A stretch of 64,000 nt of DNA, from NCBI GenBank assembly GCA_945865815.1, contig CAMBFR010000008.1, positions 1 to 64,000 of the forward strand, read 5' to 3'. The notes beneath the pieces were generated by a model. It was given only the letters and a program-made list of their open reading frames with translations, ran no database searches and had not been told where the DNA came from. Positions 1 through 64,000 of the stretch are shown piece by piece (position 1 is the stretch's first letter; every line of letters starts with the position of its first letter). Origin of the DNA: Candidatus Sulfopaludibacter sp. SbA3 (GTDB lineage Bacteria > Acidobacteriota > Terriglobia > 20CM-2-55-15). Both the position numbers and the translations under genes were made by a program.

Positions 1-178
1 GATCTTCATGGCCCGCTCCCAAGCTCGGGCCGGATATAACGCCATCCGCTCTTAACCTCCAGTGCGGATGTGACGTTACGTCGACCCTGCCCTTCAGACC
101 GGACATTTCATTTGCTACAGGCACCGGACAGATCATGTGCTACCGACAGCCAATAAATTCGACTCTAGCACGCTGTGT

Positions 179-184
179 TATAAT
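179..184 (+). promoter_or_regulatory. -10 box, near-leaderless start of the first gene
   Basis: A perfect TATAAT lies 8 nt upstream of the ATG at 193. No Shine-Dalgarno-like sequence is visible before this ATG. A transcript from this box would begin at or within a few bases of the start codon, so translation may be leaderless. A convincing -35 was not found. This is inference from sequence. Confidence 0.5.
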
Positions 185-192
185 CCCGCACT

Positions 193-555
193 ATGTTTGG
201 TCTAGACCGCAGACAGCAGTTCCTTTTGCTGATCTTTCTCGGTTTGATTTTCGCTGCCGCTCAGTATGGCCCTCCTTATTTCTATGCTTATCAGTTCAAC
301 GATTTCATCCGGCAGGAAGTGAAATTCGCGGTTTCCGCAAGAAAAACGACGAACGATGTCCGGGCGAATATCGCGAAGAAGGCCTTGGAGTTCAATATTC
401 CGATCACCGCACGCGATATAAAAATCACCCGCCGAGGTCCTGCATTCATCGTGGATATCGAGTACCGGTTTCCGATCAACCTCCGAGTGTATCAGCACGA
501 ATTGGTTTTCCATTCGAACGAGACCGGGGAAATTTTCGAAGATGCTTCCCGTTGA
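193..555 (+). CDS. Small membrane-anchored protein, DUF4845-like
   Basis: This 120-residue protein has one N-terminal membrane segment (about residues 8-27) and a soluble remainder with a periplasmic-type alpha/beta look. It resembles the small DUF4845-type proteins by size and layout; the family call is tentative and the function unknown. The start at 193 follows a TATAAT box by 8 nt. Its 3' end overlaps the moeA start by 14 nt, so it is probably co-transcribed with the molybdenum cofactor genes. Confidence 0.6.
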   Translation: MFGLDRRQQFLLLIFLGLIFAAAQYGPPYFYAYQFNDFIRQEVKFAVSARKTTNDVRANIAKKALEFNIPITARDIKITRRGPAFIVDIEYRFPINLRVYQHELVFHSNETGEIFEDASR

Positions 556-1756
556 ACGCGGGATCGAGATCGTCCTGTCCCTCGCAAAAGAGAAGAATCG
601 CGAGGATCGGATGGCTGCCGAATTTGTTCCCCTTCGCGATTCCATTTCCCGAATCCTGAGAGAGGACGTCTGCTGCGACGCGGATTCTCCGCCGTTCGAC
701 AAGTCCGTTCGCGACGGCTTCGCTGTTCGTTCCGAGGATGTGACCGCAATTCCCGCGACCCTGAAAGTCATTGGAGAGTCGCGCGCCGGCGCCGGCGCGT
801 CCGTGGAAGTGCGCCGGGGCGAGTGTTGCGAAATCATGACCGGCGCTCCGCTTCCAAAGGGCGCGGACGCGGTGGTCATGGTCGAACATACCGAAAGGCC
901 GGCGGCGGACTCGGTGCGCGTTCTCAAGACGGTACGCGAAAACGAAGGACTGCTTCGCAGGGCGGCGGAGGCGCGCGAGGGAGAACGTGTGCTCGAGGCG
1001 GGCCGCCGGATCGGCCTTGCCGATCTCGGGCTGCTGGCAACGGTGGGGAAGGCGGCCGTTAAGGTCTCTCAGAAACCGCAGGTCGCAATTATCGCGACCG
1101 GCGACGAACTGGTCGAGGTTCAGGAAAGGCCGCAACCCGCCCAAATCCGCAACAGCAACAGCTACACACTCTATGCGCAGGCCCTGGAGGCTGGTGCTTC
1201 TCCAATGCTCTATGGCATAGCGCGCGACAATCTGGACGATCTCCGGAACAAGATCCGAAAGGGATTGGAACACGACGTTCTCATCGTGTCCGGCGGCGTC
1301 TCCATGGGGAAGTACGATCTGGTCGAGAATGTGTTTGCCGAATGCGGTGTTCAGGTGCTCTTCGACAAGATTGCAATGAAGCCCGGGAAGCCAACCGTAT
1401 TTGGGTACCACGAAAGAGCATATGTCTTTGGGTTGCCAGGTAATCCGGTTTCGACGATTGTCTCGTTTCATATGTTCGTGCGCCCTCTCATCCGCAGTCT
1501 CCTGAAGGCCCGCGAGATTCAGCCGGAAATTCTCGACGCCCGTCTGGAAACACCGGCCAAATGCGATCCGGCGCGTGAATCGATTGTGCCGGCCCATGTA
1601 AGATTCGAGGGAGGCGGGTATTGGATATCCTCGGCGGTGTGGAAGGGTTCGTCGGATCTGGTCGGGCTTGCCCGGGCCAATGCGTTGATAATGATTCCGC
1701 GGCGCGAAGGAACACTGCAGGCTGGCGAGACCGCGCGATTCCTTGCTCTGGAATAA
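542..1756 (+). CDS. moeA: Molybdopterin molybdenumtransferase MoeA
   Basis: This is a 404-residue protein of the MoeA family, which inserts molybdate into adenylylated molybdopterin to make active molybdenum cofactor in the cytoplasm. Family hallmarks visible are the SPPFDKSVRDGFAV segment near residues 48-61, the SGGVSMGKYD motif of the MoCF-binding domain, and VFGLPGNPVS. Length is normal for the family. The ATG at 542 overlaps the upstream gene by 14 nt. It is followed by moaC and mog on the same strand, giving a compact cofactor operon that leads directly into the complex I genes. Confidence 0.95.
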   Translation: MLPVERGIEIVLSLAKEKNREDRMAAEFVPLRDSISRILREDVCCDADSPPFDKSVRDGFAVRSEDVTAIPATLKVIGESRAGAGASVEVRRGECCEIMTGAPLPKGADAVVMVEHTERPAADSVRVLKTVRENEGLLRRAAEAREGERVLEAGRRIGLADLGLLATVGKAAVKVSQKPQVAIIATGDELVEVQERPQPAQIRNSNSYTLYAQALEAGASPMLYGIARDNLDDLRNKIRKGLEHDVLIVSGGVSMGKYDLVENVFAECGVQVLFDKIAMKPGKPTVFGYHERAYVFGLPGNPVSTIVSFHMFVRPLIRSLLKAREIQPEILDARLETPAKCDPARESIVPAHVRFEGGGYWISSAVWKGSSDLVGLARANALIMIPRREGTLQAGETARFLALE

Positions 1757-1779
1757 TCTGAAATAAAACGGAGTGACTG

Positions 1780-2271
1780 GTGGCATCTGGAAAGCAGCAA
1801 CTGACTCACGTTGATCGGCGGGGCCGCGCGCGGATGGTGGACGTTACCGCAAAGGGCGAAACTACAAGAGCCGCGAGAGCCGAGGCTTTGGTCGAAATGT
1901 CGGCTGCCACCGTGAAACTTCTTCGCGAGCATCGAATCCCGAAGGGCGATCCCCTGGAGGTGGCGCGAATCGCGGGAATACAGGCGGCGAAAAAGACATC
2001 GGACCTGATTCCGCTGTGCCATCCGATCGCTCTGACGCACGTCGAGGTGGTTATTGAAGTCACTAAGACGGGTGCGAGAATCGAGGCAATTGCGAGAACG
2101 AAGGCGGAAACCGGCGTGGAGATGGAGGCCCTGGTGGCGGCTTCCGTCGCGGCGCTCACCGTCTACGACATGTGCAAGGCCGTCGAGAAAGGCATTTCGA
2201 TCGGACCGGTCCGGCTTCTTGAGAAACTTGGAGGCAAGAGTGGCCGGTGGACCCGGGGTGACCGCCAATGA
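1780..2271 (+). CDS. moaC: Cyclic pyranopterin monophosphate synthase MoaC
   Basis: This 163-residue protein matches MoaC, which with MoaA converts GTP to cyclic pyranopterin monophosphate, the first step of molybdenum cofactor synthesis. Visible family motifs are LTHVD near the N-terminus, the LCHP substrate-site motif, GVEMEAL and the VYDMCKA segment. The start is GTG at 1780, preceded by a CGGAG ribosome-binding site a few bases upstream. The stop overlaps the mog ATG, indicating translational coupling. MoaA, MoaE and MoaD are not in the window. Confidence 0.95.
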
Positions 2272-2759
2272 GCTTGGGCCGCGCTCTCGTACTGACGATT
2301 AGCGATTCGGCCGCCGCCCGAAAGCGCGAAGACCTGTCTGGCCCGGAGGCTGGCCGCATTTTGACGGAAGCCGGTTTCGATGTCAGCGGTGTTGAGGTTT
2401 TGCCGGACGAGCGGTTCGATATAGAATCGCGGCTTCGCCGGGCCTGCGAGGAAGGTTTCGTCCTTGTGGTGACTACCGGAGGGACGGGTCTTTCGCCTCG
2501 CGACACGACACCGGAGGCGACGCTGGCGGTCATCGAGCGGGCAGTTCCGGGGATACCCGAACTGATGCGTCTGGAAAGTTTCAAGGTTACTTCCAGAGCG
2601 GCCCTGTCCCGGGCGGTTGCAGGAATTCGCCGGTCGACCTTAATAATCAACTTGCCTGGAAGCGTCAAGGGCGTGCGAGAATGTCTGGGCGCGGTGCAGC
2701 CGATCCTGCCGCATGCGGTTGCGACTTTGAACCGATCGTCGCTTGGTTGCGGCGAGTAA
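2268..2759 (+). CDS. mog: Molybdopterin adenylyltransferase (MogA/MoaB family)
   Basis: This 163-residue protein is of the MogA/MoaB family, which adenylylates molybdopterin before metal insertion by MoeA. The [17 protein letters not shown]-type signature of the MPT-binding site is present near residues 69-85, and an SDSAAARKR-like segment lies at the N-terminus. It overlaps moaC by 4 nt and ends only 16 nt before nuoA, so it probably shares a transcript with complex I. Whether it should be called mog or moaB cannot be settled by eye. Confidence 0.9.
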
Positions 2760-2775
2760 GGAAAGATAGGGGACC

Positions 2776-3144
2776 ATGGAGCAAAACGTCTTAGCCGGTT
2801 ACATACCGATTTTCCTCTTCATGGGGTTGACGCTTCTGTTTCCGATTGTGACGCTGCTGGCGGCCCGCCTGATTCGGCCGCAGACAGGGGGCGCGGGAAA
2901 ACTGGCGCCGTATGAGTGCGGTGTCGACCCGGACTCCGATGCGCGGCAGCGTTATGCGATTCGTTACTACGTCGTCGCGATTTTGTTCGTCATATTTGAC
3001 GTTGAGACCGTTTTCCTTTTTCCCTGGGCGATCAATTTCAACCGACTGGCGCTGTTTGGATTGATCGAGATGCTCGTATTCCTGGGAATTCTGATCGTTG
3101 GATACGTTTGGATTATCAAGAAGGGCGCTCTCGACTGGGCATAG
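2776..3144 (+). CDS. nuoA: NADH-quinone oxidoreductase subunit A, cluster 1
   Basis: This 122-residue protein has three predicted membrane helices and the NuoA signature: LAPYECG near residues 43-49, and FDVETVFLFPWA with its conserved acidic residues. NuoA (ND3) is part of the complex I membrane arm and its loop lies close to the quinone cavity. It opens the first nuo cluster, with a GGGGA ribosome-binding site just upstream and nuoB 12 nt downstream. A second divergent copy lies at 25976-26335. Confidence 0.95.
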   Translation: MEQNVLAGYIPIFLFMGLTLLFPIVTLLAARLIRPQTGGAGKLAPYECGVDPDSDARQRYAIRYYVVAILFVIFDVETVFLFPWAINFNRLALFGLIEMLVFLGILIVGYVWIIKKGALDWA

Positions 3145-3156
3145 GAGACTCAAAGA

Positions 3157-3729
3157 ATGCCGGCTTGGATTGAAGATCGGTTCGAAAAAAACATCGTTAC
3201 GACAACGGTCGATTTCGTCTTCAACTGGGCGCGCAAATCGGCGCTTTGGCCCATGACGTTTGGGCTCGCCTGCTGCGCCATTGAGATGATGGCGACCGGC
3301 GCCTCCAGATTCGACATGGATCGCTTCGGCGCCGGCATCTTCAGGCCCAGCCCCCGGCAGTCGGATCTTATTATTGTTGCCGGCACTGTCACGCTGAAGA
3401 TGGCTCCCATCGTCCGCCGTGTGTATGACCAGATGCCGGACCCGAAGTGGGTCATTTCGATGGGCGCCTGTTCCAACGTCGGCGGCCCGTTTGACACCTA
3501 CTCGGTCTTGCAGGGCGTGGACCACGTGATTCCGGTGGACGTCTATGTTCCGGGCTGCCCTCCGCGTCCCGAGGCACTGCTGTATGGTCTGATGCGCCTG
3601 CAGGACAAGATCGATCGAATGACGATCGCAAAGAAACCCACCGAAGTCCGACTCGACGACGTGAAAAACGATGAGCGAATTGCCCGCGCCGCGAAAGAAG
3701 AGATGGACCGCATCGGAATGAAGATTTAG
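3157..3729 (+). CDS. nuoB: NADH-quinone oxidoreductase subunit B, cluster 1
   Basis: This 190-residue protein is NuoB (PSST), which carries the terminal [4Fe-4S] cluster N2 that passes electrons to quinone. The four ligand cysteines are visible: adjacent Cys39-Cys40, Cys105 in GACSN and Cys134 in [16 protein letters not shown] ribosome-binding site precedes ATG 3157. It is the only nuoB in the window, so if the second partial cluster makes a working complex, it must use this copy or one encoded elsewhere. Confidence 0.96.
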
Positions 3730-3769
3730 GGCTGCCGGGACCTTCGCGCCCACAGGTGGACTGAAGGCG

Positions 3770-4759
3770 ATGTCTCTCATCGAACACCTTCGAAGCAAGA
3801 TTCAGCAATCGGGACCGATTCCGTTTTCTGAATACATGGAAGAGGTCCTGTACCACCCCCGCTTTGGTTACTACTCTTCCTTGAGATTGCCGATCGGCGC
3901 GGAGGGCGACTACTACACGTCCTCCGACCTGGATCCCATATTCGGGAAGCTTCTCGCCAAAAAATTCGAAAGCATGGCTGAAGGATCGGACTCGTTCACG
4001 CTCGTCGAGCTTGGGGCGGGGAAGGGATCACTTGCGCGCCATATCCTGGAGGAACGGCGGTTTCCCTACCTCATCCTCGAACGGAGCGCTGCGATGCGCG
4101 AACATCAGCGCGAGTTATTGAAAGACTTCGACGTTCGATGGATCGAGGATCTGCCTCGGAAGCTAACCGGGTGCATTTTTTCGAACGAGTTTTTCGACGC
4201 CCTTCCCGTTCATCGGATTCGCCGCCGGGATGGCGTGTTGAAGGAGTTGTACGTGAGCGGCGAATTCGAGGAGATTGAAGGTGACCTGCGGCAGCCCATC
4301 GAGTTGCCCCTCAAGGAAGGCCAGACGGCCGACGTCAACCTCGAAGCGCGAGCATGGATTCGCCGGATTGCGGCAAGTCTCGATCGGGGCTACCACCTTG
4401 CGATCGACTATGGGTACCTGCACGACGAGTTCTACGCCCAGCCGCACGGCACATTGATGTGTTACCGGCGCCACCAGGCCGAGGAAAACCCCTACGCTCA
4501 TATCGGCGAACAGGACATGACAGCGCACGTCAATTTTTCAGACCTTATGGATGAAGGCATTCGCGCAGAGCTCCCGACGGAAAATTTCCAGACGCAGATG
4601 AATTTCCTGATCGAACTGGGAATTCTCGACCGGATGCAGCAACTTGCAACTGCCGCCGACGCGGCATCACTCCAGCGCCTGTTGCGGATCAAGAAACTCA
4701 TTTTGCCCGGGAATATGGGCGAACGTTTCAAGGTTTTGGTGCAGAGAAAGGGCACGTAG
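3770..4759 (+). CDS. MidA/NDUFAF7-family SAM-dependent methyltransferase
   Basis: This 329-residue protein is of the COG1565 (MidA, formerly DUF185) family. Its N-terminal segment PIPFSEYMEEVLYHPRFGYY at residues 17-36 is characteristic, and the SAM-binding LVELGAGKGSLA loop is at 78-89. The mitochondrial homologue NDUFAF7 symmetrically dimethylates an arginine of the NuoD homologue NDUFS2 and is needed for complex I assembly. Here the gene lies between nuoB and nuoC on the same strand, 40 nt after nuoB, so a complex I assembly role is a strong inference. The likely target is Arg51 of NuoD. The substrate is not shown by sequence alone. Confidence 0.9.
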   Translation: MSLIEHLRSKIQQSGPIPFSEYMEEVLYHPRFGYYSSLRLPIGAEGDYYTSSDLDPIFGKLLAKKFESMAEGSDSFTLVELGAGKGSLARHILEERRFPYLILERSAAMREHQRELLKDFDVRWIEDLPRKLTGCIFSNEFFDALPVHRIRRRDGVLKELYVSGEFEEIEGDLRQPIELPLKEGQTADVNLEARAWIRRIAASLDRGYHLAIDYGYLHDEFYAQPHGTLMCYRRHQAEENPYAHIGEQDMTAHVNFSDLMDEGIRAELPTENFQTQMNFLIELGILDRMQQLATAADAASLQRLLRIKKLILPGNMGERFKVLVQRKGT

Positions 4760-4837
4760 CTGCGGCTATTTTTCTGACCGTAATTACTAATGGTTGCGCT
4801 AAGATGCTACGTTGCGCAACGGGGGTGGGCCGGGCCG

Positions 4838-4866
4838 TTGACAGGTTCGGATCGATATGGTTCAAT
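4838..4866 (+). promoter_or_regulatory. Possible internal promoter before nuoC
   Basis: A perfect TTGACA at 4838-4843 is followed after 17 nt by TTCAAT (4861-4866) in the 163-nt gap between midA and nuoC. Just upstream, GTTGCGC occurs twice (4794-4800 and 4812-4818), the second copy within the palindrome GTTGCGCAAC. This could be an internal promoter with an operator for nuoC onward. The -10 is a weak match. Confidence 0.35.
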
Positions 4867-4922
4867 CCACCGTTTTGCATTCGCTCGTCATTAACTTTCA
4901 GCTTTCCCGGGACTTTATTTGA

Positions 4923-5675
4923 GTGGAAAACGAAAAAGAGAATCAGGGGACCGAAAAACCGGGCGATCCCGCTCAACCAGCCTCGTCGGCTCAACCAAGC
5001 CAGCCGGCGCAATCGGCAGACGAAGCGAAAGCCGCGGCGCCAAAACCTCCTCCTCCGCCTCCTCCTGCGAAGCCGGCAGCGCCTGCGGCTCCTCCGAAGC
5101 CGAAAGGCCCCGTCCAGGAGCCCTGGTCCCATCCATTAGTGGACGCGATCAAGGAGAAATTCGGTGGCGAGTTTGTAAAGGCGTACAGCTTTCTGGGGCA
5201 GAATCAGATTGAAGTGAAGAAGGACCGTATCGTCGAGATCGTGACCTTCCTTCGCGACAATCCGATTGTTCCGTTCGATTACATGGCGGACGAGACGGCC
5301 GTTCACTGGCCCAAGGAAGAGCAGTTCGAGATCGTTTATATCCTCTACTCCTTCGCGAAGAACGAGTACCTCCGCCTGAAAACGCGAATCAAGGAATGGG
5401 AGGACATCGAGAGTGTCTTTGCGGTGTGGCCAACGGCAGACTGGCTGGAGCGCGAGGTCTACGACATGTTTGGTGTCCAATACAGGAACCATCCGGATCT
5501 GCGGCGGATTCTGCTGCCTGAGGATTGGGTGGGTTTCCCGCTGCGCAAGGATTACAACATCCGGTTGCAGGATGTGGAGTGGGTCCGAAAGCATCTTGGC
5601 ATCGACTCGGGACAAAAGTACTACGTAAGCGAAGCCAGGCACGAGAGCCCGGATTACATAACCCCGACCGATTAG
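4923..5675 (+). CDS. nuoC: NADH-quinone oxidoreductase subunit C with Pro/Ala-rich N-terminus
   Basis: This 250-residue protein is NuoC (30 kDa subunit), a structural core subunit of the hydrophilic arm next to NuoD. The conserved domain spans about residues 75-235, with [12 protein letters not shown] and the GFPLRKDYN motif typical of the family. It starts at GTG 4923. Residues 1-74 form a low-complexity extension rich in Pro, Ala, Gln and Lys, including a run of seven prolines, which is absent from ordinary NuoC. The extension is probably disordered. An alternative start inside it would shorten the protein, but no better ribosome-binding site is obvious. Confidence 0.92.
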
Positions 5676-5681
5676 GGAATC

Positions 5682-6797
5682 ATGTCCACCAAAGAAACAT
5701 TATTTGATGCGAATGAAATAACCGTAAGCATGGGGCCGCAGCACCCTTCCACGCATGGGGTGCTTCAGGTGAAGCTGAAACTCGATGGCGAAAGAGTTAT
5801 CGACGCGAATTGCGTTATCGGCTACCTCCATCGCGGGGTCGAAAAGCTCGGCGAAGCCCAGACGTATGGCCAGTTCGTGCCTACTCTCGACCGCATGGAC
5901 TACATTGCTGCGGTTTCGAATTGTCTCGGCTATTGCGAGACCATCGAGAAACTGCTCGGCATCACGGCGCCCCCGCGGGCCCAGTACATTCGCGTCATCC
6001 TGACCGAGTTGAATCGTATTTCCAGCCACCTGCTTTGGCTCGGCACGCACGCGCTCGACATCGGCGCGATGACCGTCTTCCTTTACGCCTTCCGCGAGCG
6101 CGAAGAAATCCTGAAGATCTTCGAGAACTATTGCGGCGCCCGTTTGACGACGCATGTGTTTCGCATCGGCGGAACCCAGTACGAACTCTATGACGGGTTC
6201 GAGGCCCAGGTCCGCGCCTTTGTCAAAGACTTCCCCTCGAAGATCGCGGAATACGAAACGCTTCTGACCGAAAACCGGATCTGGATCAGCCGGACTCGGG
6301 GTGTCGGAGTGATCTCGGCAAAGGATGCGATTGCGATGGGAGTCACGGGACCTTGCCTGCGGGGTTCCGGCGTGGAGTGGGATCTTCGCAAGGCGAAGCC
6401 GTACGCGGCTTATGCGGACTTCCAGTTCGACATTCCTACCGGCGCGACGGGTGATACCTATGACCGTTATATGGTCCGCATGGAGGAGATGCGGCAGTCC
6501 TGCCGCATTGTCGGCCAGGCCGTTGAAAAGATTCCGGACGGACCTCTGATGGCCAAGCTCTCCAAGATCATTAAGCCGCCCGTGGGCGACATCTATCATT
6601 CGATCGAAGCTCCCAAGGGTGAACTCGGGTATTACATCGTCAGCGATGGAACGACGCAGGCCTATCGCGCGCGAGTGCGGCCGCCGTCTTTTGTCAATCT
6701 GCAGGCGCTGCGGCGCATGGTCACCGGGCTCATGGTGGCGGACGTGGTGGCGATCATCGGAACTTTGGATATCGTTTTGGGTGAGATAGACCGCTAA
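5682..6797 (+). CDS. nuoD: NADH-quinone oxidoreductase subunit D, cluster 1
   Basis: This 371-residue protein is NuoD (49 kDa subunit), which lines the quinone-reduction site. The [10 protein letters not shown] loop at residues 17-26 carries the two conserved histidines (His21, His25), and the LHRG motif follows at 49-52. Counting 26 residues from His25, as in mitochondrial NDUFS2, gives Arg51, the position methylated by NDUFAF7. It starts 6 nt after nuoC, and its stop shares a base with the nuoH ATG (TAATG). It is the only nuoD in the window. Confidence 0.96.
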
Positions 6798-7831
6798 TGG
6801 AATTTGCGATCAATTACGTCATTCTTCCGCTCGTCAAAATAGGCATCATCCTGGCAGTGCTTCCCCTGCTGGTCGCCGCCATCACGCTTGCCGAGCGCAA
6901 GGTTATCGCGTTCATGCAGGTGCGGCTGGGGCCGATGCGGGTCGGTCCGTGGGGGTTGCTTCAACCCATCGCGGATCCCATCAAGCTGCTGCTGAAGGAA
7001 GACATCATTCCGGCGCGGGCGGACAAATGGGTTTTTGTGGCGGCGCCGATCATCACGCTGATTCCGGCGTTTATTGTTTTTGCCGTCATTCCGTTTGGTC
7101 CGACGATCAACGTTTTAGGTACGCCCGTCACCCTTTACGTCACGGACCTGAACATCGGCGTCCTTTACGTGCTTTCGATTTCGTCGATCGGCGTGCTGGG
7201 TATCATTCTGGCCGGCTGGGCGTCGAACAGCAAATACCCGCTGCTTGGGGCATTGCGGTCGGCCGCGCAGATGGTGAGTTACGAAGTGGCTCTGGGCTTC
7301 TCCATCATGGGCGTGCTCATGCTGTCGGAAACGCTCAGTCTGGTCGGCATAGTCGAAGCGCAGCGAAGTTCAGGCCTCTGGTACGTGTTTCTCCAGCCGG
7401 TCGCGTTCGTTCTTTTCTTTATCTGCGGTGTCGCGGAAACGAACCGGGCGCCTTTCGATTTGCCGGAAGCCGAGTCGGAACTGGTTGCCGGTTTCCACAC
7501 CGAGTACAGCGGTTTCAGGTTCTCCCTGTTCTTTCTGGCTGAATACGCCAACATGATTACCGTGTCGGCGATGGCCGTGACACTCTTTCTGGGCGGGTGG
7601 CTCAGACCTTTTCCGAATGTTGAGGCGCTGGCGTTTCTGGACCTCATTCCCGGAATTCTGTGGTTCGCGATCAAAGTGGTTGTATTCCTTTATTTCTATA
7701 TGTGGTTCCGAGCCAGTTGGCCGCGGTACCGGTATGATCAGCTCATGAAAGTCGGGTGGCAGTTCCTGTTGCCGCTCGCGATTGCGAACGTCATCGTGAC
7801 CGCAATCCTGGCCTTGATATTCAGGGGATAA
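6797..7831 (+). CDS. nuoH: NADH-quinone oxidoreductase subunit H, cluster 1
   Basis: This 344-residue protein is NuoH (ND1), a membrane protein with about eight helices joining the membrane arm to the quinone cavity. Signature segments are LAERKVIAFMQVRLGPMRVGP near residues 31-51 and the acidic loop ETNRAPFDLPEAESELVAG. The ATG overlaps the nuoD stop by one base. A paralogue is encoded at 24470-25483. Confidence 0.96.
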   Translation: MEFAINYVILPLVKIGIILAVLPLLVAAITLAERKVIAFMQVRLGPMRVGPWGLLQPIADPIKLLLKEDIIPARADKWVFVAAPIITLIPAFIVFAVIPFGPTINVLGTPVTLYVTDLNIGVLYVLSISSIGVLGIILAGWASNSKYPLLGALRSAAQMVSYEVALGFSIMGVLMLSETLSLVGIVEAQRSSGLWYVFLQPVAFVLFFICGVAETNRAPFDLPEAESELVAGFHTEYSGFRFSLFFLAEYANMITVSAMAVTLFLGGWLRPFPNVEALAFLDLIPGILWFAIKVVVFLYFYMWFRASWPRYRYDQLMKVGWQFLLPLAIANVIVTAILALIFRG

Positions 7832-7833
7832 CA

Positions 7834-8304
7834 ATGAAGGTCCAACGTCCGGAACTGTCTCTGTTGAAAAAGATTTTTCTTGTCGACCTGTTCAAGGGGC
7901 TGGCGCTGACGTTCTCGTACCAGCGCCCCTCGGCGAACTACACAGAGCAGTATCCGAAGGCGCGGCCCAAGGTCGCCGAACGGTTCCGGGGCGCGCCGCG
8001 GCTGAACAACGATCCCGATAACGGCGAGACTCTCTGCATAGCATGCAATCTGTGCGCGCTTGCGTGCCCGGAGCATTGCATCGAGGTGGGTTGGGAGCGA
8101 ACCGAGGCCGGCAAGAAAGCGCTCACTACATACACCTTCGATATGTCGCGCTGCATGTTCTGCGGATTGTGCGAAGACGCCTGTCCCACGCCGTGCCTGG
8201 AACTCACGCAGGATTTCGAGCTCAGCCTGTACGAACGGCGTGACATGAAATGGGACCGGCAAAAATTGGAAGAGGGCAACCAGCCGGTTGTTTATACGAG
8301 GTAG
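7834..8304 (+). CDS. nuoI: NADH-quinone oxidoreductase subunit I, cluster 1
   Basis: This 156-residue protein is NuoI (TYKY), carrying two [4Fe-4S] clusters (N6a, N6b). Both ferredoxin-type motifs are intact: Cys68, 71, 74, 78 and Cys107, 110, 113, 117. The start chosen is ATG 7834, 2 nt after the nuoH stop. An upstream in-frame start would run inside nuoH and adds no family sequence. This is the only nuoI in the window. Confidence 0.95.
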   Translation: MKVQRPELSLLKKIFLVDLFKGLALTFSYQRPSANYTEQYPKARPKVAERFRGAPRLNNDPDNGETLCIACNLCALACPEHCIEVGWERTEAGKKALTTYTFDMSRCMFCGLCEDACPTPCLELTQDFELSLYERRDMKWDRQKLEEGNQPVVYTR

Positions 8305-8305
8305 A

Positions 8306-8827
8306 ATGCTGGAACTCGCTCTCTTTTACATTTTCGGAACGATCGCTGTTGTATCCGCGATTCTCGTCATCACGCAGCATAACGTCGTTCATAGCGCAAT
8401 TTTCCTTGCGGGCACGCTGCTGTCGGTAGCCGGTATTTTTCTCGCGCTCAACGCCGAATTTCTCGCCGGTGTCCAGGTCATTGTGTATGTCGGCGGAATC
8501 CTCGTCCTGTTTGTATTCGTGATCATGCTTATCGCGGTGGAACGTTCGACGTTCGAACGCCAGTTCAATCGGCAGTGGAAGATAGCCCTGATAACTTCCG
8601 CAATCCTGATCGGTGAGCTGGTTTATGTGGTGTATCAGGGGCGGGATACGTTTGTCCTGGCCGAGCCGGCCGTGCCGCTGGTTCAGGGCGCCGCTGGAAA
8701 TTCACAGCAGGTGGGTATGGGTTTGTATACGACATACCTTCTGCCGTTTGAGATTGCGTCGATTCTGTTGCTGGTTGCCATTGTCGGCGCCGTCGTGCTG
8801 GCAAAGAAGAAAACGCAGACCGAGTAG
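8306..8827 (+). CDS. nuoJ: NADH-quinone oxidoreductase subunit J, cluster 1
   Basis: This 173-residue protein is NuoJ (ND6), with five predicted membrane helices. The family segment [19 protein letters not shown] sits in the third helix. The start is ATG 8306, one base after the nuoI stop; a TTG further upstream would only add residues encoded by the nuoI end. The C-terminus ends in a short lysine-rich tail. Confidence 0.93.
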
Positions 8828-8841
8828 AGGAGACAGCCGGA

Positions 8842-9144
8842 GTGGTTGCAACACATCATTATCTATTTCTCGCCGCGGCTCTTTTTACGATCGGCGTGAT
8901 CGGCGTCTTGACGCGCCGCAACATCATGATCGTCCTCATGTCGATTGAGTTGATGATGAATGCGGTCAACATCAACCTGATTGCATTCTCAAATCACCTG
9001 CAGCAGGTTAACGGGCAGATTTTCGCCATCTTTGTCATAACTGTCGCCGCGGCGGAAGCCGCGGTGGGTCTCGGGATCGTGATCGCGATGTTCAAGAACA
9101 AGGAAACGATGAACATCAACGAGATCGACCTCATGAAGTGGTAG
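8842..9144 (+). CDS. nuoK: NADH-quinone oxidoreductase subunit K, cluster 1
   Basis: This 100-residue protein is NuoK (ND4L), with three membrane helices. The conserved acidic residues lie in [16 protein letters not shown] and in the [15 protein letters not shown] segment. The start is GTG 8842 with an AGGAGA ribosome-binding site upstream. It ends 4 nt before nuoL. Confidence 0.94.
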
Positions 9145-9148
9145 ACGA

Positions 9149-11206
9149 ATGAATTTTCTGGATCTCATCTGGCTGATACCGCTGTTTCCTGTCGTTGGCT
9201 TCCTGGTCAATGGCCTCATCGGAAAGCGCCTTCCGAAGTCTGTCGTTGGCATCATTGGCGCCGGCGCAGTTCTTGTATCTTTCATCTTTTCGGCCGGCGC
9301 GGTATTGCAGCTGGCCCAGCTTCCGGCCGAGGAGCGGTCACACACCGTCAGGTTGTACCAGTGGTTCGATGCAGGCGCGGCCCAAACGCTTGGCGGGCAA
9401 ATGGCTCGTTTCCAGGTCGACTTTGGATTCCTGCTGGACCCCTTGTCGTCCGTGATGATCCTCGTCGTCACCGGTATCGGATTCCTGATCCATGTGTATT
9501 CCACCGGCTACATGCATGAAGAAGACGGTTTCTACCGGTTCTTTGCGTACCTGAACCTCTTCATGTTTTCGATGCTCACGCTCGTTCTGGGAAGCAACTA
9601 TCTGATGATGTTCATCGGATGGGAAGGTGTCGGCCTGTGCTCCTATCTGCTCATCGGATACTACTTCCACAAGAAGAGCGCGGGCGACGCGGCAAAGAAG
9701 GCTTTCGTTGTCAATCGCGTGGGCGACTGGGGTCTCTCGATCGGCATCATGCTGATTTTTGTCTCGTTCGGCACGATCGAATTTACGGCTGTCGGAGAAG
9801 CCGTCCGCGAAGGACTGGCTGCCGGCAGCTTTAGCGTCAGCGATCCGCTGTTCATCGGAATAGCCCTGGCTCTGTTTGTCGGCGCCACAGGCAAGTCGGC
9901 TCAGCTTCCTCTGTATGTCTGGTTGCCGGACGCCATGGAAGGGCCGACGCCGGTCAGTGCGCTTATCCACGCCGCGACGATGGTTACGGCCGGCGTTTAT
10001 ATGGTCGCGCGGAGCAACTTCATTTTCCAGATGGCGCCCGAGGCGATGGCCGTGGTCGCGGTGATTGGCGCCCTGACTGCGCTCTTTGCGGCTTCGATCG
10101 GTCTTGTCCAGAACGACATCAAGCGCGTGCTGGCCTATTCGACCGTCAGCCAGCTCGGATACATGTTCCTGGCCCTTGGCGTTGGCGCGTTTGCAGCCGG
10201 CGTCTTCCATCTCATGACGCACGCATTTTTCAAGGCGCTGTTGTTTCTTGGATCGGGAAGTGTGATCCATGCGATGCATCACGAGCAGGACATGCGCAAG
10301 ATGGGCGCGCTGAAGAACAAGATTCCGATAACGTTCAAGACGATGGCAATCGGAACGCTGGCCATCGCAGGAATTCCGGGGCTTGCGGGTTTCTTCTCGA
10401 AGGACGAGATTCTCTGGAAAGCGTTTTCAAACCCGCAGGGGCACGTGATCCTGTGGCTGCTCGGTGTGGTGGTCGCCGGAATGACGGCCTTCTACATGTT
10501 CCGGCTGTTGTTCATGACGTTTTATGGCGAGTCGCGTGTGGATCATCACGTGGAGCACCACATTCATGAATCCCCAAAGTCCATGACGATTCCGCTGATG
10601 GTTCTGGCAGCGGGCTCGGTCGTTTCCGGCTACCTGGGCATTCCGCTGTGGCTGGGAGGCACGAACGCTTTCGAACACTGGCTGGAGCCCGTATTCGAGC
10701 CGTTGCCTATAACGCAGGCTGCAATCGTCGAGCATAGCCATGCTTTCGAGGCGGGAATGGCTGCATTGTCCGTGATGGTGGCGCTGGCCGGAATCTATCT
10801 GGCCTACCGAAAGTACTACAAGACAAGTTACCGTGCGGAAACGGAAGTTGCTTCGTATGGCGCGGCGTACCCGGTGTTGCAGAACAAGTACTACGTGGAT
10901 GAGCTTTACGATGGGCTTTTCGTCAACCGGGTTAAGGACGCGGGCGTCGGGCTCTGGAAATTCGACGCGAAACTGGTCGATGGCGCCGTCAACGGCTCTG
11001 CGTCGCTTACGGTAACCGGCGCGAACGGATCGAACTGGTGGGACCGCTGGATCGTCGATGGGATTGTCCGGTTTATCGGCGGCTTCATCAAGACCGCGAG
11101 CTGGCCCATCCGCTTGATTGAGACCGGATACACGCAGAACTACGCGCTTGTGATGGTTCTTGGCGTCTTGATTATCATTGGCTACGCCCTGTGGGGCGGC
11201 CAGTAA
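9149..11206 (+). CDS. nuoL: NADH-quinone oxidoreductase subunit L, cluster 1
   Basis: This 685-residue protein is NuoL (ND5), the distal antiporter-like proton-pumping subunit. The [16 protein letters not shown] segment carries the conserved Glu, [13 protein letters not shown] and the SQLGYM discontinuous-helix motif follow, and a long C-terminal part matches the lateral helix. Length is in the normal range. It is 49 residues longer than the cluster 2 copy (636). Confidence 0.95.
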   Translation: MNFLDLIWLIPLFPVVGFLVNGLIGKRLPKSVVGIIGAGAVLVSFIFSAGAVLQLAQLPAEERSHTVRLYQWFDAGAAQTLGGQMARFQVDFGFLLDPLSSVMILVVTGIGFLIHVYSTGYMHEEDGFYRFFAYLNLFMFSMLTLVLGSNYLMMFIGWEGVGLCSYLLIGYYFHKKSAGDAAKKAFVVNRVGDWGLSIGIMLIFVSFGTIEFTAVGEAVREGLAAGSFSVSDPLFIGIALALFVGATGKSAQLPLYVWLPDAMEGPTPVSALIHAATMVTAGVYMVARSNFIFQMAPEAMAVVAVIGALTALFAASIGLVQNDIKRVLAYSTVSQLGYMFLALGVGAFAAGVFHLMTHAFFKALLFLGSGSVIHAMHHEQDMRKMGALKNKIPITFKTMAIGTLAIAGIPGLAGFFSKDEILWKAFSNPQGHVILWLLGVVVAGMTAFYMFRLLFMTFYGESRVDHHVEHHIHESPKSMTIPLMVLAAGSVVSGYLGIPLWLGGTNAFEHWLEPVFEPLPITQAAIVEHSHAFEAGMAALSVMVALAGIYLAYRKYYKTSYRAETEVASYGAAYPVLQNKYYVDELYDGLFVNRVKDAGVGLWKFDAKLVDGAVNGSASLTVTGANGSNWWDRWIVDGIVRFIGGFIKTASWPIRLIETGYTQNYALVMVLGVLIIIGYALWGGQ

Positions 11207-11227
11207 TTCGCAATTTGGAGTTTCTTA

Positions 11228-12829
11228 ATGGACTTCTTTCGTCAGCACATCCTGACCATCGTGGCATTCTGGCCGGTCGCAGGGGTGATCGTTCTCGTCT
11301 TTCTCAATAAAGAGAACAAGACCCTGATTCGCTGGTGGGCCAATTTTGTCGCCTTTGCGGGTTTTGTGATCTCCCTTCCGATATGGTTCTGGTTCGATTT
11401 TGAGAATTCCGACCAGATGCAGTTCATCCAGAAGGTGCCATGGATCCAGAACCTCGGTGTGGAGTACCACGTGGGCATCGACGGCATTTCGCTTCTGCTT
11501 GTCATGCTGACGACCTTGCTCGGGCCGCTTGCTCTTCTCTCCTCGTGGGATGCAATCGACAATCGGCTCAAAGAGTATTACGCGTTTCTGCTCATGTTGC
11601 AGACCGGCATGATCGGCGTGTTCATCTCGCTCGATTTCTTCCTCTTCTATGTTTTCTGGGAAGTCATGCTCGTGCCGATGTACTTCCTGATCGGCGTATG
11701 GGGCGGGTCACGGAAACTGTATGCCGCCATCAAGTTCTTCCTGTACACGCTATTCGGCTCGGTGCTGCTGCTTCTGGGAATTCTGGCACTGTACTTCGCC
11801 TACCCGGGCATGGCTGCCCAGCAGCCGTCGCTCGCGGCCGAATTCGGCACTGCACATACGTTCAACGTGCTGGCATTCCAGGCCATGGGTTCGTTCCTGC
11901 CGGCGGGTCTGCAATGGTGGATCTTCCTGGCGTTCTTCGTGGGTTTCGCGATCAAGGTTCCGATGTTCCCGTTCCATACGTGGTTGCCCGATGCTCACGT
12001 CGAGGCCCCGACCGCGGGCTCGGTGATTCTGGCCGGCGTTCTTCTGAAGATGGGGACATACGGATTCCTGCGGTTCAGCCTCCCGATGCTGCCGGAAGGC
12101 ACGAAGGCGTTTATCCCGCTCATGATTACGCTGTCGATTGTCGGTATCGTCTATGGCGCGCTGGTGGCGATGATGCAGCCGGATATGAAGAAGCTTGTGG
12201 CCTATTCCTCGGTGAGTCATATGGGATTCGTCACATTGGGAATGTTCGCCCTCAATCCGAACGGCTTGAACGGCAGCATCATTCAGCAGATCAACCACGG
12301 AATTTCCACGGGCGCGCTGTTCTTGATCGTCGGCATGATTTACGAGCGCCGGCACACGCGCGAAATTTCCCAGTTCGGTGGAATTTCACACGTCATGCCG
12401 GTGTTTGCAGTGGTTTTCCTGATCATGACGATGTCGTCGATCGGTCTGCCGCTGTTGAACGGGTTCATCGGTGAGTTCACGATTCTCATGGGCGCGCTTC
12501 AGGCGAACCTGTGGTACGCCATCGCTGCCGGTTCGGGCATCGTGCTTGGTGCGGCCTACATGCTTTGGCTTTATCAGCGGACGATGTTTGGCACGCTGGA
12601 CAACCCGGCCAATCAGAAGCTCCTCGACATGAATTTCCGCGAAATCGTGACGGTCGCGCCGCTCATCATCATGGCGTTCTGGATCGGTCTTTATCCGGCG
12701 CCGTTTTTCAAGGCTGTAGAGAAGCCGGTGAACAAGATCGTCCTGAAGGTGCGTCCCGACTTCTTCCAGGGAGCGCCGCAGCTTAATGCCGGACAGCCGG
12801 CCGTCCCTGCGCAAGGAGACGCCCGATAA
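11228..12829 (+). CDS. nuoM: NADH-quinone oxidoreductase subunit M, cluster 1
   Basis: This 533-residue protein is NuoM (ND4), an antiporter-like proton-pumping subunit. The FYVFWEVMLVPMYFLIGVWG segment with its key Glu and the HTWLPDAHVEAPTAGSV segment are intact. A short tail rich in Pro, Ala and Gln ends the protein. The stop shares its last base with the nuoN ATG. Confidence 0.95.
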   Translation: MDFFRQHILTIVAFWPVAGVIVLVFLNKENKTLIRWWANFVAFAGFVISLPIWFWFDFENSDQMQFIQKVPWIQNLGVEYHVGIDGISLLLVMLTTLLGPLALLSSWDAIDNRLKEYYAFLLMLQTGMIGVFISLDFFLFYVFWEVMLVPMYFLIGVWGGSRKLYAAIKFFLYTLFGSVLLLLGILALYFAYPGMAAQQPSLAAEFGTAHTFNVLAFQAMGSFLPAGLQWWIFLAFFVGFAIKVPMFPFHTWLPDAHVEAPTAGSVILAGVLLKMGTYGFLRFSLPMLPEGTKAFIPLMITLSIVGIVYGALVAMMQPDMKKLVAYSSVSHMGFVTLGMFALNPNGLNGSIIQQINHGISTGALFLIVGMIYERRHTREISQFGGISHVMPVFAVVFLIMTMSSIGLPLLNGFIGEFTILMGALQANLWYAIAAGSGIVLGAAYMLWLYQRTMFGTLDNPANQKLLDMNFREIVTVAPLIIMAFWIGLYPAPFFKAVEKPVNKIVLKVRPDFFQGAPQLNAGQPAVPAQGDAR

Positions 12830-14277
12830 TGGATCAGTTCTTTCAGATTCAGGACATCGGCGCGATTGCGCCGGAGCTCGAGATGGCCATCTTTGGAATG
12901 ATCCTGCTGGTCGCTGATCTGCTGATTGAGCAAAAAAGAAAGCTTGGCTGGATCGCGCTCGTCGGGATCGGGTGTTCGGCATCGTTTCTGGTGCTGCAGC
13001 GCCTTCGCGACGTGGACGTTTCCGCCTACGGCGGCATGCTCGTTGTCGACCCGTTTTCCGCATTCTTCAAGTTCATTTTCCTGCTGGGCGCCGCGCTGTC
13101 GATCGCCATTTCCCTGAAATACCTCGATATCGAGCGCGAGAACCACGGTGAGTACTACGCTCTCATATTGTTTGCCACGATGGGCATGATGTTCATGGCC
13201 AGCGCAGTCGACCTGGTGACGCTCTACATCGGCCTTGAAACGATGGCGATTGCGACATACGTGCTGGTCGGCTTTTTGCGGAACAATCAGCGTTCGAACG
13301 AAGCGTCAATAAAATATTTCCTGCTCGGGGCGTTCTCGTCGGGAATCCTGCTGTACGGCATGTCGCTGCTGTACGGGATATCGGGATCGACGAAGTTTGT
13401 CGAAATTGCCGAAGCGCTTTCCCGCCGCCCATTGACAGATCCGATCTCGCTTATGGCGATGATCACCCTCCTTGCCGGCATGTTCTTCAAGATTGCCGCC
13501 GTTCCGTTCCACCAGTGGACACCCGATGCATATGAAGGTGCGCCAACGTCGATCACGGCATATATGTCCGTAGCCGTAAAGGCGGCATCGTTTGCCATGA
13601 TGGTGCGCGTTTTCATGGTCGCGATTTATCCACTTCGTCCCGAATGGGTTCCGATCATGTCCGTCGTCTGCGTTCTGACGATGACGCTGGGAAATATCGC
13701 GGCAATTACTCAGTCCAATATCAAGCGTCTGCTCGCCTATTCGTCGATCTCGCACGCGGGCTACATTCTTCTTGGCCTGATAGCGGGCAACGAAACAGGG
13801 CTTGTTGCCATACCGATGTATCTTCTGATCTACACCTTTACGAATATCGGCGTCTGGGCCGTGGTGGTGGCGCTGCGCCGGAAGGACGTGATCGGCGAAC
13901 ACGTCGACGACATGAGCGGCCTGTTCTTCAAGCATCCGGTTTCGGCAATTTTGATGCTGATCTTCTTGCTTTCCCTGGCCGGCATCCCGCCCACCGCGGG
14001 CTTCATAGCGAAATACTTTCTCTTTGCGGCCGCCATTGAAACAGGTCACAACGTGCTTGCGGTGATCGCCGTGCTGAATGCCGCGATCTCGATCTATTTT
14101 TACTTCCGCATCGTTGTTGCGATGTTCATGCGCGAGGCAACAGAGAAGACGGGGCTGGTCTATTCACCAGGAGTCTTGACTGCCCTGGGCGTGGCTATTC
14201 TGTTCACAATCTTCATTGGAATTTATCCCGACCCGCTTATCACGATGGCTCGGCAAGCTGTCGTCATGGCTTTTTAG
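12829..14277 (+). CDS. nuoN: NADH-quinone oxidoreductase subunit N, cluster 1
   Basis: This 482-residue protein is NuoN (ND2), the third antiporter-like subunit. GLETMAIATYVLVGF carries the conserved Glu, and FHQWTPDAYEGAPTSITAYM is the family signature. It is the last gene of the first nuo cluster, which ends without nuoE, nuoF or nuoG. The cluster 2 NuoN is the same length (482) but clearly diverged. Confidence 0.95.
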   Translation: MDQFFQIQDIGAIAPELEMAIFGMILLVADLLIEQKRKLGWIALVGIGCSASFLVLQRLRDVDVSAYGGMLVVDPFSAFFKFIFLLGAALSIAISLKYLDIERENHGEYYALILFATMGMMFMASAVDLVTLYIGLETMAIATYVLVGFLRNNQRSNEASIKYFLLGAFSSGILLYGMSLLYGISGSTKFVEIAEALSRRPLTDPISLMAMITLLAGMFFKIAAVPFHQWTPDAYEGAPTSITAYMSVAVKAASFAMMVRVFMVAIYPLRPEWVPIMSVVCVLTMTLGNIAAITQSNIKRLLAYSSISHAGYILLGLIAGNETGLVAIPMYLLIYTFTNIGVWAVVVALRRKDVIGEHVDDMSGLFFKHPVSAILMLIFLLSLAGIPPTAGFIAKYFLFAAAIETGHNVLAVIAVLNAAISIYFYFRIVVAMFMREATEKTGLVYSPGVLTALGVAILFTIFIGIYPDPLITMARQAVVMAF

Positions 14278-14299
14278 TCCAACAAGAAAGGGCTGCACC

Positions 14300-15295
14300 A
14301 TGAGAATGTTTGTGTTTCTGCTTACGTTGATGCTTACGTCGTGTGCCGCGGACCAGCCGCCGGCCCCCGAGGTCCCCGCCGGGCCTGCGTTACTTGCCGA
14401 TCTTGGCAAGCAACTGTTTTTTGATAAACGCCTTTCCGGCGCAGGGCAGATGTCGTGCGAGACGTGCCATTTGCCCGAGAAAGGCTGGACCGACGGCCTG
14501 GCCTTGTCGACGAGGGCCGATGGAACCGTGAATACACGCCATACTCCGACGCTCTACAACGTGTCGGTCTACCAGCAGTACTACTGGGATGGCCGTGCAG
14601 CGACGCTCGAGGCCCAGATCCTGGCAGCCTGGAGAGGTCAGATGGGCGGCAATCCGGAAATGGCGGCTGCCGCTCTCGATGCGATTCCACTGTACAAGGC
14701 AAGCTTTGAAAGGCTGGCTGGCGGCCCGCCGTCGCAGGAACGCATCGTGAATGCCCTGGCCGCTTTCGTTCGAACCCTCGAATCGAAAGATTCACCGTGG
14801 GATCGCTACGAGGCGAATGATCGGACGGCCGTGTCCGCGGATGCCATTGCCGGCTTCGATATCTACAGCACGAAGGGACAGTGCACGCTGTGCCACCTCC
14901 CTCCGAACCAGACGGATGCGATGTTCCACAACGTCGGAATCGGGTTCGATAAACCCATGCCCGATCAGGGCCGCGGGGGTTTCCTGACAACCCAGTTAAC
15001 CCAGCAGAACGGCGGGACGCCGGAACAGCAGGCGGAAGCAAAAGCGATGGCGGGCGCGTTCAAAACGCCGACGCTGCGAAGCATTACGGAAACCGCGCCT
15101 TACTTCCACGACGGCCGTTCAGCGACCCTGGAGGAGGCTGTGGACCTGGTGTTGGCGGGAGGAATCCGGAATCCCAATCTGGATGCAAAGCTGAAGCCTG
15201 CCACGCTGACTCCGGAAGAGCGAGGCCAGTTGCTCGCATTCCTGCGCGCGCTCACTCCTGCCGCGCAGCCGTTCGAGCGCCCCACGCTGCCGTAA
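14300..15295 (+). CDS. Di-haem cytochrome c peroxidase/MauG-family lipoprotein
   Basis: This 331-residue protein has a lipoprotein signal with lipobox LTSC (Cys15), so it is probably anchored on the periplasmic side of a membrane. Two haem-c motifs are present, CETCH at 53-57 and CTLCH at 195-199, with the two-domain layout of bacterial cytochrome c peroxidases and MauG-like proteins. It may reduce hydrogen peroxide or oxidise a partner. It lies 22 nt after nuoN on the same strand and ends before a strong bidirectional terminator, so it could be read from the nuo transcript. The start was set at ATG 14300 because it begins the signal peptide. Confidence 0.88.
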   Translation: MRMFVFLLTLMLTSCAADQPPAPEVPAGPALLADLGKQLFFDKRLSGAGQMSCETCHLPEKGWTDGLALSTRADGTVNTRHTPTLYNVSVYQQYYWDGRAATLEAQILAAWRGQMGGNPEMAAAALDAIPLYKASFERLAGGPPSQERIVNALAAFVRTLESKDSPWDRYEANDRTAVSADAIAGFDIYSTKGQCTLCHLPPNQTDAMFHNVGIGFDKPMPDQGRGGFLTTQLTQQNGGTPEQQAEAKAMAGAFKTPTLRSITETAPYFHDGRSATLEEAVDLVLAGGIRNPNLDAKLKPATLTPEERGQLLAFLRALTPAAQPFERPTLP

Positions 15296-15301
15296 GGTTC
15301 G

Positions 15302-15335
15302 CTGTGGGCGCGGGGCTTCAGCCCTGTGCCCACAG
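15302..15335. repeat. Palindromic repeat, GGGGC-TTCA/TGAA-GCCCC family, copy A
   Basis: This is an imperfect palindrome with outer arms CTGTGGGC / GCCCACAG and an inner GGGGCTTCAGCCC core. The same unit recurs at 21739, 44864, 44917, 46657 and, split by an insertion sequence, at 46719/48252. It lies in a gap between genes, just before the terminator. It resembles REP-type elements. Confidence 0.75.
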
Positions 15336-15346
15336 GTAGACTCCAC

Positions 15347-15386
15347 AAAAAGAAGGGGGGAGCGTTACGCTCCCCCCTTCTTTTTT
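15347..15386. terminator. Strong bidirectional rho-independent terminator
   Basis: An 18-bp perfect stem (15347-15364 with 15368-15385) encloses a TTA loop, with an A-run on the left side and six T on the right. It can terminate both the peroxidase-like gene reading right and the small lipoprotein gene reading left. Confidence 0.92.
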
Positions 15387-15406
15387 GATCCTTCTGCCGG
15401 CTTCGT

Positions 15407-16000
15407 CTACGTCGAACTCTTCACTTCCGAGAACCGGATGGCGTTGATCGTCCGGGCGCCGACCTTGTACCTTACGAAGCGAAAACCCTTGGTGTCGTAG
15501 GAATACTCGGTGGACATGTCATCGGCGTTCTCTTCCATGGCTTCTTCCATGCCGAACGCGTCCCGCATTGCCGCTTCGCTGCCGTTTGTAAGGGCGCGCG
15601 CGATTTTTGCGTCTTTGACGCCGGTGAGAAACTGCGTAACCTCAATCTTCCGGGCCTTTCCCGTAAGCTTGAACGTGTAGATCACGATGCCGCCGCCTTT
15701 GTAGGCGGTGATGTAATCATCAGCGCCAGTGCGGGTATTGGTGAGTTCGCCAAGGCTCTTTTCGACATTGCGCGTAACGTCTCCCAGTTTGATGCCGAGC
15801 ACGGTGATGTTCCGGCTCGTCCATTCCGGCTGGGTGGTGATATCGTCCTTGGTGAGTTCATACATCGTAACCTGTTCGACAGGCGCTGGAGGCGGCGGTG
15901 CAGCCTCGGGAGTGGGAGCTGGCTCCGGCGGGGCGCCGCAACCGGCCAGGCCAAAAATCAGCATGCTGACAAGAGCAAGCATTCGTACCCTGTGTGACAT
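15407..16000 (-). CDS. Small lipoprotein of unknown function
   Basis: This 197-residue protein has a lipoprotein signal ending in LAGC, then a Pro/Ala/Glu-rich linker (about residues 22-42) and a soluble domain of about 150 residues. I do not recognise a family. It stands alone, facing the atp genes divergently and the peroxidase-like gene convergently. It ends at the bidirectional terminator. Confidence 0.75.
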   Translation of the reverse strand: MSHRVRMLALVSMLIFGLAGCGAPPEPAPTPEAAPPPPAPVEQVTMYELTKDDITTQPEWTSRNITVLGIKLGDVTRNVEKSLGELTNTRTGADDYITAYKGGGIVIYTFKLTGKARKIEVTQFLTGVKDAKIARALTNGSEAAMRDAFGMEEAMEENADDMSTEYSYDTKGFRFVRYKVGARTINAIRFSEVKSST

Positions 16001-16027
16001 CGAGGTCCTCCTAGTCGATCTTACTTA

Positions 16028-16125
16028 CGCGGGAACGAAGCCCGCGGCTACATATCGGTCAGAATTAAACTGGATTGAGTAGAGCAATAGAGTTTTGAAA
16101 CCGCGTAATTCGGGCAAATTATATA
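16028..16125 (+). promoter_or_regulatory. Divergent gap: small hairpin and candidate atp promoter
   Basis: The gap between the lipoprotein start (16000) and the atp start (16141) holds a 6-bp hairpin CGCGGG/CCCGCG at 16028-16046. It also holds a TTGAAA (16095-16100) with an AT-rich TATATA (16120-16125) 19 nt later, shortly before the ATG. The promoter is plausible but its spacing is long. Confidence 0.35.
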
Positions 16126-16140
16126 CCATCCGAAAAGTGC

Positions 16141-16374
16141 ATGAATAGTGGAAAAGACGACAAACGCCAATCATTTCAGCAGTTGGGCCTGTTAAGCGCC
16201 GGACTGTTGTTTCCCGTCTCCATTGTCATCGGTTATGGCATGGGCTATTTCCTCGACAGGTGGCTCGGTACGTCGTTCCTTAAGATCATTTTCCTGCTGT
16301 TCGGGATTGCCGCTGGTTTTGTGAGTTTTTTTCGAACCATTTCGCAGATCGGGAAGGACCAAGACTCGAAATGA
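16141..16374 (+). CDS. AtpZ-like Fo accessory membrane protein
   Basis: This 77-residue protein has two predicted membrane helices with a GYGMGYFLDRWLG hairpin between them, the pattern of AtpZ/AtpI-type proteins encoded before atpB. Such proteins help c-ring assembly or Mg2+ handling. It overlaps the next gene by 4 nt. The family call is by pattern and position. Confidence 0.78.
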   Translation: MNSGKDDKRQSFQQLGLLSAGLLFPVSIVIGYGMGYFLDRWLGTSFLKIIFLLFGIAAGFVSFFRTISQIGKDQDSK

Positions 16375-16781
16375 CGACTGACGCGTGGTTCGATGGTCTC
16401 GACCGGAGGCTCGACCGCTCCAGCCTCATCCTGACTGTGGCCGCGATTCCAGCCGCTCTCTACTTCTATTCGCTACAGGCCGCGCTCAGCATTGGGATTG
16501 GTGCAGGCCTGTCCTACGTCAATTTCCACTGGCTGAAACAGGGAGTCGACTTTCTCATTCTGAAGGGAGCACAGGGCGGAGGCGGACGCAGCGTATTGTT
16601 TCGCTTTGTTGCCCGCTACGGTTTGATAGCGTTGTTTCTGTATGTTACGATTCGTAGTTCGTTGCTGCAGTTGGTTTTCGTCTTTGTCGGTCTGCTCGTA
16701 TACGTAGCCGCAATTCTTATCGAATGCGTTTCTGAGGTCTGTCGAGTCTTAATCGGGGATTATCGGAATGGAAGAACATGA
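16371..16781 (+). CDS. atpI: ATP synthase I-like membrane protein
   Basis: This 136-residue protein has about four hydrophobic segments and is sandwiched between the AtpZ-like gene and atpB with overlaps on both sides. Size, topology and position fit the ATP synthase I (AtpI) family, which assists c-ring assembly. Sequence identity with AtpI is not obvious by eye. Confidence 0.7.
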   Translation: MTTDAWFDGLDRRLDRSSLILTVAAIPAALYFYSLQAALSIGIGAGLSYVNFHWLKQGVDFLILKGAQGGGGRSVLFRFVARYGLIALFLYVTIRSSLLQLVFVFVGLLVYVAAILIECVSEVCRVLIGDYRNGRT

Positions 16782-17457
16782 ATCAGGATTAGTGACGTGG
16801 CTGAACGCCGTCCTGCCCGGCCCAACAATCCCGGCACACGTCGTCATGGAGACCGTCGTTCTGCTGGCGATCATCGTCATATTCAGCATTTTGCGTACCC
16901 GGCTCTCGGTCGAAGCGCCGGGCAAAATCCAGCAGGCTTTTGAGCTCTTTGTGGAATTTCTAAAGGAACAGCTCGAGGCCAACATCGGTCACGACGGCCA
17001 CAAATACCTTAATATCATCGGAACTTTCGCCATCTTTATCGTCTTTGCGAATCTGCTTGGCCTCATTCCCGGATTCATTTCACCTACAAGCAATGTGAAC
17101 GTGCCGGCAGGCTGCGCCATCGTGGTGTTTCTGTACTATCAGTACCAGGGAATGAAGAAGCAGGGTGTCTTCAAGTACCTGAAGCACTTCATGGGACCTG
17201 TGCCGTTGCTGGCGCCGTTGATGATCCCGATCGAGGTCATCGGACACGTCGCGCGGCCCGCCACGCTGACGATCCGGCTTTTTGCCAACATCATGGCCGA
17301 AGAACTCGTGATCACGATTTTCTTTGGAATCGTGCCGCTGCTCGTACCGTTGCCGTTTATGGCATTCGCGATCTTTGGCGGACTGCTTCAGGCATTTATT
17401 TTCTGTACGCTGACGATGGTTTACCTCGGCGGCGCTGTCGCTACCGAGGAACACTAA
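16768..17457 (+). CDS. atpB: ATP synthase Fo subunit a
   Basis: This 229-residue protein is subunit a, the proton/ion channel stator of Fo. The essential Arg170 is in LTIRLFANIMA, and NLLGLIPGF with the following SNVN marks the earlier conserved helix. It is followed by the c subunit. No atpF, H, A, G, D or C is nearby, so the F1 genes and subunit b must be encoded elsewhere. Confidence 0.95.
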   Translation: MEEHESGLVTWLNAVLPGPTIPAHVVMETVVLLAIIVIFSILRTRLSVEAPGKIQQAFELFVEFLKEQLEANIGHDGHKYLNIIGTFAIFIVFANLLGLIPGFISPTSNVNVPAGCAIVVFLYYQYQGMKKQGVFKYLKHFMGPVPLLAPLMIPIEVIGHVARPATLTIRLFANIMAEELVITIFFGIVPLLVPLPFMAFAIFGGLLQAFIFCTLTMVYLGGAVATEEH

Positions 17458-17536
17458 CCGCTGCATGCGTGAGGCCGGCTGTAAGGGGTTGCCGGCAACC
17501 ACCTCCGTGCGGCATTCATTTCATAGGAGAGTAACC

Positions 17537-17848
17537 GTGAGAAAACTGCATTTCGCTTTGTTGATGACGTTTGTCATTCTGATGTTCACCACGCCCGTAT
17601 TCGCCCAGGCTGAGGGCGGGGGAATGGTCCACGCCGACTGGGTCGTGATCAGCGCCGGCTTCGCGATGGCGATCGCTTCGTCCGTCTGCGGTCTGGCGCA
17701 GGGCAAGGCCATCTCCGCCGCCTGCGAAGGCCTGGCCCGCAATCCCGGCGCCGCCCCGGCAATCCGCTTCGCGCTTCTGCTCGGCCTGGCGCTGATCGAA
17801 TCCCTCGCCATCTACACACTGGTTGTCATCTTTGTGAAGGTCGCGTAA
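17537..17848 (+). CDS. atpE: ATP synthase Fo subunit c with signal-like N-terminus
   Basis: This 103-residue protein is subunit c. Helix 1, the polar loop ARNPG (67-71) and helix 2 with the ion-binding Glu88 are clear. Residues 1-25 form an extra hydrophobic stretch ending in PVFAQA, like a cleavable signal peptide. The start is GTG 17537 with a TAGGAGAG ribosome-binding site upstream; a longer frame upstream adds non-family sequence. Gln55, Glu88, Ser89 and Tyr93 line up with ligands of sodium-binding c rings, but the usual Thr after Ser is Leu, so coupling ion is undecided. Confidence 0.93.
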   Translation: MRKLHFALLMTFVILMFTTPVFAQAEGGGMVHADWVVISAGFAMAIASSVCGLAQGKAISAACEGLARNPGAAPAIRFALLLGLALIESLAIYTLVVIFVKVA

Positions 17849-17865
17849 GAGAAGGTCGCGTAAGA
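17836..17865. repeat. 15-bp tandem duplication at the atpE 3' end
   Basis: GAAGGTCGCGTAAGA occurs twice in a row, at 17836-17850 and 17851-17865. The first copy holds the last codons and stop of atpE. A second short duplication (ATTGTGGGGA) follows at 17867. It abuts the large palindrome and may be a scar of its arrival. Confidence 0.85.
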
Positions 17866-17874
17866 GATTGTGGG

Positions 17875-17932
17875 GAATTGTGGGGACAGACTCCGAATTC
17901 CAGAAAGAATTCGGAGTCTGTCCCCACAATTC
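17875..17932. repeat. 26-bp perfect inverted repeat containing GGGGACAGACTCC
   Basis: Arms 17875-17900 and 17907-17932 are perfectly complementary with a 6-nt CAGAAA loop. The core TGGGGACAGACTCC looks like the palindromes mobilised by REP-associated tyrosine transposases (RAYT), a family assignment from memory. No T-run follows, so it is not a standard terminator, though it would fold strongly in RNA. The remaining gap to 18097 shows nothing else. Confidence 0.85.
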
Positions 17933-18097
17933 TTCGGCGCAAGCGATACACCGTGCTTCACAGGCCATTGGTGCTAAAGCTAAAGTAACCCTAGTTAGCA
18001 CATGTCGCCGAACAATGGCATGGAGCCGACGGCGCAGAAAACGCGCCGCAGCTCATACCCAGGCTGTTATGCCGATGAGAGGCATCTCGGTACAGCG

Positions 18098-18374
<277 letters not shown>

Positions 18375-18388
<14 letters not shown>

Positions 18389-18638
18389 AACCAAAACCGG
18401 CACGCGGGGCGACGAAGACACGATGCGTGCAGAATATGATTTCTCTAAGGCAGTCCGCGGTGTCACCGCCGCTCGATATGCTGAAGGAACCAATGTGGTG
18501 TTGCTGGATCCCGATGTCGCAGAGCTCTTTCCAAATGCTCGCGCCGTCAACGAGGCACTGCGGACTTTCGCGCGTCTCACCAAGCCGGTTTCTCGGACCC
18601 GGGTCCGCAAAACAGCGAACGGTATAACCCGCCGATAA
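18375..18638 (+). CDS. brnA: BrnA-type antitoxin
   Basis: This 87-residue protein matches BrnA antitoxins in the MRAEYDFSKAVRG and RYAEGTNVVLLDPDVAELFP segments, with a C-terminal NEALR ribbon-helix-helix-like region. ATG 18375 overlaps the last codons of the toxin frame, as usual for brnTA. BrnA normally neutralises BrnT and represses the operon. Here it looks intact while the toxin is broken. Confidence 0.82.
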
Positions 18639-18738
18639 ACCCGCCGCCGCTGCGGGCGCTGACGCGTCCTGCAGCGGTTCCCTCGCTTCGCTCGGCGCGA
18701 CTCCCCGCTTGTTCGTTTGGGTTACCTGATGCGATTAC

Positions 18739-20187
18739 TTACCTCAGGGCGTTAACCGCCGCCGAAACTGTCCAATCGAGGAATCGTGTGGGGAGGATGC
18801 CGAGATACAGCGTGCCGGCGATCGTGATCGCCAGGGCCAGTTTCAGTGGCCCGGTGGTGCGGACGTCGGCAAATTCTTCATTGGGATCGCGCATATACAT
18901 CTGCACGATTACATACAGGTAGTAATAGAAGGAAACCACCGTCGTGATCACGCCGATAACAGCCAGCCAGATCAGCCCGGATTGAACAGCCGCCTTAAAG
19001 ATGAAAAATTTACCGGCAAATCCTGCCGTGCCGGGCACCCCTGCGAGCGAAAGCATAAAGAGAGATAGAACGGCGGCCAGTCCCGGCCGTTTCGAGGCGA
19101 GGCCGGCGTAGTCGTTCAGATTGACCAGTTTGTCTTCGGAGCGGCTCAACATGGTGACGACCGCGAACGCGCCAAGATTCGTCACGCTGTACGCCAGGGT
19201 ATAGAAAAGAACTGCCGAGACGCCATGCTCCGATCCCGCCGCCACTGCCACGGCGATGTATCCGGCATGAGCTATTGAAGAGTAGGCCAGCATCCGCTTG
19301 ATGTTCGGCTGGACCAGCGCGATGACATTGCCGATCAGCATCGTGAGCGCCGCCACAATCCAGAACACCGATGTCCATCGATCTTCCAGCGTCGGAAACG
19401 CGGTCATGAAGATGCGCAACAGCACCGCAAAGCCTGCGGCCTTGGGTCCCACGGACATGAAACCGGTAACCGGAGTCGGCGCGCCCTCGTACACGTCGGG
19501 CGCCCACACGTGAAATGGCGCCACCGCCACTTTGAAGCAAAGCCCGATAAGCATCAGCGCGGCGGCCAGGGAAACAAGGCTCGTCTGAGGATCGCCGGAC
19601 CTCAATGAGTCCGCTATTACGATTAGATTCGTGCTCCCCGTCGCGCCAAATATCAACGCCACGCCATACAGGAAGAAAGCCGACGAAAATGAGCCCAGCA
19701 GGAAGTATTTCATCGCGGATTCGTTGGACTTCAGGTCCGTGCGGCGGAATCCGGCCAATACATACGTCGCAATGGAAAGAATCTCGAGGCCGAGGAACAC
19801 CATGATCAGTTCATTCGAACCCGCCATCATCATCATGCCGACTGTCGCGAAAAGAAGCAGCGCGTAGTACTCGGTGTGATGGATACCCTCGCGCTGAAGA
19901 AAGTTCATCGAGGTCAGAATGGTTATGGCGGCGATCAGAATAAAAAGAAAGTGGAAGAAAATACTGTAGCTGTCGACGATCCACAGGTTGGTATACCACT
20001 GGCCGGCCTGGCGACTCATCGGCGCCAGGGCCAGCATTGCGGCGATCGTCCCGGCGATCGCAAGCCATCCGAGCCAGGACTTCTTCGCGTCCGAAACGAA
20101 CGGTTCCGCCACCATGATCGCGATGCCAAAAAGCGACAGCATGATTGCCGGGAGTATTGCGCCGAGGTTGACTACCGGAATATTCAT
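18739..20187 (-). CDS. nuoN: NADH-quinone oxidoreductase subunit N, cluster 2
   Basis: This 482-residue NuoN paralogue carries GLEILSIATYVLAGF and FHVWAPDVYEGAPTPVTGFM, the antiporter-like subunit signatures. Its start overlaps the nuoM stop by 4 nt. It is the last gene of the second nuo operon, which reads right to left toward brnTA. Confidence 0.95.
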   Translation of the reverse strand: MNIPVVNLGAILPAIMLSLFGIAIMVAEPFVSDAKKSWLGWLAIAGTIAAMLALAPMSRQAGQWYTNLWIVDSYSIFFHFLFILIAAITILTSMNFLQREGIHHTEYYALLLFATVGMMMMAGSNELIMVFLGLEILSIATYVLAGFRRTDLKSNESAMKYFLLGSFSSAFFLYGVALIFGATGSTNLIVIADSLRSGDPQTSLVSLAAALMLIGLCFKVAVAPFHVWAPDVYEGAPTPVTGFMSVGPKAAGFAVLLRIFMTAFPTLEDRWTSVFWIVAALTMLIGNVIALVQPNIKRMLAYSSIAHAGYIAVAVAAGSEHGVSAVLFYTLAYSVTNLGAFAVVTMLSRSEDKLVNLNDYAGLASKRPGLAAVLSLFMLSLAGVPGTAGFAGKFFIFKAAVQSGLIWLAVIGVITTVVSFYYYLYVIVQMYMRDPNEEFADVRTTGPLKLALAITIAGTLYLGILPTRFLDWTVSAAVNALR

Positions 20188-21722
20188 CTACTGTTCTGAT
20201 CCGCAACCTGCACGTCGCGCGATTGCACCTGATTGATAAGTTTCGCCACGGACGCGTCCATGGGACGCAGGAAATGATTCGAATACATCCCCATCCAAAC
20301 GATGAGGGCGAGCAAGGGAACCAGCATCGCGTACTCGCGGCGGTTCATATCGCGCAACGTCTGGTTCGGTTCATGCGTTACTTCGCCCCAGAAGGTCCGT
20401 TGGTACATCCATAACATGTAGACCGCGGACAGGATCACGCCGAGGGCGGCAAACACCGCAAAGCTGCGGCTCACGCCAAATGTTCCCAGCAGGATCAGAA
20501 ACTCGCCGACGAACCCATTCAGGCCGGGCAGCCCGATCGACGAAAGGGTGACGATGAGGAAGAACGCGGCATAGACCGGCATTTTGTGCGCAAGGCCGCC
20601 AAAATCGTCGATCAGGCGCGTGTGGCGCCGTTCGTAGATCATGCCCACCAGCAGGAACAGGGCGCCCGTGGACACGCCATGACTGAGCATCTGATAGATG
20701 GCGCCTTCCATTCCCTGGGTCGTGAAGCTGAAAATACCCAGAACGATGAAGCCGAGATGGCTCACCGAGGAATACGCGACCAGCTTCTTCAAGTCCGGCT
20801 GCACCATCGCCACCAGGGCGCCGTAGATGATGCCCGCAACCGCCAGAAAGGAAATCATGGGTGCGAATAACTGGCTCTGATGCGGAAACAAGGGCAGGCT
20901 GAACCGAACGAGGCCGTAGGTCCCCATTTTCAGCAGAACGCCCGCCAGCAGAACGGATCCTGCCGTCGGCGCTTCGACGTGGGCATCGGGAAGCCAGGTG
21001 TGAAACGGGAACAACGGCACCTTGATCGCAAAGGCCAGGAAGAACGCTAGGAAGAGCGCTCTTTCCATTCCAGGCGCAATGACGAGGCTGTTCGACGCCA
21101 GGGCCGCCATGATCTGGGGATAACTGAACGTGAATGTTCCCGTGGCGCTGCCGTGCAGGAAATACAGGGCGATGATCGCCACCAGCATCAGCACCGACCC
21201 GATCATCGTGTACAAGACGAATTTCATCGCGGCGTAGATCCGCCGTTCTCCGCCCCAAACGCCGATCAGGAAATACATCGGCACCAGCATCACTTCCCAG
21301 AAAACGTAAAACAGGAACAGATCGAGCGACACAAACACGCCGATCATGCCGGTTTCCAGGAGCAACATGAAAATGAAGTATTCCTTTGCCCGGCTTGCGA
21401 TCGACCAGGATGCCAGCATTGCCAGCGGTGTCAGGACGGTGGCCAGCAGAACGAGGTAGAGGCTGATTCCGTCGACTCCCAGTTCGTAGTTGACGCCCAG
21501 CGAAGGAATCCATGGCACGTTAACGGCGAACTGGAATTCCGCAACGCTCGAATCGAAATAAGTGACCAGGTGCAGCGAGAAGACGAAGGTCAGGAGCGTA
21601 ATGATGAAGGCAAACGACCGGATCGACCGGACGTGCGCACGGTTGAAGAACAGGATCAGCACCGCGCCGGCGGCCGGCGTGAAGGCAATGATGGTCAGAA
21701 TGTTCGCTGTAATGACGTCCAT
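20184..21722 (-). CDS. nuoM: NADH-quinone oxidoreductase subunit M, cluster 2
   Basis: This 512-residue NuoM paralogue has FYVFWEVMLVPMYFLIGVWG with the key Glu and HTWLPDAHVEAPTAGSV. It is somewhat shorter than the cluster 1 copy (533). A palindromic repeat unit lies in the 56-nt gap between it and nuoL. Confidence 0.95.
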   Translation of the reverse strand: MDVITANILTIIAFTPAAGAVLILFFNRAHVRSIRSFAFIITLLTFVFSLHLVTYFDSSVAEFQFAVNVPWIPSLGVNYELGVDGISLYLVLLATVLTPLAMLASWSIASRAKEYFIFMLLLETGMIGVFVSLDLFLFYVFWEVMLVPMYFLIGVWGGERRIYAAMKFVLYTMIGSVLMLVAIIALYFLHGSATGTFTFSYPQIMAALASNSLVIAPGMERALFLAFFLAFAIKVPLFPFHTWLPDAHVEAPTAGSVLLAGVLLKMGTYGLVRFSLPLFPHQSQLFAPMISFLAVAGIIYGALVAMVQPDLKKLVAYSSVSHLGFIVLGIFSFTTQGMEGAIYQMLSHGVSTGALFLLVGMIYERRHTRLIDDFGGLAHKMPVYAAFFLIVTLSSIGLPGLNGFVGEFLILLGTFGVSRSFAVFAALGVILSAVYMLWMYQRTFWGEVTHEPNQTLRDMNRREYAMLVPLLALIVWMGMYSNHFLRPMDASVAKLINQVQSRDVQVADQNSR

Positions 21723-21738
21723 CTATCTTTCACTTGTT

Positions 21739-21768
21739 GGCACGGGGCTGAAGCCCCGCGCCCGCAGG
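21739..21768. repeat. Palindromic repeat family, copy B, inside the nuo operon
   Basis: GGCACGGGGCTGAAGCCCCG, followed by CGCCCGCAGG, is an intact copy of the unit found at 15302 and elsewhere, in the opposite orientation. It fills the gap between nuoL and nuoM of cluster 2. The hairpin would be transcribed within the operon and could affect expression of downstream genes. It equals the sequence the insertion sequence at 46732 has interrupted. Confidence 0.78.
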
Positions 21769-21778
21769 CGTACCGCAC

Positions 21779-23689
21779 TCATCTCAAAAACCACACAACA
21801 AAGAGCACGCCGCCAAAAAGAATCCATCCGGCATACGTGCGAACGTACCCGGTTTGCATATGTCTGAATCCGCTCCCAGCCGCCCGCACAACCTGACCGG
21901 TTGCATTCACGGTGCCGTCAATGATGCCCTCGTCGACGAACTTCCACAGAAATTCGCGCGACCACCGCAGAATGGGCTTGACCACCGCGACGTTGTAAAC
22001 CTCGTCGACGTAGTACTTGTTCACCAGAATCGCGTACATCGCATGAGCGCTCGAAGCGAGTCTGGCCGGCAAATCCGGACGCGCGACGTAAAACAGGTAC
22101 GCTGTGCCCATTCCTCCAAAAGCCACGGCCACCGATACCAGCATCAAGATCAGTTCTGCTGATGACTCTGCGGCTTCCTCGCCTCCCAGAAACACTTCGA
22201 TGTTGTTGTGCCCGCCCAGGGCGGCCGGGATGCCCACGTATCCGGCAATGATCGAGAAAATGGCCAGGATCGCCAACGGGACCAGCATCGAAGCCGGCGA
22301 CTCATGCACGTGGTGGACGTCGTGTTCGGTGTACTGCGGTTTTCCAAAGAAAGTGAGAATCACGAGGCGGAACGTGTAAAAGGATGTGAATCCGGCCGTG
22401 ATGATCCCCGCCGTCCAGAGCAGCTTTCCGTAGTTCTCGCTGTTCCAGGCCGCCCACAGGATCGCATCCTTGCTGAAGAATCCGGCAAGCCCGGGAATTC
22501 CCGAAATGGCCAGCGCGCCTATAAGGAACGTCCGGAACGTCCACGGCATATGGTGGCGCAGGCCGCCCATTTTTCGAATGTCCTGCAGGCCGCCCATGCC
22601 GTGAATCACGCTGCCCGCGCCGAGGAAGAGCAACGCCTTGAAGAAGGCGTGGGTCATCAGATGGAAAACGCCGGCCGCGTATGCGCCCACGCCGCACGCC
22701 ATGAACATGTAACCCAGTTGGCTGACTGTGGAATATGCGAGAACCCGCTTGATGTCGGTTTGCACCAGTCCGATCGACGCGGCAAAAAGCGCGGTAAAGG
22801 TTCCTATAACGGCAACGACAAGCAACGCGCCCGGAGCATGGTCGAAAAGAGCAGCGGAGCGCGCCACCATGTAAACGCCGGCCGTCACCATGGTTGCCGC
22901 GTGAATCAGCGCGCTCACCGGCGTTGGGCCTTCCATCGCGTCGGGTAGCCAGACGTAAAGCGGAATCTGGGCGGACTTGCCGGCCGCTCCGATAAACAGC
23001 AGCAGGCATATCGTTGTCACAACGCCGACCGTCCCGAGCGTTTCGACAGGGAAGAGCGTCGCATCTTCAATCCGCGAAAAGACCGCCTGGAAATTCACAC
23101 TGTCAAAGGTCCAGAAGATAAGTATCGTGGCGATAATGAATCCAAAATCGCCGATGCGATTTACGATGAACGCCTTCTTGCCTGCGTCCGCAGCCGACTT
23201 CTTGAAGAACCAGAATCCGATCAGGAGATAAGAGCAGAGCCCGACGCCCTCCCAGCCGACGAACATCAGCAGGTAGTTGTTAGCCAGCACCAGCGTGAGC
23301 ATCGAAAACATGAACAGGTTCAGGTAGGCGAAGTACCGGTAAAAACCGGGTTCGTGGGTCATGTAGCCGGCTGAATAAATGTGAATCAGGAGGCCCACGC
23401 CGGTAACGATCAGGATCATCAGTCCGGAGAGGTGGTCCAGCAGAAAGCCGAATTCTGCCTGAAACCTTCCGGCCTGTATCCAGGTGAAGTAGTTCTGTAC
23501 GACCGGGAGTTCCGCTTCCGGCAACTGCAGCATCTGCACGAATGCGGCCAGCGAAATGAGAAATGATCCGGCCACGGATCCCGCGGCTATTCCGGCCACG
23601 GCCTGTTTAGGCAGGCGTTTCCCGAAGACGCCATTGATGACGGCGCCCAGCAGAGGGAGAATCGGAATAAGCCAGAGGAGTCTCACCAT
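21779..23689 (-). CDS. nuoL: NADH-quinone oxidoreductase subunit L, cluster 2
   Basis: This 636-residue NuoL paralogue shows [30 protein letters not shown] and the SQLGYM motif. It starts just after nuoK with the ATG 1 nt past the nuoK stop on the minus strand. A long C-terminal helix region is present. Confidence 0.95.
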
Positions 23690-23985
23690 TTCAACAAATT
23701 ACTGCGATCGACGTTCAAGGTTTCACGATTCCGGTACATGGCGATAACCAGCGCCAGTCCGACCGCGGCTTCGGCCGCCGCGACCACCAGGACAAAAAAC
23801 ACGAAGACCTGTCCGCTGATCTGGCCTCGCTGGCTGGAAAACGCAACGAACGTCAGGTTGACCGCGTTCAACATGATCTCCACAGAGAGCAGCAGCGCAA
23901 TGATGTTGCGCTTGATAAAGAAGCCCAGGACTCCGATCACGAACAACACGGCGGCGAGAATGAGATACCAGTTGAGCGGGATCAT
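23683..23985 (-). CDS. nuoK: NADH-quinone oxidoreductase subunit K, cluster 2
   Basis: This 100-residue protein is NuoK, with [16 protein letters not shown] and [15 protein letters not shown] carrying conserved acidic residues. The start ATG at 23985 overlaps the nuoJ stop. A longer frame upstream only runs through nuoJ. It is the same length as the cluster 1 copy. Confidence 0.94.
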
Positions 23986-24473
23986 AGGTCCTTCTTCGCG
24001 AACACAACCGCGCCCATTAAAGCAATCAGTATCAAAAGCGATGTGGCTTCGAACGGCAGCAGGTAGTCGGTAAACAGGCTGCGGCCGATCAACTCGGGGG
24101 TTCCTGCCATCTGCGCTTCCACGATGTCTTGCCGCTCGACGTTCCACAGCGTTATGACGGTCAGGAACAGAAAGAACAGGCCCAAGGGAATGCCCAGGAA
24201 CTTCAGCCAGCGAAGCCTGTCGGCGCCGTCTTCGTCCTCGGGCAGATTGAGCAGCATGATGACAAATACGAACAGCACCATGATGGCGCCCGCATAGACA
24301 ATTACCTGGATGACGGCCAGGAAATCCGCGCGTAACAGGATGAACAGCCCCGACATGGACGACAGCAGTACGATCAGTGAAAGGGCGCTGTAGAGGACGT
24401 GCTTCTGGACCAGCACATTGATCGCTGCGCCCACTGCCAATGCCGCAAAGAAGAAAAACAGAATCTCGATCAT
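23982..24473 (-). CDS. nuoJ: NADH-quinone oxidoreductase subunit J, cluster 2
   Basis: This 163-residue protein is NuoJ, with [20 protein letters not shown] in the third helix. The start is ATG 24473, overlapping the nuoH stop. The longer open frame upstream lies inside nuoH and is not membrane-like. Confidence 0.93.
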
Positions 24474-25483
24474 GAAATCGCCACAATCAAGCTGGTTATC
24501 AAAATGTTTGCCAGCGCCAGGGGAAGCAGGACCTTCCAGCTGAATTTCATCAACTGGTCGTATCGAAACCGCGGAAGCGTCGAGCGCAGCAAAACGTAAA
24601 AGAAGATGAAAACGGAAATCTTGCCAACGAACCAGATCGTCGGCAGCACCATTCGAAGCCAATCCGGACCGAACGCCGGTCCCGTCCAGCCACCCAGGAA
24701 CAGTATGGTTGCCAGCGCCGAAACCGTGAGCATGTTCGCGTACTCGGCCAGCATGAACATGGCGAACTTCATCGAGCTGTATTCGGTGTGCCAGCCCCCC
24801 ACCAATTCCTGTTCCGACTCGGCGAGATCGAACGGCAGCCTGTTGGTCTCGGCGATGGCGCTGACCACGTAGATGACGAACGCAACCGGCTGCAGAAAAA
24901 TATTCCAGCGCGGGATGAATCCGAACCATGTGCCTTGCTGTGCTGTTACAAGTTCTCCGAGGCTGAGCGTGTTGGCGATCATCAGCACGCCGACGACGGA
25001 CAGCGTCAGGCTCAATTCGTAGCTGATCATCTGCGCCGAGGACCGCATGGCCCCCATCAACGGATATTTGGAGTTTGAGGCCCAGCCTCCAAGCACGATG
25101 CCGTACACGCCCAGAGAGGTGATCGCAAAGATGAAGAGCAGGCCAACGCTGAGATCGGCGACCTGCAGCCGGGGGCCAAACGGTATGACCGAGAATGAAA
25201 GCAGGGCGGGGATCAGCGCGACAATCGGCGCCAGTATGAAGAGGAACTTGTTCGCCTGTGTCGGAATGATGTCTTCCTTGAACAGGAATTTCAGGCCGTC
25301 GGCGATCGGCTGAAGCAGGCCAAACGGGCCGACTCGCGTCGGACCCGGCCGCATCTGGACGCGTGCCATGACTTTGCGCTCAAGCCATGTCAGGTATGCG
25401 AGCGATCCCATCACGCCACCGAAAATGCCGACGATTTTCGCCATCATCAGCAGGAATTCGGGGCTTATTAAATACTCGATCAT
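24470..25483 (-). CDS. nuoH: NADH-quinone oxidoreductase subunit H, cluster 2
   Basis: This 337-residue NuoH paralogue has the [20 protein letters not shown] segment and [19 protein letters not shown] loop. Its ATG (25483) overlaps the nuoE stop by 3-4 nt, so nuoH is directly coupled to nuoE. The nuoF and nuoG genes usual at this place are absent. Confidence 0.95.
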
Positions 25484-25956
25484 GCGCGCTTTCGCAGGCC
25501 GTCGATGATTTCTTCGACCTTCCTGACGTCGAGGTCTTCGTAGAACTCGCCATTGATCTGCATTGCAGGCGCCGTGGTACAGGAACCAAGGCATTCGAAC
25601 TCGATTGCCGAGAACAGGCCGTCGGCCGTGATTTCGCCGAATCGAACGCCGAGCTTGCGTTGGACGCAGGCTTCGATTTCATCCGAGCCGCGCAGCATGC
25701 ACGCCAGGTTGGTACAGATCATGATGTGATACCTGCCCACCGGATTGCGGTGAAGAAGCGTGTAAAACGACATGATCGACTCGACCTCCGAAGCGCTGAG
25801 GTCGAGGTACTTCGCCACGTATTCGACGGTCTCGGGCTTGACGTATCCGTGCTCTTTCTGAGCAACGAGCAGCATCGGGATCAGCGCCGATCGCTTGTGG
25901 GGATAAAGGGAAGCCAGATGTTTGAATTTGGACTCTGTTTCTTGAGAAAACATCAT
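25480..25956 (-). CDS. nuoE: NADH-quinone oxidoreductase subunit E, cluster 2
   Basis: This 158-residue protein is NuoE, the 24 kDa subunit with a thioredoxin-like [2Fe-2S] domain. The four ligands are present: Cys81 and Cys86 in CTNLAC, Cys122 and Cys126 in CLGSC. NuoE normally forms the NADH-oxidising module with NuoF and NuoG. Neither is in the window, so this copy must pair with proteins encoded elsewhere or be an orphan. Two ATGs in a row start the gene. Confidence 0.95.
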   Translation of the reverse strand: MMFSQETESKFKHLASLYPHKRSALIPMLLVAQKEHGYVKPETVEYVAKYLDLSASEVESIMSFYTLLHRNPVGRYHIMICTNLACMLRGSDEIEACVQRKLGVRFGEITADGLFSAIEFECLGSCTTAPAMQINGEFYEDLDVRKVEEIIDGLRKRA

Positions 25957-25975
25957 GAATTTGGAGCTTCGGAAC

Positions 25976-26335
25976 TTACCTTTCCCACTCCAGCGCGCCT
26001 TTTTTCCAAACGTAGATATATCCCGCCAGAATGGCGGCTATGAATAGCAACATTTCCAGAAAGCCGAAGATTCGGAGATCGCGATAAACAACGGCCCATG
26101 GAAAGAGGAAAACAGCCTCTATGTCGAACAACAGGAACAGCATGGCCACAAGATAGAACTTAACCGAAAATCGCTCGCGCGCGGTTCCGGTGGGTTGCAT
26201 GCCGCATTCGTAGGGGGCAAGCTTTCTGGAATTGGGCTTCTTGACGCCCATAACGTAGGACATGACCACGGACACGACAGCGAACCCGGTGACGAGTATC
26301 AGAAAAACCAGAACTGGAGCCCAGTCTTGAAGCAT
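25976..26335 (-). CDS. nuoA: NADH-quinone oxidoreductase subunit A, cluster 2
   Basis: This 119-residue NuoA paralogue has LAPYECG and FDIEAVFLFPWA with three helices. It is the first gene of the second nuo operon and is divergent from the thiSG fusion across a 96-nt gap. The next gene is nuoE, 19 nt downstream; nuoB, C and D are missing from this cluster. Confidence 0.94.
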   Translation of the reverse strand: MLQDWAPVLVFLILVTGFAVVSVVMSYVMGVKKPNSRKLAPYECGMQPTGTARERFSVKFYLVAMLFLLFDIEAVFLFPWAVVYRDLRIFGFLEMLLFIAAILAGYIYVWKKGALEWER

Positions 26336-26391
26336 CTTGTGTCCGTAACCTGTTGTCGGCAGTGCGCGAACTACACAAAACTGTGACTATA

Positions 26392-26424
26392 GACAGCCTG
26401 TCCTCCGGCTGTCAATGCTACAAT
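26392..26424 (+). promoter_or_regulatory. Inverted repeat and -10 box before thiSG
   Basis: GACAGCC (26392-26398) and GGCTGTC (26407-26413) form a 7-bp inverted repeat, followed by TACAAT (26419-26424) just 7 nt before the ATG at 26432. It could be an operator or hairpin over a leaderless-type promoter. No TPP riboswitch fits in this 96-nt gap. Confidence 0.4.
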
Positions 26425-26431
26425 CCCTGCC

Positions 26432-27424
26432 ATGGCGATCGAAATTCGTCTGAATGGTGAGAATCAACGCCTGCCGGACTCCTTGAGCATCCTCCAGCTT
26501 CTCGAACACCTCGATTTGCCCAAAGACCTGATCGCCGTCGAGCGGAACCGGACGATCGTGCCCAAAGACCAGTGGGAAACAGTCGCGGTGAGTTCAGGCG
26601 ATGAGTTGGAAATCGTCCACTTTGTCGGCGGCGGTGAAGAGACTGAAGAAAAAGACGCCTTCGTGATTGCGGGGCGCGAATTCAAGTCTCGATTAATTGT
26701 CGGAACAGGGAAGTACTCGACGAATCAGGTGATGGCCGAGGCGCACAGGCGCTCCGGAGCCGACATGGTCACTGTGGCGGTCCGGCGCGTGGATCTCAAG
26801 GCCCCGCGGGGCGAGTCTCTCCTCGATTACATCGATCGCGAAAAGTTCATGATCCTGCCCAATACCGCCGCTTGCTACAACGTGGACGATGCGGTGCGAA
26901 CCGCGCGCCTGGGCCGTGAAGCCGGACTTTCGAACTGGGTCAAACTGGAAGTCATCGGCGACGAAAAGACCCTCTTTCCCGACACGATCGCCCTGATCGA
27001 GGCCACGAAAATTCTGGTCAAGGAAGGATTCATCGTCCTGCCTTACACGACCGACGATCTCATCATTGCGCGGAAACTCATCGAAGCCGGCGCAGCGGCC
27101 ATCATGCCGCTGGGCGCGCCGATCGGCTCCGGCATGGGAATTCAGAACATTGCCGGCATTCGAATTCTTCGCGAGATGATCACGGAGGTTCCATTGATTG
27201 TGGATGCCGGAGTCGGAACAGCTTCGGATGCCGCGATCGCAATGGAACTCGGCGCCGATGGCGTCCTTATGAATACCGCTATCGCCGGCGCCAAAGACCC
27301 CGGCGCCATGGCCGAGGCGATGAACTTTGCCGTGAGAGCAGGGCGCCTGGCCTACAAATCCGGCCGCATTCCCCGCAAACTCTACGCAACCGCCTCGTCA
27401 CCGCTGGATGGGTTGATTCGCTGA
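26432..27424 (+). CDS. thiG: ThiS-ThiG fusion: sulfur carrier and thiazole synthase
   Basis: This 330-residue protein joins ThiS (about residues 1-68, ending in VGGG) to thiazole synthase ThiG (about 77-330). ThiG makes the thiazole of thiamine from deoxyxylulose phosphate, dehydroglycine and ThiS thiocarboxylate; its Schiff-base lysine is Lys171 in VKLEVIGD. The ThiS glycines at 66-68 are normally a free C-terminus that is adenylated and thiolated. Here they are followed by an acidic EETEEKD linker, so cleavage or another sulfur route would be needed. Such fusions are known in some bacteria. No other thi gene is nearby. Confidence 0.92.
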
Positions 27425-27636
27425 AATTGGTTCACGACGCTCCAGATATGACGGTGTCCAACTGGTAGGCACTACGGCGCTATGAGGGGCATATAAACGT
27501 CAGGTGGGCGAGCCGCACTCTTACGATCCATTCCGCACATATCCAACTGCCGCCCTGGTTACCAGCGATCAGCAGGCCACACTTCCGCCTGTGACCAATC
27601 CAGATTTGGCATTTGTACGAAGCACGTAATCCGGGC

Positions 27637-27963
27637 TCAGTCTTCCGCGGTTATCGAGTCCATCTGAATCGTCCCGGTTCTGGCGTCGAGCGTGCCTGCG
27701 ACAGTCACCTTTTTCCCGGCGAACTTTTCAGGCGTCTGCTGGTCGCTTAGCGTGTAGGCGTTCTTGCCGTCATACAGGACATACCTGGCGGCATGTGCGG
27801 CGACGCAGGCAATGGTGCACTCGGCGCCTGTCGGTCCCATTTGCATTCGGGAATGATCGGCTTCGTCGCACATGCTGTCGGTAATGGCGCCGGTGAACCT
27901 CTGCTTTCCCTGGGCGCCGGCCAGGGTTCCCACTAGCAGAAGACTAAAGATCAGAGGCTTCAT
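27637..27963 (-). CDS. Small secreted protein, conserved in Acidobacteria-type genomes
   Basis: This 108-residue protein has a signal peptide (about residues 1-18, ending near GAQG) and a mature domain with ITDSMCDEADHS and a Cys pair around ECTIACVAAHA, then KVTVAGTLD. It recalls small exported proteins annotated DUF5818 in Acidobacteria, a tentative link. The start is ATG 27963; a longer frame overlaps the neighbouring gene. It follows another secreted-protein gene on the same strand by 8 nt. The 212-nt gap to thiSG shows nothing recognisable. Confidence 0.7.
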   Translation of the reverse strand: MKPLIFSLLLVGTLAGAQGKQRFTGAITDSMCDEADHSRMQMGPTGAECTIACVAAHAARYVLYDGKNAYTLSDQQTPEKFAGKKVTVAGTLDARTGTIQMDSITAED

Positions 27964-27971
27964 GACGGCCT

Positions 27972-28520
27972 TTAGTGGCCCGGCGTCATGATGTGGGCCG
28001 CCGACGTGCCCGCATACATGATCCACGCGCCGCCCTGCCTGCCATTGTCGGGAAGGCCCAGTGACTGCGTGGTGGCGCCCGGCACGGAGGTCGTCGTGTG
28101 CATCCGAGCTTGCGCCTGGTCGGGACCGCTCAGGTTGATGAACACCGATCCGAATTCGGGCTTCACCCAGGTTCCCGCCTTATCGGCAGCTTCGAATGCC
28201 GCCTGAACCGCAGCCTTGTCGCCGCTCGTCTCAATCTTCAGGCTCTGGGCAACCCGCGCCAGATTTGCGACGCTGGTGCACTCCACCGCGAATGGCTGCT
28301 GCCCGGGCTGTCCGGAACGGTCGTAGCAGACCAGGCGGTTGGTGCCGGTCTTCAGGGTTTCGTACGTGAAGTCCGGTTTCCATTTGATGACCGTAGCCGC
28401 TTCCTTCATCTGACGCGGGGCGGCGAGCAAGGCTTTCTCAATCGTTTCCGCAGGCGTTTGGGCGAACACGCTGGCCGAAAGGGCCAGTATGCTGAGAACG
28501 GCAGTTATCATACGTTTCAT
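27972..28520 (-). CDS. Secreted protein of unknown function
   Basis: This 182-residue protein has a clear signal peptide (cleavage near SVFAQ, residue 21) and no recognised domain. The mature part contains two Cys (in LVCYDRS and VECTS). It is co-directional with the next small secreted protein and probably co-transcribed. Confidence 0.72.
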   Translation of the reverse strand: MKRMITAVLSILALSASVFAQTPAETIEKALLAAPRQMKEAATVIKWKPDFTYETLKTGTNRLVCYDRSGQPGQQPFAVECTSVANLARVAQSLKIETSGDKAAVQAAFEAADKAGTWVKPEFGSVFINLSGPDQAQARMHTTTSVPGATTQSLGLPDNGRQGGAWIMYAGTSAAHIMTPGH

Positions 28521-28585
28521 TGGTTGACCTCCAGTTCATGTCCGGCATGATGCTACACCCGTAAGCGCCGAACTGTAAAACATCC

Positions 28586-28951
28586 TCAACGGCCGCGCGG
28601 CAGGAAATCTTCTTTCACGGGTGGATGAATCTTCAGGTCGATGACGAGCCACAGCATCTTTGCGTAACGCAACGACCACGTTCCGGTGAGAACCGCTACG
28701 GAAACCATGACGGACAGCGTCACCGCCGGCGACGTAATTCCAAAGCCGTATCTCATGAGCGGCCAGGAGCCGAGCGAGGCGGCGACTGTTGCGGCATACC
28801 CTATGACCACGTGGGGCAGGAAGTATCCGGACTCCCGCATGAAGAAGAAACCGCAGGCGGGGCAGCGTTCCGGGGTATCGAAGAGACTCTTGAAAATCTT
28901 CACGCGATCGCAAACCGGACACCGAAGTGCGAGAAAACCACCGAGAGTCAT
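28586..28951 (-). CDS. DUF983-like zinc-ribbon membrane protein
   Basis: This 121-residue protein has two CxxC pairs in CPVCDRVKIF and RCPACGF, followed by two membrane helices, the arrangement of DUF983 proteins. Function is unknown. The start was set at ATG 28951, divergent from yajQ, because the longer frame upstream overlaps yajQ and has no family sequence. Confidence 0.75.
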   Translation of the reverse strand: MTLGGFLALRCPVCDRVKIFKSLFDTPERCPACGFFFMRESGYFLPHVVIGYAATVAASLGSWPLMRYGFGITSPAVTLSVMVSVAVLTGTWSLRYAKMLWLVIDLKIHPPVKEDFLPRGR

Positions 28952-28957
28952 TATAAT
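28952..28957 (+). promoter_or_regulatory. -10 box of yajQ, leaderless type
   Basis: A perfect TATAAT sits 6 nt before the yajQ ATG, inside the palindrome ATTATAAT. There is no room for a ribosome-binding site after the predicted transcription start. Confidence 0.5.
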
Positions 28958-28963
28958 GATTGT

Positions 28964-29464
28964 ATGCCGGATAACAGTTTTGACGTTGTTTCGATAGTAG
29001 ACCTGCCTGAAGTCCTGAATGCCATCCAGCAGGCCCGAAAAGAAGTACAAACCCGGTTCGATCTGAAGGACAGCAAGTCCGAGATCGAGCTCAACGAGAA
29101 GGACAAGAAGTTGGTTATCCTGAGCATCGATGACTACAAGCTCAAAGCCGTCGTCGAGATCCTTCAGCAGAAGCTGGCGAAGCGCAAAGTGCCGCTGAAG
29201 AATTTTGTTTACGGGACCATCACGCCTGCCGCCGGATCCTTTGCCCGGCAGGAGATTACGATTCAGTCCGGGATTCCCATTGAGAAATGCAAAGAGATCG
29301 TCAAGAAGATCAAGGACAACAAGCTTAAGGCGCAGGCCTCGATCCAGAGCGATCTCGTTCGCGTCAGCGCGAAGAGCCGCGATGTGCTGCAGGAAGTGAT
29401 CCAGCTTTTAAGGCAATCGGATTTCGGTGTGGAACTGCAGTTTACAAACTACAGGACGTTTTAA
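28964..29464 (+). CDS. yajQ: YajQ-family nucleotide-binding protein
   Basis: This 166-residue protein is a YajQ-family protein throughout: FDVVSIVDLPEVLNAI at the N-terminus, TRFDLKDSKSEIEL, and the C-terminal VELQFTNYR. Members bind nucleotides, and some bind cyclic di-GMP. The start at 28964 begins the conserved domain. It is a single gene, divergent from the DUF983-like gene. Confidence 0.93.
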   Translation: MPDNSFDVVSIVDLPEVLNAIQQARKEVQTRFDLKDSKSEIELNEKDKKLVILSIDDYKLKAVVEILQQKLAKRKVPLKNFVYGTITPAAGSFARQEITIQSGIPIEKCKEIVKKIKDNKLKAQASIQSDLVRVSAKSRDVLQEVIQLLRQSDFGVELQFTNYRTF

Positions 29465-29591
29465 TCTCAAATCCTGAAATCCGAAAGTTCCAATTGGACG
29501 GACCGCGTCCCGGAACCGCACGCGCACGTGAAACGGGAGCTGCCGAAAGCCAGTTGACCAATCTGATATTTCGGATTTCAGAATTTGAGAT
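29464..29591. repeat. 23-bp near-perfect inverted repeat after yajQ
   Basis: 29464-29486 and 29569-29591 are complementary at 22 of 23 positions and enclose 82 nt. The element fills most of the 169-nt gap between yajQ and ntrX, and its left arm begins at the yajQ stop. It could be a miniature mobile element or a transcript-folding unit. There is no T-run for a simple terminator. Confidence 0.7.
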
Positions 29592-29633
29592 GCAGGGCTC
29601 GTCCAATCTCAAAACTCCCCCCTCTGTTTGCGG

Positions 29634-30977
29634 CTAACTGTGCGCATCATCCTTCTCAATCCCATATGCCTTCATCTTCCGATAAAGGTAGCTTCTCTCC
29701 AGCCCCAGCATGCGGGCGGTCTGCGAGATGTTCCAGTTATTCTCTTTGAGTTTTGCCACGATGTACTCGCGCTCGAACTGGGCGCGGCCCTGCTGGAGCG
29801 TCGATGCGCGCGCCGGGGCGGAGCTGTTGGGCATGGCAAGGTCATTCACCTGGATCGCCGGGTGTTGCACCATGATCACGAGCCGCTCGACTTCGTTCCT
29901 GAGTTCGCGGACATTGCCCGGCCAGGAGTAGTCGACCATCAGGTCCAGCGCCTCGGAGGAGAACTCTTTCGGGCCGCGGCCGTGTTCGGCCGAAAAGACG
30001 CCCATGAAGTAGCTCGCCAGGACTGGAATGTCCTCGCGCCGTTCGCGCAACGGCGGAACGACAAAGGGAATGACATTCAAACGATAGAACAAGTCCTCAC
30101 GGAATCGCCCAGCCGCTATTTCGCTTTGAAGCTGTTTGTTCGTTGCGGCGATGACTCGCACGTCAACCCGTACCGCCGCGGGCGCGCCAATCGGCTGAAA
30201 GCTCTGGTCCTCGACGGCGCGCAGCACCTTCGCCTGGGTTTTCAGACTCATGTCTGCGATCTCGTCAAGGAAGAGCGTGCCGCCGTCCGCCAGTTCGAAC
30301 TTGCCTTTCTTGTTTTCGTTGGCGCCTGTAAACGAACCCTTCGTATGCCCGAAGAGCTCGCTTTCAATGAGCTCTTCCGGAATTGCGGCGCAGTTCACCT
30401 CGACAAACGGTTCCGCCGATCTGTCGCTGAGAAAATGAATGTTCCGGCTTACCAGTTCCTTGCCGGTTCCGCTCTCGCCGTAGATCAGGACCCGGCTGTT
30501 TGTTGGAGCGACAATACTGATTTGTTTTCGAAGCGCCTTGATCGGGATGCTTTCCCCAACGATGTGGAAGCGTTCCTCGAGTTGGTGGCGGAGCATTTCA
30601 TTGGTCTGTTTCAGCCGCCGTTGCGAGAGCGCGTTACGCGAAATCAAAAGCGTATGTTCCAGCGACAGGGGCTTTTCGATGAAGTCATATGCGCCGAGTT
30701 TGGTGGCGCTGACGGCGGTGGCGATAGTCGCGTGTCCGGAAATCATGACGACGTGCGTATTCGGCCACTTCGCGCGCAACTGGCGCAGTGTCTCGAGGCC
30801 GTCGATGCCGGGCAGCCAGATATCGAGCAGGACGAGGTCGTAGGCGTCCCCTTCCATCTTCCGGAGGCATTCTTCGCCGGAGGTAGCGGCTTCCGCGACA
30901 AAACCTTCGTCCTCGAAAACGCCCTTCAGCGACTGCCGGATACCGGGCTCGTCATCGACAATGAGGATTCTTGGCAT
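29634..30977 (-). CDS. ntrX: Sigma-54-dependent response regulator, NtrX type
   Basis: This 447-residue protein has a receiver domain with phospho-acceptor Asp52, an AAA+ domain with Walker A GESGTGKE (167-174) and the sigma-54 contact loop GSFTGA (214-219), and a C-terminal Fis-type helix-turn-helix (NISQTARMLGLERSYLYRKM). It should activate sigma-54 promoters. Its start lies inside the 3' end of the sensor gene (52-nt overlap). The pair fits NtrYX by architecture and domain order. Confidence 0.9.
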   Translation of the reverse strand: MPRILIVDDEPGIRQSLKGVFEDEGFVAEAATSGEECLRKMEGDAYDLVLLDIWLPGIDGLETLRQLRAKWPNTHVVMISGHATIATAVSATKLGAYDFIEKPLSLEHTLLISRNALSQRRLKQTNEMLRHQLEERFHIVGESIPIKALRKQISIVAPTNSRVLIYGESGTGKELVSRNIHFLSDRSAEPFVEVNCAAIPEELIESELFGHTKGSFTGANENKKGKFELADGGTLFLDEIADMSLKTQAKVLRAVEDQSFQPIGAPAAVRVDVRVIAATNKQLQSEIAAGRFREDLFYRLNVIPFVVPPLRERREDIPVLASYFMGVFSAEHGRGPKEFSSEALDLMVDYSWPGNVRELRNEVERLVIMVQHPAIQVNDLAMPNSSAPARASTLQQGRAQFEREYIVAKLKENNWNISQTARMLGLERSYLYRKMKAYGIEKDDAHS

Positions 30978-33025
30978 ACTGGTAATTCAATCATGAAGCG
31001 GGTGCCCACAGGCGAGTTCGGCTCCACTCCGATGTAGCCGCCATGGTCGGCCACGATCCGGCTCGCAATCGCGAGGCCCAGGCCGGTGCCATTCTTTCTG
31101 GTCGAGAAGTAGGGGCTGAACAGGCGCTCTCGGTCTTCGGGAGCGATGCCGCGTCCTGTATCCGACATCGTCAACCGGGCCATCGTACCATCGCGTGTGA
31201 GTTCGCAGCTGATCCTTAATTCCTGAATCGACTCACCGGCGAGAGCTTCGAGCGCATTGTCGATCAGATTGACAAGCACGCGTTTCATTTGAAGCGGATC
31301 CATGAGAATGGGGGGCAGCGTCTCGGGCAGGTCCAGCGTCACACTGACGCTGTTGAGGCGGTCTTCATAGAGGGCCAGGGTCTTGCTTATCAGTTCGTGC
31401 ATGCTGTTGGGCACCCGCGAAACCGCAGGCAGGCGGGCGAAACGCACGAATTCATCGACAAGGTTCTTGAGGCTGGATACTTCGAGAACGATGGCTTCGA
31501 CGCATTCGTCGATCACCTTGACGATCCGTGGGTTGGCAGCAGGCAAACGCACGACATTTCTGGATATGCGTTCGGCCGAAAGCTGGATAGGCGTCAGAGG
31601 ATTCTTGATTTCGTGCGCCAGGCGCCGCGCCACTTCGCGCCATGTGCTCGCTTTTTGCGCGCGCACAACCTCTGTGAGGTCTTCAACGACCAGAACGAAG
31701 CCGCCTGCTGTCAGGCGAGTGGCGGTCACGGCGCTGTGGGCGGGCCTTCCGGGCGTTACGAATGCAATTTCGCGCATTGTGGAATTCGCTCCGGCGTTTT
31801 CCAGCAGCTCGCGGATGGCCTCGAGGTCTTCACCGCTGAAAATCTGGCCGAGCGTGGTTGCCTGTTCCGCCGAAAACATTGCGGCTGCCGCGCGATTGAT
31901 CTTATTCACATGGAGATCGGCATCCATCGAGATAACGCCGGTGGGAACGCTCTCAAGAATGATTTCCATGTAGCGCCTGCGCGCATCCAGTTCTCGCGTG
32001 GTGCCTTGAAGCTGTTCGGCCATGTCGTTAAACAGCCGGACGAGCATTCCCAATTCGTCTTCAGCCTTGATATCGACGCGGTGGTCCAGGTTGCCGGCGG
32101 ATATTTCCCGCGTAGCTACAGACAACGCTTCAATCGGCACGGTGATGCGCTTCGAAAGGAACAGACCGATCCAGACGGCGGCGAAAAGGGCGAGGACCGT
32201 CATCAGAAGCAGAATGTAGACGTAGGTGTCGCGGTACGCCTTGCGGTTCTGGACGAGTTCGCCGTAATTGGCGCGCTGCGCCGCGATTGCGGCGTTCAAT
32301 TCCAGCAGCCGTGCAGGCGGCTCAAAGACCGCGGCAAGGATGCCGCCCTGGTCCGTGCGCCTCGCATTTACCCAGTACGGCGCCGTGCTGATAAGCACTT
32401 CCTTCCGGGTTCCCATGCTTTCCAGGATCTCGTTGGCCAGGCGATCCTGCACGATTTCCGGATCTGCCGAGGAGTTGGTCACCCTGCCTTCGGTATCGAT
32501 GACCATCAGGGCCTTTAACTGGAAATTGCGGCGGGCGGTTTCCAGGTCCTGCCGGGGATCCATGGCCAGGTGGTTGAGGATGCCGCGGCCGATCTGCTCA
32601 TGTTCCAGCTGCCACTGCCTGGTTATTTCAGAGGCCGTAAGAAAGGCCTGGTCCGCCGGCACGCTGAACCACTTGTCGATGCTTCGATTGACCAGGCCGA
32701 ATGCGAATAGGAAAAGCAGTGTTGCCGGCACCAGGGTGAGCGAGATCAGGGAGACCAGAAGGCTTGTCTTGAACTGAGAACCCGGTTTCCGTTGTTTGCG
32801 TTCGACCCAGACCTTTATCAGCGTCCTGGAGAGCACGAAGCCGAACACCAGAAGGACAAGGAAGATGAACGTCGAAAGCGCATAGAGCAGAAGAATCTGG
32901 TCCGGCTCCGACGGACTGATGAACGGGTTGAGGTTGAAGGCTGCCTGCACAAACACGAGCAGCGCGAGCGCGAGGAGGAATCCTCCGGCTACATAGAGTT
33001 TGGTAGTCTTTGCCGCTGCCTTCAT
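30926..33025 (-). CDS. ntrY: NtrY-type sensor histidine kinase
   Basis: This 699-residue protein has about three membrane segments in the first 110 residues, a periplasmic region, another helix near 269-290, then HAMP (about 290-345), PAS and a kinase core. The H-box LAHEIKNPLTPIQL places the phosphorylated histidine at His471, and the ATP-binding end has GTGLGLAIA. The start was set at ATG 33025, where the membrane helices begin; a longer frame upstream runs into the pilC start on the opposite strand. Its partner is ntrX. Confidence 0.9.
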   Translation of the reverse strand: MKAAAKTTKLYVAGGFLLALALLVFVQAAFNLNPFISPSEPDQILLLYALSTFIFLVLLVFGFVLSRTLIKVWVERKQRKPGSQFKTSLLVSLISLTLVPATLLFLFAFGLVNRSIDKWFSVPADQAFLTASEITRQWQLEHEQIGRGILNHLAMDPRQDLETARRNFQLKALMVIDTEGRVTNSSADPEIVQDRLANEILESMGTRKEVLISTAPYWVNARRTDQGGILAAVFEPPARLLELNAAIAAQRANYGELVQNRKAYRDTYVYILLLMTVLALFAAVWIGLFLSKRITVPIEALSVATREISAGNLDHRVDIKAEDELGMLVRLFNDMAEQLQGTTRELDARRRYMEIILESVPTGVISMDADLHVNKINRAAAAMFSAEQATTLGQIFSGEDLEAIRELLENAGANSTMREIAFVTPGRPAHSAVTATRLTAGGFVLVVEDLTEVVRAQKASTWREVARRLAHEIKNPLTPIQLSAERISRNVVRLPAANPRIVKVIDECVEAIVLEVSSLKNLVDEFVRFARLPAVSRVPNSMHELISKTLALYEDRLNSVSVTLDLPETLPPILMDPLQMKRVLVNLIDNALEALAGESIQELRISCELTRDGTMARLTMSDTGRGIAPEDRERLFSPYFSTRKNGTGLGLAIASRIVADHGGYIGVEPNSPVGTRFMIELPVCQESSLSMTSPVSGSR

Positions 33026-33136
33026 CCCGGCAATTATGGTACTTTGTGCCTCGTAAACCGTAATGTTTTGTTCGCAATTTTTCCGTCCCGGTAATAAAAA
33101 TACGGTCCGAAATCCATCTCGCCAGAGAGGTTGTAT

Positions 33137-34345
33137 ATGCCGATTTGGAGTTTCAAGGGAACGAATCGCCAGGGAGAAGTCGTATCCGGTGAACGCGCTG
33201 CAGATAACAAGGCGGCCCTGGTCATGGCGTTGCGGCGCGAACAGATCTTCCTGATGGATGCGGAAGAGAAAAAGGCTGGAAGCTGGAAGAACATCGAGTT
33301 CGGTGGGAATCCGACACAAAAAGACCTGGCCGTGTTCACCCGGCAGTTTTCGGTCATGATCGACTCCGGTGTGCCATTGGTCCAGTGTCTGCAGATTCTG
33401 GGCGAAACGCAGGAGAACCCGAAGTTTAAGGCCACGATCAGCGGCGTCCTTAAAGACGTCGAGTCCGGAAATAACCTCGCTGCCTCCATGAAATCCAACG
33501 GCGGTATCTTCGATGACCTTTACTGCAATATGGTGGCGGCCGGCGAGGCCGGCGGTATTCTCGACACTATTTTCCAGCGCCTGTCGGTTTACATCGAAAA
33601 GGCAGTGAGATTGCAGGCTGCCGTGAAATCGGCAATGGTCTACCCGATCGCGGTCGTGTTCATTGCCACCAGCGTGATCACATTGATTTTGTGGAAAGTC
33701 GTCCCCGCGTTCACGGAACTCTTTAACAGCATGAACGTGGATCTGCCGTTGCCAACACGCATCGTTATCGGTGCGAGTTCCTTTGTGGGCAATTTCGGCC
33801 TCTTTATCATCATCGGTTTCTTCGTTTTGGCCGCCATGTTCCGTTCGTACTACAAGACTACGATGGGCCGCTATAACGTCGACAAGATCATCCTGAAGGC
33901 GCCGATTTTCGGGCCTCTGATGCGAAAGATCGCGGTGGCCCGCTTTACCCGGACGATGGCCACGCTGATTGCCAGCGGAGTACCGATTCTCGATGCGCTG
34001 GAGATCACGGCCCGCACGGCAGGCAATGCGGTGATTGAAGAGGCGATTATCAAGGTGAAGGATGCCATTACACAGGGCCTCACGATTGTCGAACCGCTGA
34101 AGGAGTCCAAGGTTTTTCCGAACATGGTGGTTTCAATGATCGGCGTTGGCGAACAGGCCGGCGCATTGGAAACGATGCTGACGAAGATCGCGGATTTCTA
34201 TGAAGAAGAGGTGGACGTGGCGGTTGGCGACCTGATGACTGCAATGGAACCCGCAATGATCGTCGTGCTGGGTGTGACCGTCGGAGGCATCGTCATTTCG
34301 ATGTACCTGCCCATCTTCTCTCTCGTCGGCCAATTGAGTAAATAG
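33137..34345 (+). CDS. pilC: Type IV pilus inner-membrane platform protein PilC
   Basis: This 402-residue protein is of the PilC/GspF family, two repeats of a cytoplasmic four-helix domain with three membrane helices. FTRQFSVMIDSGVPL and FTRTMATLIASGVPI are the paired motifs, and AGEAGGILD and GEQAGALE mark each repeat. It anchors the pilus assembly ATPase. ATG 33137 has GAGAGG upstream. The pilB, pilT and pilin genes are not in the window. Confidence 0.93.
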   Translation: MPIWSFKGTNRQGEVVSGERAADNKAALVMALRREQIFLMDAEEKKAGSWKNIEFGGNPTQKDLAVFTRQFSVMIDSGVPLVQCLQILGETQENPKFKATISGVLKDVESGNNLAASMKSNGGIFDDLYCNMVAAGEAGGILDTIFQRLSVYIEKAVRLQAAVKSAMVYPIAVVFIATSVITLILWKVVPAFTELFNSMNVDLPLPTRIVIGASSFVGNFGLFIIIGFFVLAAMFRSYYKTTMGRYNVDKIILKAPIFGPLMRKIAVARFTRTMATLIASGVPILDALEITARTAGNAVIEEAIIKVKDAITQGLTIVEPLKESKVFPNMVVSMIGVGEQAGALETMLTKIADFYEEEVDVAVGDLMTAMEPAMIVVLGVTVGGIVISMYLPIFSLVGQLSK

Positions 34346-34351
34346 ACAGGA

Positions 34352-35902
34352 ATGGACAGAAGACGCTGGCTTCTTCGTTTGATCTACATTCGAGTCGCCG
34401 TTTTTTCTGTTTTTGTCACTGCCGAACTCTTCGCCCGCCGCGCGGATTCTTCTGTAGACATGCTGGTTCTGCTGGGCGCCGTGTACGCGCTGTCCGCCTG
34501 CTGGTTCACGCTGCTGAAATTCAACAAAGCGTACGTCGTTCAGTCATACGCCCAGATAGCGGTTGATCTGTTGCTGATCACATGGACCGTAAATCGCACG
34601 GGCGGCGTCGACAGCTATTTTTCGCCCCTGTACTTCCTGGAAATCGTCATGTCGAGCATCCTGCTCCAGCGGCGGGGAGCCTTCGTTGCGGCGACGGCGG
34701 CATCGCTGATTCACTTTGTCCATATGGACCTGGCGTACTTCGGGTTGATTCCGTCTACGACCGCCTCCTGGCCCGATTTGACCACGCTGCAGTACATGAT
34801 CAGCCTGAACACCTTCGGTTTCTGTTCCGTCGCATTTCTATCGAACTCCCTCTCCGAACGCCTGAGAAGCGCCGGCGCACAACTGGAAAAATCGACCGGG
34901 CAGGTCGCGTATCTGCGAGATTTCAGCGACCGCATTGTCGAAAGCCTCGGCAGCGGATTGATAACCAGCGATCTGGAAGGCCGCATTTATCTTTTCAATC
35001 GTGCCGCGGAGGGCATTACAGGCCGCCGTACGGACGAGGCCTTGCGCATGACCATGTGGGAAATGTTTCCTGGAATGTCTCCGAGCGTCAGCTCGCCCCG
35101 GTTCGAGCTGACCACCACGCGGCGCGATGGCAGAGAGACGTTCCTGCGTTTTTCGGTAGCGCCGGTCATGATCGACGAAAAGAAGACGGCCGGATACGTC
35201 TGGTGTTTCGAAGACCTGACCGGTCTGCGATCTCTTGAACAGCAGATGCAGCAGAAAGAGCAGATGGCGGCGTTGGGAGCCATGTCTGCCGGCATTGCGC
35301 ACGAGATCCGGAATCCCCTGGCATCGATTACGGGTTCATTTCAGTTGCTCAAGTCCGAGTTGCGTCTCAGTTCGGACCAGCAGCAGCTTGTGGACATCAT
35401 CTCGCGCGAGGCGGACCGGCTCAATCGCACGATCACGGACTTTCTCGCTTATGCCCGCCCGCCGGCGCCCAGATCCAGCGCGGTCGATCTTTCAAAGCTT
35501 ATCTCTGAGACCGTCCGGCTCATGCGCAACAGTTCTGAAGTGAAACCGTCGCACAACATCGAGACCCGCCTCTCGCAGGTCACGGCGGACGTCGACGAAA
35601 GCATGATGCGTCAGGTGTTCTATAATCTGGCGTCCAACGCATTCAAGGCGATGCCCGAAGGCGGAACGCTGAACATCATTCTTGAAAGGCAGAACGGGAG
35701 CGTTCAGATTCGGTTCGAAGATACCGGAATCGGGCTTTCTCGAGAGGACATGAAGAAACTGTTCGTGCCGTTCCATTCCTCTTTCCGGAACGGAACCGGC
35801 CTGGGACTACCTATCGTGTATCAGATTGTAAGCGCCCATAACGGCGTGATTTCGGTCAAGTCGCGCAAGGGCTCCGGCACCGCTTTCATTATTGATCTGT
35901 GA
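34352..35902 (+). CDS. pilS: Sensor histidine kinase, PilS type
   Basis: This 516-residue protein has about five to six membrane helices in residues 10-165, a PAS domain (about 187-295) and a kinase core with H-box AGIAHEIRNPLASI, placing the phospho-acceptor at His317, and GTGLGLPIV at the ATP site. With the following regulator it makes the PilS-PilR pair that controls pilin genes. It starts 6 nt after pilC and overlaps the regulator start. Confidence 0.9.
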   Translation: MDRRRWLLRLIYIRVAVFSVFVTAELFARRADSSVDMLVLLGAVYALSACWFTLLKFNKAYVVQSYAQIAVDLLLITWTVNRTGGVDSYFSPLYFLEIVMSSILLQRRGAFVAATAASLIHFVHMDLAYFGLIPSTTASWPDLTTLQYMISLNTFGFCSVAFLSNSLSERLRSAGAQLEKSTGQVAYLRDFSDRIVESLGSGLITSDLEGRIYLFNRAAEGITGRRTDEALRMTMWEMFPGMSPSVSSPRFELTTTRRDGRETFLRFSVAPVMIDEKKTAGYVWCFEDLTGLRSLEQQMQQKEQMAALGAMSAGIAHEIRNPLASITGSFQLLKSELRLSSDQQQLVDIISREADRLNRTITDFLAYARPPAPRSSAVDLSKLISETVRLMRNSSEVKPSHNIETRLSQVTADVDESMMRQVFYNLASNAFKAMPEGGTLNIILERQNGSVQIRFEDTGIGLSREDMKKLFVPFHSSFRNGTGLGLPIVYQIVSAHNGVISVKSRKGSGTAFIIDL

Positions 35903-37281
35903 TGGCACAAAGCACGCGCGCAAGAATACTCATCGTCGATGACGAGCGGTCGATTCGCGAACTGCTCGAAATTTTCCTCAAGAAGGAAGGTTTTGCCGTG
36001 GTTGCCGCGGCCACAGGCGCAGACGGACTAGCCCTGGCGAAAGCGACCGAATTCGATCTTATTATTTCGGACATTAAAATGCCCGACATCAGCGGCATCG
36101 ATCTCCTGCGCGACGTACGCGCCGCCAACTTCACCGGCCAGTTCATCCTTCTCACCGCTTTTGCAACCGCCGAGACCGCGATCCAGGCGCTCAAGATGGG
36201 GGCGTTTGACTACATTCTCAAGACCGAGAACTTCATGGAGGAGTTGAAGCTGGTTGTCTACGGCGCACTCGAGGACCGGCGCCTGCGTGAAGAAAACAGG
36301 TATCTGCGGCGAGAGTTCCGCAAGCAGCACGGCATGGGCAACCTCATCGGAAAGAGCCGCAGCATGCAGGAACTCTTCAAGATGATTGAGCTGGTGAGTT
36401 CCACCACCAGCACAGTCCTTATTACAGGCGAGAGCGGCACCGGAAAAGAGCTCGTGGCGAAGGCGATTCACCTGAATAGCCCGCGAGCCGATGAATCGTT
36501 CGTTTCCGTAAACTGCGGCGCGTTTACGGAGACCCTTCTGGAGAGCGAACTGTTTGGGTACGTCAAAGGCTCATTTACAGGCGCGGCATCGAACAAGAAG
36601 GGACTGTTTGAGGTTGCCGACAAAGGGACGATTTTCCTGGACGAAATCGGCGATACCGGCATGGCGATGCAGGTGAAGCTTCTGCGAGTGCTGCAGGAGC
36701 GCACGATCCGCCGCGTCGGCGGCTCCGAAGAGATCCCGATCGATGTGCGCATTATCGCCGCCACCAATCGAGAGCTTCCGGCGATGGTTGCGGAGAATGA
36801 GTTCCGCGAGGACCTCTTCTACCGAATCAGCGTATTTCCGATCGAGCTGCCACCGTTACGCCATCGTCCCGACGACATTCCGCTTCTCGCCAATTTCTTT
36901 CTCTCGCGTCTGAACGCGACCATGGGACGCCGGATCGACAGGCTGTCGGACGACGCTCTCAAAAAACTTGAAGGCTACGAATGGCCGGGCAACGTTCGCG
37001 AACTGGAAAACGCAATGGAGCGCGCCTTCATCCTTGAAACCGGCGACGAGCTTTCCGCGCGGCATCTGCCGGAAAGCGTTTCCAGCGGCAACCGCAATCG
37101 AGCGGTTGCGGACCTTCCTCCGGAGGGATTCGATCTCGAAGCCTACGTGGAAGGCGTCCAGAAAAGTTATCTTCAGGAAGCGCTGCGCAGGACGAATGGC
37201 GTCCAGGTGAAGGCCGCCGAGCTGTTGGGCATGTCCTACCGGTCTTTCCGCCACTACATGCAGAAGTACGACGTTTCCTGA
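35902..37281 (+). CDS. pilR: Sigma-54-dependent response regulator, PilR type
   Basis: This 459-residue protein has receiver Asp57, an AAA+ domain with GESGTGKE and the sigma-54 loop GSFTGA, and a Fis-type C-terminal helix-turn-helix (VKAAELLGMSYRSFRHYM). Its ATG overlaps the pilS stop (TGATG); a GTG one codon earlier is an alternative. It is the second sigma-54 activator within 8 kb. Confidence 0.91.
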   Translation: MAQSTRARILIVDDERSIRELLEIFLKKEGFAVVAAATGADGLALAKATEFDLIISDIKMPDISGIDLLRDVRAANFTGQFILLTAFATAETAIQALKMGAFDYILKTENFMEELKLVVYGALEDRRLREENRYLRREFRKQHGMGNLIGKSRSMQELFKMIELVSSTTSTVLITGESGTGKELVAKAIHLNSPRADESFVSVNCGAFTETLLESELFGYVKGSFTGAASNKKGLFEVADKGTIFLDEIGDTGMAMQVKLLRVLQERTIRRVGGSEEIPIDVRIIAATNRELPAMVAENEFREDLFYRISVFPIELPPLRHRPDDIPLLANFFLSRLNATMGRRIDRLSDDALKKLEGYEWPGNVRELENAMERAFILETGDELSARHLPESVSSGNRNRAVADLPPEGFDLEAYVEGVQKSYLQEALRRTNGVQVKAAELLGMSYRSFRHYMQKYDVS

Positions 37282-37293
37282 GTACGCCAGAAC

Positions 37294-37752
37294 ATGAAAG
37301 AAACAGCCCGCATCGACAATCTGCTCCAATGCGCATTTGAGGGAAACGCCTGGCACGGACCTGCGGTGAGGGAAGTGCTTGCCGGGGTCACTGCAAAAGA
37401 CGCCATCTCAAAGCCGATAGCGAGCGCGCATAGCATCTGGGAACTGGTTCTTCACATCGCGGCATGGTCGGAAATTGTGCGGCGGCGCGTCGCGGGGGAG
37501 CAATTCGTCGTGACGGCTGAAATGGACTGGCCTGCTGTAACGTCGGCTGACGAATCCGCCTGGAATATCGCAAAGGACATTCTGGAAAGGGCGCAGGCCT
37601 CGCTGCGGCAGGTTGTCGCTGCCTTGCCGGAATCGCGGCTCGACGAAATCCCCTTTAAGGACGGGCCGTCGGTGTACGTTCTCCTTCACGGCGTGATCCA
37701 GCATCACATCTATCATGCGGGCCAGATCGCGATGCTGAAGAAGGCCCTGTAG
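37294..37752 (+). CDS. DinB-family putative metal-dependent protein
   Basis: This 152-residue protein fits the DinB superfamily of four-helix bundles that bind a metal through three His. Candidate ligands are the His in VLHIAAWSE and the two in QHHIYHAGQIAM. Activity is unknown; some relatives are thiol-dependent transferases. It follows pilR by 12 nt, possibly by read-through. Confidence 0.8.
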   Translation: MKETARIDNLLQCAFEGNAWHGPAVREVLAGVTAKDAISKPIASAHSIWELVLHIAAWSEIVRRRVAGEQFVVTAEMDWPAVTSADESAWNIAKDILERAQASLRQVVAALPESRLDEIPFKDGPSVYVLLHGVIQHHIYHAGQIAMLKKAL

Positions 37753-37827
37753 CCAGGGGTCCATGTCGTTCAGTGATCCTGCCCTGGCGCGTTAACATAT
37801 CAAAATCAAGATTAATGCGAGGTTAGG

Positions 37828-38187
37828 ATGAGAAACTGGATTTTCCTGCTACTGTTCAGCGCGTTCCTGGCCGGATGCCAGGAACCGGCCCCGCCGGCGG
37901 CTACCGAGCCTGCTGCTGCGCCTGCAACTTCGGAGGCCGCGCCGCCGGAGACAACGGAATTTACGCTCAAAGGCCAGGTCGTCAGTGTGGATGCGGCCCA
38001 GAAAAGCGCGACCATTAACCACGAAAAGATCGAAGGCTTCATGGAAGCCATGACCATGCCGTATCCGGTACCCGAAGACGGCGACCTGCAAAAGTTGAAG
38101 CCGGGCGAGACGATAACCGCAAAAGTGTCTTACATTCGTGCGGAGTCCAAATATTGGCTCACCAACGTCGAGGTTGAGCCGAAGTAA
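37828..38187 (+). CDS. CusF-like copper-binding lipoprotein
   Basis: This 119-residue protein has a lipoprotein signal with LAGC (Cys17), an Ala/Pro/Glu-rich linker and a small OB-fold-like domain. GQVVSVDAAQKSATINHEKI followed by EAMTMPYPV is the pattern of CusF-type periplasmic copper chaperones, with His and Met residues as metal ligands. No efflux genes are nearby. It is followed by a metallo-beta-lactamase-fold gene 20 nt downstream. Confidence 0.82.
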   Translation: MRNWIFLLLFSAFLAGCQEPAPPAATEPAAAPATSEAAPPETTEFTLKGQVVSVDAAQKSATINHEKIEGFMEAMTMPYPVPEDGDLQKLKPGETITAKVSYIRAESKYWLTNVEVEPK

Positions 38188-38207
38188 GGCTCAAGAGGAG
38201 AATCACA

Positions 38208-39086
38208 ATGAAACGCTCACTGGTGCTCGGAAGCATCGTTTTCGCCGGATTGATCCTTGCGCTGTTTGTGAATGCACAGCAGGCGCCGCTGGGCACAATC
38301 CAGAAGGTTGCGGACAACCTCTATATGATTCCCGGAGGCGGCGGGAACACGGCAGTCTATGTTGCGGCCAATGGCGTAGTGCTGGTGGATACCAAGCTGG
38401 CCAATAACGGCCAGGGGATTCTCGACCAGGTGAAATCGGTTACGCCGAAACCGATCACCCACATCATCAACACTCATACTCATGGTGACCACAACGGCAG
38501 CAACGAATTTTTCCCCGCCAACGTGGAGATCGTTGCTCACGAGAACACGGCGGCCAGCATGGCCAGGATGCCGGCGTTCCAGGACGCGAAGAAGTTCGCT
38601 CTTCCCGACAGGTCGTTCAACGACAAGCTGACACTGCTTACCGGAAGAGATGCCATTGACCTCTACTATTTCGGCCGCGCGCATACCAACGGTGACGCCT
38701 TCGTGGTGTTCCGCGCGCTGCGCGCCATGCATTCAGGAGATGCATTTGCGCAGAAGGGAACTCCTCTTCTGGATGCCAACAATGGAGGCAGCGGCGTGGC
38801 GATCGTGGACACGATGGCGAAGGCTGCGGCCGGCATCAAGGATGTGGATACTGTCATTCCCGGTCACAGCACGCTGATGAAATGGTCCGACTTCGTGGAA
38901 TTTGGCGAGTTCAACCGCGCGTTCCTCGATGCGGCGCGCGCCGCGCAACGCGCCGGCAGGACTCCGGAACAGGCCGCGGCTGAACTCAAGCTGCCTGAAA
39001 AATTCAAGGATTACGGCTTGGCGCGCGCAGGCGCGAACATGACCGCCATTTTTGCCGAGCTATCTCGTGCGGAGCTATCTCGATAG
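38208..39086 (+). CDS. Exported metallo-beta-lactamase-fold hydrolase
   Basis: This 292-residue protein has an N-terminal signal (about residues 1-23) and the metal motif HTHGDH at 90-95, with further ligands in the RAHTNGD and PGHS segments. The substrate is unknown; it need not be a beta-lactamase. An AGAGG ribosome-binding site precedes ATG 38208. The last codons carry a short duplicated AELSR sequence, and the 3' end overlaps the convergent GNAT gene by 12 nt. Confidence 0.85.
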   Translation: MKRSLVLGSIVFAGLILALFVNAQQAPLGTIQKVADNLYMIPGGGGNTAVYVAANGVVLVDTKLANNGQGILDQVKSVTPKPITHIINTHTHGDHNGSNEFFPANVEIVAHENTAASMARMPAFQDAKKFALPDRSFNDKLTLLTGRDAIDLYYFGRAHTNGDAFVVFRALRAMHSGDAFAQKGTPLLDANNGGSGVAIVDTMAKAAAGIKDVDTVIPGHSTLMKWSDFVEFGEFNRAFLDAARAAQRAGRTPEQAAAELKLPEKFKDYGLARAGANMTAIFAELSRAELSR

Positions 39087-39617
39087 ATTCGGATTGCGCA
39101 GCCGGTAAAGGACATGCCGGCGAAGGCGATGTCCTTCCGGCAGCCGGGGATGATCGAAATCCTCGGCGGGATCGTGAGTCATGCCGAGCTTTTCCATCAT
39201 TCGGCGGGACGCGATATTCTGGGGAGCCGTGAACGAGACGAGCGCGTCGATACCCAGGCTTTCGAAAGCAAACCGGATCACTTCACGCGAGCCCTCCGTC
39301 GCAAGGCCCTGGTTCCAATAAGGCACACCCAGCCTCCATCCGATTTCAACGCAGGGCGTAAAGTGCGCCTGAAACGTGGCGACGTGCAGGCCAATGAAGC
39401 CGATGAGCTTTGCGCCCTCCTTCAACTCGGCTGCAAAGAGGCCAAAGCCGTGGTTGTCGAAATGGGCTTCGGTTCGGTCCACGAATTGATCGCTTTCCTC
39501 GCGAGTGAGGCATTTCGGGAAGAATTCCATGACGCGCGGGTCCGCGTTCATTTCCGCGAACGGTTCGCGGTCGGCTTGTTTCCACCGTCGAAGCAGCAGG
39601 CGATCAGTTTCGAGCAT
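39075..39617 (-). CDS. GNAT acetyltransferase, RimJ/RimL-like
   Basis: This 180-residue protein has the N-terminal LETDRLLLRRW and the GLATEGSREVIRFAFESLG acetyl-CoA-binding region of RimJ/RimL-type N-acetyltransferases. The substrate is unknown. The start was set at ATG 39617 because the family sequence begins there; ATG 39662 is an alternative. It is convergent with the upstream hydrolase gene. Confidence 0.83.
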   Translation of the reverse strand: MLETDRLLLRRWKQADREPFAEMNADPRVMEFFPKCLTREESDQFVDRTEAHFDNHGFGLFAAELKEGAKLIGFIGLHVATFQAHFTPCVEIGWRLGVPYWNQGLATEGSREVIRFAFESLGIDALVSFTAPQNIASRRMMEKLGMTHDPAEDFDHPRLPEGHRLRRHVLYRLRNPNLSR

Positions 39618-39729
39618 TCCCAGATTCTGAGGCTTCGGCGCCGGTGTTGTCCATAGCGGCATCGATCCGTTTCCGGCCGGTGACGGACCATGGGACGGCC
39701 GTTCGTTTATTGTGACAAGATGACCAGAT

Positions 39730-39747
39730 ATGACCATAATGGGTCAT
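39730..39747 (+). promoter_or_regulatory. Operator-like palindrome over the vapBC start
   Basis: ATGACC-ATAATG-GGTCAT is a 6-bp inverted repeat that overlaps both a CATAAT -10 box (39735-39740) and the antitoxin ATG (39746). A TTGTGA lies at 39710-39715. This is the expected layout for autorepression by a toxin-antitoxin complex, with an almost leaderless message. Confidence 0.5.
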
Positions 39748-40000
39748 GCGAACCGCCAAGATTGCCGAATTGAAAGCCAACCTGAGCGCCTACCTGGCGG
39801 AGGTTCGCAAAGGCGAAACCGTTGTTGTATGTGACCGGGCGACGCCCATCGCGCGCCTTGTGCCGTTCGATGAAACTGATGATTTGACGATATTGAGCGC
39901 TGTCGATTCTTCCCGCGAGATCCGAAAGATCAAGGCGCCTAAGCTGCAGAAAGCGGTCGACATCGACAAGTATCTGGCCGAATCACGAACGGACAAATGA
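39746..40000 (+). CDS. vapB: Phd/YefM-family antitoxin (VapB)
   Basis: This 84-residue protein has the Phd/YefM fold pattern AELKANLSAYLAEVRKGETVVV with CDRATPIARLVPF, followed by a C-terminal tail that would wrap the toxin. It overlaps the toxin gene by 4 nt. Such antitoxins repress their own promoter. Confidence 0.88.
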   Translation: MRTAKIAELKANLSAYLAEVRKGETVVVCDRATPIARLVPFDETDDLTILSAVDSSREIRKIKAPKLQKAVDIDKYLAESRTDK

Positions 40001-40410
40001 TCGTTTATCTGGACAGCAGCGTTATCCTCCGTGTTCTCCTGGGTCAAAAAAATACCTGGAAGGAGTGGGGACAGTGGGACCATGCCTACTCGAGTTCGCT
40101 GTTGCACCTGGAATCCCGGCGTGTAATCGATCGTCTACGCTTGGAGTCTGTATTGGACGACCACGGCGTGGCGCACATTGGCGCAGAACTTCGTCGCATT
40201 GAGCGGGCAATCAGCCGAGTCGCCCTCAGCCGGTCCGTTTTCGATCGCGCCGCGATGGCCATGCCAACGGTCGTGAAAACCCTCGACGCCATCCACCTGG
40301 CCACCGGCCTCCTGGTCCGTGAACGGCTTCACCAGGATCTCATCTTCGTCACACACGATGCCCAGCAGGCTACTGCCGCCCGTTCGCTCGGTTTCGAATG
40401 CGTAAGCTAG
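39997..40410 (+). CDS. vapC: PIN-domain toxin (VapC)
   Basis: This 137-residue protein is a PIN-domain ribonuclease. Acidic active-site residues are in place: Asp6 in YLDSS, Glu39, Asp97 in TLDAIHLA and Asp121 in VTHD. It is translationally coupled to the antitoxin. VapC toxins cleave tRNA or rRNA; the target is unknown. Confidence 0.9.
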   Translation: MIVYLDSSVILRVLLGQKNTWKEWGQWDHAYSSSLLHLESRRVIDRLRLESVLDDHGVAHIGAELRRIERAISRVALSRSVFDRAAMAMPTVVKTLDAIHLATGLLVRERLHQDLIFVTHDAQQATAARSLGFECVS

Positions 40411-40456
40411 AAAGCAGTTTGTGATCACCAGCGTGCCGCGGAGGGGGCTATCCTCA

Positions 40457-40558
40457 ATGCCACTTCACGTAAAAAAGGACACTGTTCGCCTTAAGGACAA
40501 GGCTGATGCCCTGATGCTGAAGGAGCGGTTCGGTCTGACAGACGAGAAGGAAGGGTAG
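40457..40558 (+). CDS. 33-residue ORF, possible antitoxin remnant
   Basis: An ATG at 40457 opens a 33-residue reading frame beginning MPLHVKKDTVRLK and ending at TAG 40558, immediately before the next ORF. It may be the stump of a short antitoxin. I do not recognise a family. Little else is seen in 40411-40941, apart from this and the next frame. Confidence 0.3.
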   Translation: MPLHVKKDTVRLKDKADALMLKERFGLTDEKEG

Positions 40559-40765
40559 ATGCCACTGAGAAAGTTCCGCACCGCCGAAGAATTGAATCAA
40601 CCGATCTGGCGGCGCGCGGGCGGCTCTGCGCTCTCTCGCGCAATCGCCGCCGTGTGGAACTTTGGGTGCCGAACCCGTCCTCGAACGATTCCGCCCGGCG
40701 TCAGAAAATTTCGATCCATCACCGAGATGAAAGACCACCGGTCCGATGGCGGCAGAGGCGAATAG
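40559..40765 (+). CDS. 68-residue conserved-looking protein of unknown function
   Basis: This frame starts directly after the preceding stop and encodes MPLRKFRTAEELNQPIWRR, then a middle with SALSRAIAAVWNFG and a basic ending PPGVRKFRSITEM. The alternating pattern resembles a short unnamed protein family seen in many soil bacteria, from memory only. It sits just after vapBC and could belong to another toxin-antitoxin-type pair. Confidence 0.45.
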   Translation: MPLRKFRTAEELNQPIWRRAGGSALSRAIAAVWNFGCRTRPRTIPPGVRKFRSITEMKDHRSDGGRGE

Positions 40766-40941
40766 CGAACGGCCACTGGCTCAGTTCAAGGAAGGCGGGT
40801 TAAGCGCAACATATTGGATCCACCTCGCTGGAACTCGAACGGGACGGGGATCACTTCCGCTGTTGCAAAAATGTCTCATACTCTTCCGCGTTCCGGCCCC
40901 ATGGGCAAATCACACCTCCGAGGTCAAAATCGGATGGCATC

Positions 40942-42465
40942 TCAGCACTTCATGATTCTTCGGATTTCGCTTTGGTCTTCCGCGGAGGGTAAAGACCAGT
41001 CCTTTGCGTAGTGAAAGATGCCGTGCACGGATTCCGACCCGAAACGATCGTCGATAATTTCGAGATGATCTCCCGTCACCAGCGCCGGATGGCAAACGCC
41101 GCAGGCGCGGCATAACTGCAGCAGTTCCTTGCGCAGCGTGGTCACGTAATTGGCGAAGCGGGCGGCCTTCAGCTCGGGATCAAGCCCGCGCATCAGCCAT
41201 TTGTTCTGGGTCGCCACGCCGGTGGGGCAGCGGCCTGTGTGGCATCGCTGGGCCTGGATGCATCCGATGGACATCATCGCTTCGCGTCCGACGTTGATCA
41301 TGTCGCAGCCGAGGGCGAAGGCGAAGAGCGCGTTTTCGGGAAAACCGAGCTTGCCCGATCCGATGAACATCACGTTGTGATGCATGCCGCTCCTCGCAAA
41401 CTCGCTGAAGACGCGGCCCATGCCCTGCTTGAATGGGAGAGCGACGTGATTGGAAAAAACCAGGGGCGCCGCGCCGGTGCCTCCTTCGCCGCCGTCGATC
41501 GTGATGAAGTCCACGCCGCGTCCCGTCGTATTCATCTGGTGCGCAAGCTCGCGCCAGAAAGCCTGCTCGCCGACGGCGGACTTGATGCCGACCGGCAGGC
41601 CCGTGGCATCGGCAAGGCGTTCGACAAAATCGAGCAGGCTGTCCACGTCGCTGAACGCCGAGTGGCTCGATGGGCTGATGCAGTCCTTGCCCATGGGAAC
41701 GCCGCGCATTTTTGCAATCTCCGGCGTGACCTTGGCCGCGGGAAGAACGCCACCGAGTCCGGGCTTCGCGCCCTGGCTTAACTTGATCTCGATCGCGCGG
41801 ACGGGGCTCCCAGCCACTGTTTCGAGAAAGCGGTCCATCGAAAAACTGCCGTCCGGATTCCGGCAACCAAAGTATCCGGTGCCGATCTGCCAGATGATTT
41901 CTCCACCGCTCCGGTGGTAGGACGAAACACCGCCTTCGCCCGTGTTCTGGAGGCAGCCCGCAATCTTCGCCCCGCGATTGATGGCCTCAATGGCGCGCGC
42001 GCTCAACGAGCCAAAGCTCATCGCCGACGAATTGACAACCGAAGCCGGACGGAAGGCCTTCGCCCGCCCGCGATAGCCGCCCAGGATCTTCGCCGCCGGA
42101 AGCGAGTAGTTCGGGTCGTAACCGGGCTCACCAGGATGGGGCGAGTTCAGCGGAAAGGTCGCGTGCTTGATCACCAGATAGTTGGGCGAGAGTTCGACTT
42201 CGTTGTCGGTTCCGAAGCCGAAGTAGTTGTTCTGCCGCTTCGATGAGGCGTAGATCCAGCTTCGCTGGTCCCGGCTGAAGGGGCGCTCTTCGTTGTTGTT
42301 CGTGACGATGTACTGGCGCAACTCCGGACCCACCGCCTCAAAGATGTAGCGGAAGTGGCCAATGATGGGGAAGTTTCGAAGGACCGCGTGCTTGCGCTGG
42401 ATGAGGTCGTAAATGACAACACACGCGATAAGGAACAGGCCAACAGCTATCCACATGGCCGTCAT
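40942..42465 (-). CDS. FMN-binding glutamate synthase-family protein
   Basis: This 507-residue protein has one N-terminal membrane helix (residues 3-22) followed by a domain of the glutamate synthase FMN type: SSMSFGSLSARAIEAINRGA-like region, KLSQGAKPGLGGVLPA, IDGGEGGTGAAP, and CHTGRCPTGVATQ with iron-sulfur-type Cys near the C-terminus. It lacks the amidotransferase domain, so it is not full GltB. Its donor and acceptor are unknown. It is a single gene on the minus strand. Confidence 0.87.
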   Translation of the reverse strand: MTAMWIAVGLFLIACVVIYDLIQRKHAVLRNFPIIGHFRYIFEAVGPELRQYIVTNNNEERPFSRDQRSWIYASSKRQNNYFGFGTDNEVELSPNYLVIKHATFPLNSPHPGEPGYDPNYSLPAAKILGGYRGRAKAFRPASVVNSSAMSFGSLSARAIEAINRGAKIAGCLQNTGEGGVSSYHRSGGEIIWQIGTGYFGCRNPDGSFSMDRFLETVAGSPVRAIEIKLSQGAKPGLGGVLPAAKVTPEIAKMRGVPMGKDCISPSSHSAFSDVDSLLDFVERLADATGLPVGIKSAVGEQAFWRELAHQMNTTGRGVDFITIDGGEGGTGAAPLVFSNHVALPFKQGMGRVFSEFARSGMHHNVMFIGSGKLGFPENALFAFALGCDMINVGREAMMSIGCIQAQRCHTGRCPTGVATQNKWLMRGLDPELKAARFANYVTTLRKELLQLCRACGVCHPALVTGDHLEIIDDRFGSESVHGIFHYAKDWSLPSAEDQSEIRRIMKC

Positions 42466-42530
42466 TGTAGGGTAAGCGCGGAACAGACGATAAAGAATGC
42501 TGACGGCGGTTCCGGATTCCGGCCCTCATT

Positions 42531-42565
42531 GACTGCAGGGGCGGTCCATGGCCGCCCCTGCAGTC
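42531..42565. repeat. 14-bp perfect hairpin at a gene end
   Basis: GACTGCAGGGGCGG (42531-42544) and its complement (42552-42565) enclose a 7-nt TCCATGG loop. It lies between the pseudogene stop and the glutamate synthase-like start, both on the minus strand. No T-run follows in either direction, so it is more like a palindromic repeat than a terminator. Confidence 0.7.
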
Positions 42566-43645
42566 AGAAGCATCCAACCACGCAGTTGCCGGTGCTATGG
42601 AACTCCATTGTCATGCCGCTCAAGGGTACGTAGACAGGTACGCTCCTCCGGCGAGACGCGCGCATGGGACCCTGTTCCAGGATTTCAATGAAACGGGCCG
42701 TGCGGGTGCCGGCGATTGCGCTTCCGTTTTGCGTAGCGGCCTCATTTGCGTGTGAGGGGATTACCGCAACCGCACCGATAAGGTCGGTGACGGCGTAGGC
42801 GGCCTCCTCCGGTCCGGTGGTGAAGTTGTCGCCAATGTTAATGACGACGAGTTTGGCCCCGTACAGCCCCCGGACAACGCTCCTCATCTCGTCTGCCAGT
42901 CCCGTGTCCCCCGAGAGGTAAACACTTAAACCATTCGTAAATGACACGACGAACCCATTTGCGGGACCGACGTAAGCCCCGAGACCGTTCTCCGCGAGGA
43001 TTGTCCGAAGGGAGGCGGAAAGGTAGGCGTTGGGGAGATCGTTCGGATGTTCCGCGTTTACCGTGGCGATCTGAACGCCCTGGTTCGCCGAAGTGTGGCG
43101 AACAGTCCGTTTGGAGCCAATACCCATGCCGGCGGTGCATGGCGCCGTCCGGGGAACGGTAAACTCGTTCGTCAATTCCGCTGTCGGACAGCCTGCGGTG
43201 TTTGCTCCGCGTACAACCGTCGTCATTCTTCCGAGAAATCCGGCCAGCCCTGGACCGGCAAGGATGGCGGAGTTTTTGGCCGCCGCTATTTCCGCTGTAT
43301 TTGTATTTGGCGCAGGGGCCGATGCCGATGTGCCGCAGCTGCCCGAGCCCGAGTTGGGATCCTGGTCAGCCGGTTGCTGCCCATATGGTCGCTGTGCGCG
43401 TGGGAAACCAAAATCACGTGCACCTCGCCAAGGCGGGAATCCGTTCCGCCGGCGACGGTGTTGCCGGGGTCATAAAGGATACGTACGCCGGTTGGGTCTT
43501 CAAACAGAAGCGCGCGATCCTGGCCGCAAAATTCTCCGGTGCGCGAGCCAAGGGGAGTGACCTTCACGTTCTGGGCCTCGGCCACAAGCGAGGTTGCGAA
43601 CAAGGAAATTGTGAAAAAGAATGGAACGAGAACATTCGCCTTCAT
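42564..43645 (-). pseudogene. Secreted metallo-beta-lactamase-fold gene with a frameshift
   Basis: Frame one starts at ATG 43645 with a signal peptide and runs to VSHAHSDHMGSNRL, the metal motif. Near 43370 the frame changes: sense continues in another frame as DQDPNSGSGSCGTSASAPAP and then through YLSGDTGL and IPSHANE to the stop at 42564. One missing base would explain both halves. The reassembled protein is about 360 residues. It is either a real pseudogene or a sequence error. Confidence 0.8.
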
Positions 43646-43654
43646 GTTGTCTCC

Positions 43655-43682
43655 TTGGGGGTGAGGCGCAAATAGTACAATC
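43655..43682 (+). promoter_or_regulatory. Candidate promoter of the glycosyltransferase gene
   Basis: TTGGGG (43655-43660) and TACAAT (43677-43682) are 16 nt apart, and the ATG at 43693 is 10 nt after the -10. The promoter lies in the short divergent gap next to the broken hydrolase gene. The leader would be very short. Confidence 0.4.
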
Positions 43683-43692
43683 CGCACGCCCT

Positions 43693-44844
43693 ATGAAGGT
43701 AATGTTTCTTATTCCTCACATCTCCGATGGCGGCGCGGAGAGGATTCTTTCGGAACTCTCGCAGAATCTCAGCGTGACCGAGCAGGTGCTGGTCGTCTTC
43801 GAGGAGAAGGCCGGATATCCATTTAAAGGCAGGTTGCTGTCACTGGATATGCCGATTGAGCGCGGGTCCGTCCTTAAGCGGGCGCGCGGCCTGATTCGAA
43901 GGGCGTGGAAGCTGCGGCGCATTCTTCGCGAGGAGCGGCCCGACACGGTCGTCAGCTTCATGGGAGAAGCGAACATCCTGAACAGTCTGCTGGCGCCGAA
44001 TCCCATTGTGACCGTCCACAATCACCTTTCGAGTCTCGCCGAACTGACGCGCGCCGGCGCCGCCGGCAAATTGGCGAAGATCCGGCTGTGGTTTGAAGAG
44101 CTCGCGGCTGAAGCCTTGATTCGATCCCTGTATCGGCGGGCGAGGGTCGTCGCGGTGTCCGAGATCATCAGGAAGGAAATGATCGAGCGTTTTCGTGTGC
44201 CCGAACGCCAGGTTGTTGTCATACCCAATGCGATCAACACCGGCGAGATCCGGGCGAAAGCGTCCGAGCCGGCGGCGTGCCCATGGAAACCGGGAATACC
44301 CGTCATTGTTACCGCAGGCCGGCTCACGCTGCAGAAAGGGCAGTGGCGCCTGATCCGCGCATTTGCGGAGGTGCGCAAAACCGTTCCGTGTCAGCTCGCG
44401 ATTCTGGGGACCGGAGAACTGGAAAGCGAGCTGAAATCTCTTGCGAGGAGCCTGGGCGTCGAGGCGGATGTGTACTTCCTGGGCTGGCAGGAGAATCCAT
44501 GGAAATTCATGGCCAGGGCCGACGTCTTTGTCCTGCCATCCATATCCGAAGGTTTTGGGCTTGTGATATTGGAGGCCATGGCATGTGGCGTTCCGGTAAT
44601 CGCAACAGATTGTCCGGGCGCCGCGCGTGAGATCCTGTTTCCGGAGTATGGCGTACTGGTACCACCTCTGGACCTTCTTACAAAGAACGTGGATCAGTTG
44701 TCAGGGGCCATCCTGCGAATGCTGCAGGATGGGGAGGCGCGGCAACGTTACGTCACGGCAGGTTTCGAGAGAGTGCGCCATTTCGAGTACCCGGCGTTCG
44801 TTGAGAAGTACCAGCGCTTGATCGAGAAGACTGCCGGGATGTAA
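43693..44844 (+). CDS. GT4-family glycosyltransferase
   Basis: This 383-residue protein has the GT-B fold of family 4: N-terminal PHISDGGAERIL, a middle VAVSEIIRKEM, and the C-terminal nucleotide-sugar motif EGFGLVILEAMACGVPVIATD with its EX7E pair. It probably transfers a sugar to a cell-surface glycan. The start was set at ATG 43693, where the family sequence begins. No other glycan genes are adjacent. Confidence 0.9.
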   Translation: MKVMFLIPHISDGGAERILSELSQNLSVTEQVLVVFEEKAGYPFKGRLLSLDMPIERGSVLKRARGLIRRAWKLRRILREERPDTVVSFMGEANILNSLLAPNPIVTVHNHLSSLAELTRAGAAGKLAKIRLWFEELAAEALIRSLYRRARVVAVSEIIRKEMIERFRVPERQVVVIPNAINTGEIRAKASEPAACPWKPGIPVIVTAGRLTLQKGQWRLIRAFAEVRKTVPCQLAILGTGELESELKSLARSLGVEADVYFLGWQENPWKFMARADVFVLPSISEGFGLVILEAMACGVPVIATDCPGAAREILFPEYGVLVPPLDLLTKNVDQLSGAILRMLQDGEARQRYVTAGFERVRHFEYPAFVEKYQRLIEKTAGM

Positions 44845-44863
44845 TCGGCTGGACAACTTGCCT

Positions 44864-44890
44864 TGTGGGCGCGGGGCGTCAGCCCCGTAC
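44864..44890. repeat. Palindromic repeat family, copy C
   Basis: TGTGGGCGCGGGGCGTCAGC followed by CCCGTAC matches the repeat unit in forward orientation, with one change in the loop side. It pairs with the reverse copy 27 nt downstream. Confidence 0.7.
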
Positions 44891-44916
44891 AAAGTCCAGA
44901 AAATGTCTGTTGATCC

Positions 44917-44943
44917 CGGCACGGGGCTGAAGCTCCGCGCCCG
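44917..44943. repeat. Palindromic repeat family, copy C'
   Basis: CGGCACGGGGCTGAAGCTCC with GCGCCCG is a reverse-oriented copy facing copy C. The two together form an inverted pair in the gap between the glycosyltransferase and PepSY genes. The rest of this 249-nt gap shows nothing else. Confidence 0.7.
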
Positions 44944-45093
44944 ATCAGCTATCGGCTTCCAGCGAGCACCACATTCCTGACGAAAGATTCAGGCAATCTT
45001 CAGATGCGGATCTCGGACTGATCGGTTTATCCTTGTGAGCCCTTCAACGCGACCCTCACGCTCCGTTACCGGTTCCAGTAAGGCGAGGTTCCA

Positions 45094-46650
45094 ATGAATG
45101 TTCGAAAGCTGCTCGACTGGCGCAAACTGCTGATCTATTCCCATCGATGGATGGGAATCGCGTTTGGTCTGCTGTTCTTCTCCTGGTTCGTTTCCGGAAT
45201 CGCGTTCATGTACTGGGGAATGCCGGTGCTCAGCGCTGAAGAACGGCTGGCGCATCAGGATAACGTGGACCTGTCGACTGCAACACTCTCTCCCATTGAA
45301 GCGGCCGACAGAGCCAGCGTTCTGCCGGGCGGATTGCGCATCGAGATGCGCGGCAATCGTCCGGTCTATCGGATTTCCGGATTCCCGGTGTACGCCGACA
45401 CCGGCGAGCCGGTGCAAGCCGTAGCCGATGATCTGAAGGCGTTGGAGATCATTCGCCGCTGGGCTCCCGAACATGCTTCCACCGTACGGTACGACGCGTA
45501 TCTGGAAGATTCCGACCAGTGGACTCTACAGGGCGCACAGCGCAACCAAATGCCACTGCATCGCATTGCCCTCGACGATGAAGCGGACACGTACTACTAC
45601 GTGGCGGCCGATACCGGCGAAATTGCGATGAAAACGGACCGCGTGAGCCGCTTCAAGGGATTCTGGAGCGGAGTGCTGCACTGGGTTTATTTCGTTCCGC
45701 TTCGAAAGCAAGGCTACTGGTGGAATCAGTTCATCATCTGGGGCTCCTTTGTCGGTGCGATCATGTGTCTCACGGGACTGTTCGTGGGCATTTGGCGATT
45801 GTCCCCCAGCCGCCGGTTCCGGCAAAAAGGTGAGAATTCGTTTACGCCTTATGCGGGATTGATGCGCTGGCACCACTACACGGGCCTGGTGTTTGGACTT
45901 CTCAGTTTCACCTTTGTGATCAGCGGCGCATTTTCCGTCAATCCATTCGGCATGTTTTCGGGAACACCGATGACTCCCGGGCAGCGGGAAGTGGTCACCG
46001 GACCCCCGAAGGGGCTGGAACTTGTCACGCTTGAAGCATTGAGGTCGGGAGTTGCGGCAATCAACCAGTCCTTTCCTGTAAAAGAAATAAATCTGATGCA
46101 GTTCCGGGGAGAGCAGTACCTCACAGCCAATCGGCCGCTCTCGGTAACGGAGCATCGGATGGTCTGGTTGGAGCATCCCGAGAAGGGAACGTTCACGAAG
46201 TTCCATGAGGACATCATGATGGACATTGCAAACGAGGCGATGGCCGGCGTTCCCATGGAAGACGCCACCTGGCTGACGGAGTATGACAACTACTGGCGCA
46301 GCCGCGACGGCTCACGCGCGCTTCCCGTGCTTCGCGTTCGATATCTGGATCCCGGCCGCACCTGGTTGTATCTGGATCCAAACCGCGGAACCATGTCCAA
46401 GCAGGAGTGGATCACCCGCGTCGACCGCTGGGCATACGCCGCGCTGCACGAATTCGATTTCCCGTGGCTCTACAACCAGCGTCCGCTCTGGGACATTGTG
46501 CTGATTCTGGTGAGCATTGGCGGAGCGGCCCTCAGTTTCACGACGCTATGGCCGATGTGCAAGCGGCTCGCCCGCCATGGCCGCCGTTTCATCAATGTAT
46601 TCCGCCCATCGCGCGCTCCGCGCCGGGTGGGACGCGTGGAGGCCGACTGA
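45094..46650 (+). CDS. PepSY-domain membrane protein
   Basis: This 518-residue protein has a first membrane helix in SHRWMGIAFGLLFFSWFVSG, two further helices near 219-236 and 266-284, one near the C-terminus, and PepSY-like periplasmic domains between. Several His lie at membrane edges (SHRWMG, LHWVYF, WHHYTG), typical of PepSY-TM proteins, which are often linked to metal uptake or reductase function. No partner gene is adjacent. ATG 45094 has a purine-rich site upstream. Confidence 0.85.
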   Translation: MNVRKLLDWRKLLIYSHRWMGIAFGLLFFSWFVSGIAFMYWGMPVLSAEERLAHQDNVDLSTATLSPIEAADRASVLPGGLRIEMRGNRPVYRISGFPVYADTGEPVQAVADDLKALEIIRRWAPEHASTVRYDAYLEDSDQWTLQGAQRNQMPLHRIALDDEADTYYYVAADTGEIAMKTDRVSRFKGFWSGVLHWVYFVPLRKQGYWWNQFIIWGSFVGAIMCLTGLFVGIWRLSPSRRFRQKGENSFTPYAGLMRWHHYTGLVFGLLSFTFVISGAFSVNPFGMFSGTPMTPGQREVVTGPPKGLELVTLEALRSGVAAINQSFPVKEINLMQFRGEQYLTANRPLSVTEHRMVWLEHPEKGTFTKFHEDIMMDIANEAMAGVPMEDATWLTEYDNYWRSRDGSRALPVLRVRYLDPGRTWLYLDPNRGTMSKQEWITRVDRWAYAALHEFDFPWLYNQRPLWDIVLILVSIGGAALSFTTLWPMCKRLARHGRRFINVFRPSRAPRRVGRVEAD

Positions 46651-46656
46651 CACTGT

Positions 46657-46685
46657 CTGTGGGCGCGGGGCTTCAGCCCCGTGCC
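46657..46685. repeat. Palindromic repeat family, copy D
   Basis: CTGTGGGCGCGGGGCTTCAG with CCCCGTGCC is a near-consensus copy just after the PepSY gene. It faces the interrupted reverse copy D', 33 nt further on. Confidence 0.75.
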
Positions 46686-46731
46686 AAACTCCAACAGGAA
46701 CTCTTCTTTTTGAACTTTGCACGGGGCTGAA

Positions 46732-48251
46732 GAGCCTGTCCGAGTAATGGAAGGGACCGGAGTTGGTCAAGAAGTGGGTAAAACGGAAGGCATGAGCAAA
46801 ACATTTCGAGAATGGAATGTCGAACAGCCGACGATGTTTCCAGCGGCTGTGCTGGATTGGGTGCCGACGGAGCACTTGGCCCATTTCATAAGAAATCTGG
46901 TTCTAGAGCAGCTGAATCTGTCGAAGATTGTGAGTGCCTACAGCGAGGATAGAGGGTATCCGCCCTATCATCCGGCGATGATGACGGCAGTAATACTGTA
47001 TGCGTATAGCCAAGGCATTTATGCCTCGCGACGGATCGCGAAAGCTTGTGAGCAGCGAGTGGATTTCATGGCGATCACGGGGATGCAACAGCCGGACTTT
47101 CGAACGATCAACGATTTTCGGAAGCGACATATCGGGGCATTGGGGGAGATGTTCGGGCAAGTATTGAAACTTTGCCAGAAGGCGGGAATGGTGAAGTTGG
47201 CGCACGTGGCATTGGATGGGACACGGATAGCGGGCAACGCATCGAAGGCACAGACGATGAAGTACGAGCGGATGAAAAAGAGCGAACAGGAACTGGCCGA
47301 AGAAGTGGCCGGATGGTTCCGAGAAGCCGAACGTCAGGATGCTGAAGAGGACGCCCAATACGGGGCAGACCGACGGGGCGATGAATTGCCGGACTGGGTT
47401 GCGGATAAGCAGAAGCGATTGGAAAAGATCCGTCAGGCGAAGGCGGAGTTGGAAGCCGAAGCCCAGGCCGAGGCGGAGCAGAAGAAGGCCGAGGACCAGA
47501 ACAAGCCCGCCCCGAACCGGGTGCGGAACCCGATTCCCGACGAGCCACCGGATGGGGCCAAGCGGAATCTCACCGACGGCGATAGCCGATTATTGAAAAC
47601 AGCGAATGGCTACGTTCAAGGCTACAACGCACAAGCGGCCGTGGACGGAGACAGTCAAGTCATCGTGGCGCAAATGGTGACCAACGAGCGCAATGATTTG
47701 AAACATTTAATTCCAGTCGTGGAGCAGATTGAGGCCAACACGGAAGATAGCGTCAGGGAAATTTCAGCCGACAGCGGCTATTACTCGGAACAGAATCTGG
47801 AACAACTGGAGCAGAGAGCGGTCCGGGTCTACATGGCAACCGGGGGCCGAAACAAGGACGGCTCCTGGCGCGGCACGGTGGGACCCTTAGGACAACAGAT
47901 GCGGTCGCGCATTACGAGAGGCCGAAAGCGATCCCGGTATCGGCTTCGAGCGCAGACGGTGGAGCCGGTTTTTGGAATCATCAAAAGCGCCCGGGGATTC
48001 CGGCAGTTTCTCCTGCGCGGCATGAATAAAGTTCGCGGGGAATGGAGCCTGCTGTGTACCGTCCATAATATTTTGAAGTTGGCCCACCAGATGGGATGAA
48101 ATCCGGACCTGACAAGGTCCCTTTGAACCTTGCCGAGGTGGTTTCATCCGCATTCGGTTCGGCAATCCGAGATTCTTAGGCGCAGGACCACGCGCTCCAC
48201 ACAGCGAGAGTGCAGCCGCCGCGGCGTGGGATCCATTACTCGGACAGGCTC
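46732..48251 (+). mobile_element. IS1182-type insertion sequence, complete
   Basis: A 1520-bp element is bounded by perfect 20-bp inverted repeats, 46732-46751 and 48232-48251. The flanking TGAA (46728-46731 and 48252-48255) is a 4-bp target duplication. The single transposase gene is intact. The target is the loop of the GGGGC-TGAA-GCCCC palindrome. The perfect ends and open gene suggest a recent insertion. Confidence 0.93.
46792..48099 (+). CDS. IS1182-family transposase
   Basis: This 435-residue protein has an N-terminal DUF772-like region (about 20-110) and a DDE domain. Candidate catalytic residues are Asp142 in ALDGTRI, Asp327 in SADSGYYSE and Glu391 in VEPVFGIIK. A long charged, Glu/Lys-rich insert lies at about 160-255. 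ATG 46792 has a GGAAGG site upstream; an ATG within the left inverted repeat (46747) is an alternative. The gene has no disruption. Confidence 0.92.
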   Translation: MSKTFREWNVEQPTMFPAAVLDWVPTEHLAHFIRNLVLEQLNLSKIVSAYSEDRGYPPYHPAMMTAVILYAYSQGIYASRRIAKACEQRVDFMAITGMQQPDFRTINDFRKRHIGALGEMFGQVLKLCQKAGMVKLAHVALDGTRIAGNASKAQTMKYERMKKSEQELAEEVAGWFREAERQDAEEDAQYGADRRGDELPDWVADKQKRLEKIRQAKAELEAEAQAEAEQKKAEDQNKPAPNRVRNPIPDEPPDGAKRNLTDGDSRLLKTANGYVQGYNAQAAVDGDSQVIVAQMVTNERNDLKHLIPVVEQIEANTEDSVREISADSGYYSEQNLEQLEQRAVRVYMATGGRNKDGSWRGTVGPLGQQMRSRITRGRKRSRYRLRAQTVEPVFGIIKSARGFRQFLLRGMNKVRGEWSLLCTVHNILKLAHQMG

Positions 48252-48496
48252 TGAAGCCCCGCGCCCACTGATAGAACTAATCCTCCGCATGCGGCTGCCG
48301 CTGCTTCAGTGTGTGGTAAGAAGCCGGCTTGATGGCTGGCATCGAATCAGAGACGCATGGTTACCCGATCGACGCCCACGAATTCCGGGGCCGGACGGAT
48401 CGAGGTCGTGTGGCGAGGATCCCGGACGGTTACAATCAGTCGACGCTCAACCTTTCGATTCGCCGAGACATAACCTTGCAAACGAACGGAGCGTGG

Positions 48497-48973
48497 TTAG
48501 GCCGTCGGCCTGTTCTTTTCGAGGATCTCAAGAACCTGCGCTTTCCACTTATGGAAGGGGTGGTCGGGATCGTCACTAGGCCACTTCGCTTCCTGCATAT
48601 CTTTCTGGCAACTTCCACATTTCTTCGACGACGTATCCCACGGCACTTTCCAATCGTAAACTCCGAAGAGTCCTTGCGGACTGCACGATGGGCACGTGAC
48701 CATGACCCAGCGATATGGTTTCTCTCCGCTCGTCTCGTATGCGTACCCGGTCAGCTCCTGAGCAAAACCACAGAACTTGCATACACGGTACTTACGGTTT
48801 ACGTCAGCGCGTGGCTCAAATCGAGGACTGTAAAAGCCGATAGTCTTGCAGTTGGGACACGGCAGAAGGCCACCGAACGCGAAGTAGCTGTTGCCAGTCC
48901 AGAATGCCGGCGCAGGATTTGCTTTGTCGAAATCCGTTTCCTGCTGCCACGTCTGCTCGGTGTATTCGCTCAT
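48497..48973 (-). CDS. Zinc-ribbon-rich protein of unknown function
   Basis: This 158-residue protein has four CxxC pairs: Cys39/42, Cys65/68, Cys94/97 and Cys119/122, consistent with two zinc ribbons. I do not recognise a family. It lies 22 nt downstream of the HNH gene on the same strand, so the two are probably one operon in the accessory island. The 240-nt gap to the insertion sequence shows nothing else. Confidence 0.65.
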   Translation of the reverse strand: MSEYTEQTWQQETDFDKANPAPAFWTGNSYFAFGGLLPCPNCKTIGFYSPRFEPRADVNRKYRVCKFCGFAQELTGYAYETSGEKPYRWVMVTCPSCSPQGLFGVYDWKVPWDTSSKKCGSCQKDMQEAKWPSDDPDHPFHKWKAQVLEILEKNRPTA

Positions 48974-48995
48974 CGATACGTCTCGCGGTATTGCG

Positions 48996-49811
48996 TCAGT
49001 CCTTATACTCCCTCAGGTATGGCCGAATCCGCATCGTAGGTTTATCGGGCGGCTCGATTCCTTCGGGCCGCTTGTAGAGGTGCTTCGCTTTTTCGAGTTC
49101 TTCGTGTAGGTCGATCAAGACGCTGAAGCGCAAAGCTCCCCAGATGGTGATCCAGTAGCGAACGACCTTCGGAGTTTCGGCGGCGAAGATCCGCTTAATT
49201 TGGCAGCCCGGACCGAAATCGATGCTCTTCACTCCAGTCACCATGGCTTCCGGGAAAACTACTTCTGCGTTCGCGATAAACGTGCAAACGGTGTACGGAG
49301 GTTCAACGAATCTATTGTTGATGCGGTACTCGCAGCCGCGGACGATCTTCTCCGCCATCAGTGACAATCCCGCGTAGGGAATCAGAATCGATCGCGGTGA
49401 TTCGACACCTTCAGGCGGCCCGAGGCCCGGTATCTTTCCGGGTTTGTCCTCAAGTTCTTCGGTCCGAACCAACTCCGAGCGGATCTTTTTGAGCGTCGCT
49501 TCGCGACGCCGTTTCTCTTCGTCCGAGAGTCCCTCTGCATCGAGCCCCATGGTCCGCAGCGCCTTCGCCGCGAGACCAGCCGCCGCGTCGGACTTCGAGT
49601 CTACGCAAAAGATCATCCTGAGAAAGAGGTCGTGTTCGAGCTGCCCGAATGCGCGATTGCATTTCGGACAGCTCGGCGCGGTCCACCGCTGGACAGTCTT
49701 AGGCGTCGTATCCGGATACCAGGACTTCGGGAACACATGATCCAGTTCTGGAGAGTCAGTCTCGCTCAGGCAATGGATGCATCGTGCGAGGGCAACGGCT
49801 GTTTGAGACAT
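48996..49811 (-). CDS. HNH-endonuclease-like protein
   Basis: This 271-residue protein has an N-terminal HNH-type zinc finger: Cys11/14, then LDHVFPKSW (Asp24-His25) and Cys48/51 followed by Asn52 in CPKCNRAFG. The remaining 200 residues are unrecognised. The start was set at ATG 49811 because the long upstream frame extends into the gap with no family sequence. It is probably a nuclease of a defence island. Confidence 0.75.
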   Translation of the reverse strand: MSQTAVALARCIHCLSETDSPELDHVFPKSWYPDTTPKTVQRWTAPSCPKCNRAFGQLEHDLFLRMIFCVDSKSDAAAGLAAKALRTMGLDAEGLSDEEKRRREATLKKIRSELVRTEELEDKPGKIPGLGPPEGVESPRSILIPYAGLSLMAEKIVRGCEYRINNRFVEPPYTVCTFIANAEVVFPEAMVTGVKSIDFGPGCQIKRIFAAETPKVVRYWITIWGALRFSVLIDLHEELEKAKHLYKRPEGIEPPDKPTMRIRPYLREYKD

Positions 49812-50041
49812 ATCGGTTAATTTCCGGCATCTATTTTCCGACTCGCTCAGACAGGAAATCAACAGCGTTTCAAGGGGAGTAAATTTTCGTTTCTCAGGAC
49901 CACTTCTGTCCTTCAGCGTGCCTATAAAATAAATAGTTCTGAATCTCGGAATCGCGCAGAACTTGCAGTCGCGCCGCTCGACCGGCCTACCTCTGACAGG
50001 ATGTTCTCCAAGCACGCTCTGAAAAGATTAAGGAAATTTCC

Positions 50042-50158
50042 ATGGCTACGAAAGACGCGCGCAGCGCGAAAACAGGTCAGTACGTTAAACCGGGCTATGC
50101 CAAAACCCACAAAAGCACAACCGTGGTAGAAACAAGACCGGCACCCAAAAAGAAGTAG
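50042..50158 (+). CDS. 38-residue basic small protein
   Basis: This short gene encodes KDARSAKTGQYVKPGYAKTH and ends in a Lys-rich tail, a pattern that I recall as a recurrent small conserved protein. It has an AAGGA ribosome-binding site and is followed by a clear terminator, which together support a real gene. Function is unknown. Confidence 0.6.
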   Translation: MATKDARSAKTGQYVKPGYAKTHKSTTVVETRPAPKKK

Positions 50159-50191
50159 ATCGACCTCCCTCCTTAAACAGCCTTCTTCGCT

Positions 50192-50226
50192 AAAGCCCTC
50201 GCAGTTTGAGGGCTTTTCCCTTTTTT
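50192..50226 (+). terminator. Rho-independent terminator after the small protein
   Basis: AAAGCCCTC (50192-50200) pairs with GAGGGCTTT (50208-50216), followed by TTCCC and six T. Confidence 0.85.
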
Positions 50227-50336
50227 GTGATCTCCTCGCACGGGGACCCATGCTGTCCTAAAGGTGCCGGAGTATCAAAGTGGGTTGCCCTAACCCTTTT
50301 TGTTAATATCTTCCGGCCCAAGTTAGGAAGGTCACG

Positions 50337-51476
50337 ATGATTGCCGAACGTGAAGTAACGACACTTCTGCCGGTCTCGCACGCAAAACCGAAAGCTGTCT
50401 CTCTTTTCTCCGGGGGCGGAGGAATGGATCTCGGCGTGTCAGATGCCGGTTTCGAAGTTCTTGTCAGTATCGAGCGCGATCCGCACTGCTGTGAAACGCT
50501 GCGCTCTCGGGTTGAGCAGTGCAATTCCACTACGCAAATTATGGAGCAAGATATCCGTGAGGTTGACCCGAATATCTTGCGCGAAAGTTTGGGCCTCGAT
50601 CCAGGCGATTTAGATCTCCTCTTCGGGGGCCCTCCCTGTCAGGCTTTCTCTCAAATCGGAAAGCGGTTGAGCCTCGACGACGAGCGGGGCATGTTGCTCT
50701 TCGAAATGGTTCGCTTTGCCGAAACCTTCCGGCCGAGAGCGATTCTGATCGAACAGGTGAAGGGATTGCTGAACGCCCCGGACGAAGGCGGTGTTCCCGG
50801 TAGCGTGCTCTCTGAACTTATGGGAAGGATGAAAAAGTTGGGTTATACACCAACCCTTCAGGTCATCAACTCGGCAGACTACGGCGTTCCTCAATTTCGA
50901 AAGCGGGTGTTCATCGTAGCTACCCGAGGGAAAAAGCGATTTGAGTTTCCTCGTCCGACGCACGGAATTCCTGAAGCCCTTCCTCTACTTGGTATACAAC
51001 CGTATGTGACCGTAGGCGATGTTCTCAAGGGACTCACCCGCCCTGCCTATCGGAAAGAATCGGCGATCCCAAATCACATTGACGTTACGCCCGACCGTGA
51101 CCGGGGACGAATCCAGGGCGTACCGGAGGGCTCTCACTTGGCTAAGGAGCTGCATCTTCCGGTCGAACAGCGTTGCCGATTGGGGAAGAAGGACACTACG
51201 AAATACCGACGGCTCTCTCGAAGCGAGCCATCGTTGACTCTTCGATGCGGGGAAATCTTTTTTCACCCGACGCTGGACAGGTATCTCACGCCGCGCGAGT
51301 ATCTCCGCATTCACGGGTATCCCGACGACTATTTGTTGAAGGGGCCCGTTCGAAGCAGGTCTGGCACGGTTCGCAATTTGGATCAGCATCGCCAAGTCGC
51401 GAATTCGGTTCCTCCGCCAGTCGCCAAAGTTCTGGCGGAATCCATACGGGAGTTCTTGCGTGCCGAGGCTCTTTGA
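50337..51476 (+). CDS. DNA cytosine-5 methyltransferase
   Basis: This 379-residue protein has C5-methyltransferase motif I SLFSGGGGMDLG (22-33), motif IV GGPPCQAFSQIG with catalytic Cys101, and motif X VANSVPPPVAKV. Motif VI, usually ENV, reads EQV at 139-141. It should protect DNA from the following endonuclease. AGGAAGG precedes ATG 50337. Its 3' end overlaps the endonuclease start by 17 nt, an RM-operon layout. The target sequence is unknown. Confidence 0.93.
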   Translation: MIAEREVTTLLPVSHAKPKAVSLFSGGGGMDLGVSDAGFEVLVSIERDPHCCETLRSRVEQCNSTTQIMEQDIREVDPNILRESLGLDPGDLDLLFGGPPCQAFSQIGKRLSLDDERGMLLFEMVRFAETFRPRAILIEQVKGLLNAPDEGGVPGSVLSELMGRMKKLGYTPTLQVINSADYGVPQFRKRVFIVATRGKKRFEFPRPTHGIPEALPLLGIQPYVTVGDVLKGLTRPAYRKESAIPNHIDVTPDRDRGRIQGVPEGSHLAKELHLPVEQRCRLGKKDTTKYRRLSRSEPSLTLRCGEIFFHPTLDRYLTPREYLRIHGYPDDYLLKGPVRSRSGTVRNLDQHRQVANSVPPPVAKVLAESIREFLRAEAL

Positions 51477-52563
51477 GGTTTTTGGCTTCCGTCTTTCTGA
51501 CAAGTCGGCGGAAGCCAACTCGCACCGCCTGAATGCTCGGTGCCCATTCATGGGCCAAGATTGCGACGGCGGAGGCAACCGGTATCTTTCCTCAGTCAAC
51601 TTCACGACGAACGCCGCTCTTCAGAGACTCTTCAAAGGCCGGGAAGGTGTTCCCGCCGGAGTTTGCTCCATTCAAATGACTCTGGATGGACCGCCGTGGA
51701 TTGTATGTCCTCGAAGGCTTCTCGTTCTCGGCAGACAAGCTGACGACTCTCGCGTGTATCAGCGCAAGTCCGAAGAGCATGTGCTCTCGCTACTGGAATA
51801 CAAGAAGGGCACGAGACTCGGTGTTTGGCCCGAGGTCAAGATGAAGTACACCGGGACGGTGAACGGCCTTCAGAAGTCTTTCGACTACACGTTCGATTAC
51901 GTCGTGATGCCAGTGGGTCGGGCAAGCGACGAACAGATAGCGGAGGCGACGGGGAAGACGTGGTCCGAGATGCGGACGGTCATGCGGCGGTCCGGCTACC
52001 AGATCTCCGAGGAGGGTACTCATCAGTATGTCGAAGACGGTCCGATCGGCATTCCGCACGTCATCGAGATCATGACGTCCAGCACATCGGGCGGCAACAA
52101 GACGAAAAGGACCACGATTCCAATGGCGTTCGAAGACGCGGTTCTCGGGCGTCCGCATGCGGCTCCTGGAATCAACTATCGCCAAGTGTGGGCGAGGATG
52201 GTGAGCCAACTCATCGTCAAATCGGAGATCACTCTCGCATGGGGTGGAAAAACGCTCTGGATCGTTCAGGACGTCCTTGTCGATTACATCACGAGCTCGA
52301 CCGCGCTCAATATCCGCGACTTCCTTGCGAAACGAACGTCGGAAGTGAACATGCTTAGTTTTTCCTACGGCAAGAAGGTCGGCGCGCCGGACGGCGTAAT
52401 CGAACTGAGCGATGAAAGGCTGTATTCCGGTCCGATGGGATCGGGCAAGCGGGAGAAGCCGAGCTTTAAGGACATGATCCGCGCTCCGATTTGCCCGCCC
52501 CTCTCCCGTCTTGTTCTATTGTTGTCCAGGCGAACTCCATCAACTATTCTCATCGCTCCGTAG
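51460..52563 (+). CDS. NotI-family type II restriction endonuclease
   Basis: This 367-residue protein resembles NotI. Its N-terminal metal-binding cysteines Cys28 (RCPF), Cys35, Cys69 (GVCS) and Cys83 (IVCP) match the iron-binding fold of that enzyme in order. The FDYTFDYVV region gives candidate Asp146 and the VIEIMTSS segment gives Glu203. NotI has Gln two residues after this Glu; here it is Met205. The partner methyltransferase is just upstream and Vsr just downstream. The recognition site is not known, but NotI relatives cut rare GC-rich sites. Confidence 0.82.
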   Translation: MPRLFEVFGFRLSDKSAEANSHRLNARCPFMGQDCDGGGNRYLSSVNFTTNAALQRLFKGREGVPAGVCSIQMTLDGPPWIVCPRRLLVLGRQADDSRVYQRKSEEHVLSLLEYKKGTRLGVWPEVKMKYTGTVNGLQKSFDYTFDYVVMPVGRASDEQIAEATGKTWSEMRTVMRRSGYQISEEGTHQYVEDGPIGIPHVIEIMTSSTSGGNKTKRTTIPMAFEDAVLGRPHAAPGINYRQVWARMVSQLIVKSEITLAWGGKTLWIVQDVLVDYITSSTALNIRDFLAKRTSEVNMLSFSYGKKVGAPDGVIELSDERLYSGPMGSGKREKPSFKDMIRAPICPPLSRLVLLLSRRTPSTILIAP

Positions 52564-52569
52564 GTTCAC

Positions 52570-52974
52570 ATGGACAACGTAGACGCTGCAACGCGGTCCG
52601 CGGTAATGGCGAAGGTCCGTTCTCGCGGCAACCGTTCCACTGAAAGCAGGCTTCGCGCGTATCTCGTCCGGACCGGTGTGTCGGGTTGGATTCTCCACTC
52701 TTCGAAAGTGCTCGGCTGTCCAGACTTCATCTTTCGAGATCCGCGCGTCGCCGTTTTCGTGGATGGGTGCTTCTGGCACGGTTGCCCTGATTGTTTGCGG
52801 CTCCCGAAATCGAACGCAGAGTACTGGCGTCGCAAGGTCTCTGGAAACCAAGCCCGCGACCGGGCCGTAACCACACAGTTGCGTCAGCAAGGATGGCGGG
52901 TCCTCCGGTTTTGGGAGCACGACGTAAAAGCTAGACCTTTGAAAGTGCTTAGGAAGATCCTTCGCTGCGTTTGA
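52570..52974 (+). CDS. vsr: Very short patch repair endonuclease Vsr
   Basis: This 134-residue protein is Vsr, which nicks T:G mismatches arising by deamination of 5-methylcytosine. SAVMAKVRSRGNRSTESRLR, VFVDGCFWHGCPDC and GWRVLRFWEHDV are the family segments. It starts 6 nt after the endonuclease stop. Its presence implies that the methyltransferase makes 5-methylcytosine. Confidence 0.93.
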   Translation: MDNVDAATRSAVMAKVRSRGNRSTESRLRAYLVRTGVSGWILHSSKVLGCPDFIFRDPRVAVFVDGCFWHGCPDCLRLPKSNAEYWRRKVSGNQARDRAVTTQLRQQGWRVLRFWEHDVKARPLKVLRKILRCV

Positions 52975-53211
52975 TGTGTGTGTAACCTGTGAACAAGTGG
53001 CGTGGGGGCGGGGGATAACGTCAGAGTAATTTCGGCTGGGGGCTTCGGATTCTCCACGGCATCCCCCTGTGTTTTCCCCAAGTCTATCCACAGGCAGTCC
53101 CCGCATATAACCTAGCGAGACCGGGCTTTTCTCCAGAAACGGGCCTTCTCTACTACCTCTAATTCTTTAATACTATTGGTTACAGAGAGTATGTAGGGGA
53201 GGACTCAAAAG

Positions 53212-53396
53212 TCACTTCCAGAGTTTCCGGACATCCTCTTCGAGCTTCGCCTGGAGATCCTTCACCCAATGCCGTAGTGTTTCGCCGTGATACGGCTCGA
53301 CGCATGCCCCAGCAGCACCGACACCGTTTCGAGATCCACGCCCTTCTTCTCCAGAGGTTTCTTGTGTGTAAAGCGCGGCGAATAACACGCACATGG
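53212..53396 (-). pseudogene. Tyrosine recombinase C-terminal remnant, frameshifted
   Basis: One minus-strand frame (53360-53262) reads KKGVDLETVSVLLGHASSRI then TAKHYGIG and stops; the neighbouring frame (53268-53212) reads WVKDLQAKLEEDVRKLW to a stop. These are the last 60 or so residues of a phage-type integrase, including the catalytic His of LLGH and Tyr of KHY, broken by one frameshift. No N-terminal part is left. It marks the edge of the accessory island. The 237-nt gap before it shows nothing firm. Confidence 0.8.
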
Positions 53397-53410
53397 CGCG
53401 TATGGCAAAT

Positions 53411-53827
53411 CTACTTCGGGATGCCGATGCGGACGCGGCGGAGGCGCTCGAGCACGATCTCTTTGGCCTCATGATTGTAGGCGGCGGCAGACAGCGCGCC
53501 GATGAGGCAGGCGACGAGCAAGGCGATGAAGATCTTCGCCGCGTCAAGTCCCCACGAAAGCATCTCGAGGTCGCCAAGCACCCAGAAAACGTTGAAGCTC
53601 GCCCAGAAGGCGACAGCGCCGGAGACTAAAAGCGAGGCTGCCGTCTTCTCGCTGTAACGGACGATCGCCACGCAGGTGAGAATCGTCGGGACGGTAAGAA
53701 CCGCTGCGGGCACGTTCGCGCGAAAGAACCAGGAAATATCGAGCGAGCCCAGCACACCGTATTCAGCGTTTCGAAAAACGCGAGTCTGCGGGCGGTGTGA
53801 ATATGGTCCATGGATGAGCCTCCTCAA
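53411..53827 (-). CDS. Small membrane protein, start uncertain
   Basis: This frame encodes up to 138 residues with three to four membrane helices, beginning around SWFFRANVPAAVL. I do not recognise a family. A good ribosome-binding site (GAGGAG) sits before ATG 53811 in a different frame, so either the true start is a GTG further in or a frameshift exists near the 5' end. Confidence 0.5.
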   Translation of the reverse strand: MRRLIHGPYSHRPQTRVFRNAEYGVLGSLDISWFFRANVPAAVLTVPTILTCVAIVRYSEKTAASLLVSGAVAFWASFNVFWVLGDLEMLSWGLDAAKIFIALLVACLIGALSAAAYNHEAKEIVLERLRRVRIGIPK

Positions 53828-53839
53828 TGGAAGCCGAGT

Positions 53840-54277
53840 CTACTCTGAATGTGCCTTTGCTCGCCGGATGATTTCTTCCTCGGAAACGTCTTCTACGTGA
53901 CATGCCAGCCACCAGCTACTGCCGCCGGGGTCTTTCACGGCGGCGCTGCGATCGCCGTAGAACGTGGTCTGCGGTTCCCGCACGGACACTCCGCCGGCTG
54001 TCAGGGCGCGCCGATACACGGCGTCAACATCATCGACATACATGTGAAGATTCGCCGGCATGGGTTCGGCAGGCGAGTCACCGAGTTCGATCATCGAATC
54101 GCCGATTCGAACTACCGCGTGCATGATCTTGCCGTCGGGCCCCTTGAATGGATCGCCGACTTGGTTCGCGTCAAATGCCCTGGTCAGGAACTCAATGACT
54201 CCGGCCGCGCCGTTGACCACCAGATAAGGTGTGACAGTGTGAAAGCCTTCAGGCCGTTTTTGGATTGGATTTGACAT
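53840..54277 (-). CDS. VOC-superfamily (PhnB/glyoxalase-like) protein
   Basis: This 145-residue protein has the PhnB/YkcA pattern: TVTPYLVVNGAAGVIEFL, a middle MIELGDSPAE and HMYVDDVDAVYRRAL, then TTFYGDRSAAVKDPGG. VOC proteins are metal-dependent enzymes or binding proteins; this subgroup has no known substrate. It is probably independent of its neighbours. Confidence 0.85.
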   Translation of the reverse strand: MSNPIQKRPEGFHTVTPYLVVNGAAGVIEFLTRAFDANQVGDPFKGPDGKIMHAVVRIGDSMIELGDSPAEPMPANLHMYVDDVDAVYRRALTAGGVSVREPQTTFYGDRSAAVKDPGGSSWWLACHVEDVSEEEIIRRAKAHSE

Positions 54278-54345
54278 GTTTCCTCCTGTTCAAGTTTTCT
54301 GGAATCTACAGGGAAGAGGACCGGACGTATTGTAAGAAATTGACC

Positions 54346-55116
54346 TCAGTCAGGAATGCGAACGTGATTGGGGAAAGACGTTCGCAATCCCAGGTACTGT
54401 GTGGGAGTGAGCCCGCAGAACTCTCGAAAATCGTGAATGAGGTGGGCCTGGTCGAAGTAACCCAGAGAAATTCCCAGGTCGACCCAATCCACGTCCGTCT
54501 GCTGCCGAACAGCCTGAATGACCCTGCGAAATCGATAGAGGCGATGGAACCGTTTCGGCGTCAGGCCGACCTCGTTCCGGAATAGTTCGATGAAGTGTCG
54601 GTGGCTGTAGCCGGTCTTGTCCGCGACTTCAGCCGTGGAACCATACGGGCCCGTGAGGAATGCTCGCATTGCAAACGTCACGGCGGGATGACTATGGAAC
54701 TCCTTCCGGATCAGTTGCAGCAGCCACTGTTCGATGACGCGAAATTTTCCCTGTCCCGTCGGTGTCTCGTGCAGCAAGCCGAGTACTTGCTGAGCCTCAT
54801 CTTCGCGGCAAAGATCGCCGAGAGAAATCCCGCGATCCTGCAGTTCGGCTACAGGAAATTGGAGAAGGGGAAAGGCTCCACCGGGCTTGAAGTGGATACC
54901 AAGCAGTTCCTGGTTGGACGTGGTTTGAATGACGACAGAGCGCGTCCGCGGGCCGTAGATTCCCGAATCGGATGTCCGCGCACTGTCGAGTCGAATGATC
55001 AGGTCCACGGTGCCCGTGGGCAGCACGCGCTCCTTCGCGTTCGATACTTCGTGGCCTCGGAAGTACCAGAACAACGAGACAAATTCGGAAAGCGGCGGTC
55101 CCGGGACGTAATGCAT
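54346..55116 (-). CDS. AraC-family transcriptional regulator
   Basis: This 256-residue protein has an N-terminal sensor domain like that of AraC regulators with DUF6597 and a C-terminal double helix-turn-helix (EVADKTGYSHRHFIELFRNE and ISLGYFDQAHLIHDFREFCG). It is divergent from the DUF6152-type gene at 55280. Its ligand is unknown. Confidence 0.88.
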   Translation of the reverse strand: MHYVPGPPLSEFVSLFWYFRGHEVSNAKERVLPTGTVDLIIRLDSARTSDSGIYGPRTRSVVIQTTSNQELLGIHFKPGGAFPLLQFPVAELQDRGISLGDLCREDEAQQVLGLLHETPTGQGKFRVIEQWLLQLIRKEFHSHPAVTFAMRAFLTGPYGSTAEVADKTGYSHRHFIELFRNEVGLTPKRFHRLYRFRRVIQAVRQQTDVDWVDLGISLGYFDQAHLIHDFREFCGLTPTQYLGLRTSFPNHVRIPD

Positions 55117-55156
55117 TCGAGCCTTAATACCTCATCCAGAGAACAACCGCAAATTC

Positions 55157-55191
55157 GTCAACATCACGAGTGAAAATTCCGTGACGTTGAC
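55157..55191. promoter_or_regulatory. 12-bp inverted repeat between AraC gene and secreted-protein gene
   Basis: GTCAACATCACG (55157-55168) and CGTGACGTTGAC (55180-55191) are complementary at 11 of 12 positions, with an 11-nt spacer. The site is 41 nt upstream of the AraC gene and well placed to be its operator. Confidence 0.45.
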
Positions 55192-55225
55192 GTATGGACT
55201 GACGGCCAAAGGGGCCTGTTTTGCC

Positions 55226-55252
55226 TTGACTTGATGAAATCGCACATATAGT
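55226..55252 (+). promoter_or_regulatory. Candidate promoter of the secreted-protein run
   Basis: TTGACT (55226-55231) and TATAGT (55247-55252) are 15 nt apart, and GGAGG lies before ATG 55280. The spacing is slightly short. Confidence 0.45.
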
Positions 55253-55279
55253 TTCCTGACCACTCGGAGGATCACGTCA

Positions 55280-55690
55280 ATGAAGGATCTGAGGATGAAA
55301 AAAACGGCGCTGGTGGCCATGGTTGTGCTCATCTGTTCCGTCCCGATGCTCGCCCATCACGGCACGAACATTTCTTATGATTCATCGAAACCCATAACCC
55401 TGAAAGCCGTCATGACGGATTTCCGCTATACCAACCCGCATCCGCAGATGTTTTTCGACGTGACCGACGAAACCGGAAAGGTTACAAAGTGGGCTGCCGA
55501 AGTGGCGCCGACTCCGTTCACCCTTCAACAGAACGGGTGGAACAAGTCGCGCTCCGTCGAAGCCCTGAAACCGGGTACGAAGGTGACGCTGACGCTGGGC
55601 CCCTCGCGGGCTGGATCGCCCGTTGGTCTTCTGATCAAGGCTGTCAATGAGAACGGCGAGGAAATTCTGTCCGGCAGAAACATCGAATAG
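55280..55690 (+). CDS. DUF6152-type secreted protein
   Basis: This 136-residue protein has a signal peptide ending in MLAHH, typical of DUF6152 proteins, then TLKAVMTDFRYTNPHPQMFF and a small beta-rich domain. Function is unknown. ATG 55280 is preceded by GGAGG at good spacing; ATG 55295 is an alternative. It is followed by the next secreted-protein gene 8 nt downstream. Confidence 0.82.
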   Translation: MKDLRMKKTALVAMVVLICSVPMLAHHGTNISYDSSKPITLKAVMTDFRYTNPHPQMFFDVTDETGKVTKWAAEVAPTPFTLQQNGWNKSRSVEALKPGTKVTLTLGPSRAGSPVGLLIKAVNENGEEILSGRNIE

Positions 55691-55698
55691 GAGTTTCA

Positions 55699-56517
55699 AT
55701 GCGACGAGCCTTCAACAAGTCGGTCCTTCTTGCGGGTCTGCTTCTGGTGTTCGTATCGTTGACTTTCGCGCAGGGAAAGGTGACGAACTGGGGCGGTCAG
55801 GCCGAAGGACCTGACGCAAAGTTACCCGCGCTCAATCCCAACGACAAGTTCGATCCGCATGATTTCTCCGGCGTGTGGAGACCTCAACGGGATCGAATGA
55901 TGACCGACTGGGAATATGTTCCAAAGAGAACTGAGGCAGGCGAAAAGCTCTTCCAGAGCAGAGTCACCGGCCGGCCCGGCCCCCAGAAGGAAGCCGTCGA
56001 GCCCGCGAAGGGCAACGATCCCATCATGACGTGCAATCCGAAGGGAATTCCGCGCCTCCTGTTTTACACCGGCGGCCAGGCCGAGTTTCATCACGTGGCG
56101 GGCCGGATTCTCATGGAGTTTCAAAGCCAGGGTTCCACTCGCCACCTGTGGATGGATGGGCGGGAACTTCCGAAGCAGCCCGATGGCCGGTGGATGGGAT
56201 ACTCGGTCGCGCGATGGGACGGCGACACGCTCGTGGTGGACACGACCGGTTTTGACGACCGCGCGTGGCTCGACCAGTGGGGGAACGTCTACAGCGCCAA
56301 TATGAAATTTCAGGAACGGTATCGCCGCTCGGACAGGGATACGATCGAAGCGGTTTACCGCATCGAGGACCCGGCGATGTACGTGAAACCCTGGGTGAGC
56401 ACGACAAAACAATGGAGGCGGCAGGCGGGCGAGCTTCGTGAAGAATTGTGCGCTCCAATGGACGAGATCTTCTTCAATGAATCCGTGCGCGATCCCGCGG
56501 CGGGCATCTTTAAATAG
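55699..56517 (+). CDS. Secreted protein of unknown function, Acidobacteria-type
   Basis: This 272-residue protein has a signal peptide (cleavage near TFAQG) and a mature domain starting DFSGVWRP. The segments GRWMGYSVARWDGDTLVVDT and ELREELCAPMDE recall a large unnamed secreted family common in Acidobacteria, often beside DUF6152 genes. The reaction is unknown. It is probably in one operon with its neighbours. Confidence 0.78.
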   Translation: MRRAFNKSVLLAGLLLVFVSLTFAQGKVTNWGGQAEGPDAKLPALNPNDKFDPHDFSGVWRPQRDRMMTDWEYVPKRTEAGEKLFQSRVTGRPGPQKEAVEPAKGNDPIMTCNPKGIPRLLFYTGGQAEFHHVAGRILMEFQSQGSTRHLWMDGRELPKQPDGRWMGYSVARWDGDTLVVDTTGFDDRAWLDQWGNVYSANMKFQERYRRSDRDTIEAVYRIEDPAMYVKPWVSTTKQWRRQAGELREELCAPMDEIFFNESVRDPAAGIFK

Positions 56518-56540
56518 AGCGAACAAGGTCAGGAGAAACC

Positions 56541-57383
56541 ATGGGAACGCGAGCAAGATTTACACTGCTGTTCACGGCGCTCTTTTTGATCGGCTCAGCC
56601 GCTGATGCGATGGCAGCCATGGCCCAGGAAAGGGGTGCCGGCCAGCGGGGCCAGCGTGGTCAGGGCGGCGGCCGCGGGCAGCAGGCTCCGCCAGCGCCGG
56701 CGCATCATCCGGAAGCCCGGTTTGACGTCGAAACCACGACTGCCGGCCCGGTCAAGATCACACCATTGACGCACGCAAGTCTGCGCCTGGAATTTGCCGG
56801 AAAGATCATCGATATCGACCCGACCGGCGACTATTCATGGATGCCGAAATCGGACCTCATTCTCATTACCGATATTCATGGCGATCATCTGCAGCCCGCC
56901 AGCGTCAATGCGCTCAAAAAGCAGGGGACGGTGATCATCGCGGCGCCCGAAGTTGTAACGTCAGTTACTGAAGCCAAACCGATGGCCAATGGCGCAACGG
57001 AGAACCTGAATGCCGGTGGCACGCAGATTCGCGTCGAGGCTGTTCCCAGTTATAACCTGACCCGCGGTCCCGCGGCCGGCCAGCTTTACCACACCAAAGG
57101 CCGTGGCAATGGCTACATCGTGACGCTCGGAGGTAAAAGGATTTATATGGCCGGCGACACCGAATGTGTCCCTGAGGTCAAGGCGCTGCGGAACATCGAT
57201 GTGGCCTTCCTGCCGATGAACCTGCCGTTCACACAGACGCCGGAAGAAGCGGCCGAGTGCGTCAAGGCATTCCGTCCCAAGGTTGTGTATCCGTATCACT
57301 ATCGTGGTCAGGATACGAAGGTTTTCGAGAACGCTCTTCGGGGAGAAAACGGAGTCGAAGTCCGTTTGCGGGACTGGTACTAA
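56541..57383 (+). CDS. Exported UlaG-type metallo-beta-lactamase-fold protein
   Basis: This 280-residue protein has a signal peptide, then a Gly/Gln/Arg-rich low-complexity linker (about residues 33-55), and a metal-dependent hydrolase-like domain. HASLRLEFAGKIIDIDP and ITDIHGDHL carry the first ligands, and YMAGDTE and YPYHY supply the others. It resembles the UlaG/Lactamase_B_3 group. The substrate is unknown. It completes the secreted-protein run before the TonB receptor. Confidence 0.82.
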   Translation: MGTRARFTLLFTALFLIGSAADAMAAMAQERGAGQRGQRGQGGGRGQQAPPAPAHHPEARFDVETTTAGPVKITPLTHASLRLEFAGKIIDIDPTGDYSWMPKSDLILITDIHGDHLQPASVNALKKQGTVIIAAPEVVTSVTEAKPMANGATENLNAGGTQIRVEAVPSYNLTRGPAAGQLYHTKGRGNGYIVTLGGKRIYMAGDTECVPEVKALRNIDVAFLPMNLPFTQTPEEAAECVKAFRPKVVYPYHYRGQDTKVFENALRGENGVEVRLRDWY

Positions 57384-57460
57384 AAATACATGCTCTGTAC
57401 CCGGAAGGAGAGGTCCGGCCGACTGAAGAAATTCGTAGCGATCTCTTAAAAGAGGTTCCC

Positions 57461-57514
57461 ATGGCGAGAAGTTTGGTGTTTGTTTATGGGGCGATCTGCT
57501 ATCTGATTTTTTAA
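57461..57514 (+). pseudogene. 17-residue fragment, possible NnrU-like start
   Basis: ATG 57461 opens MARSLVFVYGAICYLIF, which ends at a TAA. This resembles the start of a membrane protein of the NnrU type, from memory. The rest of the gene is not present. It could be a chance frame or a leader peptide for the receptor gene. Confidence 0.25.
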
Positions 57515-57562
57515 GTTCCAGTCGCCATTTGATAAAGGGGGCGAACTGGGAGGAGGAAACCA

Positions 57563-60500
57563 ATGTCTGTAGGAAACATTTCTCGTATTGCTGCGGCAGG
57601 ATTGTTGCTTTTGATTTCATTACCTCTGGAGAGTTCCGCGCAGGTGAGCGCAAGCATCGGCGGGACCGTCGCGGACTCCACGGGCGCGCTGATTCCGGGC
57701 GTGGAGGTGGCGGCGGCAAACGTCAACACGGGAATCTCCACGACGCAGCTGACCAATGAAGCCGGAGCCTACCAGATTCCCAGCCTTCAGCCTGGAACAT
57801 ATCGCTTGACGGCGTCGCTGCCGGGATTTCAGACGGCCACGCGCGAGAACATCCAGTTGAGCCAGGGCCAGCAGGTGCGGTTCAACTTCACGTTGCAAGT
57901 CGGTACGATCGCTACAGCGGTGGAGGTTCTTGCCGACTCGGCGACCGCTCTGGCGACGACGACGGCGTCGATCGGCGACGTGCTTCCCGACATTGAAGTG
58001 CGCAGCCTTCCGCTGGCATCCCGCAACGTGATCGACCTTGCGTTCGTTGTGGCCGGTACGGTCGGCGAAAATTTCGGCGGCTCCCGTATGAGCCAGATCA
58101 ACACGACCCGCGACGGCTTGCCCACGGGCGACGGCCGGTACCTGGACTGGAACGGAGCGTATTCGGGGACGTTCACCAGCCCGGACCTCGTGGAAGAAGT
58201 GCAGGTGAATGTCACAAGCGTGGACGCGGCCGTCGGGCGGGGCTCCGGGCAGGTGCGGCTGCAGACCCGTTCGGGCACCAACGAGTTCCACGGGGCACTC
58301 TTCCACTCCAACCAGAATTCGCGACTGGCCGCCAACAACTGGTTTCAGAATCTGGTTGGAACCCCCAAAGACTTCCGTAACCGGAATCAGTTCGGCGGCC
58401 GTGTCGGCGGACCGATCATCCGGAACAAGGCATTTTTCTTCTTCCTGTTTGACGGACAGCGCTACCTCGCGAAGCAGGAGGCTATCGGGCTCGTGCTGAC
58501 GCCCGAAGCGCGGCAGGGCGTCTTCCGGTTCTTAACGGAGGGCGCGCCGGGCAGGGCGGGTGGGACAAGCCGCCGCAATGGGAGTGCGTTTGCGACGACG
58601 CCGTCGGTCGGTCTGCAAGGTAACGTGCTCAGCACGGATCCCCGGACCGGCGCCCCGTTGTTTTTGAATTCGTTCAACGTGTTCAGTGACGTGAGAGATC
58701 CGTTTCGCACCCGGATTGACCCAGTCTGGGTAGGGCCGCAGTATCTGCGCCGGATGCCGGCGCCGAACGACTGGACTATCGGCGATGGCCTGAACACGGC
58801 CGGCATCCGCTGGCAGCGGCGCATAGCCGGGGAGGACGGCGCCACGGGAGACACGCAGACGGCGAACCGCAACCATTCAACCTTCCGGATCGACTATCAG
58901 TTCAACAGCAGCAACAAAGCGTCGTACTCGCTGACGCGGGAAAACAACTGGGGCGTCACGGGACAGACCGGCCTGCCGGATTATCCCGGCGGGTACTTCG
59001 GCGAGATCCGCCGCGACCCGACCTTTTCCACGGCATCGTGGACCTCCACGATTTCACCGACTATTGTGAATGAATTCCGCTGGGGCCGGAAAGTGGATAC
59101 CTGGGAGGGTATGCAACCGACGGACCTGAACTGCTGTCAGGGCGGCGTCTTTGACGCCAGCAAACTTACCGCACTCGCCAAGGAAGCGTTCGAGGCGTTT
59201 CCTCAAATCGCAGGACAGCGGTTCGCGATTCTTCAGGGTATGGTGGGTCCGGGCAATACGGGGACAGGAGTTACTCCCGGACTGGGGGACTTCGCGCGGG
59301 TGAGGCAAAACCCGCGGTTCAACTCGAGCCCGCTGATGCAATTTGCCGACACGCTGAGCTGGACTCGGGGCAGCCATTCGCTCCAGGCCGGCTTCGAGGC
59401 GACATACTCCAGCAGCGGACAATACGACGCCATAAACAGCCGGCCCCAGGCAAATCTGGGCATCGGAACCGTGCCCATTCCGGGTATCACCTCCACAAAT
59501 TTTCCGGGTCTGAACTCGTTCGATATCACCACGGCGCAGGAACTGCTGGCCAACCTCGCCGGCTCGATTGACACCCTTTCGCAGGACTTTTTTCTCCTGA
59601 CGCCGGAACAGAAGGACTTTCTGGGATTCCAGGACGGCGCCGTTCTGAAGACCAGAAACTATCATCAGAACGACTATGCCGGTTTCTTTAAGGACAGTTG
59701 GAAGGTGACGTCCAACCTTACCTTGAACATGGGCGTGCGTTACGACATTTACGGCACACCCTATGACGATACGGGCATGGGTGTGAAGCCTATCGGCGGT
59801 CAATCCGCCCTGTTCGGCATTTCCGGAAAGGATTTCAGCGCGCGGTTTCGCCCCGGCGCCAGCGGCGGGTCGCCTACGATTATTGGGTTTGCGGGAAAGA
59901 ATTCTCCGAATCCCGATACGCTGATCTATAACAACGACTTCAACAACTTTGCCCCCTCGTTCGGCTTCAGTTGGAACGTTCCGTGGTTGGCCCGGTCGAC
60001 GGTCGTGCGCGGCGGCTACGGCGTCAACTATACGGGGGCGCCCACATTCCTGCAGTACTCCAGTATTATCGGCGGCGCGCCGGGATCGTCACTGTCGATC
60101 ACGCAGGCGCCCGGTGTGCTGACACCGTCGCAGTACCTGGACATTGGATCGGCCTTGACGGTCTTTCCATTGCCGAAGGGCGGCCTCCGGCCGCTGCAGC
60201 CGGTCCCGGTCACGAACCGCGTCACGGGATTGCAAGGATTCGCCGACGACCGTGTGGTGCCGTACGTTCAGAACTGGAGCCTGTCGGTCCAGCACGAACT
60301 GGTAAAGAACCTGACAGTGGAGGCCCGCTATGTCGGCAGCAAAGGGACCAAGCTCCGGTCCGCCAAAGAACTCAACACGATCAATATCTTCGAGAACGGC
60401 ATCCTCGATGCGTTCAACATCACGCGCGCCGGAGGCAGTGCGCCCTTGTTCGACACGATGCTCAGGGGCATCCGGATCGGAACGATCACTGTCGGACAAA

Positions 60501-61555
60501 ACGGCAGCGGCTCGGAAGCGCTGCGGCAATTCGCGACGACCAATCAATGGATCGCCAACGGGGAAGCCGCGTCTCTGGCGAACTTTCTGAACAGCTCGTC
60601 TACGGGTACGGGCGAAGCCGGCGGCTTGTTGCGCCGGAACGGACTCCCGGAGAACTTCATCGTCGTCAACCCGCAGTTCGGCTCGCTGCAGCTTCATGGG
60701 AACGACGACAGCTCGACCTATCATTCCCTGCAGACCTCGTTAAGAAAACGTCTATCCAACGGCCTCAGCGCGGAGTTCAACCATACCTGGTCGAGAACCC
60801 TGGGCAATTCCGCTGCCGGCAACGCCAATACGGGCGACACGACCATTAGCGAACGCGATCCACGGAACCGGCAGTTGCAGAAGGGCCTGCTGATTTTCCA
60901 CCGCACGCATACCTTCAAATCGCACGGCACGTGGGCGCTACCGTTCGGTCCCAACAGGGCGCTGCTGGGCGGCGCTCCGGGCTGGGTTCAGCGGATTGTT
61001 GGGGGTTGGGACGTTTCAGGAATCTTCTCCTGGAACTCCGGCCAGCCGCTGAGTATCACCTCGACACGGCGGACCCTGGACAGCCGCGGCAACATCAATA
61101 CTCCGGATCTGATCGGCGTGTTACCGGACAGTCTCGGAAAGGTGCGGCGGGAGGTTGGGTTCGTCGAATTCTTCGAAGGTCTGTCCGTTCGGAGGGCGCC
61201 GGCGCCGAACTTTGGCGGAAATACGGCGGTGGCCGGCCGCTTCAGCAACAACGTCGCCGTCGACAGCGCGGGAAATATCGTTCTTCAGAATCCGCAGCCG
61301 GGCACGGCCGGAAACCTCGGATTGACGCAGTCCGGCGTTGAAGGGCCAGCCCGCCTCGGCTTCGATATGGCGCTGCAAAAGCAGACGCGGCTTACCGAGG
61401 GAACGACGTTCACAATCCGTGCGGACGCGGTCAATGTGCTGAACAGGCCGATATGGGACAACCCGAACGTCGACCTCAATTCCTCGAGTTTCGGCCGCAT
61501 CACCGGCGCCCAAGGGGCACGGACCATAACGATCAACGCCCGGATCGATTTTTGA
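57563..61555 (+). CDS. TonB-dependent receptor, Oar-like, with carboxypeptidase-like N-domain
   Basis: This 1330-residue outer-membrane protein has a signal peptide (about 1-27), a carboxypeptidase-regulatory-like domain (about 30-115; SIGGTVADSTGALIPGVEV), a plug region (about 120-240; QVNVTSVDAAVGRGSGQVRL) and a long beta-barrel ending in aromatic Phe. Such Oar-like receptors are abundant in Acidobacteria and import large organic molecules or act in adhesion. The substrate is unknown. A GGGAGGAGG ribosome-binding site precedes ATG 57563. No TonB or ExbBD is in the window. Confidence 0.93.
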   Translation: MSVGNISRIAAAGLLLLISLPLESSAQVSASIGGTVADSTGALIPGVEVAAANVNTGISTTQLTNEAGAYQIPSLQPGTYRLTASLPGFQTATRENIQLSQGQQVRFNFTLQVGTIATAVEVLADSATALATTTASIGDVLPDIEVRSLPLASRNVIDLAFVVAGTVGENFGGSRMSQINTTRDGLPTGDGRYLDWNGAYSGTFTSPDLVEEVQVNVTSVDAAVGRGSGQVRLQTRSGTNEFHGALFHSNQNSRLAANNWFQNLVGTPKDFRNRNQFGGRVGGPIIRNKAFFFFLFDGQRYLAKQEAIGLVLTPEARQGVFRFLTEGAPGRAGGTSRRNGSAFATTPSVGLQGNVLSTDPRTGAPLFLNSFNVFSDVRDPFRTRIDPVWVGPQYLRRMPAPNDWTIGDGLNTAGIRWQRRIAGEDGATGDTQTANRNHSTFRIDYQFNSSNKASYSLTRENNWGVTGQTGLPDYPGGYFGEIRRDPTFSTASWTSTISPTIVNEFRWGRKVDTWEGMQPTDLNCCQGGVFDASKLTALAKEAFEAFPQIAGQRFAILQGMVGPGNTGTGVTPGLGDFARVRQNPRFNSSPLMQFADTLSWTRGSHSLQAGFEATYSSSGQYDAINSRPQANLGIGTVPIPGITSTNFPGLNSFDITTAQELLANLAGSIDTLSQDFFLLTPEQKDFLGFQDGAVLKTRNYHQNDYAGFFKDSWKVTSNLTLNMGVRYDIYGTPYDDTGMGVKPIGGQSALFGISGKDFSARFRPGASGGSPTIIGFAGKNSPNPDTLIYNNDFNNFAPSFGFSWNVPWLARSTVVRGGYGVNYTGAPTFLQYSSIIGGAPGSSLSITQAPGVLTPSQYLDIGSALTVFPLPKGGLRPLQPVPVTNRVTGLQGFADDRVVPYVQNWSLSVQHELVKNLTVEARYVGSKGTKLRSAKELNTINIFENGILDAFNITRAGGSAPLFDTMLRGIRIGTITVGQNGSGSEALRQFATTNQWIANGEAASLANFLNSSSTGTGEAGGLLRRNGLPENFIVVNPQFGSLQLHGNDDSSTYHSLQTSLRKRLSNGLSAEFNHTWSRTLGNSAAGNANTGDTTISERDPRNRQLQKGLLIFHRTHTFKSHGTWALPFGPNRALLGGAPGWVQRIVGGWDVSGIFSWNSGQPLSITSTRRTLDSRGNINTPDLIGVLPDSLGKVRREVGFVEFFEGLSVRRAPAPNFGGNTAVAGRFSNNVAVDSAGNIVLQNPQPGTAGNLGLTQSGVEGPARLGFDMALQKQTRLTEGTTFTIRADAVNVLNRPIWDNPNVDLNSSSFGRITGAQGARTITINARIDF

Positions 61556-61645
61556 CTCTGACGATTCCGGACGGGTGAAAGCCTCACCCGCCCTTCGGGC
61601 AGTGAAAATTTGGGGACATGCGGTGCACGGTTGTTCCGGACGGGT

Positions 61646-62545
61646 TTACCGCTTCGCAACGTGAGGATGGTCAAACTCCGATGGCCTGACTGTGTTCCGA
61701 ACCCGGCGCAGCAGGTTCCAGATCCACGTTTCTCTTATTGAGTGGTGAGGCAACACGAGCGGCTCCAGGTCCGGGATCCACGCTGCGGGCAGGGAACTCT
61801 TGTATTGATTCAACAAGTGCTCGGCCCAGGATCGGCGGCCGGCCATGCTCGCGATGACGATCTGCTTCGCCTGTGCCAGGGGGGCGGACACCAGGGCCGT
61901 CTTTCGCATGAACAGGCAGTCCGCCCATGCCAGCCGCCCGTCCTTGTGCTGCCGAGAGTGCGCTGTTCGGGGCTTCCAGTATTCGGACTGAAGAGCAATC
62001 AATTCGAAGCCGCGCTCGCTCAGATACGATGCGGCTTCGTGAAACGGCGGTTCTCCGATATAGAACGGTTCAAATCGTAACTCGCACTGGATCGCGAGAA
62101 CCTGGGGGAGCATTGCTTCGCAGCTTTGGATGACTTCGAAGTCGAGGCCCTCGAGATCCGTCTTCAGGAAGTCGATGGATTGGATGCCGAGATCACTCAG
62201 CAGGTCCGGAAGGCGCTTGCACTCGACTGCAGATGCGGAAACGATTTCAAAATAGCGCTCGAGCCCGTATCGCTCGATCAATTCGCGGCGCGGCTCGAGC
62301 AGCGACGAGCAAAGGCCGTAGGCGCGCTGAATAAACGTCCGAGTGCCTTCAGTCCCCGCCACCGCGCTTTGAAGGCTGTGTTTTGCCGCGTACGCGCCCC
62401 GGCTTCGCGAGGCTTTGCCCGCATCGATCTCAACCAGCGTTGTTGCGGCGCGGATCGCCGGTGGCAGCGCATAGTCCCGATCGCCGGCTGACCCGAGATT
62501 GACGACGACAAAATGTCCGCGAAGCGAGTCCGCAAGCGTTGTCAT
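61646..62545 (-). CDS. FkbM-type methyltransferase
   Basis: This 299-residue protein has VVNLGSAGDRDYALPP at the N-terminus and IDFLKTDLEGLDFEVIQS, the FkbM-domain signature. These SAM enzymes methylate sugars or polyketide-type hydroxyls. Its start overlaps the following dehydrogenase stop by 4 nt, so the two are one operon. The target is unknown. Confidence 0.85.
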   Translation of the reverse strand: MTTLADSLRGHFVVVNLGSAGDRDYALPPAIRAATTLVEIDAGKASRSRGAYAAKHSLQSAVAGTEGTRTFIQRAYGLCSSLLEPRRELIERYGLERYFEIVSASAVECKRLPDLLSDLGIQSIDFLKTDLEGLDFEVIQSCEAMLPQVLAIQCELRFEPFYIGEPPFHEAASYLSERGFELIALQSEYWKPRTAHSRQHKDGRLAWADCLFMRKTALVSAPLAQAKQIVIASMAGRRSWAEHLLNQYKSSLPAAWIPDLEPLVLPHHSIRETWIWNLLRRVRNTVRPSEFDHPHVAKR

Positions 62546-63588
62546 CGGCCTCCATTGAAACGGATCAGGGCCCGGCCCACGTTTCCTTTTTCGAGATCCT
62601 CGAATGCCTGGTTGATGTCTTCAAACGGGTACTCGTGCGTAATCAAAGCCTCGAGTTTTAATTTCCCTGCAAGGTACAAGTCGGCGTAGTGGGGAATATC
62701 GCGATCCGGACTGGTTTCCCCGCCCCAGGTGCCCACGATCCGTCTACCCCTGATGAGGTCGAAAGGATCGATGGAAATGCGCAGGCCGCTGGCCAGATTC
62801 CCGGCAATGATGCAAAGCCCGCCGGCATCGCGAACCGATTTAAAGGCCGTTTCCATGGTTTCCTGCCGGCCTGCCGCCTCGATGGCGTAATCGACTCCCC
62901 GCCCGCCGGTGATTTGCATGATGCCGGCCAAGGGATCTTCGCGGCCGGCATGGATTGTGTGGGTCGCGCCGAGCGTTCTCGCCTGGTCGAGTTTGTGGTC
63001 GATGACATCGATGCCGATGATTGGATTGGCGCCGCCGATTCCGGCGCCCAGCACGGCGCTCAGCCCTATTCCTCCCAATCCGAAAATCGCGATGCTTTCC
63101 AACGGTTGAATCCGCGCCGCGTTCAATACGGCGCCGGCGCCGGTGGGAATCGCGCATCCGAGCAGAGCGGCCTCCCGAAGCGGCATGCCGCCGGGAATGA
63201 GAGTGAGCCGGTTTTCCGATACGATCGTCTGCTTCATGAACGTGCTGATCGCGCCCGAATTGATGACGCCGCCGCCGCTGTCGTAGGCGTTGGAGGGAAC
63301 GTCGATCCCCGTCCCCTTGATCCACGAAAGCACGACCGCATCTCCAGGCCTTACTTTCGTCACCTCCGGGCCGACGGCAACGACCGTCCCCGAGCCTTCA
63401 TGTCCCAGCGTGTGGGGAAGAAAACGGTCGGGGCCCCTGCGGCCGCGCATCTCATGAAGCTGGCTGTGACACACGCCGCTGTAGGCGACATCCACGAGGA
63501 TCTGGCCTCGCTGGAGCCCTCGCCCGCGCACCTCGATCAGCCGCAGGGGCTTGTTGAGCTCAAAAAGAACGGCCGCCGTTGTATTCAT
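62542..63588 (-). CDS. Zinc-dependent alcohol dehydrogenase, short structural lobe
   Basis: This 348-residue protein is a medium-chain dehydrogenase: GVCHSQLH (Cys ligand), GHEGSGTVV (His-Glu), GCAIPTGAGAVLN (Cys ligand), and the Rossmann motif GLGGIGLSA. Ordinary members have a four-Cys structural zinc lobe near residues 95-115; here that segment reads SWIKGTGIDVPSNAY and lacks the Cys. It oxidises an alcohol or reduces an aldehyde with NAD(P). Coupled to the FkbM gene downstream and the methyltransferase upstream. Confidence 0.88.
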   Translation of the reverse strand: MNTTAAVLFELNKPLRLIEVRGRGLQRGQILVDVAYSGVCHSQLHEMRGRRGPDRFLPHTLGHEGSGTVVAVGPEVTKVRPGDAVVLSWIKGTGIDVPSNAYDSGGGVINSGAISTFMKQTIVSENRLTLIPGGMPLREAALLGCAIPTGAGAVLNAARIQPLESIAIFGLGGIGLSAVLGAGIGGANPIIGIDVIDHKLDQARTLGATHTIHAGREDPLAGIMQITGGRGVDYAIEAAGRQETMETAFKSVRDAGGLCIIAGNLASGLRISIDPFDLIRGRRIVGTWGGETSPDRDIPHYADLYLAGKLKLEALITHEYPFEDINQAFEDLEKGNVGRALIRFNGGR

Positions 63589-63600
63589 TTGCGTGAGATA

Positions 63601-64000
63601 TTACGCCGATTCCGCGATGAACCAGTAGTAGTCGCCGGTGTAGCCCGCTTCCGCGAACACCTTTTTCCAGTCCTCGATGTGCATGTAAGTCAGCGCGGTC
63701 AGGTTCCACTTCAACATTCGCTCGCGCCCGGCTTCGTTTCTCCATGCGTCCATGGTGACGAAAGCGCTTCGCCGCGAAACGCGTTGGACTTCGCGTAACG
63801 CCCGCTTGCAGTCCTCGAGGGCGAGATTGTGGATCGTGTTAATCGAAATGACGAGATCGAACGATTGGTCCGCATAGGGGAGCGCCGTGGCGTTTCCCAC
63901 CTGTATGAACTCCCGCATGTCCTCGATTGCGTGATCGCGGGCGTATTCGGAAATGTCGAGGCCCGCAATGGTCATGCCGGGCATGAGCAACTTGAAGTCG
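63601..64000 (-). CDS. SAM-dependent methyltransferase, cut at window edge
   Basis: The C-terminal part (133 codons visible) of a class I methyltransferase is present: GLDISEYARDHA, then GNATALPYADQSFDLVISIN, the acidic and motif-IV region, and a C-terminal YYWFIAE. The start lies beyond the window. It probably belongs to one operon with the dehydrogenase and FkbM genes, starting 12 nt upstream of the dehydrogenase. Confidence 0.8.
   Translation of the reverse strand, partial: DFKLLMPGMTIAGLDISEYARDHAIEDMREFIQVGNATALPYADQSFDLVISINTIHNLALEDCKRALREVQRVSRRSAFVTMDAWRNEAGRERMLKWNLTALTYMHIEDWKKVFAEAGYTGDYYWFIAESA

Follow-up and report, generated by a model that had tools for sequence, protein, structure and literature searches.

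Described systems

In Type II restriction-modification (R-M) systems a methyltransferase marks the host DNA and an endonuclease cuts DNA that is not marked; Vsr enzymes repair the T:G mismatches that arise by deamination of 5-methylcytosine (m5C). NotI, from Nocardia otitidis-caviarum (GC^GGCCGC; structures 3bvq and 3c25), is a Type II endonuclease of the PD-(D/E)XK kind with a Cys4 metal fold, and NotI isoschizomers recognize the 8-bp site GCGGCCGC. Most PD-(D/E)XK enzymes have a lysine where NotI has a glutamine, and whether this residue acts as a general base or supports the transition state is still argued. Replacement of the lysine is compatible with activity in BglII, BamHI and MspI (Q, E, N); E, Q and N are the replacements named for this position in PMC4081073, where methionine is not listed. 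The roles assigned below to NotI residues are based on the same paper and on general knowledge. A vsr gene is found downstream of a C5 methyltransferase gene in the Dcm-Vsr pair of E. coli and with the Neisseria enzymes V.NgoAXIII and V.Nme18VIP, as it is at the locus described here, whereas Dcm is not accompanied by the gene of a cognate endonuclease in such an arrangement.

Organization of the locus

We have analyzed a stretch of 64,000 nucleotides (the window), in which an ORF check gave three genes of the same orientation, a C5 methylase (M), a NotI-like endonuclease (R) and a Vsr (V):

50337-51476, plus strand: C5-cytosine DNA methyltransferase M; ATG start, 379 aa; PF00145, TIGR00675
51460-52563, plus strand: NotI-type endonuclease R; GTG start, 367 aa; hhalign to PF12183 members, fold of a relative
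52570-52974, plus strand: Vsr-type very-short-patch mismatch endonuclease V; ATG start, 134 aa; PF03852, TIGR00632, PDB 1cw0

M and R overlap by 17 nt and V starts 6 nt past the stop codon of R, so that the sequence-only reading, in which the three genes overlap or nearly touch, was exact in its coordinates. Its description of the locus as an R-M unit with a NotI-type endonuclease and a Vsr also holds, by Pfam matches for M and V and, for R, by hhalign and the predicted fold of a relative (L043).

M matches the DNA_methylase family of Pfam (PF00145, E 1.9e-57) and TIGR00675 of NCBIfam (E 9.7e-54), as well as HaeIII and Dnmt1 in the PDB. Its motifs are intact: FSGGGGMDLG (I), PPCQ (IV), EQV (VI, usually ENV), QxRxR (VIII) and ANSVPPP (X). 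V matches PF03852 (Pfam, E 1.2e-17) and TIGR00632 (NCBIfam, 7.8e-33; 113 bits, above the cut-off of 97.85) and aligns with E. coli Vsr (PDB 1cw0, E 4.4e-18). It keeps the counterparts of E25, D51, H69 and D97 of the E. coli enzyme and has an Asp at the position of H64, a replacement shared with the functional Neisseria enzymes V.NgoAXIII and V.Nme18VIP (PMC12907096, from which the residue roles in Vsr are also taken).

Directly upstream of the three genes, on the opposite strand, lies an ORF for a 339-aa protein (48996-50015, minus strand) with weak similarity to HNH_5 and to PtuB/PDC-M01B; it is perhaps another defence gene. Next to it is encoded a Cys-rich protein of 158 aa that matches zinc ribbons weakly (48497-48973, minus strand). 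A 38-aa ORF (50042-50158; MATKDARSAKTGQYVKPGYAKTHKSTTVVETRPAPKKK) with no Pfam match is found upstream of the methylase gene. An IS1182-family transposase (46717-48099; NF033551, 7e-106) is encoded near the unit, and the flanks show little synteny; together these suggest that the unit sits in a mobile region. Comparison with empty sites in the family gave only scattered right-flank matches, so no insertion boundary was drawn.

Kinship of R with NotI

R itself matches no Pfam or NCBIfam model and no PDB sequence, by phmmer or by profile, and has no direct sequence match to NotI; PADLOC returned a weak match to a Type II restriction enzyme (2e-6). The NotI family model PF12183 (gathering cut-off 22 bits) finds none of six members of the clade to which R belongs at a threshold as loose as E 10, and none of four more at E 1. 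This model is narrow, since it also gives no score to a true NotI homologue (3bvq, 9e-67) from the same class as the window (L083:1216-2340, minus strand), whose gene lies next to that of a methylase of the N4/N6 type. The bridge to NotI was provided by curated NotI-family proteins of PF12183 from related genomes. A profile of 13 clade members aligned by hhalign with nine of these at a probability of 98.7% (E 2.2e-16), and the same nine aligned with NotI, whose sequence was confirmed as PDB 3bvq, at 96.6% (E 6.7e-10). The profile search that had been proposed against NotI thus finds nothing directly and succeeds by way of the curated family members.

The four N-terminal cysteines had been read as lying in the NotI order, and this stands. 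C28, C35, C69 and C83 of R follow the pattern CPF..C..GxCS..CPxR, correspond to C42, C55, C65 and C81 of NotI, and are invariant in the clade and in all NotI-type sequences aligned.

Structure prediction, likewise proposed earlier, also supports the kinship through a relative. The AlphaFold model of R (pLDDT 89.2, pTM 0.89) gave no Foldseek match at all, NotI included. The AlphaFold (AF2) model of L043 (pLDDT 89.4), a compact clade member 45% identical to R, had NotI as its best match in the PDB and the only one below 1e-3 (3c25/3bvq, E 3e-9 to 6e-7, with 3c25 at E 3e-9; prob 1.00; TM 0.50-0.54 to the NotI chains), and the next match was at E 0.024. L043 is without an extra insert of ~45 aa that is present in R (about 155-200) and may be behind the failed search with the model of R. 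Given that R and L043 share 45% identity and can be aligned across the core, we take the missing match to reflect a limitation of the search, and the NotI fold of R is thus seen through its close relative L043 only. On the basis of its relatives, the alignment with curated NotI-family members and the L043 model, R is kin of NotI.

The PF12183 proteins compared here (L007-L015, L037-L040, L078-L082) are homologous to R across the core, with the four Cys and the E, D, E, G, Q and K positions invariant or nearly so. They differ from the clade of R in the active-site motif described below and in that most adjoin D12-class (Dam-like) or N4/N6 methylase genes. Adenine methylase genes of the D12 class (Dam-like, SPFRYPGGK), not C5 genes, lie beside L007-L012, L037, L038, L040, L078, L081 and L082.

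Distribution of the clade

Relatives of R, about 32-57% identical to it, were found among genome contigs and whole genomes of Cyanobacteriota (Phormidium and others), Nitrospirota, Chloroflexota and Gammaproteobacteria. Only one of 297 Acidobacteriota-side genomes, the window's own, carries R, and relatives occur in 5 of 339 genomes of the phylum of Phormidium; 43 genomes of the Parabeggiatoa family held none besides the seed. R-M units commonly show such a scattered distribution. Searches for R in plasmids and phages (tblastn) and scans of viral contigs found nothing. Two cyanobacterial genomes classed as separate species (L024 and L025) encode an identical endonuclease sequence.

The active site and Met205

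In the common alignment E125, D146, E203, Q250 and K254 of R correspond to E145, D160, E182, Q241 and K245 of NotI; Q250 and K254 are located on the following helix. The catalytic Gln184 of NotI (E-x-Q) is not kept in R. As the sequence-only reading had claimed, Met205 stands at this position: it aligned with Gln184 in every alignment made (MAFFT, hhalign), and none placed another residue there. It is quite unlikely that this register is wrong and that the true catalytic residue lies close by in an ordinary active site. Migration of the lysine is known in PD-(D/E)XK enzymes, and both K254 and polar residues specific to the clade lie close by, but the register is the same by MAFFT, by hhalign and as judged from the conserved E203 and G211, and strand 200-204 of the R model ends next to Met205.

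The methionine is not peculiar to the window. The motif is E-x-M (E-[IVN]-M-T) in 13 of 13 clade members and E-x-Q in all 19 other NotI-type proteins examined, NotI and the PF12183 proteins included. A maximum-likelihood tree places the E-x-M group on one side of a branch with support of 100/99, which is present in all 200 bootstrap trees. The claim made for Met205 is therefore stronger than when it was put forward, since the methionine is a clade-wide trait. Judged from the alignments and the tree, Met205 is an old, fixed, shared derived feature of a multi-phylum E-x-M clade, and a crippling local mutation is for that reason very unlikely. By the same comparisons R belongs to a previously undetected NotI-type clade with a new active-site signature; the unit itself is of a known kind. 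A literature search of limited scope returned nothing useful about either a named NotI family or a methionine in place of Gln184, and we know of no characterised member of the E-x-M clade.

An alignment of 11 clade members, which are 32-56% identical to R, has 281 columns without gaps; 53 of these are invariant, among them all ten Cys and active-site positions (C28, C35, C69, C83, E125, D146, E203, M205, Q250 and K254). As judged from this alignment, the invariance of the set is far beyond chance. It bears on the possibility that R has lost its nuclease activity through Met205 and is retained as a partner of M that binds DNA or has a regulatory role, leaving in effect a solitary methylase with a Vsr. 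Methionine has neither the chemistry of lysine nor that of glutamine and cannot substitute for it, so R could be slow or inactive, and the residues reported at this position are K, E, Q and N, not M (PMC4081073). Some loci are moreover decaying: frameshifted or otherwise decayed copies of the unit were found at L005:5563-6960 (Q/K helix deleted), L006:86-977 (stops) and L004:5974 (N-terminal frame break). Loss of catalysis should, however, free the metal-binding acids to change, and E125, D146, E203, Q250, K254 and the four Cys are invariant in 11 diverged members; the methionine is also ancestral to the clade, and is thus no sign of late decay. We consider an inactive R unlikely. A methionine that is fixed in a clade with strict conservation of the metal-binding acids, the four Cys and the helix of Q250 and K254 is in keeping with selection on a functional enzyme, and speaks against a simple loss of activity.

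Co-inheritance of M and R

All 11 R genes compared adjoin the same type of C5 methyltransferase gene. The two genes overlap by 8-34 nt in most clade loci, and in L026 and L027 R follows after about 30 nt. The distances of M and R are correlated over the 11 pairs (Mantel r 0.65, p 0.0007). The trees of M and R are for the most part in agreement and contain the same pairs, for example the cyanobacterial L024 and the Nitrospirota-side L046 as sisters. The correlation and the common pairs point to a pair of genes that travels as a unit between phyla. Adjacency and co-inheritance of M and R, as in Type II R-M systems, were found in 11 of 11 pairs.

These results speak against the idea that R is not a classical cutter of unmethylated sites working with M but a nickase, or a nuclease that is directed by methylation or altered in some other way. 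A changed active-site residue could alter strand or metal use. On the other hand, M-R pairs that act on the same site typically overlap tightly and are inherited together, as R is with its intact C5 methyltransferase, and a methylation-dependent nuclease encoded next to its own methylase would kill its host; we regard the idea as highly improbable.

Vsr is the third gene in four clade loci (the window, L004, L036 and L043). The same order of C5 methyltransferase, NotI-like endonuclease and Vsr, with the same three activities, is found at an acidobacterial locus outside the clade (L080:272-2818). The endonuclease of L080 differs in having E-x-Q and falls, together with that of L039, in another NotI branch, so the three-gene arrangement arose or spread more than once.

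Target site

M shares 48-61% identity with the methyltransferases that adjoin the other clade members, and its target-recognition region (about 247-311) is unusually conserved among them. This conservation suggests that the clade systems may recognise a shared or similar DNA site. Comparison with characterised methylases was considered, and dropped, as a way to the specificity of M: no close characterised methylase was found, and among the plasmid and phage matches listed all identities were at or below about 35%, from which the specificity cannot be deduced. Palindrome avoidance in 464 kb of the host genome gave no clear signal pointing to the target. The earlier hint of an 8-bp site finds no support in any of these data: the NotI site is not avoided, with 52 occurrences seen and 50 expected (1.04), a count that is neutral since host sites would be methylated. 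In the same 464 kb GGCC is mildly low (0.90), as is CGGCCG (0.90).

A model for the unit

The reading that we prefer, at a probability of roughly 80%, is that the window carries a Type II R-M unit of the NotI kind with a Vsr, in which another residue of R does the work of the Gln or Lys. M would convert a cytosine to m5C within a specific site on host DNA, and R, a NotI-fold PD-(D/E)XK enzyme with a Cys4 metal fold, would cut the same site where it lacks the methyl mark, for example on phage or plasmid DNA that enters the cell. V would nick T:G mismatches arising from deamination of m5C and so limit the mutational cost of M. The metal site of R would be formed by E125, D146 and E203. The water-orienting or transition-state role of the residue at Met205 has probably moved to another invariant side chain. 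Candidates are K254 on the following helix, which is common to NotI, and T206, S208 and T209, or R241 and Q242, all of them invariant in the clade. The unit is probably working; we infer the cutting activity, the site common to M and R, and the compensating residue from the comparisons above. The chances seem to us evenly balanced for the wider proposition that there is a widespread clade of active endonucleases that cut with a PD...E-x-M centre, have the work of the Lys or Gln done elsewhere, and have a target site of their own.

A natural clade in which the methionine is fixed and all else is kept would be a ready test of the role of the Lys or Gln in PD-(D/E)XK enzymes. The E-x-M clade is also a possible source of new NotI-type site specificities that are missed by Pfam, and Vsr appears to have joined NotI-type units in at least two branches.
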